Origin: Bacteroidales bacterium
Lineage (GTDB): Bacteria > Bacteroidota > Bacteroidia > Bacteroidales > F082
Assembly (NCBI GenBank): GCA_015491905.1
Contig: WGGC01000157.1
Coordinates: forward strand, 1 to 37,839
DNA: 37,839 bases
Direction: 5' to 3'
Shown: piece by piece, positions 1 to 37,839 of the stretch
How positions within the stretch are numbered: the stretch's first letter is position 1
How the letters are laid out: every line of letters starts with the position of its first letter
The notes under the pieces: model-generated
Databases searched by the model: none
Told to the model about the DNA's origin: nothing
The model's input: only the letters and a program-made list of their open reading frames with translations
Translations under genes and position numbers: made by a program

Positions 1-195
1 AATTAATTCTTTATTTATTTGTTTTTTTTTTGAGAGAGGCAAAGCAGAGTTGATTATTTTTTAAATAATATTAATAATTTAAATGATTAAACTTATAAAC
101 ATCCTGGAAGGAATAATTTACAATAAAATAAACTCCTTTTTGGCATGTTTTTATGGATGAATAAAAAAAATTCATTCAATAAAAAGTATTAAACT

Positions 196-1284
196 ATGAG
201 TATAATGAGAAATACTATTATAAAAGGAACCGGAAAATATATACCTACACGTGTAATTGCTAATGAATATTTTTTAAATACTGAATTTTATGATGAGTCC
301 GGTAATATAATTGAAGGAGATACACATGAAATTATTAAAAAGTTTGAGAAGATTACTGGAATAAAAGAACGAAGGTATGTAACTGATAATTTAGTGGCTT
401 CTGATATTGGATATTTTGCTGCTAAGGATGCCTTGGATTCTTCGGGAATAGATCCGGAAAGTCTTGATTATATTATTTTTGCTCATAATTTTGGGGATAT
501 TCGTCACGATAACAGGCATACTGATTTGGTTCCTTCTCTGGCTTCCAGAGTTAAACATAAACTTCAGATTATAAATCCGGGAACTATTGCTTATGATTTA
601 CCCTTTGGATGTCCGGGATGGTTGCAGGGAATGATACAAGCTAATTATTTTCTGCAGGCGGGAGATGCAAAACGTGCGCTTATTATTGGAGCAGAGACAT
701 TATCCCGTATTTATGATCCTTATGATAGAGATGGAATGATTTATGCTGATGGTGCAGGGGCTACTATTCTTGAATCTATTAGTGCTAAGGAAAAAGAAGG
801 AGTAATTTCCCATGTAACACGGTCAGATACTATTGATCATGCTTTTGAGTTATGGATGGACGGTTCTTATAATCCTAATTACAAAGGTAATGAAGTGTAT
901 TTAAAAATGTATGGCAGGAAGTTATATAATTATGCCCTTAGTACAGTTCCCAATACAGTAAAGGAAAGTATTGACAAGGCCGGACTTACCCTGGAAGATA
1001 TTGATAAAATTCTAATTCATCAGGCTAATGAAAAGATGGATGAAGCAATAATTCAAAGGCTTTTTAAGTTGTATGGTAAGAAGAATGTTCCCAAGGAACT
1101 TGTACCTATGACAATTTCCTGGTTAGGTAACAGCTCTGTTGCGACAGTGCCAACTTTACTGGATTTAATTTCCAAAGGAGAAATGGAAGGACATACTTTT
1201 AAACCGGGAAGCTATATCGTTTTTGCTTCTGTAGGAGCGGGATTAAATATTAATTCTATGGTTTATAAAATCCCTCAAGTGTAA
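196..1284 (+). CDS. 3-oxoacyl-ACP synthase III family protein (FabH-like)
   Basis: This is a thiolase-fold condensing enzyme of the ketoacyl-ACP synthase III family. Such enzymes join an acyl-CoA or acyl-ACP starter to malonyl-ACP by decarboxylative condensation in the cytoplasm. The catalytic triad is visible: Cys139 in FGCPGW, His275 in IHQAN and Asn312 in GNSS. A glycine-rich C-terminal strand (ASVGAGLN) follows. At 362 residues it is slightly longer than typical FabH (about 320-340), with an insertion near residues 25-45. The Cys context (GCPGW rather than the ACSG of housekeeping FabH) suggests a paralogue, so the starter substrate is uncertain. The start at 196 could equally be the in-frame ATG at 205; no Shine-Dalgarno sequence decides. 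No fab or acpP genes adjoin it. The family call is firm; the exact pathway is not known. Confidence 0.88.
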   Translation: MSIMRNTIIKGTGKYIPTRVIANEYFLNTEFYDESGNIIEGDTHEIIKKFEKITGIKERRYVTDNLVASDIGYFAAKDALDSSGIDPESLDYIIFAHNFGDIRHDNRHTDLVPSLASRVKHKLQIINPGTIAYDLPFGCPGWLQGMIQANYFLQAGDAKRALIIGAETLSRIYDPYDRDGMIYADGAGATILESISAKEKEGVISHVTRSDTIDHAFELWMDGSYNPNYKGNEVYLKMYGRKLYNYALSTVPNTVKESIDKAGLTLEDIDKILIHQANEKMDEAIIQRLFKLYGKKNVPKELVPMTISWLGNSSVATVPTLLDLISKGEMEGHTFKPGSYIVFASVGAGLNINSMVYKIPQV

Positions 1285-1310
1285 ACCTTTTTTCTGATAA
1301 GTTTCATTTG

Positions 1311-1444
1311 TTTTGTTAACAAAAGTTTAATTGGTGCATTGTGGAATAAATATTGTTATATAAATTATAGAGTAGTTTTCCGGATTTTGGGTTTTAGATA
1401 AGAAGTTAACATGAATATTTCCGGAATGTATTCTATGTGTTAAC
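1311..1444. promoter_or_regulatory. Spacer with three GTTAAC-centred dyads
   Basis: The 176-nt spacer ahead of the dehydrogenase gene contains GTTAAC three times. The first lies inside a perfect 14-bp palindrome (TTTTGTTAACAAAA, 1311-1324). The other two form the outer arms (1405-1411 and 1438-1444) of a nested dyad whose inner arms are 1413-1417/1429-1433 and whose centre is TTCCGGAA at 1419-1426. The layout suggests repressor or activator sites controlling the downstream gene, but no regulator is encoded beside it and A+T-rich DNA yields palindromes by chance. Confidence 0.3.
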
Positions 1445-1460
1445 CTAAAGATATATAACA

Positions 1461-2480
1461 ATGCCTTTTAGTAAAAGGATACTATTGACTGGTGCTTCAG
1501 GAACTGTGGGTTTAGAAGTTTTAAAGCAACTAATAAAAGAAAAACCCGATGTTGAATTAATTGTTTTTGATTTAAAAACAAAGAAATCCAAAAAACTTTT
1601 TAAGCCTTATAAAGATAAAATTACCGTTGTTTATGGTGATATTTCAAATATAAAAGATGTTGAATCTGTATGCAAGGGGATAGATGTAGTAATTCATTTA
1701 GCGGCTATAATACCGCCATTAGCAGATTTAAAGCCTGAGTTGGCTTATAAAGTAAATGCATTAGGAACCAGAAACCTTATTGCTGCTTTGGAAAAACATT
1801 CTCCAAATGCATTTCTTATATACAGTTCATCAATTTCTGTATATGGAGACCGTCTTAAAACCCCTATGATTAAAGTTTCTGATCCATTGCACCCCAGTAA
1901 AGGTGATGAATATGCGCGTACAAAAATTATGGCAGAGGAATTTATAAAAAATAGTTTGTTGGACTGGACTATTTTTAGATTAACAGCCATAATGGGAGGG
2001 CATAAAATCTCCAGATTAATGTTTCATATGCCTCTGAACACCTCTTTAGAAATTGCAACACCTGCAGATACGGCCAAGGCATTTGTCAAGGCTGTAGATC
2101 AACGTAAAAAGCTATCACATCGTATTTTTAATTTGGGTGGTGGTGCATCTTGCAGAACAACTTATGCTACATTTTTACAACGTTCGTTTCAGATTATGGG
2201 ATTAGGAAAGTTGAACTTTCCTGAGAAATCATTTGCAGAGTATAATTTTCATTGTGGGTATTATGCTGATGGAGATGACCTGGAACGTATTCTTCATTTC
2301 AGGCATGATACTCTGGTAACTTATTTTGAAAAATTAAGTAAAGATACACCTAAAATAAAGCGTTGGGGAACTATGCTTTTTGCCAAAGCAGTAAAATTTT
2401 ATTTGTTTCAGTTGTCAGAACCATATAAAGTTAGCAAGTTACTGAAAACAGATAAAAACTCACTTTTTTTTAAAAAGTAA
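1461..2480 (+). CDS. NAD-dependent epimerase/dehydratase family protein (extended SDR)
   Basis: This is an extended short-chain dehydrogenase/reductase with an N-terminal Rossmann fold. The cofactor loop GASGTVG lies at residues 11-17, an acidic residue (Asp37) follows beta-strand 2, which suggests NAD preference, and the HLAA motif lies at about 79-82. The catalytic residues are Ser122-124 (YSSS), Tyr151 and Lys155 (YARTK). The C-terminal third has the usual GGG strand (about 226-228) and a poorly conserved substrate domain, so the substrate (nucleotide sugar, sterol-like or 3-keto lipid) cannot be named. It has no transmembrane segment and is probably cytosolic. The gene is alone, 176 nt after the KAS III gene in the same direction; joint transcription is possible but not shown. 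Confidence 0.82.
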   Translation: MPFSKRILLTGASGTVGLEVLKQLIKEKPDVELIVFDLKTKKSKKLFKPYKDKITVVYGDISNIKDVESVCKGIDVVIHLAAIIPPLADLKPELAYKVNALGTRNLIAALEKHSPNAFLIYSSSISVYGDRLKTPMIKVSDPLHPSKGDEYARTKIMAEEFIKNSLLDWTIFRLTAIMGGHKISRLMFHMPLNTSLEIATPADTAKAFVKAVDQRKKLSHRIFNLGGGASCRTTYATFLQRSFQIMGLGKLNFPEKSFAEYNFHCGYYADGDDLERILHFRHDTLVTYFEKLSKDTPKIKRWGTMLFAKAVKFYLFQLSEPYKVSKLLKTDKNSLFFKK

Positions 2481-2713
2481 TATTTTTTAAAATATAGATA
2501 ATTTAAAAGAATATTAACTGTGTTATTTATTATACCAGAGGTATTGTAAATAATTACTACTGAAGATTCACTTCCTTACCTGTCGTGAAAGATAAATTTC
2601 AATTTGAATTAATCAGAGCCCTTTTTTGTTCAATACTTTTCATGCGAAAACAAGGTTATTCTTAGTTTTTTTTCAGAAATTGAAAAAAGCGCTGAAATCC
2701 GCTATATAAAAGA

Positions 2714-2746
2714 AAAGCCCCCCAAAATTAAATTTTGAGGGGCTTT
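2714..2746 (-). terminator. Intrinsic terminator after the tRNA-Asp/GIY-YIG segment
   Basis: Arms AAAGCCCC (2714-2721) and GGGGCTTT (2739-2746) pair, with further A/T pairing inward. On the minus strand the hairpin runs into CTTTTCTTTT. It would end transcription coming from the tRNA-Asp and GIY-YIG genes. The plus-strand side (CTTTGTTT) is weaker. Confidence 0.75.
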
Positions 2747-2751
2747 GTTTG

Positions 2752-2803
2752 GCGGTCCGGACGGGACTCGAACCCGTCTCGCCTGAGGCGAGATGACAGG
2801 CAT
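2752..2803 (-). pseudogene. Partial tRNA-Asp copy (3' part), with a hairpin inserted
   Basis: Bases 2752-2776 are identical to 3103-3127 of the intact tRNA-Asp (T arm, 3' acceptor strand and discriminator). Bases 2794-2803 match 10 nt of its anticodon region, including the GTC anticodon. Between them, the 3' side of the anticodon stem and the variable loop are replaced by a perfect small hairpin, TCTCGCC (2777-2783) and GGCGAGA (2787-2793). There is no D arm or 5' acceptor strand, so it cannot make a tRNA. With the intact gene it forms a direct repeat around the GIY-YIG gene. Confidence 0.8.
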
Positions 2804-2804
2804 T

Positions 2805-3065
2805 TTACTTTAACAGATTGCAATCTTGGTTAATAATCCAAAATATATATTTTTTATTTGCACGTTTGAGTTGATTTTCTCTGATAAGTGCGTCTTTCTT
2901 GTTATCAAATTTTTGTAGGAAAACTAATTTCCAAGGGCGTTTATTTTTAGTATATCGGCTCAGGCCATTATTGTGTTCTTCCACACGTTTGAAAGGTCTG
3001 GAAGAGTATCCTTTGTAAAAGATGTTGTATTTATCAGAGAATATAATATAAACAAAGTGTTCCAT
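2805..3065 (-). CDS. Small GIY-YIG nuclease domain protein
   Basis: The 86-residue protein is almost entirely one GIY-YIG endonuclease domain. The signature appears as VYI (5-7) and YKGYS (17-21), followed by Arg27, EHN (30-32), the RYTK segment (37-40), PWKLV (44-48) and catalytic-type Glu63 in RENQLK. Proteins of this size belong to the UvrC-like single-domain family common in Bacteroidota, usually of unknown role; homing or DNA-repair functions are suggested for relatives. The gene sits between the intact tRNA-Asp and a partial copy of that tRNA's 3' end, and begins just after a terminator hairpin. This context suggests a small mobile or tRNA-targeting cassette. The domain call is firm; the function is not known. 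Confidence 0.85.
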   Translation of the reverse strand: MEHFVYIIFSDKYNIFYKGYSSRPFKRVEEHNNGLSRYTKNKRPWKLVFLQKFDNKKDALIRENQLKRANKKYIFWIINQDCNLLK

Positions 3066-3074
3066 AAATAAAAA

Positions 3075-3097
3075 AAGGAAGCTATTAAAGCTTCCTT
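3075..3097 (-). terminator. Intrinsic terminator directly after tRNA-Asp
   Basis: A perfect 9-bp stem, AAGGAAGCT (3075-3083) with AGCTTCCTT (3089-3097) around a 5-nt loop. On the minus strand it is followed by a T-run. It lies 6 nt past the tRNA 3' end and 9 nt before the GIY-YIG start codon, so it would separate the two transcripts. Confidence 0.75.
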
Positions 3098-3103
3098 AAA
3101 AAG

Positions 3104-3177
3104 CGGTCCGGACGGGACTCGAACCCGCGACCCCATGCGTGACAGGCATGTATTCTAACCAACTGAACTACCGGACC
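3104..3177 (-). tRNA. tRNA-Asp (GUC)
   Basis: The gene spans 74 nt without encoded CCA. The 7-bp acceptor stem pairs GGTCCGG with CCGGACC. The anticodon stem is CATGC/GCATG around CTGTCAC, giving anticodon GUC (Asp). The T arm contains the GGTTCGAGTCC block. The discriminator base is G, as expected for tRNA-Asp. It is transcribed on the minus strand from a well-formed promoter and followed by a terminator. Confidence 0.96.
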
Positions 3178-3214
3178 AATATTTTTTAATGAACTATCCC
3201 GTAAAATGGGACTG

Positions 3215-3245
3215 CAAAAATACACCCATTTTTTTTATCTCCAAA
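3215..3245 (-). promoter_or_regulatory. Promoter of tRNA-Asp (Bacteroidota type)
   Basis: On the minus strand TTTG (3242-3245) is followed after exactly 19 nt by TATTTTTG (3215-3222). This matches the Bacteroidota -33 TTTG and -7 TAnnTTTG consensus without mismatch. Transcription would begin near 3208, about 30 nt before the mature tRNA. The -33 box lies only about 20 nt past the comEC stop codon. Confidence 0.75.
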
Positions 3246-3262
3246 CATTTTATGAAAAAAAA

Positions 3263-5365
3263 TTATTCTTTTAATATAAATGCACCTGACTCCATAACAT
3301 CCCAAAAGGGAACCTTTAATTTTAATGCTTCTTTTTTTAATTTTTCTTTTAAATATAATGGAACGCTACCATCTAATATTAGATAATTTATTGAAAAAGA
3401 ATTTAATATGCTTTTAATGGAAATGGCTTTTTTTCCTCTGTAAATAAAGTAGTCTAAGGTGATTTTATTTTTTAGTTTAGGGAAGACATGCTTTTTGGGG
3501 TTAAGGATATAGATTTTGTGGTCATTAAATTTAAAAAATTCATTTTTTATAAAAAGGAAAGGCAGATTTTTGTCATTCTTGCCTAATGTTGTTGTTAACT
3601 TATCTAATCTATTGGAAATAAAATAACCTTTTGTTTGATATGACAGAATCTTTTTTTCTTTATTGTTACTTATATTAGTTACCAGCAAATGGCTTTTCCC
3701 CTTTTTAAAATCTATAGCTGTATATTTATTTATTGCAAAAATTATTAATTTATTATCTGTTAAATTTTTAAATTGCCATATACTACTGAATCCAAATATT
3801 AAAATTAATGAAAATATAGATACTTTTAATGATATTAATTTCTTTTGTGTTAAAAAAATGAATATAGATAGGATAAATGCATATATAAATAAAACTATAA
3901 TCCAGGGGGCGTAAATATCTTCAATGGTAGACTTTGGAAGTCTTGATATCCAGTCAACTATTTTGTTTAACGAAACAATAAAAAAATTAAGTGTTTTTCC
4001 CAGAAATGCAGAAAATACAGGCAACCAGGAGAACGCAAATAAGGCTATTCCTGATATTACTATGAAATATGCTAGTAAAAATATTAATAGATTGGTAAAA
4101 AGGAAATATACAGGAAAAATATGAAAATAATGAATGGAAACAGGAAAGGCTCCGAGTTGTGCAGAAAGGGAAACTACTAATACCGACCAAACTATTTTCA
4201 GTCCTTTATATTTGATATAAATAATTTTATTTAATGGAGGATAAAATAATAAAATGCCTGTTACAGCAGCATAACTTAACTGAAATCCCACATCGAAAAG
4301 TAGAAGCGGGTTAGCAACCAGTAGAACAAAGGCTGAAGCTGCCAGCAAGTTAAAATTGTCGAAAGTTTTATTTAGTCCCTTACCAATAATGAAAAAGCTA
4401 ATCATTACAGAGGCTCTTAAAACTGACGGTGAAAATCCTGTAAGAAAAGCGTAAAACCATATGATAATGAGTATTATAAAATTTTTGATAAATGTACCAT
4501 TGGAGAACCGTGTTAAAAAATTAAATAATATTTCCAGAATCAAAAAAATAATACCTACATGCATTCCTGATACGCATAAAATATGAACAGCTCCTGCTCC
4601 TATATAACTTTGTCGTAAGCCAGGGTCTATCATTTTGTCATTTCCCAAAAGAATAGCTACTGCTACATCAAGGCTGTTTCCTTTTATCCCATTATGTTTA
4701 AGTATGGAAGTCAATTTATTTCTTAAGTTATAAAAGAAATATGTTATATTATATTTATCAGGTTCTCTTATTAATTTCCATTGTGAGACTTTTATAAATG
4801 CTACAGTGCGTATTTCTTTGTTTCTTAAAAAGCGTGAATAGTCAAATACATAAGGGTTTTTGGGCTTTTCAGGACTTAAAATTTTTGCTTTAACTATTAT
4901 TATACTTCCGGGATGTATTTTTTTCTTTGAGGGATTTGTTTTTAGAAATACCATAGTTCTAAACCTTGGTTTCGAATTACCTACGGGCTCCATAATAGCA
5001 ATAAACTTAACTCCCTTTACTGAATATTCAGGATTGGAAATAACTCTTGCTTTATAATATTGCTGATTTTTTGCAAGATTTTTTTTATTGTTTAACAAGT
5101 GAAGAGAAGTTAAAATAAATCCCATAATAAAAAGTATAGTATATAAAATAAAACCGGGGATCCAACGGGAGGAGTAATGTTTGGCTATTTTTTTAGTGGT
5201 AAAATAAACTATTATAAGAATAAATAAAATCCCAATATTAATAAGTAATAAATTATTATTAGTATAGGAGTCTGCAAAAAAAATTCCTGCAATAAAAAAT
5301 AACAGAATACGAATAAAGGGTCTGTTTTTCCAGGGCATAAAGGTTAAAATCGTTGACAAGTACAA
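3263..5365 (-). CDS. comEC: ComEC/Rec2 family competence protein (DNA uptake channel)
   Basis: This is a polytopic inner-membrane protein of the ComEC/Rec2 family, which moves single-stranded DNA into the cytoplasm during transformation. Residues 16-90 hold three or four membrane helices. Residues about 100-195 form the DUF4131/OB-like domain. From about 230 comes the competence domain with LLGNDKMI, the signature VSGMHVG (265-271) and many hydrophobic helices to about 530. The last 170 residues occupy the place of the metallo-beta-lactamase domain of longer homologues, but no HxHxDH motif is visible, so this part is degenerate or non-catalytic. The start may instead be Met10 (5338). The gene lies 116 nt downstream of lpxB. 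No other competence genes are in the window. Confidence 0.88.
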   Translation of the reverse strand: MYLSTILTFMPWKNRPFIRILLFFIAGIFFADSYTNNNLLLINIGILFILIIVYFTTKKIAKHYSSRWIPGFILYTILFIMGFILTSLHLLNNKKNLAKNQQYYKARVISNPEYSVKGVKFIAIMEPVGNSKPRFRTMVFLKTNPSKKKIHPGSIIIVKAKILSPEKPKNPYVFDYSRFLRNKEIRTVAFIKVSQWKLIREPDKYNITYFFYNLRNKLTSILKHNGIKGNSLDVAVAILLGNDKMIDPGLRQSYIGAGAVHILCVSGMHVGIIFLILEILFNFLTRFSNGTFIKNFIILIIIWFYAFLTGFSPSVLRASVMISFFIIGKGLNKTFDNFNLLAASAFVLLVANPLLLFDVGFQLSYAAVTGILLFYPPLNKIIYIKYKGLKIVWSVLVVSLSAQLGAFPVSIHYFHIFPVYFLFTNLLIFLLAYFIVISGIALFAFSWLPVFSAFLGKTLNFFIVSLNKIVDWISRLPKSTIEDIYAPWIIVLFIYAFILSIFIFLTQKKLISLKVSIFSLILIFGFSSIWQFKNLTDNKLIIFAINKYTAIDFKKGKSHLLVTNISNNKEKKILSYQTKGYFISNRLDKLTTTLGKNDKNLPFLFIKNEFFKFNDHKIYILNPKKHVFPKLKNKITLDYFIYRGKKAISIKSILNSFSINYLILDGSVPLYLKEKLKKEALKLKVPFWDVMESGAFILKE

Positions 5366-5481
5366 TTTTACAAAAAAAATCGAACATTTCCAAATCGAAG
5401 TATTATCCTTACAGAGAAAAACTATAAATCAAAAATTGGATTAAAGTGATGGGAAAAAAGTGATTGAAACACTAAAAATAT

Positions 5482-6582
5482 TTAATTCTGTAAAAGCTCT
5501 AAAATTACTTTTGCTGCTTTATCAGAGGCTCCTGATTTACCAAGTTTTTGGCGAAGAATGGTGTATTCAGAAAATATTTTTTTACGGTTATCAGGGTTTA
5601 GTATGTTTTTAAGTTCGGATTTAATATTTGTAACAGTTAGTTCATCCTGAATAAGTTCCTTTACTACTTCTTTATCCATAATTAGGTTAACAAGCGAAAT
5701 AAAACGAATATTGACAAGTTGTTTTGCTATAAAATAAGAAATACTTCCTGCCTTATAACACACTATTTGGGGAGTGTCAAGTAATGCTGTTTCCAATGTA
5801 GCAGTTCCGGATGTAACCAGTGCAGCATGTGCATGGTAAAGTAGCTCATGTGTTTTATTGAAAATTACCTTAATGTTTGAATATTTATATACATTTTCCG
5901 GAACACTTTTCACTCCGGCTATAACAAACTGGTATTCTGAAAAATCAGTAGCAGCCTCAAGCATTATTGGTAATATTCTTGTTATTTCCTGTATACGGCT
6001 ACCCGGGAGCAATGCAATTATTGGGCGATTATCAAGATTAAATTTGTTACGGAATGATTCATTGGAAAGGTGATCTTCTTGTTTTATTTCATCGAGTAGT
6101 GGATGTCCTACAAAATCAACTGATACTTCGAATTTAGCATAAAACTCTTTTTCAAAAGGAAGGATTACCATCATTCGGTTTACATATTTTTTGATAGTAT
6201 ATACTCTTGATTGTTTCCATGCCCATACAGTAGGAGAAATATAATATACTACTTTAAGATTTTTTTTATGGGCGAATTTTGCAATTTTAAGGTTAAATCC
6301 CGGATAATCAATCAGTATTAAAACATCAGGCTGGTAGTTTATAATATCTTTTTTGCAAAATGAAAGGTTCCGAAGAATAGTTGGTAAATTTTGAAGTACT
6401 TCCACAAATCCCATAAAGGCCAGGTCGCGGTAATGTTTTATGATCTTGCCTCCCTGTGCTTCCATTTTATCACCTCCCCAGCATCTAAATTGAGCTTTAG
6501 GATCTGTATTCTTTATAGAAGACATCAGGTTAGCACCGTGAATATCACCGGATGCTTCACCGGCAATTAAATAATACTTCAT
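5482..6582 (-). CDS. lpxB: Lipid-A-disaccharide synthase
   Basis: LpxB is a peripheral inner-membrane glycosyltransferase (GT19). It joins UDP-2,3-diacylglucosamine and lipid X to form the tetra-acyl lipid A disaccharide. The N-terminal signature AGEASGD lies at residues 7-13. It is followed by WGGDKM (35-40), MGFVEVL (57-63), the conserved Asp92 in LIDYPGFNLKIA, SPTVWAWKQ (116-124), FVGHPLLDE, and the LLPGSR motif of the UDP-sugar half at about 193. The C-terminal SGTATLE block contributes to donor binding. At 366 residues it is slightly shorter than the 382-residue E. coli enzyme. It is the third gene of surE-(96-aa protein)-lpxB, all on the minus strand. A lipid A gene confirms a Gram-negative envelope. 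Confidence 0.96.
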   Translation of the reverse strand: MKYYLIAGEASGDIHGANLMSSIKNTDPKAQFRCWGGDKMEAQGGKIIKHYRDLAFMGFVEVLQNLPTILRNLSFCKKDIINYQPDVLILIDYPGFNLKIAKFAHKKNLKVVYYISPTVWAWKQSRVYTIKKYVNRMMVILPFEKEFYAKFEVSVDFVGHPLLDEIKQEDHLSNESFRNKFNLDNRPIIALLPGSRIQEITRILPIMLEAATDFSEYQFVIAGVKSVPENVYKYSNIKVIFNKTHELLYHAHAALVTSGTATLETALLDTPQIVCYKAGSISYFIAKQLVNIRFISLVNLIMDKEVVKELIQDELTVTNIKSELKNILNPDNRKKIFSEYTILRQKLGKSGASDKAAKVILELLQN

Positions 6583-6616
6583 CTGTTAGTAATTTTTAGT
6601 TTTGTTGTCTGCAAAT

Positions 6617-6907
6617 TTATTTGTTATAGAACAATATAAAGAAAGCAAATACCAAAAGTACGCTGATAATTAAAATACCTTTTGCTGTTTTCTCAAATTT
6701 AACTTTCACAAAATAAAAGCGCATTGGAATAAAATTTATTGCAATACTTAGTAAAATCCAGTTGTAAGGCTGTTGTAATCCATTCCATATATGTAGTGAC
6801 TGTAAGAAAGCATCCAACACTCTAAAAATCAAATAAAATGGTATAGGAAGAAGTAGCCCGAATATTAATCCATACCAATAATTATTTTTTCTAAAAAACG
6901 AAATCAT
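6617..6907 (-). CDS. Small membrane protein between surE and lpxB, function unknown
   Basis: This 96-residue protein has three predicted membrane segments (about 11-32, 47-62 and 75-93) and short polar linkers. I do not recognise a characterised family. Its start codon overlaps the surE stop by 4 nt (ATGA), so translation is probably coupled to surE. lpxB begins 34 nt further on. The arrangement suggests a conserved operon member, perhaps tied to envelope biogenesis through lpxB, but this is inference from position only. Confidence 0.8.
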   Translation of the reverse strand: MISFFRKNNYWYGLIFGLLLPIPFYLIFRVLDAFLQSLHIWNGLQQPYNWILLSIAINFIPMRFYFVKVKFEKTAKGILIISVLLVFAFFILFYNK

Positions 6908-7668
6908 ATTTTAAACTTTAGTTTGTTTACAAGGCTATGAGCCGTTAGGTCTGTCTGAACTGGAACTACAGCAACATAATTTTGTGACAATGCTTTTTCA
7001 TCGGTATCTTCACGGGGATCACCATTTACAAAAGTACCTCCCAACCAAAAATATTGTCTGCCAAAAGGATCAAATCGTTTGTCAAATTTTTCTTCCCAAC
7101 GTGCTTTTGCCTGATACACGGTTTTGATACCTCTTATAGGTTCTTCCGAACGTTTTGGTATATTGACATTCAGGCACACTCCTTCGGGTAAACCGTTTTC
7201 AATTACTTCCTGAGTAATAATTCTTATAACAGGATCAACATGACTGAAATCAGCATCCATATCATAATCATCCAATGAAAATCCAATGGAGGGAATTCCA
7301 TCAATGGCTCCTTCAAGTGCTGCGGCCATAGTTCCTGAATATACTATATTTATGGCAGCATTTGAACCATGATTAATTCCTGAGACGATAAGGTCTGGTT
7401 TCTTGCCTAATAAAGCATGTTTACCTAATTTTACATTGTCGACAGGCGTTCCGTTGGTGATGTACTCTATATACCCCGTCTCTTCTTTTATTAACCTGGG
7501 CATTAAAGGGGTTTTAATAGTTACTGCATGGCTCATCCCTGACATAATCTGCTCGGAAGCTATTACTACAACATCTCCGAATTCTTTCATTAAGCCGGCT
7601 AATTTCTTAAGCCCTTTAGCATGTATACTATCGTCATTTGTTATCAGTATAAGAGGTCTTTCTTTCAT
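6904..7668 (-). CDS. surE: 5'/3'-nucleotidase SurE
   Basis: SurE is a metal-dependent phosphatase acting on nucleoside 5'- and 3'-monophosphates in the cytoplasm. The metal ligands of the family are present: Asp12 and Asp13 (TNDDS), Ser43 (SGMSHAVT) and Asn98 (VSGINHGSN). The substrate-binding block NGTPVDNVKLG (71-81) and the VYSGTMAAALEG helix (108-119) are also intact. The length of 254 residues fits the family. It is the first gene of the run surE, 96-aa membrane protein, lpxB. A perfect -7 box lies 65 nt upstream. Confidence 0.96.
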   Translation of the reverse strand: MKERPLILITNDDSIHAKGLKKLAGLMKEFGDVVVIASEQIMSGMSHAVTIKTPLMPRLIKEETGYIEYITNGTPVDNVKLGKHALLGKKPDLIVSGINHGSNAAINIVYSGTMAAALEGAIDGIPSIGFSLDDYDMDADFSHVDPVIRIITQEVIENGLPEGVCLNVNIPKRSEEPIRGIKTVYQAKARWEEKFDKRFDPFGRQYFWLGGTFVNGDPREDTDEKALSQNYVAVVPVQTDLTAHSLVNKLKFKI

Positions 7669-7732
7669 TATCTTTTTTATTTGAGAAATAGTTTTAAAGA
7701 GGTTCGCTTTTTCTTTAAGTATTTAGCATTTG

Positions 7733-7740
7733 CAAATATA
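7733..7740 (-). promoter_or_regulatory. Putative -7 box of the surE operon
   Basis: On the minus strand TATATTTG matches TAnnTTTG exactly. No good -33 TTTG is seen 19-21 nt upstream. It lies in the 390-nt divergent spacer between surE and the esterase gene, which shows no gene of its own. Confidence 0.4.
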
Positions 7741-7925
7741 CTGCTACTTTTTATTTGTTGGGATAATAAAAACTACAATACATGTTTTATTCAATGTTTT
7801 TTTATTTAGATGGATTGATTTATTATGATAATTTAGAATAAAAAAGTCAGTTTAAACTAATAAGTTATGTTTTTTAATAATTTTTTATCTAAAAGTCATG
7901 AATTCCGATTGAAAAGCTTTTTCTT

Positions 7926-8034
7926 TACCTTTGAGAAAAACTAAAATTATTTATTAAATGAAACGGTCATGATTTAATAATTATTAAGCTATACACGATA
8001 ATGATTATTCAATCATGGTAAGTTCCATCTGACC
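7926..8034 (+). promoter_or_regulatory. Esterase promoter and foldable 5' leader
   Basis: TACCTTTG (7926-7933) matches the -7 consensus TAnnTTTG; the -33 box is poor. It implies a leader of about 120 nt. In that leader GGTCA (7965-7969) pairs with TGACC (8030-8034). TGATT (7970-7974) pairs with AATCA (8011-8015). A small ATGG/CCAT hairpin (8015-8018/8025-8028) fills the space between the two 3' strands. This three-helix layout could be a cis-regulatory leader, but only one copy is seen, so it is unproven. Confidence 0.35.
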
Positions 8035-8058
8035 AATGAAATATAAAATTATAAACAG

Positions 8059-8946
8059 ATGAAAAGGAAATACTTTATTTTAATTTTGTTTTTTATTACT
8101 GTCATAACTGTAAGAGCGCAAATATCCAGAGGTTTTGTGAAGGAAAGTTTAGTGATAAACAGTAAAGTATTACATAAAAAAGTTACCTATTCTATTTACC
8201 TTCCTTTTGATTATAATAGTTCTACCCGCTATTATCCGGTTGTTTATTTGTTACATGGATTTACTGATAATGATAAAGGATGGATTCAATATGGTGAAGC
8301 TAATATGATTGCAGATGAAGCCATTGCAGAAAGACAAATTCCTCCTATGATTCTTGTTATGCCTGATGCCGGTTTATCTTGGTATATAAATAATTATAAC
8401 AAAAAAGTTAATTATGAGGAATTCTTTTTCAAAGAGTTTATTCCATATATAGAAGCAAAATACAGGATTCTAAAACAAAAAAGATTTCGTGGAGTTGCGG
8501 GATTGTCTATGGGAGGCTATGGAGCATTAGTATATGCCATGAAACATCCGGAAATGTTTTCTGCCTGCGCTGCTTTTAGTGCTGCAGTATTTACTGATAC
8601 CCAGTATATTCGAATGAGTTCACAACAGTGGAATAATTCACAAGCTGTTTTATTTGGTAAAAACTTAAAAGGAAAAGCACGTTTAACATCTGTTTTAAAG
8701 AATAATTCGCCTTTGCATTTAGTTGATAGCCTTCAGGTTCAAAAATTAAAAAGTGTACGCTACTATATCGACTGTGGTGATGATGATTTTTTGTCCATCG
8801 GGAATTCTATGCTCCATATTAAAATGATAAAACGAAGAGTTCCTCATGAATACAGAGTAAGAAATGGAAAACATCAATGGTCTTACTGGCGTAGTGGTCT
8901 GAAAAAAGGATTACAGTTTATAGGGACTTCTTTTCAACATAAATAA
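8059..8946 (+). CDS. Secreted alpha/beta-hydrolase, esterase D family (PF00756)
   Basis: The protein begins with a signal peptide (residues 1-20, cut near VRA-Q), so it acts in the periplasm or at the surface. The mature part is an esterase D/antigen 85-like alpha/beta-hydrolase. The oxyanion strand VVYLLHGFTDND is at 61-72, the nucleophile elbow GLSMGG carries Ser150, the acid is in CGDDDF (most likely Asp241 or Asp242) and the base is His272 in GKHQWSYW. This family includes acetyl-xylan and feruloyl esterases and S-formylglutathione hydrolase. The signal peptide argues against the last, but the substrate cannot be named. It meets pyrH tail to tail with only 8 nt between stop codons. Confidence 0.9.
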   Translation: MKRKYFILILFFITVITVRAQISRGFVKESLVINSKVLHKKVTYSIYLPFDYNSSTRYYPVVYLLHGFTDNDKGWIQYGEANMIADEAIAERQIPPMILVMPDAGLSWYINNYNKKVNYEEFFFKEFIPYIEAKYRILKQKRFRGVAGLSMGGYGALVYAMKHPEMFSACAAFSAAVFTDTQYIRMSSQQWNNSQAVLFGKNLKGKARLTSVLKNNSPLHLVDSLQVQKLKSVRYYIDCGDDDFLSIGNSMLHIKMIKRRVPHEYRVRNGKHQWSYWRSGLKKGLQFIGTSFQHK

Positions 8947-8954
8947 TAGAATAC

Positions 8955-9662
8955 CTAATTAGTAACTATAGTACCTATATTTTCTCCTGAAACAACTTTT
9001 AAAAGATTACCGGGAGTATTCATATCAAAAACAAGAATGGGGAGGTTGTTTTCTTTGCACAATGTAAAAGCTGTCATATCCATTACTTTTAAATTTTTCT
9101 TATAGGCTTCGTCAAAGGTTAGAGTATCGTATTTTTTAGCTGTGGGTACTTTCTCCGGATCAGCAGAATAAACTCCATTTACTCTTGTTCCTTTGAGCAT
9201 TACATCTGCATGAATTTCTACAGCTCTTAGAGCGGAGGCTGTATCTGTTGTAAAAAAAGGATTGCCTGTACCACCTGCAATTATTACTACAAAACCTTTT
9301 TTAAGGTATTCCTCTGCTTTTCTTCCACTTGTTTTTTCTGCAATAGGATCGATAGAAAGACCGGAAAGCAGTTTTACTTTTATTCCCTGTTTTTCCAATT
9401 CTGCCTGTAAAGCCATAGAATTAATTACTGTTGCGAGCATTCCCATATAGTCGCCCTGAACACGGTCAAAACCCTGTGCAGCGCCCTGTACTCCTCTGAA
9501 AATATTGCCACCGCCAATAACAATTGCTGTTTGAACTCCGGCATTAACTATTTCTGAAATGTCATTACAATATCTGGTTAGAGTTTTAGGATCTATTCCG
9601 TAATTGTTATTTCCCATTAAGGCTTCGCCGCTTAATTTGAGTAATATTTTTTTATATTTCAT
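8955..9662 (-). CDS. pyrH: UMP kinase
   Basis: PyrH phosphorylates UMP to UDP with ATP in the cytoplasm and is essential for pyrimidine nucleotides. It belongs to the amino-acid kinase fold, not the NMP kinase fold. Visible signatures are KLSGEALMG (residues 9-17), VIGGGNIFRG at about 48-57, DYMGMLATVINS in the UMP-binding segment, GGTGNPFFTTDTAA-type block with TDTASALRA (ATP/UMP site), and GTRVNGVY. The length of 235 residues is normal. In many bacteria pyrH is next to frr or tsf; here it is alone, with the esterase on one side and the porin gene on the other. Confidence 0.97.
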   Translation of the reverse strand: MKYKKILLKLSGEALMGNNNYGIDPKTLTRYCNDISEIVNAGVQTAIVIGGGNIFRGVQGAAQGFDRVQGDYMGMLATVINSMALQAELEKQGIKVKLLSGLSIDPIAEKTSGRKAEEYLKKGFVVIIAGGTGNPFFTTDTASALRAVEIHADVMLKGTRVNGVYSADPEKVPTAKKYDTLTFDEAYKKNLKVMDMTAFTLCKENNLPILVFDMNTPGNLLKVVSGENIGTIVTN

Positions 9663-9723
9663 GTGGGTATAATTTTGTTTTCATTGGTCACATGGCCATT
9701 TTGTCTTAATTATTTACTAAAAT

Positions 9724-9756
9724 TTATATCAAAATAAATTGTTTATCTTGATATAA
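9724..9756. repeat. 9-bp inverted repeat upstream of pyrH
   Basis: TTATATCAA (9724-9732) and TTGATATAA (9748-9756) are perfect inverted copies 15 nt apart, 62 nt before the pyrH start. It could be an operator or a weak leader hairpin. The rest of the 321-nt spacer shows only the porin terminator at 9872-9926. Confidence 0.3.
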
Positions 9757-9871
9757 TACATTTCTCACCTATATTAACGTTTTTAATATATGAAGATTCT
9801 TTCTATGGCAAAGATAGAGAATCCATGAAATGAGTCAATACTTTTAACAAGTATGATTTTTTCATAAAAAA

Positions 9872-9926
9872 AAGTGGAATTTTTAATGCAGTTAAAACTA
9901 TTGACTGTGCATTAAAAGTTCCACTT
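9872..9926 (-). terminator. Long intrinsic terminator after the porin gene
   Basis: Two 19-nt arms (9872-9890 and 9908-9926) pair with a single G-U wobble around an 17-nt loop. On the minus strand the stem is followed by a long T-run. It ends transcription from the porin gene 58 nt upstream. The plus strand also has a T-rich tail, so it may work both ways. Confidence 0.85.
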
Positions 9927-9983
9927 AATTTTTTTATTGTATAATGTTATTAAAACACAATAAAAGAAATTAAACTAAATTTT

Positions 9984-11270
9984 TTATTTCTTACTGAAGA
10001 AAGTAGGTTTAAAAGTTAGCATTAACCATGCCCAGTTATTTGTGTTCTGATAATTTCCTCCTTTTAATGCCTGCATTGTTTTAGTGGCAAACATTTGTGA
10101 ATATCCACCGCTAATAATGACAGTTTTTGAAAAATGATATCCTACTGAAAAATCAATTTCTGCTCCCAGATTGTTATTGTAATCTTTCCATGTTCCATTG
10201 CTTTGCTTAACGGAAACTTTTGCTGCAGCAGCATAGTAGTGTGGTATTAGTTTAAAGATTGTTTTATTTACTTTATAAATTAATGGTAAGTTAAAATCGA
10301 CTAAACCATTATTATACATATAACTTCCAACATAAAAATAATCCATCCAACCATTAAATTTATGATTTGTACCATAAAGTGGTTTAAACGAATGATCTGT
10401 AAAAGTAGGGGTTTGATTTTTAGATGAAGTTCCGGAGAGATACTCAGTACCTATACCTAAACTAAATGAACTGGATAATGAATAGGATATATTTGCAGTA
10501 TAGTAAATTGCAGATAAAGAACGATTAAATTTATTTTTACCACCCTGATAATAAAATGCTGAATTCAATTTTAGAGACTCTTTTTTATAAGTAACTCTGC
10601 CACCTAATGTTTGGCTGTAAACCACTTCCTGGCCATTTCCAATATTGTTATAGGCCATTCCATTGTTTAAAAATAATAAACTTAAGCCCAAATGTTTAAA
10701 TTTACTATGATACCATATATACTGAAAAGTTTTGTAGTTATTTACGTTATAATCAATGTTAAACAAGGAAGCTTTAGAACTGTTGTAAGCAAATCCTATA
10801 TCAAGTTTAGAAGTATTAGATGGTTTAATTTTAAAAATAAAAGCATCGTGGCTGCGTGCTTGCTGTGCCCAATTTACACTACCAAAAATTCGTTGATCAT
10901 CGTAAGATATTTCTTGGCGGCCAACTTTAACAGCAAATTTATTAGAGAATAGTATTTCACCCCAAGCCTCATGAATAGCCGTGCCGTTAATGTCAGAAGA
11001 ATTAAGTTGTGGAACATCACCCCACACACGAACGTTTTGAAGTACCAAGCCAAATTTAAAATATTTATTTCCATAAAAGGCATTTAACCGTGTTCGTTGA
11101 GAAATAAAATTAGCAGCTTTAAACCCATCTGGTGTTAAGGTTTTATAACCGTGACGATATTCATATCTAGGACGGATTTGTCCTGAAATGTTTACTGTTT
11201 GTGCAAATGAACTACCAATGACAAAGGTAAATATTAATAATAGTGATAGGAATTTAAATATTTTTTTCAT
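9984..11270 (-). CDS. Outer-membrane beta-barrel porin, alginate-export type, nitrate-cluster associated
   Basis: A signal peptide (1-23, ending SSFA-Q) directs it to the periplasm. The rest is a series of amphipathic strands with alternating aromatic residues, typical of an outer-membrane barrel. The segment KVGRQEISYDDQRIFGS (about 117-133), followed by NWAQQARSHDAF, is characteristic of the alginate-export/porin family seen in Bacteroidota. The name reflects homology and does not imply alginate transport. It follows narI by 175 nt on the same strand and is closed by a strong terminator. The context suggests a channel for nitrate or nitrite, which is inference. A separate promoter in the gap cannot be excluded. 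Confidence 0.8.
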   Translation of the reverse strand: MKKIFKFLSLLLIFTFVIGSSFAQTVNISGQIRPRYEYRHGYKTLTPDGFKAANFISQRTRLNAFYGNKYFKFGLVLQNVRVWGDVPQLNSSDINGTAIHEAWGEILFSNKFAVKVGRQEISYDDQRIFGSVNWAQQARSHDAFIFKIKPSNTSKLDIGFAYNSSKASLFNIDYNVNNYKTFQYIWYHSKFKHLGLSLLFLNNGMAYNNIGNGQEVVYSQTLGGRVTYKKESLKLNSAFYYQGGKNKFNRSLSAIYYTANISYSLSSSFSLGIGTEYLSGTSSKNQTPTFTDHSFKPLYGTNHKFNGWMDYFYVGSYMYNNGLVDFNLPLIYKVNKTIFKLIPHYYAAAAKVSVKQSNGTWKDYNNNLGAEIDFSVGYHFSKTVIISGGYSQMFATKTMQALKGGNYQNTNNWAWLMLTFKPTFFSKK

Positions 11271-11445
11271 TTTTTTTGATTTTATTTATTATTACTATTA
11301 AGATATTGTTCTGTTAAATTTCCATTATTAATAGAAATAACTTAATTAATTTATTTTTTAATGTTTGTTAAAACAAAAGAATAAAATATCGGTGTTGATA
11401 TAAACATCCAACTTATAGACATATATCTTTTTTATTATAATCTTG

Positions 11446-12150
11446 TTAATATGACTTAACTTCACCACATCTGCGGCGATATATAATATGGCTCCTTTTT
11501 ATATAAGCAATAGGAATACTCCACACATGAACAAGACGCGTAAATGGCCATACTCCAAAAGTCAAAAATGCTAATAAAACATGGATTTTATAAGTAATAG
11601 GAACGTTGGCCATAAGGGCGGGATCCGGTGAAAATATAAATAAACTTCTAAACCATGGTGATATGGTAAGTCTGTAATTAAAATCACCGGTTGCTGTAAG
11701 GTTATAAAATATGGTATTATATATACCAATGCCAATTACCAAAAACAATAATACGATAATAAATTTATCACCGAAACTACTGGTTCTTGAAACTTTTTTA
11801 TTTCCATATCGACGAAAAAGCAGAATGAAAATACCAATTACAGTTGCAGTACCGGCTACACCACCAAAAGAAATAGCGATTTTGTGATAAACCTCATTAT
11901 TTAGGCCAATTCCATTAGTAATAAAACTTTCAGGTATTAATAAACCTAAAACATGTCCAAAAAAGACAAATATAATTCCATAATGGAATAATAAACTGCC
12001 CCATCGTAACGATTTACTTTCAAAAATTTCTGAAGATCTTGATGACCAGTTCATTTGGTCAGTACTATAGCGGTATATATGTCCTACAACAGTAACTGCT
12101 ATCATCAGGTAGGGAAATATTACCCAAAGAAATTGATTCCAATAACTCAT
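11446..12150 (-). CDS. narI: Respiratory nitrate reductase gamma subunit (cytochrome b)
   Basis: NarI anchors the NarGH dimer to the inner membrane and passes electrons from quinol through two b hemes. It has five membrane helices. The heme ligands are in the expected places: His56 (LLFHYG) and His66 (FFGHVLGL), the same positions as E. coli NarI, and His190 and His208 near the C terminus (E. coli His187 and His205). The protein has 234 residues against 225 in E. coli. The start codon overlaps the narJ stop by 4 nt (ATGA), implying coupled translation. It closes narGHJI. Confidence 0.96.
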   Translation of the reverse strand: MSYWNQFLWVIFPYLMIAVTVVGHIYRYSTDQMNWSSRSSEIFESKSLRWGSLLFHYGIIFVFFGHVLGLLIPESFITNGIGLNNEVYHKIAISFGGVAGTATVIGIFILLFRRYGNKKVSRTSSFGDKFIIVLLFLVIGIGIYNTIFYNLTATGDFNYRLTISPWFRSLFIFSPDPALMANVPITYKIHVLLAFLTFGVWPFTRLVHVWSIPIAYIKRSHIIYRRRCGEVKSY

Positions 12151-12671
12151 AATAAAACTTCTTTTAAGATGAAACGATCAATAAATATTAACAGCCCTTT
12201 TAATAATGTTGCATAAGGGCTGTTTTGTTCTGCTAACATTAGTTGAATTTGTTCTATTGCATTACGAAAACGACTTAATAAATCTCTTCTTATTTTTTCA
12301 TCAGCATGTGAAACAAATTCTAACAATAAGGGGAGATAATCCGGCAGCTCAGAAGATTCTAATTCAAAACCAGCGAATTTATAAATTTCTTTAAGTTCTA
12401 CCAGAACTTGTCCACGTTCTTTTTCGTCACCTAATTTTGAGTAGGTAAGATAAAGATTGGTTTTGTCGTTAAAATCAAATGTTTGCACATAGTTTTCCTG
12501 TAATTTATTTAGAGAATTATTGTGAAGGTATTCTTCAAACATAATTAAATTCTCATATAACTCCGGTATTTCAATATCTTTTAAATCAGATTTCCACTCC
12601 AAAGAGTAAATCTCTTCATCAGGATATTGCATAAGCAAAGAAATCAGTTTTAATAATTCTAATTTTTCCAT
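12147..12671 (-). CDS. narJ: Nitrate reductase assembly chaperone NarJ
   Basis: NarJ is a cytoplasmic chaperone of the TorD/DmsD/NarJ type. It binds apo-NarG and guides molybdenum cofactor insertion and membrane attachment; it is not part of the final enzyme. The sequence is all-helical with the family pattern LKLISLLMQYPDEEIY at the N terminus and PDYLPLLLEFV in the middle. I chose the ATG at 12671 (174 residues) over the in-frame ATG at 12716. The shorter form begins at the conserved MEKLELLKL, avoids overlapping narH, and has a purine-rich AAAGGGA about 10 nt upstream, which is unusual in this window. The stop overlaps the narI start. Confidence 0.9.
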   Translation of the reverse strand: MEKLELLKLISLLMQYPDEEIYSLEWKSDLKDIEIPELYENLIMFEEYLHNNSLNKLQENYVQTFDFNDKTNLYLTYSKLGDEKERGQVLVELKEIYKFAGFELESSELPDYLPLLLEFVSHADEKIRRDLLSRFRNAIEQIQLMLAEQNSPYATLLKGLLIFIDRFILKEVLL

Positions 12672-12688
12672 TATACGATTTCCCTTTA

Positions 12689-14170
12689 TCAATGTGTTTT
12701 GTTTCCCGGCATGCATGAATCACATGCTGCAGTATATTCAAATCCTGTCATTCCCTGATCCTCATACAGTTTTTCATATTCTTCTTTATGTGAAGTAGGG
12801 ATTACAAAACGATCTTCATATTTAGCAATTGCCAATAAGCGATACATTTCTTCAACTGTTAAGGCATCAATTCCGGCATCTTCCAATAATTTATTATCAA
12901 ATGATTTACCAATATCCTTTGTGCGCATGTATTGGCGCATCAGTACCATTTTCTTTAAAACATCCCTAATAACTTTTTCATTACCACCGGTCAACAAATT
13001 GGCAAGATATTGAATAGGGATTCTCATTTGATCGATGGCAGGGAATATCTCCTTGATATTTGTAGCTGAAACATCACCTTCGAACATTTTTAATACGGGG
13101 CTCAATGGAGGTACGTACCAAATCATTGGGAGAGTACGGTATTCCGGATGTAATGGTAGTGCAATTCCTTGTTCGATAGCTAATTTGTATATGGGCGATT
13201 TTTGTGCTGCTTCAATCCAGTCGTCAGAAATACCATCTTTTTGTGCCTGTTTAATAACTTCCTGATCATTAGGATCTAAAAACAGATCCAGTTGAGCATG
13301 ATACAATTCCTTTTCATCAGGAGTGGAAGCTGCTTCTTCTACTCTGTCTGCATCATAAAGTAAGATGCCAATATATCGTATTCTACCCACACAGGTCTCA
13401 GAACATACTGTAGGCAATCCGGCTTCAATTCGTGGGAAACACAAGGTGCATTTTTCTGCTTTGTGGGTTTTCCAGTTAAAATATACTTTTTTATAAGGGC
13501 AAGAGGAAACACAGAATCGCCAGGCGCGACAAGCATCCTGATCTACTAAAACAATACCGTCTTCATCTCTTTTATACATGGCACCTGAAGGACAAGATGC
13601 CACACATGCGGGGTTAAGGCAGTGTTCACAGATACGTGGCAGATACATCATAAAAGCTTCTTCAAACTCCATTTTAATTTCCTTTTCCAGATTCTGGATA
13701 TTAGGATCTAAATGGCTTGTTTCTTTAGAGCCTGCCAAATCATCTTCCCAGTTGGGTCCCCAAGTGATTTCCATGTCATCGCCTGTAATTTGTGATTTAG
13801 GCATTGCCACAGGTTGGGATTTACCTGCCGGACTATTGATCAACGTTTCATAATCATAGGTCCAGGGTTCATAATATTCATCTAATGTTGGTAGGTTAGG
13901 ATTATGAAATATATTTAAATATTCCCAAAATCTGTTTCCTGACTTCAGATGTAATTTTCCTTTATCTAATTTCCAGCCCCCTTTATGCTTATCCTGATTT
14001 TCCCATTCTTTTGGAAAACCTATTCCCGGTTTAGTCTCTACATTATTGAACCACATGTATTCAGCACCCGGGCGATTTGTCCAGGTGTTTTTGCATGTTA
14101 CACTACAAGTATGACATCCAATACATTTATCAAGGTTCATGACCATTGCTACTTGTGCTTTAATCTTCAT
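12689..14170 (-). CDS. narH: Respiratory nitrate reductase beta subunit (iron-sulfur)
   Basis: NarH carries the electron wire of three [4Fe-4S] clusters and one [3Fe-4S] cluster between NarI and NarG on the cytoplasmic side. The four cysteine groups are complete: Cys16/19/22/26, Cys181/184/189/193, Cys214/220/224 and Cys241/244/256/260. In the third group the fourth ligand is Trp217 (CRAWRFC), the hallmark of the [3Fe-4S] cluster of NarH. The N-terminal spacing is identical to the E. coli protein, and the length is 493 against 512. The start overlaps the end of narG by 11 nt. The C-terminal tail has extra cysteines (CDSCMPG) whose role is unclear. Confidence 0.97.
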   Translation of the reverse strand: MKIKAQVAMVMNLDKCIGCHTCSVTCKNTWTNRPGAEYMWFNNVETKPGIGFPKEWENQDKHKGGWKLDKGKLHLKSGNRFWEYLNIFHNPNLPTLDEYYEPWTYDYETLINSPAGKSQPVAMPKSQITGDDMEITWGPNWEDDLAGSKETSHLDPNIQNLEKEIKMEFEEAFMMYLPRICEHCLNPACVASCPSGAMYKRDEDGIVLVDQDACRAWRFCVSSCPYKKVYFNWKTHKAEKCTLCFPRIEAGLPTVCSETCVGRIRYIGILLYDADRVEEAASTPDEKELYHAQLDLFLDPNDQEVIKQAQKDGISDDWIEAAQKSPIYKLAIEQGIALPLHPEYRTLPMIWYVPPLSPVLKMFEGDVSATNIKEIFPAIDQMRIPIQYLANLLTGGNEKVIRDVLKKMVLMRQYMRTKDIGKSFDNKLLEDAGIDALTVEEMYRLLAIAKYEDRFVIPTSHKEEYEKLYEDQGMTGFEYTAACDSCMPGNKTH

Positions 14171-17100
14171 GCCAAATCACTTTTTTAAGTTTTCTAATAA
14201 ATACTTTTATATCCCGTTGATTACCGGTAGGGCCATAATAGTTAAACCCATAACTAAGCTGTGCATAACCACCTATGTAGTGAGTAGGTTTTACATGGAC
14301 TTTTGTAGGACTGTTATGAGTACCTCCGGTAATATGAGTAATCTGAGAATTTGGTGTGTAAATGGTACGATCCTGAGCATGGTACATATATGTTGTGCCT
14401 TCCGGCATACGATGAGATACTACTGCTCTGGCAACCACAACACCGTTTCTGTTAAACATTTCAATCCAATCGTTATCTCGGACATTAATTTGCTCAGCAT
14501 CTTTATCATTTAGCCAAATGGTTTGCCCCCCCCTAAACAATGTAAGCATCCGTTCATTATCATAAAACATACTGTGTATATTCCATTTTCCATGTGGGGT
14601 TAAGTATTTTAACCCGATAGACTTTCCTGATTCTTCCGGAATTCTATCAACTTTTGGGTAGAAAGCTTTAGTGTGGAGCGTGGGTTTATAAACGGGTAAT
14701 CCTTCTCCATACTCAAGAAATGTTTCATGGTCGATAAGGAATTGCTGACGACCTGTTAATGTCCTAAAAGGCACCAAGAGATCAATATTATTTAAAAATG
14801 GGGAATATCGTCCATCTTTATTATTCCCTGTAAAAACCGGAGTGGAGATAGCTTCCCTAGGCTGTGTGGTAATACTTTCTAGGGTAAAATGTTCAGCTTT
14901 TCTATCTATAGCAAAATCTTTTACCGGCATACCTGTTTTATTTTCCTCTGATTGCCAGGCTTTCATTGCAACACTTCCGTTTGTTGAACTCGATAATGTT
15001 AACATTGAATTAGCAACTTTATCGGCATCTTCTAAATTTGGTAACCCTTCATTAAATCCTTTATGGTGAACACCTACTAAGCTTTTTAATTTGTCATATT
15101 CTTCTTTTGCTGACCAGGAAACGCCATCGGCTCCAATTGGATTTTTTTCTGCTAAGGGCCCTAAAGAAACGAATTTATCATAAATATGAGTATAATCCCT
15201 TTCAACTACAACAAGTTTAGGCATTGTTTTTCCAGGAACAGGCTCTATTTCTCCTTTACTCCAATCTTTAATTTTACCCATAGGTTGTGCAATTTCTCCG
15301 GGAGAATCATGCATTAAGGGTGCTGCAACTACATCTTGTTGAATATCCGGTAAATAAGTCTTAGCCTTTTGGGAGAATACTTTCGCCAGATTTTTAAATA
15401 TATTCCAATCGGATTTTGCTTCCCAGGGAGGGGAAATAGCCGGGTTGAATGGGTGTACATATGGGTGCATATCTGTACTGCTAATATCTGTTTTCTCATA
15501 CCATGTGGCAGCAGGAAGTACAATATCAGAGTACAAAGCTGTTCCGGACATTCTGAATTCCAAATTCACCATTAAGTCCAGTTTCCCTTCAGGAGATTCA
15601 TCGCGCCATTTTACTTCTTTTGTTTTGTTTAGCACGTTTGATTCAGTAGCAAGGACACCCTGATGTGTTCCCAATAGATGTTTTAGAAAATACTCATGTC
15701 CTTTTCCTGAACTGGAGATTAAATTTGCACGCCAGACGAATAAAGTACGCGGAAAGTTAATTGGATTATCAGGGTCTTCTAGAGAAAATTCCAGTTTTTT
15801 ATCCTTTAATTCTTTTACTACATGTTGAATAATTTCCTCATTATTTCCAGCTCCGGCTTTATGTGCTTCTTCAGCAAGTTTTAAAGAGTTTTTATTAAAC
15901 TGGGGATAGGAAGCGGACCATCCCAGACGCACAGACAATACATTATAGTCGGCAGGATGTTCATACCTGGGTTTATCAATGGTAGGAGAACTTAATTCAC
16001 TCATAGGAATTTCTTCATACCTAAATTGGTCAGTACCAAAATAAAAATAAGAAGTGGCGTTTTGTAATCGTGGAGGTAATGACCAGTCTTTAGCAAAAGC
16101 AATTGTTCCCCATCCTTCAAATGGACGAACCTTTTCTTGTCCTACGTAATGAGCCCATCCACCGCCTCTAACGCCTTCAGATCCCGTTAATAAAACAAGA
16201 TTTAATATTGTACGGTAGTTGATGTCTGCATGAAACCAGTGGTTAATACCACCACCCATCAGAATCATAGATCTGCCTTTTGTTTCAATAGCATTTTGTG
16301 CAAATTCACGTGCAATTTTAATAACCTGATTTGCTTTAATGCCGGTAAATTCTTCTTGCCATGCAGGAGTATAAGGTTGCAAATCTTCATAGTTCTTGGG
16401 GTAGTTTTTTTGTTCAGGCGAACGTGCAACACCATAATTAGCTAACATAATATCGAAAACCATAGTGACATAAAATGACTCGCCATTAATTTTTATCTTT
16501 TTCACTGGAATTTCCCGATGTAAAACCATTCTTTTTTCATCGTCGAAATAGGGTAAATTTACTGTTATCATTTGTTCTTCAGAACCGAGGAGAGTTAATT
16601 TAGGATCAAATTCTTTTCCAAATTCATCCACCATTTCCAGATTCCAATTCTTTTTACCTTCCCAGCGATGGCCTATACTTCCGTTTGGAATTACCATTTT
16701 GTTGGTTTTTTCATCTATTACAACCATTTTCCATTCATCATTTTCGACAGATGCATTGATGTCGGAAGCTCTCAGAAAACGGTCTACTGTATAACCTTCT
16801 TTTTGTTGTTTTAACAAAACCAAAAAGGGTAGGTCGGTATATTTTTTGGCGTAATTATAAAAATAATCTGTTTTATTATCTATATAAAACTCTTTAAGAA
16901 TTACATGAGTCATAGCTTGGGCTAATGCTCCGTCTGCACCGGGGTTAACAGCCATCCATTCATCGGCAAACTTAACTGATTCAGCATAATCAGGACTGAT
17001 AGAAATCACTTTGGTTCCTTTATAACGGACTTCTGTCATGAAATGCGCATCAGGGGTACGTGTTAGTGGAATATTTGTTCCCCATATAATTATATATCCC

Positions 17101-17849
17101 GCATTATACCAATCACCGCTCTCGGGTACATCTGTTTGTTCTCCCCATACTTGAGGAGATGCAGGAGGAAGATCGGCATACCAGTCATAAAAACTAAGCA
17201 TGGAACCTCCCATTAGATTGAGAAACCGTGATCCGGCAGCATAACTAACCATTGACATAGCAGGGATAGGTGTAAATCCGGTTATTCTGTCAGGCCCGTA
17301 TTTTTTTATGGTATATAAAAGTTGTGCAGTGATTATTTCGTTTGCTTCTTCCCAGGAAGTCCGTACCAAACCTCCTTTACCACGTGCGGTTTTGTAAGCC
17401 TTTGATTTTTCAGGATTTTCAGCAATTGACTGCCATGCCTTAACAGGGTCATTAGTTTGCTTGAGTGCATCTCTCCAAAAATTAAGCAGGATACCTCTCA
17501 CATAGGGGTATTTTACACGTAAAGGACTATAGGTATACCATGAGAATGAAGCGCCACGGGGACATCCTCTGGGTTCGTATTCAGGCATATCCGGACCGGT
17601 AGTTGGATAATCTGTTGCTTGATTTTCCCATGTGATTATGCCATTTTTAACAAAAACTTTCCAACTACATGATCCGGTACAATTCACACCGTGTGTAGTA
17701 CGAACTACTTTATCATATTGCCATCTGCGCCGATAGAAATCTTCCCATTCTCTTCCCTGGGAATTCAGTTCGCTCCAGCCGTCAGAATATTTTTCACGAG
17801 CTTTAAAAAAACGCATTTTTTTAAAGATGTATGAAGCTTTTTTATTCAT
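14160..17849 (-). CDS. narG: Respiratory nitrate reductase alpha subunit (molybdenum catalytic)
   Basis: NarG reduces nitrate to nitrite at a bis-MGD molybdenum centre. The FS0 cluster ligands are His53, Cys57, Cys61 and Cys96, the His-Cys3 set that is diagnostic of NarG (E. coli His49, Cys53, Cys57, Cys92). Asp221 in SFYDWY aligns with the molybdenum ligand Asp222. The block WGTNIPLTRTPDAHFMTEVRY (about 255-275, shortened here) follows. Length is 1229 residues against 1247. There is no cleavable Tat signal peptide, so it is the cytoplasm-facing form and not the periplasmic pNarG. The gene starts 141 nt after narK and overlaps narH. This complete E. coli-like NarGHJI is less common in Bacteroidota than Nap systems. 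Confidence 0.98.
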   Translation of the reverse strand: MNKKASYIFKKMRFFKAREKYSDGWSELNSQGREWEDFYRRRWQYDKVVRTTHGVNCTGSCSWKVFVKNGIITWENQATDYPTTGPDMPEYEPRGCPRGASFSWYTYSPLRVKYPYVRGILLNFWRDALKQTNDPVKAWQSIAENPEKSKAYKTARGKGGLVRTSWEEANEIITAQLLYTIKKYGPDRITGFTPIPAMSMVSYAAGSRFLNLMGGSMLSFYDWYADLPPASPQVWGEQTDVPESGDWYNAGYIIIWGTNIPLTRTPDAHFMTEVRYKGTKVISISPDYAESVKFADEWMAVNPGADGALAQAMTHVILKEFYIDNKTDYFYNYAKKYTDLPFLVLLKQQKEGYTVDRFLRASDINASVENDEWKMVVIDEKTNKMVIPNGSIGHRWEGKKNWNLEMVDEFGKEFDPKLTLLGSEEQMITVNLPYFDDEKRMVLHREIPVKKIKINGESFYVTMVFDIMLANYGVARSPEQKNYPKNYEDLQPYTPAWQEEFTGIKANQVIKIAREFAQNAIETKGRSMILMGGGINHWFHADINYRTILNLVLLTGSEGVRGGGWAHYVGQEKVRPFEGWGTIAFAKDWSLPPRLQNATSYFYFGTDQFRYEEIPMSELSSPTIDKPRYEHPADYNVLSVRLGWSASYPQFNKNSLKLAEEAHKAGAGNNEEIIQHVVKELKDKKLEFSLEDPDNPINFPRTLFVWRANLISSSGKGHEYFLKHLLGTHQGVLATESNVLNKTKEVKWRDESPEGKLDLMVNLEFRMSGTALYSDIVLPAATWYEKTDISSTDMHPYVHPFNPAISPPWEAKSDWNIFKNLAKVFSQKAKTYLPDIQQDVVAAPLMHDSPGEIAQPMGKIKDWSKGEIEPVPGKTMPKLVVVERDYTHIYDKFVSLGPLAEKNPIGADGVSWSAKEEYDKLKSLVGVHHKGFNEGLPNLEDADKVANSMLTLSSSTNGSVAMKAWQSEENKTGMPVKDFAIDRKAEHFTLESITTQPREAISTPVFTGNNKDGRYSPFLNNIDLLVPFRTLTGRQQFLIDHETFLEYGEGLPVYKPTLHTKAFYPKVDRIPEESGKSIGLKYLTPHGKWNIHSMFYDNERMLTLFRGGQTIWLNDKDAEQINVRDNDWIEMFNRNGVVVARAVVSHRMPEGTTYMYHAQDRTIYTPNSQITHITGGTHNSPTKVHVKPTHYIGGYAQLSYGFNYYGPTGNQRDIKVFIRKLKKVIWHED

Positions 17850-17891
17850 TGGTTAATAATTTTTTAATACCATAATATTCAGATTAAAATT

Positions 17892-17953
17892 ACAATGGTT
17901 GAATACTAATTTCTTACATCTTTATTTGAGAAAAAGAAATAAATAACCATTGT
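17892..17953. promoter_or_regulatory. narK-narG spacer with a 9-bp inverted repeat
   Basis: ACAATGGTT (17892-17900) and AACCATTGT (17945-17953) are perfect inverted copies 44 nt apart in the 141-nt spacer before narG. They could be paired regulator sites or the foot of a long hairpin. No classical FNR site (TTGAT-N4-ATCAA) and no clear TAnnTTTG box were seen here. Confidence 0.3.
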
Positions 17954-17990
17954 TATTTAGATATGAGATTTTTAATGTTAAAAATTTAAA

Positions 17991-19319
17991 TTATACAGCA
18001 GCTTTCTTTTTACTATGCACTTTTAATAAAATGAATGATGTAATAATTGAAATTAGTGCCAGAATTACATAAACAATGAATCCTTTAGCATATCCTGCAT
18101 CACCATATTTATCTATAAATATACCTAGTATAGGAGGAACTAAAAATCCGCCAAAGGCACCTAAACCACCAACCCATCCGGCGGCACCACCGGTAGCTTT
18201 TGGCACATATTTAGGAACTAATTTAAAAACTGCAGCATTTGCAACACCCATTCCGGCACCAATAATAATTTCACCAACTAATGAAACCCAAAAAGCATGA
18301 GAAAAGAAAATGATTAAAGCACCTAATAATACTGTAAAATAGCTAATTATAGCAATACGTTCTCCACCAAATTTATCACTGATGTGCCCTCCCCATACGC
18401 GAATTAAAGAAGAGAGTAATGAAAAACCAAATGCCATTAATAGTCCGGCAGTTCTTAAATCAAAATGGTATTCTTTTACCCAATAAGTAGGAAACCAAAC
18501 AGTTAAGGCTAAAAAACCACCAAATGATGTGAAATAAAGTATTACTAAACCCCAGGTACTTGGTATTTTTGCTGAAATTTTTAAAGATTCCATTGTATTT
18601 CCCGAGGGAATTAGCTCTTGCCCCAATTCTTTAGAAACTTTTTCTGCTTCCTCCCGTTTAACTCCTTTTTTAATTAATTGAAAATAATAAGCATCATGGG
18701 TAAATATCCAGTAAATTGTAGTTCCAATTAATAAAAAACCTAACCATATTAAATAAGAAGTAGTTAACCCCCATGCATGCAACGCGATGGGTAGAGATAT
18801 CCCTAATAAGCCTGGGGCTAAATTTCCTAAACCTGCATATGTTCCAAGTGCAATACCTTGCTTTTTCTTTGGAAACCAATAAGATGTTTGGGCAATTCCA
18901 GGTGAAAAGATTGCAACACCGGAACCGGCAAAAATTCCAAATATAACAATGTACCAATACATTCCTTTTGTAAGATGATCAGGATAATATAATAACAAAA
19001 GTATTGTTAAACCGACCATACCAATAATAGCTAAAAAGAATAAAGTAAGAATAGGTTTTTTTCCACCTGCTTTATCCACCCATGCACCAAACGGAATACG
19101 CAGCAATGAACCCGACAGGTTTGGAGCAGCTACAAGTAGTCCTAATAAAAACCCCGAAATACCTAATATTTCCTTTAATTTTGCAGCTACCGGACCATAT
19201 AACGAAACTGCAGCAAATCCTATGAAAAATCCAAAGGTTGCCATTATTAATCCGGAGGTTGGCGTTCCTTTTAAATGATACTTTTGGATTAGATTGGTTT
19301 TACTCATTTTTTCTTCCAT
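17991..19319 (-). CDS. narK: Nitrate/nitrite transporter NarK (MFS)
   Basis: This is a major facilitator with 12 predicted helices in the inner membrane, of the nitrate/nitrite porter family. The two substrate-binding arginines are present: Arg74 in helix 2 (SLLRIPFG) and Arg307 in helix 8 (SLIRVWGG). The glycine-rich nitrate signatures also appear twice: GTYAGLGNLAPG (159-170) and GAGMGVANAAVF (354-365). A loop of about 45 residues separates the halves. Length is 442 residues. Whether it is a nitrate/proton symporter or a nitrate/nitrite antiporter cannot be decided. The start may be Met5. It leads the nar cluster on the minus strand. Confidence 0.95.
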   Translation of the reverse strand: MEEKMSKTNLIQKYHLKGTPTSGLIMATFGFFIGFAAVSLYGPVAAKLKEILGISGFLLGLLVAAPNLSGSLLRIPFGAWVDKAGGKKPILTLFFLAIIGMVGLTILLLLYYPDHLTKGMYWYIVIFGIFAGSGVAIFSPGIAQTSYWFPKKKQGIALGTYAGLGNLAPGLLGISLPIALHAWGLTTSYLIWLGFLLIGTTIYWIFTHDAYYFQLIKKGVKREEAEKVSKELGQELIPSGNTMESLKISAKIPSTWGLVILYFTSFGGFLALTVWFPTYWVKEYHFDLRTAGLLMAFGFSLLSSLIRVWGGHISDKFGGERIAIISYFTVLLGALIIFFSHAFWVSLVGEIIIGAGMGVANAAVFKLVPKYVPKATGGAAGWVGGLGAFGGFLVPPILGIFIDKYGDAGYAKGFIVYVILALISIITSFILLKVHSKKKAAV

Positions 19320-19396
19320 TGATTTTGAATTTTAATTAAAACATTAATAAAAAAAGTAATTAAATACTAAAAAGAGAATTTATTTTTTATTCTTGA

Positions 19397-19404
19397 CAAA
19401 TGTA
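19397..19404 (-). promoter_or_regulatory. Putative -7 box of narK
   Basis: On the minus strand TACATTTG matches TAnnTTTG, 78 nt before the narK start. No TTTG lies at the usual -33 distance, which would fit a promoter needing an activator. The surrounding spacer (19320-19994) otherwise holds an A+T palindrome, a structured element and the ilvC terminator. Confidence 0.4.
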
Positions 19405-19604
19405 TCTTACTCATAAAATGACATTTAGTTAAATTCTGTAATTATTTATTTTTTGTAAAAATTGCTTTGTAAAGTTATTAAATAAAAACTTATGAATGGT
19501 TGTTAATAAAAATTAAAGATGCTGTTTATAATAATTATAAATTGTATTTTTAATTTTAAAAAATTATAATACATTATTAATCACATTATTAAGAATATAA
19601 TAAA

Positions 19605-19634
19605 AAAATAAATATAATTAATTATATTTATTTT
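19605..19634. repeat. Perfect 30-bp A+T palindrome
   Basis: Bases 19605-19619 and 19620-19634 are exact reverse complements with no central gap; the centre is AATT-AATT. All 30 bases are A or T. It sits in a very A+T-rich stretch (about 19440-19700) without coding signs. It may extrude as a cruciform or bind a dimeric protein, or it may be a by-product of base composition. Confidence 0.5.
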
Positions 19635-19786
19635 ATAATAATTTCTAATTACGTTTATCAAAAAGTGTAGTGTTAAAACAATTAACCAGTTTTAAAAAAA
19701 ATCAAATAAATTACCTCCGTAGTAATTAGAATATAAAATGAATAATGCGAATTATTAATGGTTAATCTCTGATTAATGTTGGATTT

Positions 19787-19930
19787 GCGGTAAGGATAGG
19801 AGCGGCAGCGAAGCCCTGTTATAAAGTTGTGAAGCCGGTGGAGGCGGGGCGACAACAGGAGCCACCGGAAACACCATGGCTGAACACTTTATAACAGGGC
19901 TGACTAAAGCGGATAGCCTGTTAAACCGCC
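19787..19930 (+). repeat. Structured G+C-rich intergenic element, copy A
   Basis: A 144-bp G+C-rich island in an A+T-rich spacer, one of three related copies. Helices: terminal GCGGT/ACCGC (19787-19791/19925-19929); a perfect 16-bp stem (19812-19827/19886-19901); AGCC/GGCT (19833-19836/19878-19881); GGTGG/CCACC (19837-19841/19862-19866); and GGC/GCC closing the conserved loop with GGCGAC. The shared 5' block AGCGGCAGC (19801-19809) and 3' block GACTAAAGCGGATAGCC follow the family pattern. It lies just past the ilvC terminator. Confidence 0.8.
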
Positions 19931-19943
19931 ATTAGGATAATAA

Positions 19944-19977
19944 AAAATCCCAACGCATAAATATGAATTGGGATTTT
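19944..19977 (-). terminator. Intrinsic terminator of the ilv operon
   Basis: AAAATCCCAA (19944-19953) pairs perfectly with TTGGGATTTT (19968-19977). On the minus strand a T-run follows directly. It lies 18 nt after the ilvC stop codon. Confidence 0.85.
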
Positions 19978-19994
19978 ATAAAATTATATATGAT

Positions 19995-21041
19995 CTAATT
20001 ATTCTCAGGTCGTAATTTTCTTACTGCAGCACCTGCTTGCCACATTTCAGAATTATGAAGTTCTGAAAGCTCGGATTCAAGTTTTTCACGATAATTAGGT
20101 TGACGGTTAGCTTCGATTACTATTTGGGCTTCTTTGCCTGAAGCAACGCTATCGTAGAGTTCATCAAAAACGGGAGCTACAGCATCGCGGAACCGGTTTT
20201 TCCAGTCGAGGGCACCTCTTTGAGCGGTAGTGGAAGTGTTGGCGTACATCCAGTCCATGCCATTTTCGCCAACCAAAGGTAGTAAGCTTTGAGTAAGCTC
20301 CTCTACGGTTTCGTTGAAAGCTTCGGAAGGTGAGTGGCCTTTACTTCTCAATTTGTTGTATTGAGCTTCCATAATACCGGCGATGGCTCCCATAAGCACA
20401 CCTCTTTCGCCGGTAAGGTCGCTAAAAACTTCTTTTTTAAAATCGGTTTCAAAAAGGTATCCGGAGCCAACTCCGATGCCAAGGGCAATAACTCTGTCTT
20501 TGGCTTTGCCTGTTGCATCCTGATAAACGGCAAAGCTGGAATTAAGGCCTTTTCCGGCTACAAAAAGCCGACGCAAAGAAGTTCCTGAGCCTTTAGGGGC
20601 AATTAGTATTACATCGACGTCTTTAGGAGGAATGATGCCTGTTTGGTCACTATAAGTAATTCCAAATCCGTGTGAAAAGTAAAGAGCTTTACCCGGAGAG
20701 AGATGTTTTTTTACCGTAGGCCACATAGCTATCTGGCCAGCATCGGAAAGAAGATATTGTATAATGGTAGCTTTTTCGCATGCTTCCTCAATATCAAACA
20801 AGTCTTTGCCCGGTGTCCAGCCGTCTTTAATAGCTTTTTCCCATGTAGGAGAATTTTTTCGTTGGCCTACAATTACATTAAAACCGTTATCTTTAAGGTT
20901 TAGTGACTGCCCCGGGCCCTGAACACCATAACCAATAACTGCAATGACTTCATTTTTTAATACATCCTGTGCTTTTTTTAGGGGGAATTCTTCGCGGGTA
21001 ACGACATTTTCATCCATTCCGCCGAAATTAATTTTTGCCAT
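19995..21041 (-). CDS. ilvC: Ketol-acid reductoisomerase
   Basis: IlvC converts 2-acetolactate and 2-aceto-2-hydroxybutyrate to the dihydroxy acids by Mg-dependent alkyl migration and NAD(P)H reduction. The Rossmann motif GYGVQG is at residues 37-42. The NAD(P)-specificity loop lies near GQRKNSPTW (59-67), followed by SHGFGI (123-128), APKGSG with Lys150, and the metal-binding region SDLTGERG (207-214) with Asp208 and Glu212. At 348 residues it is the short form, unlike the 491-residue E. coli enzyme with its duplicated C domain. It is the last gene of the operon, 18 nt downstream of ilvN and followed by a terminator. Confidence 0.96.
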   Translation of the reverse strand: MAKINFGGMDENVVTREEFPLKKAQDVLKNEVIAVIGYGVQGPGQSLNLKDNGFNVIVGQRKNSPTWEKAIKDGWTPGKDLFDIEEACEKATIIQYLLSDAGQIAMWPTVKKHLSPGKALYFSHGFGITYSDQTGIIPPKDVDVILIAPKGSGTSLRRLFVAGKGLNSSFAVYQDATGKAKDRVIALGIGVGSGYLFETDFKKEVFSDLTGERGVLMGAIAGIMEAQYNKLRSKGHSPSEAFNETVEELTQSLLPLVGENGMDWMYANTSTTAQRGALDWKNRFRDAVAPVFDELYDSVASGKEAQIVIEANRQPNYREKLESELSELHNSEMWQAGAAVRKLRPENN

Positions 21042-21059
21042 AGTTTTGTTTTTAAAATT

Positions 21060-21593
21060 TTAATTATTTTTTCTTGCATCTATTTCTTCCAGGTACTGCA
21101 AAAGCTCTTTTCTTTGTTTTGTAATTGCGACTCTTCCTGAGCGGGCAAACTGCAGCACGCCATAAGGGTGCAATTTATTTAATAAATCTGTTGTTTCTTT
21201 TTTATGTCCTGTTTTTTCAATAACAGCGTAATCGGGTGTTATTTCCAGAAAACGTGCATTATTATTTCTAACGATACTTTCTATTTTATTACTTGACATA
21301 AGCTCACCAGTCTGAACTTTATACAATGCAATTTCCTGATAAATCAATTCTTCTTTTTGATGTACAAAAACTTTTAAAACATCAATTTTTTTGTCTATCT
21401 GGCTTGCAACTTTTTCAATCATTTGGCCTGATGTATGAACTACAATAGTTATCAGGTGTACTCCTTTCACAGCTGATTCGGAGGCTGTAATGCTTTCAAT
21501 ATTTATTTGTCTTCTTGTCAGGATGTTAGTTACCTGATTTAATAATCCGATATGATTTTCGGTAAAAAGACTTAATGTGAATTCCTTATTCAT
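21060..21593 (-). CDS. ilvN: Acetolactate synthase small (regulatory) subunit
   Basis: This is the regulatory subunit of acetohydroxyacid synthase. It raises the activity of the large subunit and confers valine feedback inhibition. Residues 3-75 form the N-terminal ACT domain, with the typical start TLSLFTENHIGLLNQVTNILTRR (shown here only in part of its pattern: NHIGLLNQV, RRQINIESI). The C-terminal half (about 85-170) matches the ALS_ss_C domain. Length is 177 residues, between E. coli IlvN and IlvH. The start lies 10 nt after the ilvB stop, so the two subunits are surely co-expressed. Confidence 0.93.
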   Translation of the reverse strand: MNKEFTLSLFTENHIGLLNQVTNILTRRQINIESITASESAVKGVHLITIVVHTSGQMIEKVASQIDKKIDVLKVFVHQKEELIYQEIALYKVQTGELMSSNKIESIVRNNNARFLEITPDYAVIEKTGHKKETTDLLNKLHPYGVLQFARSGRVAITKQRKELLQYLEEIDARKNN

Positions 21594-21603
21594 ATTTTTG
21601 AAA

Positions 21604-23328
21604 TTAATGATGAGGTTCTAAAATAATCTCTGAAACAGCTTTTCCCGGTTCTATCATGGGGAAAATATTTCCTTCTTTTTCAACAGAAACTTCCAGGAGA
21701 AAAGCTTTCTTTGATTCAATCATTTTCTCCACACTATCTTCCAGTGACTCACGATGTAGTTCCAAAAGAGCATCTATACCAAATCCTTCAGCAATTTTAA
21801 TAAAGTCGGGATTTATTAATTTTGTAGAGGCATAGCGCTTATCGAAGAACATATCCTGCCACTGACGCACCATTCCGAGGAAGTCATTATTAAGCAAAAC
21901 AATTTTAACAGGGATTTGATATTGCAGTATTGTGCCCAATTCCTGAATAGTCATTTGAAATCCACCATCTCCTACAAAAAGAATTACTTCTTTATCAGGG
22001 TTAGCTAATTTTGCACCTATTGCTGCCGGCAGGCCAAAGCCCATGGTTCCCATACCGCCTGATGTAATTAAACTATTGGGAGTATTAAACCTGTAGTATC
22101 TGGCAGCTGCCATTTGGTGTTGGCCGACATCGGTTACCACAATGGCGTTTCCATTAGTTTTTTCTGAAATCAGATGAATTACTTCACCCATTCTAATCTT
22201 CCCTGAAGACGGATTAGTTTCTTCTTTAATAACTTTTTCATATTCTTTTTTATCCAATTCTTTAAAAGATTCAATCCATTTATGGTGTTTATTTTTTTTT
22301 ATTATTGGCGTTAAGAGTTTCAGGGCTTCTTTGGCATCTGCATTAATTGCCAGGTCGACGGTTACATTTTTATTGATTTCAGCTTTATCGATTTCAATAT
22401 GAATAATTTTTGCTTTGGTGGCGTAATCAGATAATTTTCCTGTAACCCTATCATCGAAACGCATTCCTATAGCGATCAATAAATCTGCATTATTTGTATT
22501 TATATTTGGCGAATAATTACCATGCATACCCAGGTATCCTACAGATAAATTATGATTGGGAGGAAAAGCCGAGAGTCCGAGTAAAGTGGTTGCTACCGGA
22601 ATATCAGCTTTTTCGGCAAATTCCAGTAGATCTTTTTCAGCTTTTGATAATAGAATACCATGACCGGCAAGAATCATTGGTTTTTTTGCGGCATCAATTA
22701 AAGCAGCAGCTTCTTTTAGTATTTCTGATTTTACTTTGGGTAATTTTGGATTGTAGCTTCGAATCCAGGTACATTTTTTATAATGATATTCCAGACTACT
22801 TTGCAGCGCATCTTTAGTAATGTCTATTAAAACCGGGCCTGGTCTTCCGGAATGAGCTACGAAGAATGCTTTAGCAAGAATATCAGGAATTTCTGAAGCC
22901 TTTTTAATTTGATAGTTCCATTTTGTCACCGGAGTAGAAATCCCGAGGATGTCTGTTTCCTGAAAAGCATCAGTACCAATTAATGTTGAGTTTACCTGAG
23001 CGGTAATAAATACTATCGGTACAGAATCTAAAAAAGCATTTGCAATACCTGTAACTAAATTGGTAGCTCCCGGGCCTGATGTTGCGAAGCAAACACCTGT
23101 TTTTCCGGATACTTGTGCAAATGCTTGAGCTGCATGGGCGGCACCTTGCTCATGACGTGTCAAAATATGAAGAATATTATCTTCTTCATCCATTAATTCG
23201 TCATAAATAGGCATTATAGCACCTCCGGGATAACCGAAGATTGTGTTTACACCTTCTTCTTTTAATGCCAGGACAACAGCTTTAGCTCCTGTCATTTGAA
23301 TCTTATGATCTTGCATTTTCATAAGCAT
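21604..23328 (-). CDS. ilvB: Acetolactate synthase large (catalytic) subunit
   Basis: IlvB is the ThDP-dependent enzyme that condenses two pyruvates, or pyruvate with 2-ketobutyrate, at the first common step of valine and isoleucine synthesis. The catalytic Glu60 lies in [11 protein letters not shown]. The ThDP/Mg motif begins with GDGG (453-456) and ends at Asn480/481. [10 protein letters not shown] (81-90) and the FAD-region block [14 protein letters not shown] (286-299) are intact, as is the C-terminal MVRQWQ. The start may be Met1, Met3 or Met5. Length is 574 residues, standard for the family. It lies 72 nt after ilvD in the operon. Confidence 0.96.
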
Positions 23329-23400
23329 TTTTTTTATTAGTGACTTTTGATTGATTATCCATCTTGCGTATAATTATAAGTGCTAACTATTTTCAAATTT

Positions 23401-25227
23401 TCATATAAGGCGAATAGCTCCTTTGTCGGCTGAAGAAACCAGGTGAGCATATGCTTTTAAAGCCTTTGATATATTCCTTTTTCTTTTGTAAGGTTTATAA
23501 GCCTTTTCTTTTCTTTCTTTTTGTTTGGTTTTTCTGGCAGTTAGAGTCTCCGGGCTTACCAAAACATTGATTTTTCTTTTTAAAATATCAATAGAAATAA
23601 CATCTCCATCTTCAATCAGAGCAATTTCACCACCGGCAGCAGCTTCAGGAGAAACATGGCCTATAGATAAACCTGATGTTCCGCCGGAAAATCGTCCATC
23701 TGTTATCAAAGCACAATCTTTATCAAGACCTTTAGACTTTAAATAAGAAGTGGGGTACAACATTTCCTGCATTCCGGGGCCGCCCTTAGGGCCTTCGTAT
23801 CTAATAACAACTACATCTCCTTTTTTAATTTTATTGTCCAGAATTCCTTCTACAGCTTCTTCTTGAGATTCATATACTTTTGCTTTTCCTTGAAATGAAA
23901 ACATTTCGTCTGAAACGCCGGCAGTTTTTACAATACAACCGTCTTTAGCAATATTTCCAAAGAGAACAGCAAGGCCACCATCGGTATTATATGCATGTTC
24001 TAAATCACGGATACATCCTTTTTCACGATCTACGTCGAGGGTTTTGTAATAGTTTCTTTGAGATCCCATTCGCAAACTGGGAACATGGGCGGGAGCGCTG
24101 GCGTATATTTTATGGGCTTCTTTGGTATGACTTTTTCGTGTAATGTCATTTACCTCAATAGCCTGTTGAAGTGTTTCTGTATCGATACGATGTACTGAAG
24201 TATTCAGCAATCCTGCCTTTTCCAATTCTCCCATAATGGCCAGAACCCCTCCGGCACGGTTTACATCCTGCATATGGTAGTTTGAGCTTGGTGCTACTTT
24301 ACACAGGTTAGGAACCTGGCGTGAAAGAGTATCAATATCTTTCATGGAGAAATCGACACCTGCTTCGTGAGCAATGGCAAGTAAATGAAGAACTGTATTG
24401 GTAGAACCTCCCATTGCTATATCCACCGACATAGCATTTAAAAAAGCCTGTCGTGAGGCTATTTTTACAGGCAAAACAGTGTCATCTCCATCACGGTAAT
24501 ACTTAAATGTGTTATTTACTATTAATTCTGCAGCTTTTTCAAACATTTTGGTTCTGTTTTCATGTGTAGCAACAACAGAGCCATTTCCCGGTAAGGCAAG
24601 TCCCAGGGCTTCGTTAAGGCAGTTCATCGAATTAGCAGTAAACATTCCTGAGCAAGAGCCACATGTAGGGCATGCAATTTCTTCAACAGCTTTAAGTTCA
24701 CTATCAGAAATGGTATCGTCTGCTGCCAAAACCATGGCATCTACCAAATCGTAATCTTTTCCATTTTTTGTCCCGGCTTCCATAGGTCCTCCTGATACAA
24801 AAACAGTTGGAATGTTAATGCGCATGGCGGCCATTAGCATTCCGGGGGTTATCTTATCACAATTGCTAATACAAATCATAGCATCAGCTTTATGTGCATT
24901 AACAACATATTCTACACTGTCGGCAATTAAATCGCGGGAGGGTAAGGAATACAACATGCCTTCATGACCCATTGCGATTCCATCGTCAATGGCTATTGTA
25001 TTAAATTCGGCTGCAAAGCAACCTTGTTTTTCAATAAGTTTTTTTATTTTCTGCCCTATATCATGCAAATGAACATGGCCGGGAACAAATTGTGAAAAAG
25101 AATTTACAATTGCTATTACGGGCTGCTGAAACTGTTCTTCTGTCATTCCGTTAGCACGCCATAAACTTCTGGCTCCTGCCATGTTTCTTCCTTGTGTCGA
25201 AGTATAACTTCTTAGCTGATGTTTCAT
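23401..25227 (-). CDS. ilvD: Dihydroxy-acid dehydratase
   Basis: IlvD dehydrates 2,3-dihydroxy acids to the 2-keto acids that precede valine and isoleucine. The cluster cysteines lie in [11 protein letters not shown] (Cys123) and [18 protein letters not shown] (Cys192 as the main candidate). The segment [13 protein letters not shown] (42-54) is of the E. coli type and lacks the extra cysteine of [2Fe-2S] enzymes. I therefore infer an oxygen-sensitive [4Fe-4S] cluster. Length is 608 residues against 616 in E. coli. It is the first structural gene of the operon, just after an attenuator-like terminator. Confidence 0.96.
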
Positions 25228-25252
25228 TTATATTTTTTTTGTATAAATAAAA

Positions 25253-25316
25253 AAAACTCCCCGGTGAGCCGGAGAGTTTTATATGTTTTGTTTATATTAT
25301 AATCTCTCCACCTCAC
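25253..25316 (-). promoter_or_regulatory. ilv attenuator: terminator and competing antiterminator
   Basis: Terminator: on the minus strand ACTCTCCGG pairs with CCGGGGAGT (25269-25277/25256-25264) around a 4-nt loop, one G-U pair, flanked by A/T pairs and followed by eight T. It ends 26 nt before the ilvD start. Antiterminator: GTGAG (25312-25316) and GGAGAG (25304-25309) can instead pair with CTCAC and CTCTCC of the terminator's 5' arm and loop. The two folds exclude each other. The leader peptide stop codon lies inside the GTGAG segment, so a ribosome finishing the leader would block the antiterminator and allow termination. Confidence 0.85.
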
Positions 25317-25378
25317 TGACTGTTTTCAATAAGCACGACTACGAAGAGAATAATAATATGTCCAATATTTGTGTTCAC
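25313..25378 (-). CDS. ilv operon leader peptide (attenuation)
   Basis: A 21-codon reading frame with GTG start (25376-25378) and TGA stop (25313-25315). It reads MNTNIGH, then three Ile, Leu, Phe, three Val, Leu, Ile, then ENSQ. Ten residues are Ile, Val or Leu, the products of the operon that follows. The TGA lies in the antiterminator and the peptide ends 36 nt before the terminator stem. This is the classic design of ribosome-mediated attenuation: scarcity of charged Ile, Val or Leu tRNA stalls the ribosome on the run and lets the antiterminator form. The GTG start is the only good start in frame after an upstream stop; no Shine-Dalgarno sequence is seen. The peptide itself is not expected to have a function. 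Confidence 0.82.
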   Translation of the reverse strand: MNTNIGHIIILFVVVLIENSQ

Positions 25379-25401
25379 AACAATAAGTTATTTTGTTGGG
25401 G

Positions 25402-25431
25402 TAAAAGTAGAATATTTTTTAAAAAATCAAA
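25402..25431 (-). promoter_or_regulatory. Putative ilv operon promoter
   Basis: On the minus strand TTTG (25428-25431) is followed after 18 nt by TACTTTTA (25402-25409), one mismatch from TAnnTTTG. The start of transcription would lie near 25395, about 17 nt before the leader peptide. The rest of the 25432-25698 spacer is A+T-rich and holds only the palindrome at 25588. Confidence 0.5.
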
Positions 25432-25587
25432 TTAATTGTATGATTTTTTTAAAAATAAATATTGTGAAGTCTTTTTTTTAATAAAATAATAATATTGTAA
25501 GTAATTGATTATGAATTAATAAAATACGTAAGTCATGTTGTAATATATTTTTTAATTTTTTTTGTAAAATTTTCAATAATATTTATG

Positions 25588-25597
25588 CAAACGTTTG
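25588..25597. promoter_or_regulatory. LacI-family-like operator palindrome
   Basis: CAAACGTTTG is a perfect 10-bp palindrome with a central CG and a flanking TG on the left, close to the half-site GCAAACG of LacI/PurR-type regulators. It lies about 100 nt after the GNAT gene stop and 157 nt upstream of the ilv promoter. Only one site is seen and no LacI-family gene is present. Confidence 0.25.
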
Positions 25598-25698
25598 TTT
25601 TTTTGAGATTTTCTTTGTATTGGTTTGAAATAACCATCAAAAATTATTAAGGATAAATAATTTTTTGAGTAAAAAAATAAAAAAGAAATATTTTTCAG

Positions 25699-26814
25699 TT
25701 ATAAGTCTTTAATATAAACCCGTCTTCTTTTATGTTGTATATGGTCAAAATTTTTCCAATTGGCAATAATTTTATGGTTTGTTTCAAAGTTTCCTGTGCT
25801 TTCGATATATTTTATTCCGTCTTGTAACATTTGTTTTTGTATTTCAGCATACATTATTACTGCTACTCCCTGACTTTCATAGGGATCTTTGGAGCCCCCC
25901 AATAAGAAATCAAGTACTTTAGGATTTTTCATGGCTTTCATCAAATGATAAAACCCGAATGGGAATAATCTGCCATGGGCTTTTTGCATTGCAACTGATA
26001 ATGAAGGGACAGCAACCATAAAACCTACAATTTCATTATCTTTTTTTACAATAACAACATATTTCGGATTAATTACTTTAAGGTATTTATCCTCATACAT
26101 TTTCATCATTTTCTTACCGATAGGAACTACGAAAGGCAAGGGTTTGAAAGCTTCATTAAAAACCTCAAACATAGCTTCTGTATATGGAAGCATTTCTTTT
26201 GTTTTTTTAAACCTTACAACTTCAAAACCATAGCGTTTTTTAATCATTTCTGCCCCTCTTAAAGCTTTTTTAATAGCATATTCTCCAAGTGTTAAGCGGA
26301 ATTCCAGCCAGTCAATTTCTTTTTTAAAACCATCATTTTCCAGAAAATCTCTGTAATAGGGCATGTGATAAACGGAAGCAACCGAGGGTAAATAATCGAA
26401 ACCTTCAATTAATAAACCTTGATTATCAAGATTTGTATAACCTAAGGGGCCATGTATTTCAGTCATTCCTTTTTCTTTTAGCCAAGAGGAAGCCGTTTTC
26501 ATGAGGGCGTTATAAACTTCTTCATCATCAAAAAGTTCCATTTTTGAAAAACGACCTTGTTTTCTTCCGGTTTTTTCAAGATATTTATAATTAATTATAG
26601 CACTTATTCTACCAACAGGCTTATCATTGCGAAAAGCAATCCAGGATTTGGTGTCGCTGAATTCCATAGCCGGGTTTTTGGTAGGATCCATTGATTTTAT
26701 TTCATCTGAGATAATTGGAGGAACCCAATACTTATTATTTTTATATATATCAAAGGGTAATTTTACGAATTCTCTTTTGTCTTTATATGTTTTAACTTCC
26801 TTAATTTTGGTCAT
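25699..26814 (-). CDS. GNAT-superfamily-like protein, substrate unknown
   Basis: The protein resembles a family of about 370-residue proteins in Bacteroidota built on acyl-CoA N-acyltransferase folds. The N-terminal part (1-110) carries WIAFRNDKPVGRISAIIN, the usual GNAT strand pair around a GR motif. The second part has VVIVKKDNEIVGFMVAVP (about 253-270), a second such strand pair, and MYAEIQKQMLQDGIKYIESTGNFETN (in part) near the C terminus, like GNAT helix 4. No transmembrane segment is present. A tandem-GNAT arrangement related to FemAB-type enzymes is possible. I cannot name its substrate. It stands alone, with a -7 box 25 nt upstream. Confidence 0.7.
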   Translation of the reverse strand: MTKIKEVKTYKDKREFVKLPFDIYKNNKYWVPPIISDEIKSMDPTKNPAMEFSDTKSWIAFRNDKPVGRISAIINYKYLEKTGRKQGRFSKMELFDDEEVYNALMKTASSWLKEKGMTEIHGPLGYTNLDNQGLLIEGFDYLPSVASVYHMPYYRDFLENDGFKKEIDWLEFRLTLGEYAIKKALRGAEMIKKRYGFEVVRFKKTKEMLPYTEAMFEVFNEAFKPLPFVVPIGKKMMKMYEDKYLKVINPKYVVIVKKDNEIVGFMVAVPSLSVAMQKAHGRLFPFGFYHLMKAMKNPKVLDFLLGGSKDPYESQGVAVIMYAEIQKQMLQDGIKYIESTGNFETNHKIIANWKNFDHIQHKRRRVYIKDL

Positions 26815-26838
26815 TATGTCAATATTTTAAAAAGATCA

Positions 26839-26846
26839 CAAACATA
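26839..26846 (-). promoter_or_regulatory. Putative -7 box of the GNAT-like gene
   Basis: TATGTTTG on the minus strand matches TAnnTTTG, 25 nt before the start codon. A -33 TTTG is not seen. Confidence 0.4.
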
Positions 26847-26905
26847 ATTAAATTTATTTTTATGATACTTTAAAAAAATAAAATAGTAATTTCATTTTTT
26901 ATCTG

Positions 26906-26913
26906 TATTTTTG
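26906..26913 (+). promoter_or_regulatory. Putative -7 box of the receiver gene
   Basis: TATTTTTG matches TAnnTTTG, 65 nt before the start at 26978. It lies back to back with the GNAT-like gene's box in a 163-nt divergent spacer. Confidence 0.4.
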
Positions 26914-26977
26914 CAGTTCATCCAAGACTAAATTTTTACTTAAAAAAGTACTAATATTTACTATATTAAACAATTTT

Positions 26978-27397
26978 ATGAAGCCAATAAATACAGACAT
27001 TTTACTTATTGAAGACAATCCTGTTGATAGTACACTTTTTTTAAAAGCTCTAAGAAAGTATTCTTCTATAAATAAAATTGAAATTGCTGAAAAAGGAAAT
27101 GAAGCTTTAAAGATGCTTTTTCAATTAAAGATTTCTCCAAAAATAATTATTTTGGATCTTGGTCTTCCTGATATGAACGGACTGGAAGTATTAAAAAAAA
27201 TTAAAGAAAAGAAAATCACTAAAAACATTCCTGTTATTGTTTTTTCCGGATCTGACCTGTCACAAAATAAGGAGCTAGCCGAGAATTATGGCGTTTTTGA
27301 ATATTTCATTAAACCTGTTAGTTACAATCAATATATTCAATGTGTAAAAAATATAACTCAGTTGTGGGAAAGAGTTGTCAATAAAGAAGGTGCTTGA
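26978..27397 (+). CDS. Single-domain response regulator (receiver only)
   Basis: The 139 residues form one CheY-like receiver domain without an output domain. The acidic pocket is Glu12-Asp13, the phosphate acceptor is Asp60 (ILDLGLP), the switch Ser90 lies in VFSGSD, and Lys112 is in IKPVSY. The sequence resembles Rcp1-type receivers that pair with PAS or phytochrome-like kinases. It is followed 106 nt later by a hybrid kinase on the same strand, so it may serve as a phosphate donor or acceptor in the same relay. Its physiological output is not known. Confidence 0.92.
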   Translation: MKPINTDILLIEDNPVDSTLFLKALRKYSSINKIEIAEKGNEALKMLFQLKISPKIIILDLGLPDMNGLEVLKKIKEKKITKNIPVIVFSGSDLSQNKELAENYGVFEYFIKPVSYNQYIQCVKNITQLWERVVNKEGA

Positions 27398-27503
27398 ATT
27401 TTATAAATATTAAACGTAATATATAGTATATGTTTTATTTTGCCCAGGTTGATAGAAATGGATAGTATTTGTTACTAAGAAATTAAAGAAAATAAAAAAA
27501 ACG

Positions 27504-29807
27504 ATGTTAAAAATTCTCTTATTGGAAGATAATAAAAATGATGTAGAATTATTACGGGTAAATTTACTCAAACAAATTGATGAATTCTCAATTATTAACG
27601 TTGATAATGAAAAAGACTTTATTAGTAATTTACATAATAGTTCCAGTGATATAATTATTGCTGATTATCGCCTTCCTTCTTACTCCGGGTTAGAAGCATT
27701 GGCTTACAGGAATAAATATTATCCTACTTTACCTTTTATTATTCTTACCGGGTCTATGAATGAACAAATTGCTGTTTCTTGTATGAAAGCCGGCGCTGAT
27801 GATTATGTTTTAAAGGAACATATTAAAAGAATAGGTGCAGCCATTGAAACTGCTGTTCATATTAAAAAACTTGAGAAACAACAACTGGAGGCTGAACATA
27901 ACCTGATTTATGAGAAAGAGTTATATAAAAATTTATTTGTTTTAAGTCCGGTGGGATTGATTATTGAAGATAGTAAGGGTGTAATAATTGATGTTAATGA
28001 AGCAGTTTTAAAGACAACCGGATATTCCCGTAATGAGTTAATAGGAAAACATATTAGTATTTTTGAGCCTGAACATGATTTACAAAAGGTAAAGGAAAAT
28101 ATTGATAAGATAAATAACGGGGAGACGTTAAGTCTTGAAGTAGTCAGTATTGGAAAAAACGGAAGCCGTCATTACACGGAACTAACAGAAACAAAAATTA
28201 CTTTTCCGGGAGGTAGAACCGGGATACTTTCCATTAATAATGACATTACTCCAAGAAAAAAGATTGAAGAAGACTTATTGAAAAGTAATCAAAGTCTTGC
28301 AATGGCTCAGGAGATTGGAAATATTGGAAGTTGGGATAATGATCTTATAAATAACAAAATATATTGGTCTGATCAAACATTTAGGCAATTTGGTTTAGAT
28401 CCTTCTAAAGATAAGCCCTCTGACAAACTTTTTAAACAAAACATACATCCTGATGATTTGGAAAAAGTTGAACTGGCAATTGAAAAAACCTTTAAATCAC
28501 TGGAACCTTATGATATTAAGGTTAAGATGAGGCGGTCGGACGGCACAGTATGGTTTATGCATGCACACGGAAGAATTATCACAAATGATAAAGGGAAACC
28601 AATACGATTTATTGGCATCCAACAAGATATTACAGATATTGTAAAAAACACTAAAGAATTAATAAGAGCAAAAGAATCTGCAGAAGAAAGTAACAGACTA
28701 AAATCAGAGTTTCTTGCCAACCTTTCTCATGAAATTCGTACTCCAATGAATGGTATTATTGGCTTTGCGAGTTTGTTGGAGCAGGAAGAACTCCGTCAGG
28801 AAGAAAGAAAGAATTTTTCACAAATAATTATTAACAGCAGCAAGCAGTTATTAAGAATTATTGACGATTTAATAGAGATATCAAAATTGCAGACCCGGCA
28901 GGTGAAAACCTATGTTAAGGAGTTAAATATTGGGGATTTGCTTATAGAATTGTTTACTATATTTGAATTAAAAGGCAAATCTTCCGGAATATCCTTTTAT
29001 GTTAATAATGCATTAAAGCCAAATGAGCAGATTATAATTACAGATGGCAGTAAAGTTAAAAAAGTATTGGAAAATTTGCTGGAAAATGCTTTTAAATTTA
29101 CAAAAGAAGGAATGATTGAATTGGGTGTTGAAAAAAGGGAAAAGGAATTGGTTTTTTATGTTAAAGATTCGGGAATAGGGATAGAAAAAAATAAACAAGA
29201 ATTAATTTTCGAACGATTTTCGCAGGAAGAAAAGGAAATATCCAGAAAGTCCGGTGGATTAGGATTAGGATTGAGTATAGCAAAGGAAAATGTAAATTTA
29301 TTAAATGGAAAAATATGGGTAGAATCTGTTAAAGGTGAAGGATCTGCTTTTTATTTTGCATTACCTTTAGAAAAGAATAATGAAAATAAACCTGATTCGA
29401 CAGAAAAAACAGACGGTATTATAAAAGATACTGGAAAACAGGTGGTAGTAGTAGCCGAAGACGAAGAGGTTAACTTTCAGTATATTTCACTGTTATTAAA
29501 AAAATATTCTAAGCCCTTAACTGTATTACACGCTAAAAATGGTAAAGAGGCTGTTGATTTTTGTAAGTCTGAAACTAAAATCTCACTTATATTAATGGAT
29601 GTTAAGATGCCGGTAATGAATGGTTTGGAAGCAACAAAAATCATAAAAAAAATGTTTTCGGACTTGCCGGTTGTTGCACAAACTGCCTATACCAGGCCTG
29701 AAGACCGTGAGAGAGCTATAGAAGCCGGTGTTGATGAATTTATTTCCAAACCTTTTCAGAAAAAAGCTTTTTATGCACTGCTTGACAGGTTTCTGGATGA
29801 AAAATAA
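27504..29807 (+). CDS. Soluble hybrid histidine kinase (REC-PAS-PAS-HisKA-HATPase-REC)
   Basis: The 767-residue protein has an N-terminal receiver (1-120, Asp54, Lys104) and PAS 1 (about 135-255). PAS 2 with a PAC-like end (about 270-380) follows. The HisKA domain has His409 in LSHEIRTPMNG. The ATPase domain has N-box Asn528, G1 DSGIGI (555-560) and G2 GGLGLGL (584-590). The C-terminal receiver (645-765) has Asp699 and Lys749. No membrane helix is seen, so it senses a cytoplasmic signal. The order receiver-first suggests that another kinase controls it, perhaps with the adjacent single receiver. PAS ligands cannot be told. There is no output regulator nearby. Confidence 0.93.
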   Translation: MLKILLLEDNKNDVELLRVNLLKQIDEFSIINVDNEKDFISNLHNSSSDIIIADYRLPSYSGLEALAYRNKYYPTLPFIILTGSMNEQIAVSCMKAGADDYVLKEHIKRIGAAIETAVHIKKLEKQQLEAEHNLIYEKELYKNLFVLSPVGLIIEDSKGVIIDVNEAVLKTTGYSRNELIGKHISIFEPEHDLQKVKENIDKINNGETLSLEVVSIGKNGSRHYTELTETKITFPGGRTGILSINNDITPRKKIEEDLLKSNQSLAMAQEIGNIGSWDNDLINNKIYWSDQTFRQFGLDPSKDKPSDKLFKQNIHPDDLEKVELAIEKTFKSLEPYDIKVKMRRSDGTVWFMHAHGRIITNDKGKPIRFIGIQQDITDIVKNTKELIRAKESAEESNRLKSEFLANLSHEIRTPMNGIIGFASLLEQEELRQEERKNFSQIIINSSKQLLRIIDDLIEISKLQTRQVKTYVKELNIGDLLIELFTIFELKGKSSGISFYVNNALKPNEQIIITDGSKVKKVLENLLENAFKFTKEGMIELGVEKREKELVFYVKDSGIGIEKNKQELIFERFSQEEKEISRKSGGLGLGLSIAKENVNLLNGKIWVESVKGEGSAFYFALPLEKNNENKPDSTEKTDGIIKDTGKQVVVVAEDEEVNFQYISLLLKKYSKPLTVLHAKNGKEAVDFCKSETKISLILMDVKMPVMNGLEATKIIKKMFSDLPVVAQTAYTRPEDRERAIEAGVDEFISKPFQKKAFYALLDRFLDEK

Positions 29808-29878
29808 ATATTCGTACTTAATTCTTAAAAGCTGATAAGGACTTCATATATTATTTAGTTTCAGTAAGAATCATGTCT

Positions 29879-30463
29879 TTATTTTGACGATGATAACAAG
29901 AACCGGACTAAATTTTGAATCGCCTTACCCCGGTGGCTGATTTTATTTTTCAGTTCTGTGTTTATTTCGGCAAAAGTTTGGTTGTAACCACTGGGAACAA
30001 ATACAGGGTCGTAGCCAAAACCTTTATTTCCTTTTTTTTCTGTCAGAATTTGACCTTCAACAACACCTTCAAAGAAATATTCTTTATTGTTGTAAATTAA
30101 TGAAATAACAGTTTTAAAACGTGCTTTTCTATTTTTAATTCCTTTTAATTCTGTCAATAGTTTTTCTACATTTTGTTCATAGGTAGCCTTTTCACCGGCG
30201 TATCGCGCAGAGAAAACACCCGGTTCCCCGTTTAGGGCATCCACTTCGAGACCGGTATCATCAGCAAAGCAATTTTGTGAAAATCGCTGAACTAAATAAT
30301 GGGATTTTTGAGAAGCGTTTTCTTTTAATGTAAACCCTGTTTCGGGTATTTCATCATATAGTCCTATGTCGTTTAGAGACAGGATTTTGAATTTATCAGA
30401 AAGTAATTTTTTAACCTCTTGCAGTTTATGTTTATTATGTGTTGCAAAAATAATTTGTTCCAT
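29879..30463 (-). CDS. rdgB: XTP/dITP pyrophosphatase (Ham1/RdgB)
   Basis: RdgB hydrolyses XTP, ITP and dITP to monophosphates and keeps deaminated purines out of DNA and RNA. The N-terminal THNKHKLQEV (8-17) is the nucleotide-binding signature. FADDTGLEVDALNGEPGV carries the metal-binding acidic residues, GFGYDPVF binds the base and triphosphate, and KISHRGKAI with SHR completes the site. Length is 194 residues, normal. The gene runs towards the hybrid kinase gene with 71 nt between stop codons and no clear terminator. Confidence 0.96.
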   Translation of the reverse strand: MEQIIFATHNKHKLQEVKKLLSDKFKILSLNDIGLYDEIPETGFTLKENASQKSHYLVQRFSQNCFADDTGLEVDALNGEPGVFSARYAGEKATYEQNVEKLLTELKGIKNRKARFKTVISLIYNNKEYFFEGVVEGQILTEKKGNKGFGYDPVFVPSGYNQTFAEINTELKNKISHRGKAIQNLVRFLLSSSK

Positions 30464-30478
30464 ATTTATTATTTAGTA

Positions 30479-30486
30479 CAAAAGTA
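30479..30486 (-). promoter_or_regulatory. Putative -7 box of rdgB with very short leader
   Basis: TACTTTTG on the minus strand matches TAnnTTTG. Only 15 nt separate it from the rdgB start codon, so the transcript would have a leader of about 10 nt. Confidence 0.45.
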
Positions 30487-30554
30487 GAAAAAAGAAGATT
30501 TGTATTATTATATAATTTTTGTCGGGTTAGATAATATAAATATTTTGTGGATTT

Positions 30555-30729
30555 CAGGTAGGGGGGGAAGTGGCAGCCCGGAGCAGTAAAACAGAGATTG
30601 TACCCGGTGAGGCAGGGCGACCTGAGGAGCCCCTGAAAAACCGTTGGTACAACCTGTTTTACTGTGAGGACTATAACGTACCACCCGGTAGGGTTAGCGG
30701 CGGCTTTGTGCGCAGGAACCTAACCTGCC
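30555..30729 (+). repeat. Structured G+C-rich intergenic element, copy B
   Basis: A 175-bp element related to those at 19787 and 34941. Helices: terminal CAGGT/ACCTG (30555-30559/30723-30727); CAGTAAAACAG/CTGTTTTACTG (30584-30594/30654-30664); TTGTACC/GGTACAA (30598-30604/30646-30652); CGGT/ACCG (30605-30608/30640-30643); and GGC/GCC closing the loop with GGCGAC. The 5' block AGTGGCAGC is conserved and the 3' block reads GGACTATAACG. An extra GGTTAG/CTAACC hairpin (30692-30697/30720-30725) competes with the terminal helix. It lies 36 nt past the phosphatase gene's stop codon and fills the spacer to rdgB. Confidence 0.8.
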
Positions 30730-30764
30730 AACTATAAATAAAACATATCTAATTAAAAAATAAA

Positions 30765-31670
30765 TTATTTCTGCATATTTTGAGAAAAAGAAAAGTAGGG
30801 AAATAACAATTTGCTAAACCATAAAAAAACGGGAGCTGTAATTAGTCCGCCAATGACATCAAAAAAATAGTGTGCTTTTATGTAAACAGTTGCAAAACAA
30901 ATTAATATGGCTAAAATAAGGAATATCCAAAACCAGATTTTAAATTTTTTGAAGGTTAGTAAAACCATAAGCCATGCTATACCTACATGTGAACTGGGGA
31001 ATGCGCCGGTAGGGCCGTCGCCGGCTTTGTCGGCAAGGTTGACCAACTGACTGAAAATGCCTGAATGGATGCGGGAATTAAAAGGAGGTTTTAAATAATA
31101 AATGGGGCCTTCGGTAGGCAGGAATATAAATATCAGATAATAAAGAAAAAAGGAAGCCATAATAATAAAAATGACTTTTTCGGTTTCTGCCGGATATTTT
31201 ATGTAAAATAAAATGGCACCCCCAAAAACAATAAAATAATAAGAGAAATATCCGAAGTTAAGTAACTCACTAAACCAATGCATAGAGAAATTTTTAGAAA
31301 AGGCAACGGAAGGCAAGTATCCAAATAATTTTTCTTCTAATCCTATAAACCAACTGTCAAGATAATGATGGACGAAAAGGTGATTCATATAGGCTGTTTC
31401 TTGAAAAAAATATGCCAGCAGTAATAATGGATAGAATAGATGAATTAAATATATAATGTTGCTTTTGTGCCTGGATTCCAATTCTATAAGTACAAGAATA
31501 AATATCAATATTCCCAACCGGATAATTAAATGACCTGCAACATCAGGCAAAAACCGGGCAAATATAATTTGAAAAGTTGCCGTTATCACAATGTAGATAA
31601 TTGTAATAAGGTCGGCTGGCTGAAGAAAACTAAAGAGACGGGAATTTGCCGAAATAGAGCTTTTTATCAT
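30765..31670 (-). CDS. PAP2-superfamily membrane phosphatase
   Basis: This is a multi-pass membrane protein with a PAP2-type phosphatase domain in its C-terminal half. The motifs are PTEGPIYYLKPPFNSR (185-200) in place of motif 1, FPSSHVG with His228 (motif 2) and KAHYFFDVIGG with His267 and Asp271 (motif 3). About six helices flank them. Related enzymes dephosphorylate lipid phosphates such as undecaprenyl pyrophosphate, phosphatidate or inositol phospholipids; the sequence does not decide. The start overlaps the ddl stop by 4 nt (ATGA). Coupling to a peptidoglycan gene makes a lipid-carrier role plausible, which is inference. Confidence 0.85.
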   Translation of the reverse strand: MIKSSISANSRLFSFLQPADLITIIYIVITATFQIIFARFLPDVAGHLIIRLGILIFILVLIELESRHKSNIIYLIHLFYPLLLLAYFFQETAYMNHLFVHHYLDSWFIGLEEKLFGYLPSVAFSKNFSMHWFSELLNFGYFSYYFIVFGGAILFYIKYPAETEKVIFIIMASFFLYYLIFIFLPTEGPIYYLKPPFNSRIHSGIFSQLVNLADKAGDGPTGAFPSSHVGIAWLMVLLTFKKFKIWFWIFLILAILICFATVYIKAHYFFDVIGGLITAPVFLWFSKLLFPYFSFSQNMQK

Positions 31671-32641
31671 GAAAACAAGTTGTCTATTACCATTGTAAAT
31701 AATTTTTTTTCTGTGAGGCCGTATGCACGCGCTTGTTGAGGAAGAATGCTGGCTGTTGTCATTCCCGGTATGGAATTGACTTCCAAAAAGAAAATTTCAT
31801 TATCAGACAGGATATAATCAAATCGCACAAACCCTTTACAATCCATTTTTTCATATAAAAAGCGGGATAATGTTTGGATGTCCTCAGCTGTTTCCTGAGG
31901 TATAACGGCAGGTGTGACTTCCTCAGATTTTCCATGAGTATATTTGGCTTCATAGTCGAAAAAGGTGTTATCGGTTTTTATTTCTGTAATGGGGAAAACC
32001 AGTATTTTATTTTTATGGGTAACAATACCACAAGCAAGTTCGCGACCTAAAACGGCTTTTTCAATTAAAATGCGATTGTCGTGGGCAAAAGCGTTTTGTA
32101 TGGCATTGTCGAATTCGGATTCATTGTTTACTTTTGAAACTCCAACGCTGGATCCGCTTCGGGAAGGTTTAATAAACAAAGGAAAGCCCAGACTTTCTAT
32201 AACGGCTTTTTTGTTAAGTTTTTCATTTTTTCTGAATGAAAAACTTGCTGCTGTTTTAATGTCGAAAGATCTTACGAAAATGTTACAAAGATATTTGTTG
32301 AATGTTAAAACAGAGGCATCTACACCACAACTTGAATATGGAATGTTCAGCATATCGAAATAACCCTGTAGTTTTCCGTCTTCGCCGGGAGACCCGTGTA
32401 TTGCATTAAAAACTGCATCAAAAGTAATTGTTTCGTTGTTAAAGGTTACGCTGAAGTCCTCTTTTTTGACAGGATATTTTTTTCCGTCAGAAGAAAGTAG
32501 TGACCATTGTATCCCTTTAATTTCGATTAAAAATGGACGGTATTTTTCAGAATCTATATTTTCAAATACCCTTTTTCCACTTTCCATAGATATTTCATAT
32601 TCTCCGGTGTTTCCACCACAAACAATGGCAATATTTTTCAT
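31667..32641 (-). CDS. ddl: D-alanine--D-alanine ligase
   Basis: Ddl is a cytoplasmic ATP-grasp enzyme that makes D-Ala-D-Ala for peptidoglycan. The N-terminal block IVCGGNTGEYEISMESG (6-22) resembles the family GGxSxEhexS motif. HGSPGEDGKLQGYFDMLNIPYSSCG (in part) binds D-Ala. PSRSGSSVGVSKV is the ATP/phosphate loop. FLEVNSIPGMTT carries the metal-binding Glu/Asn and the last D-Ala contacts. Length is 324 residues. It leads a two-gene unit with the PAP2 phosphatase and diverges from the PASTA protein gene, a grouping of cell-envelope genes. Confidence 0.95.
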   Translation of the reverse strand: MKNIAIVCGGNTGEYEISMESGKRVFENIDSEKYRPFLIEIKGIQWSLLSSDGKKYPVKKEDFSVTFNNETITFDAVFNAIHGSPGEDGKLQGYFDMLNIPYSSCGVDASVLTFNKYLCNIFVRSFDIKTAASFSFRKNEKLNKKAVIESLGFPLFIKPSRSGSSVGVSKVNNESEFDNAIQNAFAHDNRILIEKAVLGRELACGIVTHKNKILVFPITEIKTDNTFFDYEAKYTHGKSEEVTPAVIPQETAEDIQTLSRFLYEKMDCKGFVRFDYILSDNEIFFLEVNSIPGMTTASILPQQARAYGLTEKKLFTMVIDNLFS

Positions 32642-32714
32642 CTGTTTATAATTTTATTCTTCACAAGTAGTACAAATGTCGGCCATACTTATAATAAGCA
32701 GTTATAAATTTATT

Positions 32715-32781
32715 CAAAAATATCATTTATTCCTGTTACAAATTTTTACCGGCAATTTTAAGACAATAATTTTTACCTTTG
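32715..32781. promoter_or_regulatory. Divergent -7 boxes for ddl and the PASTA gene
   Basis: On the minus strand TATTTTTG (32715-32722) matches TAnnTTTG for ddl. On the plus strand TACCTTTG (32774-32781) matches it for the PASTA gene. Their -33 boxes are weak; for ddl a TTTG lies 16 nt away, shorter than usual. The plus-strand leader would be about 110 nt. Confidence 0.4.
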
Positions 32782-32897
32782 TCCGGTTTTAAGTTACAGG
32801 TATCTGTTTATTTATAAAAAATAATGAAACAGGATTTTTATGTAGCAAAGTTATAAATTAAAGCCTTAATTATTACTAACCAAGATAGAATTTAGCC

Positions 32898-33788
32898 ATG
32901 GGTTTCTTTTATTTTATGGGAAAGAAAAAGTTTTATTATAATTTAGTCATTGCCATTTTGGTTACCTTACTAATTTTGTGGGGTGTTCTGCAATCATTAG
33001 ATTGGTATACGCGCCATGGAGAAGTATATATAGTACCTAATTTTACGGGAAATACATTGCAAACTTTGGATGCTAAACATTATAACGAATTTTTCCACTT
33101 CGAAGTCATTGATTCTGTTTACAGCAAAACACAGGCTCCCGGTTCTGTAGTTATGCAAAATCCACCTCCGGGTTCCAGAGTTAAACAGGGCAGAAATGTT
33201 TACCTTACTGTAGTTGCCAAAATGCCTGAAATGGTTAAAATGCCCAACCTTCTGAATTTATCCCTTAGGCAGGCACTGGTAACGCTTCATCAGAAAGGAC
33301 TTCCTGTAAAAAATTTAATTTATATTAATTATTTTGCCCGCAATGCTATTGTTGATCAGTTATGGAATGGAGAACCCATTGAGCCTAATACGGAAATCCC
33401 CAAGGGAACTAATATTTCGCTGGTGGTAGGGAAAGGAAATAACCCAGCACAGGTTCCATTGCCTTTTCTTATTGGAAAAACTATGAAACAAGCACGCCGG
33501 GCATTACATTTCGCCTCTTTAAATGTTGGGGATCAGTATTTTCTCGACGGCCAGGATACTGCACATTCCAGAGTTTATCGTATGGAGCCTGAAGCTTTTT
33601 CACATACTCTTATGAATCCCGGTGATTCTGTTAGCTTATGGTATCGATCAGATGAAAATTTCAACTTTAAAAATTATATACAACAACTCGAATCAGATAC
33701 ATTACAAATGGATTCAACACGTATGGACAGTATCATGAGGAGCAACAGTGTTGTAAAATCAGATTCTCTTTCCTCAAATCATTTTTAA
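32898..33788 (+). CDS. Membrane-anchored protein with three PASTA domains
   Basis: One N-terminal transmembrane helix (about 14-32) is followed by three PASTA domains in the periplasm (about 43-107, 111-178 and 186-250), each with the V-PN or V-LPFLIGKTM-type start and a P-G turn near its end. The last 45 residues are polar and rich in Asp and Ser. PASTA domains bind muropeptides or beta-lactams in kinases and penicillin-binding proteins; here no kinase or transpeptidase part is present. The start may be Met9 at 32922 (MGKKKFYYN), which looks more natural before the helix. rluD follows by 48 nt and ddl diverges, linking it to cell-wall metabolism. Confidence 0.88.
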   Translation: MGFFYFMGKKKFYYNLVIAILVTLLILWGVLQSLDWYTRHGEVYIVPNFTGNTLQTLDAKHYNEFFHFEVIDSVYSKTQAPGSVVMQNPPPGSRVKQGRNVYLTVVAKMPEMVKMPNLLNLSLRQALVTLHQKGLPVKNLIYINYFARNAIVDQLWNGEPIEPNTEIPKGTNISLVVGKGNNPAQVPLPFLIGKTMKQARRALHFASLNVGDQYFLDGQDTAHSRVYRMEPEAFSHTLMNPGDSVSLWYRSDENFNFKNYIQQLESDTLQMDSTRMDSIMRSNSVVKSDSLSSNHF

Positions 33789-33836
33789 TATTAACTACCT
33801 GAAAAAATTATTTTTCCAATCGGAAAAATCACTACT

Positions 33837-34874
33837 ATGGAGCAAGATAACTACCAAAAAGAAGAACAAATAGAATTATATGAGCATTACAGGTTTACCA
33901 TCGACCCGGGACAAGCACCCGAGCGGATAGATAAGTTTCTGTTTAACCGTATTCCTAACGCCTCTCGTAATAAAATTCAGCAAGCTGTTAAAGCAGGTAA
34001 TATTCTTGTAAATAATACCACCTGTAAAAGTAACTACAAGGTAAAACCCGGCGATAATGTTGTGGTAGTACTTCCTGAACCTCCCCGGATTACTGAAATC
34101 CTTCCTGAAGATATTCCTCTTGAAATTGTATATGAAGATAAAGATGTTATTGTAGTTAATAAAGCCGCCGGTATGGTTGTTCACCCCGCACATGCTAATT
34201 ATGATGGCACCTTGCTGAACGCCCTTGCAGGATATTTTAAAAAACAAAATAAAGGAGAAGTCGAAAATGGCTTTGGTTATCTTGTTCATCGTATCGATAA
34301 GGATACCAGTGGTTTACTATTGGTGGCAAAAAATGAAATAGCACAAACAAAGTTAGCAAAACAGTTTTTCGACCATTCCATTCATCGCGAATACCGTGCT
34401 TTGGTATGGGGCGATGTGGAAGAAGAAGAGGGTACTATTGAAGGTTTTATTGGCCGTCATCCTAAAGATCGCAGGCAAATGACTGTTATCAAGGATAAAT
34501 CGTATGGCAAACCTGCCATTACGCATTATAAAGTGCTGGAGCGCTTCAACTATGTTACATATGTAAAGTGCCAACTGGAAACCGGTCGTACCCACCAAAT
34601 CAGGGCACATTTCCGTTACATTGGCCACCCACTTTTTAATGATACACGCTATGGCGGCAATCTCATTCTAAAAGGCACTACTTTTACCAAATACAAGCAG
34701 TTTATACAAAATTGTTTTAACATTTTGCCACGACAGGCATTACATGCTAAAACGCTGGGTTTTAAACATCCTGCAAGTGGCAATATGCTAAGTTTTAATA
34801 CGCCAATTCCCGATGATATGCAGCAGGTACTTGAAAAATGGCGGCAGTATGTTTCATTTCGCGAAATGCCTTAA
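33837..34874 (+). CDS. rluD: RluA-family pseudouridine synthase (RluD-like)
   Basis: The enzyme isomerises uridines in RNA, most likely in helix 69 of 23S rRNA if it is a true RluD. Residues 27-80 form the S4 RNA-binding domain (PERIDKFLFNRI start). The RluA catalytic domain follows, with HRIDKDTSGLLLVAK at 151-165 and catalytic Asp154, then the RTHQIRAH block. Length is 345 residues. The gene follows the PASTA gene by 48 nt and is probably cotranscribed. RluA, RluC and RluD are hard to separate by eye; the S4 domain excludes RluA itself. Confidence 0.9.
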   Translation: MEQDNYQKEEQIELYEHYRFTIDPGQAPERIDKFLFNRIPNASRNKIQQAVKAGNILVNNTTCKSNYKVKPGDNVVVVLPEPPRITEILPEDIPLEIVYEDKDVIVVNKAAGMVVHPAHANYDGTLLNALAGYFKKQNKGEVENGFGYLVHRIDKDTSGLLLVAKNEIAQTKLAKQFFDHSIHREYRALVWGDVEEEEGTIEGFIGRHPKDRRQMTVIKDKSYGKPAITHYKVLERFNYVTYVKCQLETGRTHQIRAHFRYIGHPLFNDTRYGGNLILKGTTFTKYKQFIQNCFNILPRQALHAKTLGFKHPASGNMLSFNTPIPDDMQQVLEKWRQYVSFREMP

Positions 34875-34940
34875 CAAATACTTAATAACCTGAGTTCGAC
34901 TAAACTATAAATAGTCAGAAAATATTTATTTAATCTTTGG

Positions 34941-35114
34941 GCGGGTGCGGTGCCATACCGCAAGGCCAATTCAACCGCACCGGGCTGTTCGCTTGTAGTC
35001 AGCCCCGGTAGTATGTGTTCGGCCAGGCCGCATATCGCGGCTCCCTTGTCGCCACGCCTGCGCCGGCCTCTCAACATACTACCGGGGCTAAGCTACCACT
35101 TCCATCCCTCCCGC
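34941..35114 (-). repeat. Structured G+C-rich intergenic element, copy C
   Basis: A 174-bp element on the minus strand, related to those at 19787 and 30555. Helices: terminal GCGGG/CCCGC (35110-35114/34941-34945); a perfect 16-bp stem (35074-35089/35001-35016); GGCC/GGCC (35065-35068/35021-35024); CGGC/GCCG inside it, or the local hairpin GCCGC/GCGGC (35027-35031/35037-35041). The conserved blocks are GTGGTAGC, TGGCGACAAGGGAGCC and GACTACAAGCGAACAGCC. An extra GGTGCGG/CCGCACC hairpin precedes the terminal helix. It fills the 386-nt convergent spacer between rluD and the epimerase gene; nothing else is seen there. Confidence 0.8.
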
Positions 35115-35260
35115 AATATTATGTTATGCAATGGAGTCTTTTTAAAATTATAATTTAAATAAAAAGATAAATAGAGCAGGTCTTTTCTATAAATGTTGTA
35201 ATTGACTATTGCATACAGTATTAATATGTAAACTCGACTTTATAAAAATCCTGTTTACAA

Positions 35261-36406
35261 TCACCTATTCTCTAACATAGTGGTCAGGATAAATTCTGCA
35301 GCTTTACCATTACCAAATATAGGAGGGAATTGCAATTTTTCACTCTCTTTACTGAAATAAGTATAAGCATTTATAATATTTTCTTTATCAGCATCTGCAA
35401 TTATACCGCAACCTTGCTGTACAATTTCTTTCCATTCCGTTTCAGGACGTAGAATAATAGCCGGTTTTTTGAAAAAATAAGATTCTTTCTGTACGCCTCC
35501 CGAATCGGTAAATATCATCCGGCAGTTTTTTTCTAGCTTAATCATGTCCAGAAAAGAAACAGGTTTTATTAATTGTATTAATGAATTTTTATTGATTTTT
35601 TCATATAACTCAGGCCTTAAATTTTTTTGTAGCAACTTGGCTGTGCGTGGATGTAAAGGCAATACAAGTGGTATTTCTGCCGAACGGGTAATTTCATCAA
35701 AGGCTTCAAAAAGAGCATTAAGTCGTTTGGGTTTGTCGGTATTGTTATCACGATGAACGGTACCCAGAAAAAAGGAATTCCCGTTAAGGGAAATATCCTC
35801 CATAATTGTACTTTTATTGTCGGCTATTTCACTAAAATATAAACTATTGTCGTACATTACATCTCCACAATGAAATATACCCGGATGGTCAGCAGTAAAA
35901 GGTGCTTTATTGTCCGGATTAAAACCTTCTTTTATAAGATTTTGCAATCCTGTTTTTGTTGGTGAAAATAATAATGTAGAAGCGTGATCCGCCATAATAC
36001 GATTAATCTCTTCAGGCATACTTTTGTTAAACGACCGTAGTCCGGCTTCTATATGTACAATTGGAATATGGATTTTAGAAGCTGCAACAGCTCCTGCCAG
36101 TGTGGAATTGGTATCACCATATAATACAATGTAATCAGGTTTTTCTTTTAACAGTATTTCTTCAATCCCGGAAATCATTCCTGCCGTTTGTTTTCCATGT
36201 AAACCACTTCCAATATTAAGGTTGTAATTTGGCTCCGGAATCCCTAATTCATCAAAAAATACCTGCGACATATTTTCATCGTAATGTTGACCCGTATGTA
36301 TAATAATCTCTTTAATTTCTTTCTTAAAATTATTACGTATAGCCCTGCTTAAAGCAGCGGCTTTAATGATTTGTGGCCGGGCGCCTATAATAGTTACAAT
36401 TTTCAT
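35261..36406 (-). CDS. wecB: Non-hydrolysing UDP-GlcNAc 2-epimerase family protein
   Basis: This GT-B-fold enzyme family interconverts UDP-GlcNAc and UDP-ManNAc for surface polysaccharides. Visible motifs are GARPQIIKAAAL (8-19), YGDTNSTLAGA, HIEAGLRSFNKSMPEEINR (in part) with the conserved Glu residues, GTVHRDNN with His, and FTDSGGVQKES. Length is 381 residues, as in WecB. The GARPQ variant of the usual GTRPE start resembles WbpI-like epimerases that act on UDP-GlcNAc3NAcA, so the substrate is not certain and the gene symbol is tentative. No other polysaccharide genes adjoin it. Confidence 0.88.
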   Translation of the reverse strand: MKIVTIIGARPQIIKAAALSRAIRNNFKKEIKEIIIHTGQHYDENMSQVFFDELGIPEPNYNLNIGSGLHGKQTAGMISGIEEILLKEKPDYIVLYGDTNSTLAGAVAASKIHIPIVHIEAGLRSFNKSMPEEINRIMADHASTLLFSPTKTGLQNLIKEGFNPDNKAPFTADHPGIFHCGDVMYDNSLYFSEIADNKSTIMEDISLNGNSFFLGTVHRDNNTDKPKRLNALFEAFDEITRSAEIPLVLPLHPRTAKLLQKNLRPELYEKINKNSLIQLIKPVSFLDMIKLEKNCRMIFTDSGGVQKESYFFKKPAIILRPETEWKEIVQQGCGIIADADKENIINAYTYFSKESEKLQFPPIFGNGKAAEFILTTMLENR

Positions 36407-36472
36407 GTATTTTTAATTTTATATTTCATTGGCCACATGTTATTTACCATAATTGAATAATTATTTTCCTTG

Positions 36473-36501
36473 CCCTGTGAAATAGCAAAAATTTCACAGG
36501 G
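36473..36501. other. Perfect 11-bp hairpin upstream of the epimerase gene
   Basis: CCCTGTGAAAT (36473-36483) pairs with ATTTCACAGGG (36491-36501) around a 7-nt loop. No T-run follows on either strand, so it is not a standard terminator. It lies between the 143-residue membrane protein gene and the epimerase gene and could be a leader hairpin, an mRNA 3' stabiliser or a protein site. Confidence 0.5.
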
Positions 36502-36552
36502 TGAATGTTATTTATGGTTAATAAAATTAATGACCGTTTCCTCTTTGGAATA

Positions 36553-36984
36553 TTATTGTTTATCAATTATGAAATTATTTTCAGTTTGAATTTTTGATTC
36601 CTCAAATTGTTCATCTTCGTTGGTTATCAGAATCATCATTTCTAACAAAAATACTTTTTTTTCCCCGCCTGCAAGTCCGTTTTTATAGAGTAAAGTAGTG
36701 TTTATTACTAATGGTATTTCAATAAGAAATAAAGCCATTCCTTTACGGACAGATTGACTAAAAATTCCAAGATATAATATTAATCCTATTAAAGAGATGC
36801 TGATAATTAATGCAATTAAAATTATTCGTGTTAAAAGGTTTGTTCTTTTTTGTTTTTTTAGTTTTTGTTGTAGAAGTTCCATGTTATCCACAGATAATTT
36901 CTTCAGACTGTTTCTTTCATTATAATTTAGAAAGACCTTTAGCTCGTTATAAATTTGCTGATATAGTTTTTCTGTATGCATCAC
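36553..36984 (-). CDS. Small two-helix membrane protein, function unknown
   Basis: The 143-residue protein has a polar, helical N-terminal part rich in Lys, Leu and Gln (about 1-48, possibly coiled-coil), two membrane helices (about 51-74 and 82-99), and an acidic C-terminal tail. I do not recognise a family. It starts with two Met residues, either of which could be used. It lies between radC and the epimerase gene on the same strand, separated by about 128 and 146 nt. Its reading frame is long for such A+T-rich DNA and has a plausible membrane topology, so I take it as real. Confidence 0.65.
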   Translation of the reverse strand: MMHTEKLYQQIYNELKVFLNYNERNSLKKLSVDNMELLQQKLKKQKRTNLLTRIILIALIISISLIGLILYLGIFSQSVRKGMALFLIEIPLVINTTLLYKNGLAGGEKKVFLLEMMILITNEDEQFEESKIQTENNFIIDKQ

Positions 36985-37112
36985 AATAAAAAATGAAATT
37001 TATATTTTATTTTAATTTTTCTCTCACTTTTCCAATTATTGTTAGTTTTTTAGTTTCCAATTAGTAAGTCTAACACCAACTTAAAATTTCACTATAATCA
37101 ATACATTTACCA

Positions 37113-37808
37113 TTATATTAATCCTTCATCCGCAAAGCTAAAATAATTTTCACTACCAACAATAAGGTGATCAAGGACGGGGATTTCCAGTACTTTGCCG
37201 GCAGCGGACAGTTTTTTTGTGAGCTGGATATCGGCGGGGCTGGGTTTTAAGTTGTTAGAAGGATGATTATGTGCCAATATAATGGAAGAAGTATTATAGT
37301 CCAGGGCTGTTTTAAATATTTTTTTTGGATCGGCTACTGTTCCTGACACACCTCCCTGACTGATATTTATTTTACGTATTACTTTATTGGCACGATCCAG
37401 AAGTAGTATGAAGAATTGTTCATAGTATAAATCTGTTAGTTCCGCAAGAAATAAATCATAAACATCACGGCTACTGGAAATTTTATTTTGTTTTAATACC
37501 TTCTCCGATACTCTTCTTTTGCCAAGTTCCAATGCTGCTATAACACTAATTGATTTGGCATTTCCCATTCCTTTGTATCGGGAAAGTTCTTCCACGGTAA
37601 GTTTTGAAAACTCGATGAGGTTATTCTGTACAGCATCCAGCATACGTTGTGCCAGTTGCACGGCAGATTCATCACGATTTCCCGAACCAATTAATATAGC
37701 AATTAACTCGGCATTGCTTAATGTACCTTTTCCTTTTAAGAGAAGTTTTTCACGAGGACGGTCATCTTCCGCCCATAAATGAATAGGGTTATTGTTTTTT
37801 GTTGGCAT
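37113..37808 (-). CDS. radC: RadC family protein (JAB/MPN domain)
   Basis: The N-terminal part has a helix-hairpin-helix-like segment (about 76-98, LSRYKGMGNAKSISVIAA in part). The C-terminal JAB/MPN domain has the metalloprotease-like JAMM motif with His180, His182, Ser190 and Asp193 (AHNHPSNNLKPSPAD). Despite its name, a role in DNA repair was not upheld for E. coli RadC, and the biochemical function of the family is unclear. Length is 231 residues, typical. It is the last gene of the window and is preceded by a perfect -7 box almost touching its start codon. Confidence 0.93.
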   Translation of the reverse strand: MPTKNNNPIHLWAEDDRPREKLLLKGKGTLSNAELIAILIGSGNRDESAVQLAQRMLDAVQNNLIEFSKLTVEELSRYKGMGNAKSISVIAALELGKRRVSEKVLKQNKISSSRDVYDLFLAELTDLYYEQFFILLLDRANKVIRKINISQGGVSGTVADPKKIFKTALDYNTSSIILAHNHPSNNLKPSPADIQLTKKLSAAGKVLEIPVLDHLIVGSENYFSFADEGLI

Positions 37809-37813
37809 AATAA

Positions 37814-37821
37814 CAAAGGTA
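37814..37821 (-). promoter_or_regulatory. Putative -7 box of radC, implying a leaderless transcript
   Basis: TACCTTTG on the minus strand matches TAnnTTTG. Only 5 nt separate it from the radC ATG, so transcription would start at or just inside the codon. The -33 position falls outside the window. Confidence 0.45.
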
Positions 37822-37839
37822 GGAATTTTTTATAAAAGT

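Follow-up and report, generated by a model that had tools for sequence, protein, structure and literature searches.

A multi-copy hairpin repeat of Bacteroidales that appears to be a G+C-rich long form of Flavo-1

The described family closest to the elements analyzed here is Flavo-1 (RF01705), an orphan Rfam family of the Bacteroidota that Rfam files as 'Gene; sRNA', with a model length of 76 and a gathering cut-off of 42 bits. In the excerpted text of Weinberg et al. 2010, it is entered for the Bacteroidetes as RNA 'y' and cis-reg 'n' (PMC2864571), and the portions of the open-licence literature on Flavo-1 that were accessible state no function for it and describe no long form. The available part of a study of F. 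psychrophilum places Flavo-1 matches sense or antisense of transcribed regions, with many outside them, while several 5' transcribed regions coincide with Flavo-1 matches (PMC9723704). A second point of comparison is provided by the REP elements associated with RAYT, which the sources, seen in extract, describe as a 20-40-bp palindrome (PMC3733652, PMC6006769); for RAYT subclass 2.6 of the Bacteroidetes, one of these extracts reports 'atypical secondary structures' on its flanks, which recur at other places in the genome (PMC6006769).

The window, meaning the whole stretch of 37,839 nucleotides analyzed here, is contig C157 (WGGC01000157.1) of a Bacteroidales genome, G000, of 3.02 Mb in 204 contigs. 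An earlier note made from the letters of the window had described three G+C-rich elements of one architecture in A+T-rich surroundings, and had taken them for a selected fold that might be a new RNA or a REP-like repeat. All three are confirmed at the positions it gave, share the architecture, and contrast in composition with their surroundings (mean G+C 0.58 for the elements vs 0.34 for the window). The covariance model used below, R1, has 146 positions and 32 pairs and was built from 19 aligned G000 copies. At E up to 1, it matches the window three times and at the three elements, with scores of 140.8, 110.7, and 104.3 bits that follow by construction because all three copies are among its training rows; the independent test of R1 is therefore the finding of further copies. 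The features of the window copies are as follows.

19785-19930, + strand: copy A, whole element (R1 140.8 bits; fold z -7.3)
19787-19791 and 19925-19929, + strand: helix P1 of copy A, GCGGT / ACCGC
19813-19826, + strand: 5' arm of stem P3 of copy A, GCCCTGTTATAAAG, the exact complement of 19887-19900
19848-19863, + strand: conserved apical loop P5 in the inner domain of copy A, GGC-GACAACAGGA-GCC
19887-19900, + strand: 3' arm of stem P3 of copy A, CTTTATAACAGGGC, pairing with the 5' arm
19931-19948, + strand: A-rich 3' flank of copy A, ATTAGGATAATAAAAAAT, an enrichment found family-wide
30553-30729, + strand: copy B (R1 110.7 bits over 30553-30698)
within 30553-30729, + strand: extra hairpin of copy B, GGGTT...AACCT, preceding the 3' strand of P1
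34941-35116, - strand: copy C (R1 104.3 bits over 34976-35116; fold z -6.2)
within 34941-35116, - strand: extra hairpin of copy C, GGTGCGG...CCGCACC, preceding the 3' strand of P1

The folds of copies A and C are far stronger than those of dinucleotide shuffles (z -7.3 and -6.2), and that of copy B is less clearly so (z -2.3, with 4 of 200 shuffles equally good). The element is ~146 nt long and closes with an outermost helix, P1, of the GCGGC/GCCGC type. Within it lies P2, consisting of 3+2 pairs, the two-pair helix J of which sits within a conserved two-sided internal loop that reads AGYGGMAGC or similar on the 5' side and GACTA/GACTTG..ARCG on the 3' side; P2 and this loop together make up the Flavo-1 core. 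The hypervariable stem P3 follows and is capped by an inner domain, P4/P5, with the P5 loop GGC-GACNNNAGGA-GCC, in which GGCGAC and GGAGCC are invariant across the 19 aligned copies. The extra hairpin that precedes the 3' strand of P1 occurs in copies B and C and in some others. The earlier view that the unpaired parts are conserved holds in part, but the Y of AGYGG in fact pairs with the R of ARCG (columns 20/161), a contact that is C-G, U-A, or U-G in 76/76 copies. AGCG was likewise thought to be present in every copy; copy B carries AACG because this R pairs with the Y of AGYGG.

The search with a covariance model that the earlier note had proposed turned up many further copies. While blastn with copy A yields 16 matches in G000, R1 at E <= 0.001 finds 76 copies, 19 of which had been used for building it. 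R1 copies are present in all 12 genomes of the genus that were searched, G000 included, at 3 to 76 per genome, and 17 of 40 relatives are matched, namely, the 12 of the genus and G012, G019, G025, G032, and G038, which lie outside it and hold 1-5 copies each. Several copies lie within ~170 nt of a contig end (L117, L140, L114, and the loci L049, L050, and L054), so assemblies may be interrupted at strong hairpins and the copy counts may be too low. In the alignment of the 76 copies, which was fitted to the structure and thus favors the pairing figures, standard pairs occupy 90.8% of 2407 cells vs 65.3% after shuffling, double changes that keep pairing occupy 621 cells vs 187, and all 32 modelled pairs show at least one double change. 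Controls slid by 1-3 columns pair in only 32.5-43.1%. The 76 copies, their spread through the genus, and the covariation relative to shuffles bear out both a selected fold and a repeat family. A GTDB pattern scan returned 26 stretches, and R1 identifies one of them as a full element (95 bits), L077 from Bacteroidales bacterium S010_72. The remaining matches of that scan (at most 20.3 bits over ~40 model positions) look like chance, as apparently do the two stretches from an IMG/VR scan (17.9 and 14.8 bits). No blastn match was found for copy A in phages or for locus L234 in phages and plasmids.

It is clear from the base pairs of P3 that one strand folds. With strand-symmetric scoring, 89% of P3 pairs are Watson-Crick, and among the others G.U outnumbers A.C by 56 to 7 (p 1.4e-10), where a double-stranded palindrome would give equal counts. 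The ratios of G.U to A.C favor the same strand in P1 (30:5), J (3:0), and P5 (10:1) and do not discriminate in P2 (4:5) and P4 (6:8). The outcome of this test would be the same for RNA and for single-stranded DNA. P3 is also the part of the element that retains pairing and not sequence. Its length averages 13.7 with a range of 6-26 under ungapped scoring, and across the 76 copies its arms pair with their own partner at a mean of -25.9 kcal/mol vs -13.8 for swapped partners, the own partner ranking first of 76 in 38 of them. Mean identity is 0.40 and 0.44 for the two P3 arms, 0.66 for both outer parts, and 0.59 for the inner domain. An extreme case is the pair L026 and L031, the cores of which are 99% identical and the P3 stems 38% (shuffled arms reach 54%, gaps allowed). 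Their P3 stems are unrelated in sequence, yet each is largely paired within itself. For the 23 pairs with a core identity of at least 0.9, the mean P3 identity is 0.66, so most of these fit ordinary drift. Flanking DNA gave no signal as a source of P3 in five of six comparisons, and the sixth, the 3' arm against the upstream flank, was not significant (p 0.012) once corrected for six tests.

Searched against Rfam at the gathering thresholds, the window has a single match, a tRNA-Asp (GTC) gene at 3103-3177 on the - strand. In that search, RF01705 does not match copies A, B, or C, and at relaxed thresholds it matches neither copy A (E up to 5) nor copy C (E up to 10). Weak relaxed matches of other families on copies A and C look like chance, and no Rfam family covers the elements in either the gathering search of the window or the relaxed searches of A and C; the direct match to a catalogued family that the earlier note had named as a possible refutation was thus not found. 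The relation to Flavo-1 emerges from the relatives. Three of the loci found with R1 outside the genus score 42.8 (G025), 36.8 (G019), and 31.4 bits (G038) on RF01705, five other loci searched alongside them have no match to it at E up to 1, and in alignments of the R1-found relatives to RF01705 the 3+2+2 arrangement of helices and the letters of the loop coincide. The long form occurs in two orders: among long forms found at the class level in another order, 9 of 11 loci score 37-63 bits on RF01705, two of them over the cut-off, and the long forms of g38, one genus of the class-level set, carry a closely similar inner loop, RGC-GAC..GGA-GCY. Published text on Flavo-1 indicates that g38 probably belongs to the Flavobacteriaceae. 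These intermediates join long and short forms and show the outer domain to be homologous to Flavo-1, making the window family a G+C-rich long form of a Flavo-1 superfamily.

The two models nonetheless recognize different sets, R1 matching 3 of 10 Flavo-1 loci. RF01705 finds 17 matches in G038 and one copy over the cut-off in G000 (43.2 bits, contig C200), which has no R1 match and is also missed by RF01705 under stricter filters. In a survey of 395 genomes of the phylum under such stricter filters, with at most 8 (R1) and 11 (RF01705) candidates scored per genome, R1 matched 33 genomes and RF01705 matched 56, of which 45 were over the cut-off, and many were matched by both; g38 contributes 18 of the genomes matched by R1 and 23 of those matched by RF01705. 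The window family resembles Flavo-1 in its 3+2+2 outer helices, the conserved AGYGG.A / ARCGNANAGC internal loop, the variable distal stem, the A-rich 3' flank, which is present in the Rfam consensus as well, and its occurrence in multiple copies in the Bacteroidota, where short and long forms co-occur. In contrast, it is ~70 nt longer, is G+C-rich in the window genus, carries P3, P4, and P5 where RF01705 has a short single distal hairpin, and has the P4/P5 on P3 that RF01705 lacks, and copies A, B, and C fall below the gathering score. The designation as a new RNA consequently holds only in part: the window copies lie outside the RF01705 model, but their outer domain is homologous to Flavo-1 through the intermediates.

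The positions of copies are rarely shared. At the site of copy A, none of nine congeners has an element (locus L170 ends ~200 nt past the gene), and at the site of copy C none of 11 loci does (two end at a contig end, leaving nine informative); the far-side gene order often differs at both sites, and the copy B site has no good orthologues. The broader comparison covered 2.0 of 3.27 Mb of one congener, G004, in which 32 matches at E <= 0.01 represent 31 elements, one of them split over two stretches. Copies of G000 were taken as testable when a neighbor within 700 nt was at least 60% identical in G004. Four of 34 testable copies, at three sites, have a G004 element on the same side and 30 do not, while an element on the far side was found for 0 of 44, and a looser count gives 5 of 62. 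High-scoring copies were not shared less often, which would have indicated age structure (p 0.53). Shared positions are therefore real but rare, and differential loss could be the cause of the low sharing. A precise empty site was not found. In two g38 genomes, of which 40 kb each was compared, 91-97% identity extends over ~29 kb, and one Flavo-1-like stretch lies outside the aligned part.

Ten shared sites allowed 12 pairwise comparisons of compensatory change, each using the fold of the first sequence and an alignment by sequence, so that broken pairs are overcounted within P3. Compensatory pairs outnumber broken ones in three: L131/L153, upstream of adenosylhomocysteinase, has 15 compensatory, 0 one-sided, and 6 broken pairs, L050/L069 has 10, 0, and 5, and L138/L051 has 15, 3, and 12. 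In the other 9 of 12, broken pairs equal or exceed compensatory ones, as in L233/L241 (6 compensatory vs 7 broken) and L234/L235 (0 vs 4). At the aconitase, valS, release factor 1, DUF4301-like, and L142/L059 sites, the partners are 49-57% identical, little above unrelated members, and since partners this unlike resemble random members, independent arrivals are possible there. In six shared groups, the element lies in sense orientation ~40-250 nt upstream of the aligned gene; L059/L142, L053/L139, and L120/G004 are not sense-upstream. By Pfam, the genes downstream at shared sites include release factor 1, adenosylhomocysteinase, a class I tRNA synthetase, and a response regulator, and by reading there are one aconitase-like gene and one of no assigned function.

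The explanation that we favor, at somewhat better than an even chance, is that of a repeat mobilized in trans that folds as a single strand, resembling REP elements in behavior without being a member of the REP/RAYT system, with some copies retained. Copies would arise by copying in trans through a folded single strand, either ssDNA or RNA, with a putative enzyme recognizing the conserved internal and apical loops, and new copies would land in promoter-bearing intergenic DNA. Most would be lost again and a minority kept at orthologous places, where two or three appear old enough for compensatory changes to outnumber broken pairs. It may be that some copies have a local function, most probably exerted at the DNA level beside promoters.

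When ORFs are called mechanically, 62 of the 76 copies are clear of any ORF of at least 80 aa, and 11 of the 14 that overlap one do so with frames of 83-126 aa. In the frame of the element, the upstream and downstream neighbors are oriented (-,+) in 22 cases, (+,+) in 18, (-,-) in 16, and (+,-) in 11, with nine incomplete. Two sorts of neighbor protein recur most, each at 4 of 76 copies: one consists of frames running through the element, and the other is a family represented in the window by ORF 27504-29807, which Pfam identifies as a sensor histidine kinase. Neither has the look of a mobility gene carried along with the element. The motif TAnnTTTG, which we take to be the Bacteroidota promoter motif, reads away from the element within 130 nt on the 3' side of 29 of 76 copies and on the 5' side of 17. 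Fewer of the 76 copies have the motif pointing into them, six from upstream on the + strand and nine from the 3' side. Flanks were counted for 71 of the 76 copies, the 3' strand of P1 not being found exactly in five; A outnumbers T by 529:211 at positions 4-15 after P1 and is level with it at positions 23-34 (314:316) and on the 5' side (315:307). Within 12 nt after the element, A-runs of at least 5 occur in 38 of 76 copies and T-runs of that length in 1 of 76 (+) and 3 of 76 (-). All five pairs of elements less than 300 bp apart, on contigs C107, C156, C173, C196, and C68, are head to head (-/+), as are two more pairs 1.1 and 1.6 kb apart. On reading, the members of the close inverted pairs looked like different subtypes.

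That the copies are multi-copy trans-acting small RNAs, each an RNA gene with its own P3 as the Rfam label of Flavo-1 would have it, is distinctly unlikely. Such RNAs would account for a strand-specific fold that tolerates G.U and for some compensatory change at fixed places, and the filing of RF01705 as 'Gene; sRNA' agrees with them, but TAnnTTTG upstream of 6 of 76 copies is no more than the control of 9 of 76, the single T-run on the + strand leaves no intrinsic terminator, and positions are mostly unshared with the one congener. Other promoters or read-through would be compatible with the scarcity of one promoter motif, and the six sense-upstream groups would also fit a regulatory RNA. The data from F. 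psychrophilum, in the part available, cut both ways: several 5' transcribed regions coincide with Flavo-1, which agrees with such an RNA, but the Flavo-1 matches do not track transcribed regions (PMC9723704). The evidence from strand, promoters, and position implies that the sRNA label of Flavo-1 is probably wrong, and placement suggests that Flavo-1 is a spreading repeat rather than an ordinary small-RNA gene.

Next in plausibility, and likewise distinctly unlikely, is a regulatory or architectural element at the DNA level with little current mobility, in which the folded strand or an extruded hairpin binds a protein and acts on promoters or insulates. Promoter motifs reading away on both sides, the A-rich 3' flank, and the copies at shared places ahead of housekeeping genes, some of which show compensatory change, are what such an element would predict. 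It is harder to reconcile with 30 of 34 testable positions being unshared with G004, with copy numbers of 3 to 76 among congeneric genomes, and with mixed orientation, and a double-stranded cruciform would not favor G.U over A.C.

Mobilization as a REP element by RAYT, a Y1 HUH transposase, is very unlikely, and of the earlier REP-like label it is the behavior that stands and the membership that does not. The copies are dispersed, mostly intergenic, sometimes in close inverted pairs, and have no recognizable promoter of their own, and the high copy number and the 5/5 close pairs in -/+ arrangement are compatible with RAYT activity, as are Y1_Tnp matches in 12/12 congeneric genomes and a diverged R1 copy 0.74 kb from a Y1 remnant, L017. 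However, with Y1_Tnp matches in 34 of 40 relatives, its presence says little; G000 has just two partial matches, and G038, with its 17 Flavo-1 matches, has no Y1_Tnp match. The earlier note had advised looking for a linked Y1/RAYT transposase, and none of the nine Y1 loci searched with R1 is flanked by the element: eight have no R1 copy within 2 kb (for L228, only ~0.2 kb could be searched on one side), and the flanks of the six that were read (five in G004, and L018) carry other repeats or hairpins. The RAYT-like genes and remnants of L017, L018, and G004 have their own flanking repeats, distinct from the element, such as CGCTCTCGCAAGTCTGTGACT at L018. The 'atypical secondary structures' of Bacteroidetes subclass 2.6, as extracted, are in keeping with a RAYT, and abundance, dispersal, extragenic position, folding of one strand, and occasional close inverted pairs are shared with REP/BIME elements as described in the portions of the sources at hand (PMC3733652, PMC6006769). 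In contrast to the 20-40-bp REP palindrome, the window family is ~146 nt long, with multiple helices that covary and conserved internal loops, and flanks none of the nine Y1 loci searched. A reverse transcriptase as the driver can also be set aside, as PF00078 (RVT_1) has no match in G000 and matches in 2 of 12 congeneric genomes. MITEs are small, non-coding elements with many copies and low sharing of positions. The window family is also small, non-coding, and multi-copy, with rarely shared positions, but unlike MITEs it has no known parent element and no signal of a target-site duplication (4.55 vs 4.52 +/- 0.10, p 0.37, in 71 of 76 copies), and its fold is kept by compensatory change.

A cis-acting leader of the downstream gene, whether riboswitch or attenuator, is the least probable reading. 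In its favor, the six shared groups lie in sense ~40-250 nt upstream of a gene, and Flavo-1 matches coincide with several 5' transcribed regions of F. psychrophilum in the accessible text (PMC9723704). Against it, the 74 cases with a known downstream gene divide into 43 with that gene in sense and 31 with it in antisense, the downstream genes have no common theme, L059/L142, L053/L139, and L120/G004 do not fit, and mRNAs starting at the promoter motif 3' of the element in 29/76 copies would not contain the element.

Within the favored explanation of a repeat copied in trans, a broader and unlikely possibility is that Flavo-1 and the long form constitute one class of mobile element that moves through a folded single strand by means of an enzyme that is neither a RAYT nor a reverse transcriptase, with P3 rewritten on both arms at copying. 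The rewriting of P3 is suggested by L026 and L031, with their nearly identical cores and dissimilar stems. If true, a mobile element of a new kind would have been filed as an sRNA since 2010. The long form adds a second conserved module to Flavo-1 and supplies dozens of copies per genome for comparison, making it possible to test which molecule folds, which protein may bind the loops, and how both arms of a stem might change while the rest stays nearly identical. A further sequence was seen in association with some copies: at L115 (contig C38 of G000), a TA-flanked 263-nt sequence with the terminal inverted repeats ACCTGAGTTC.../...GAATTCAGGT lies inside the 5' part of the element, and the same inner end of this sequence adjoins the element copies of L114 and L117.
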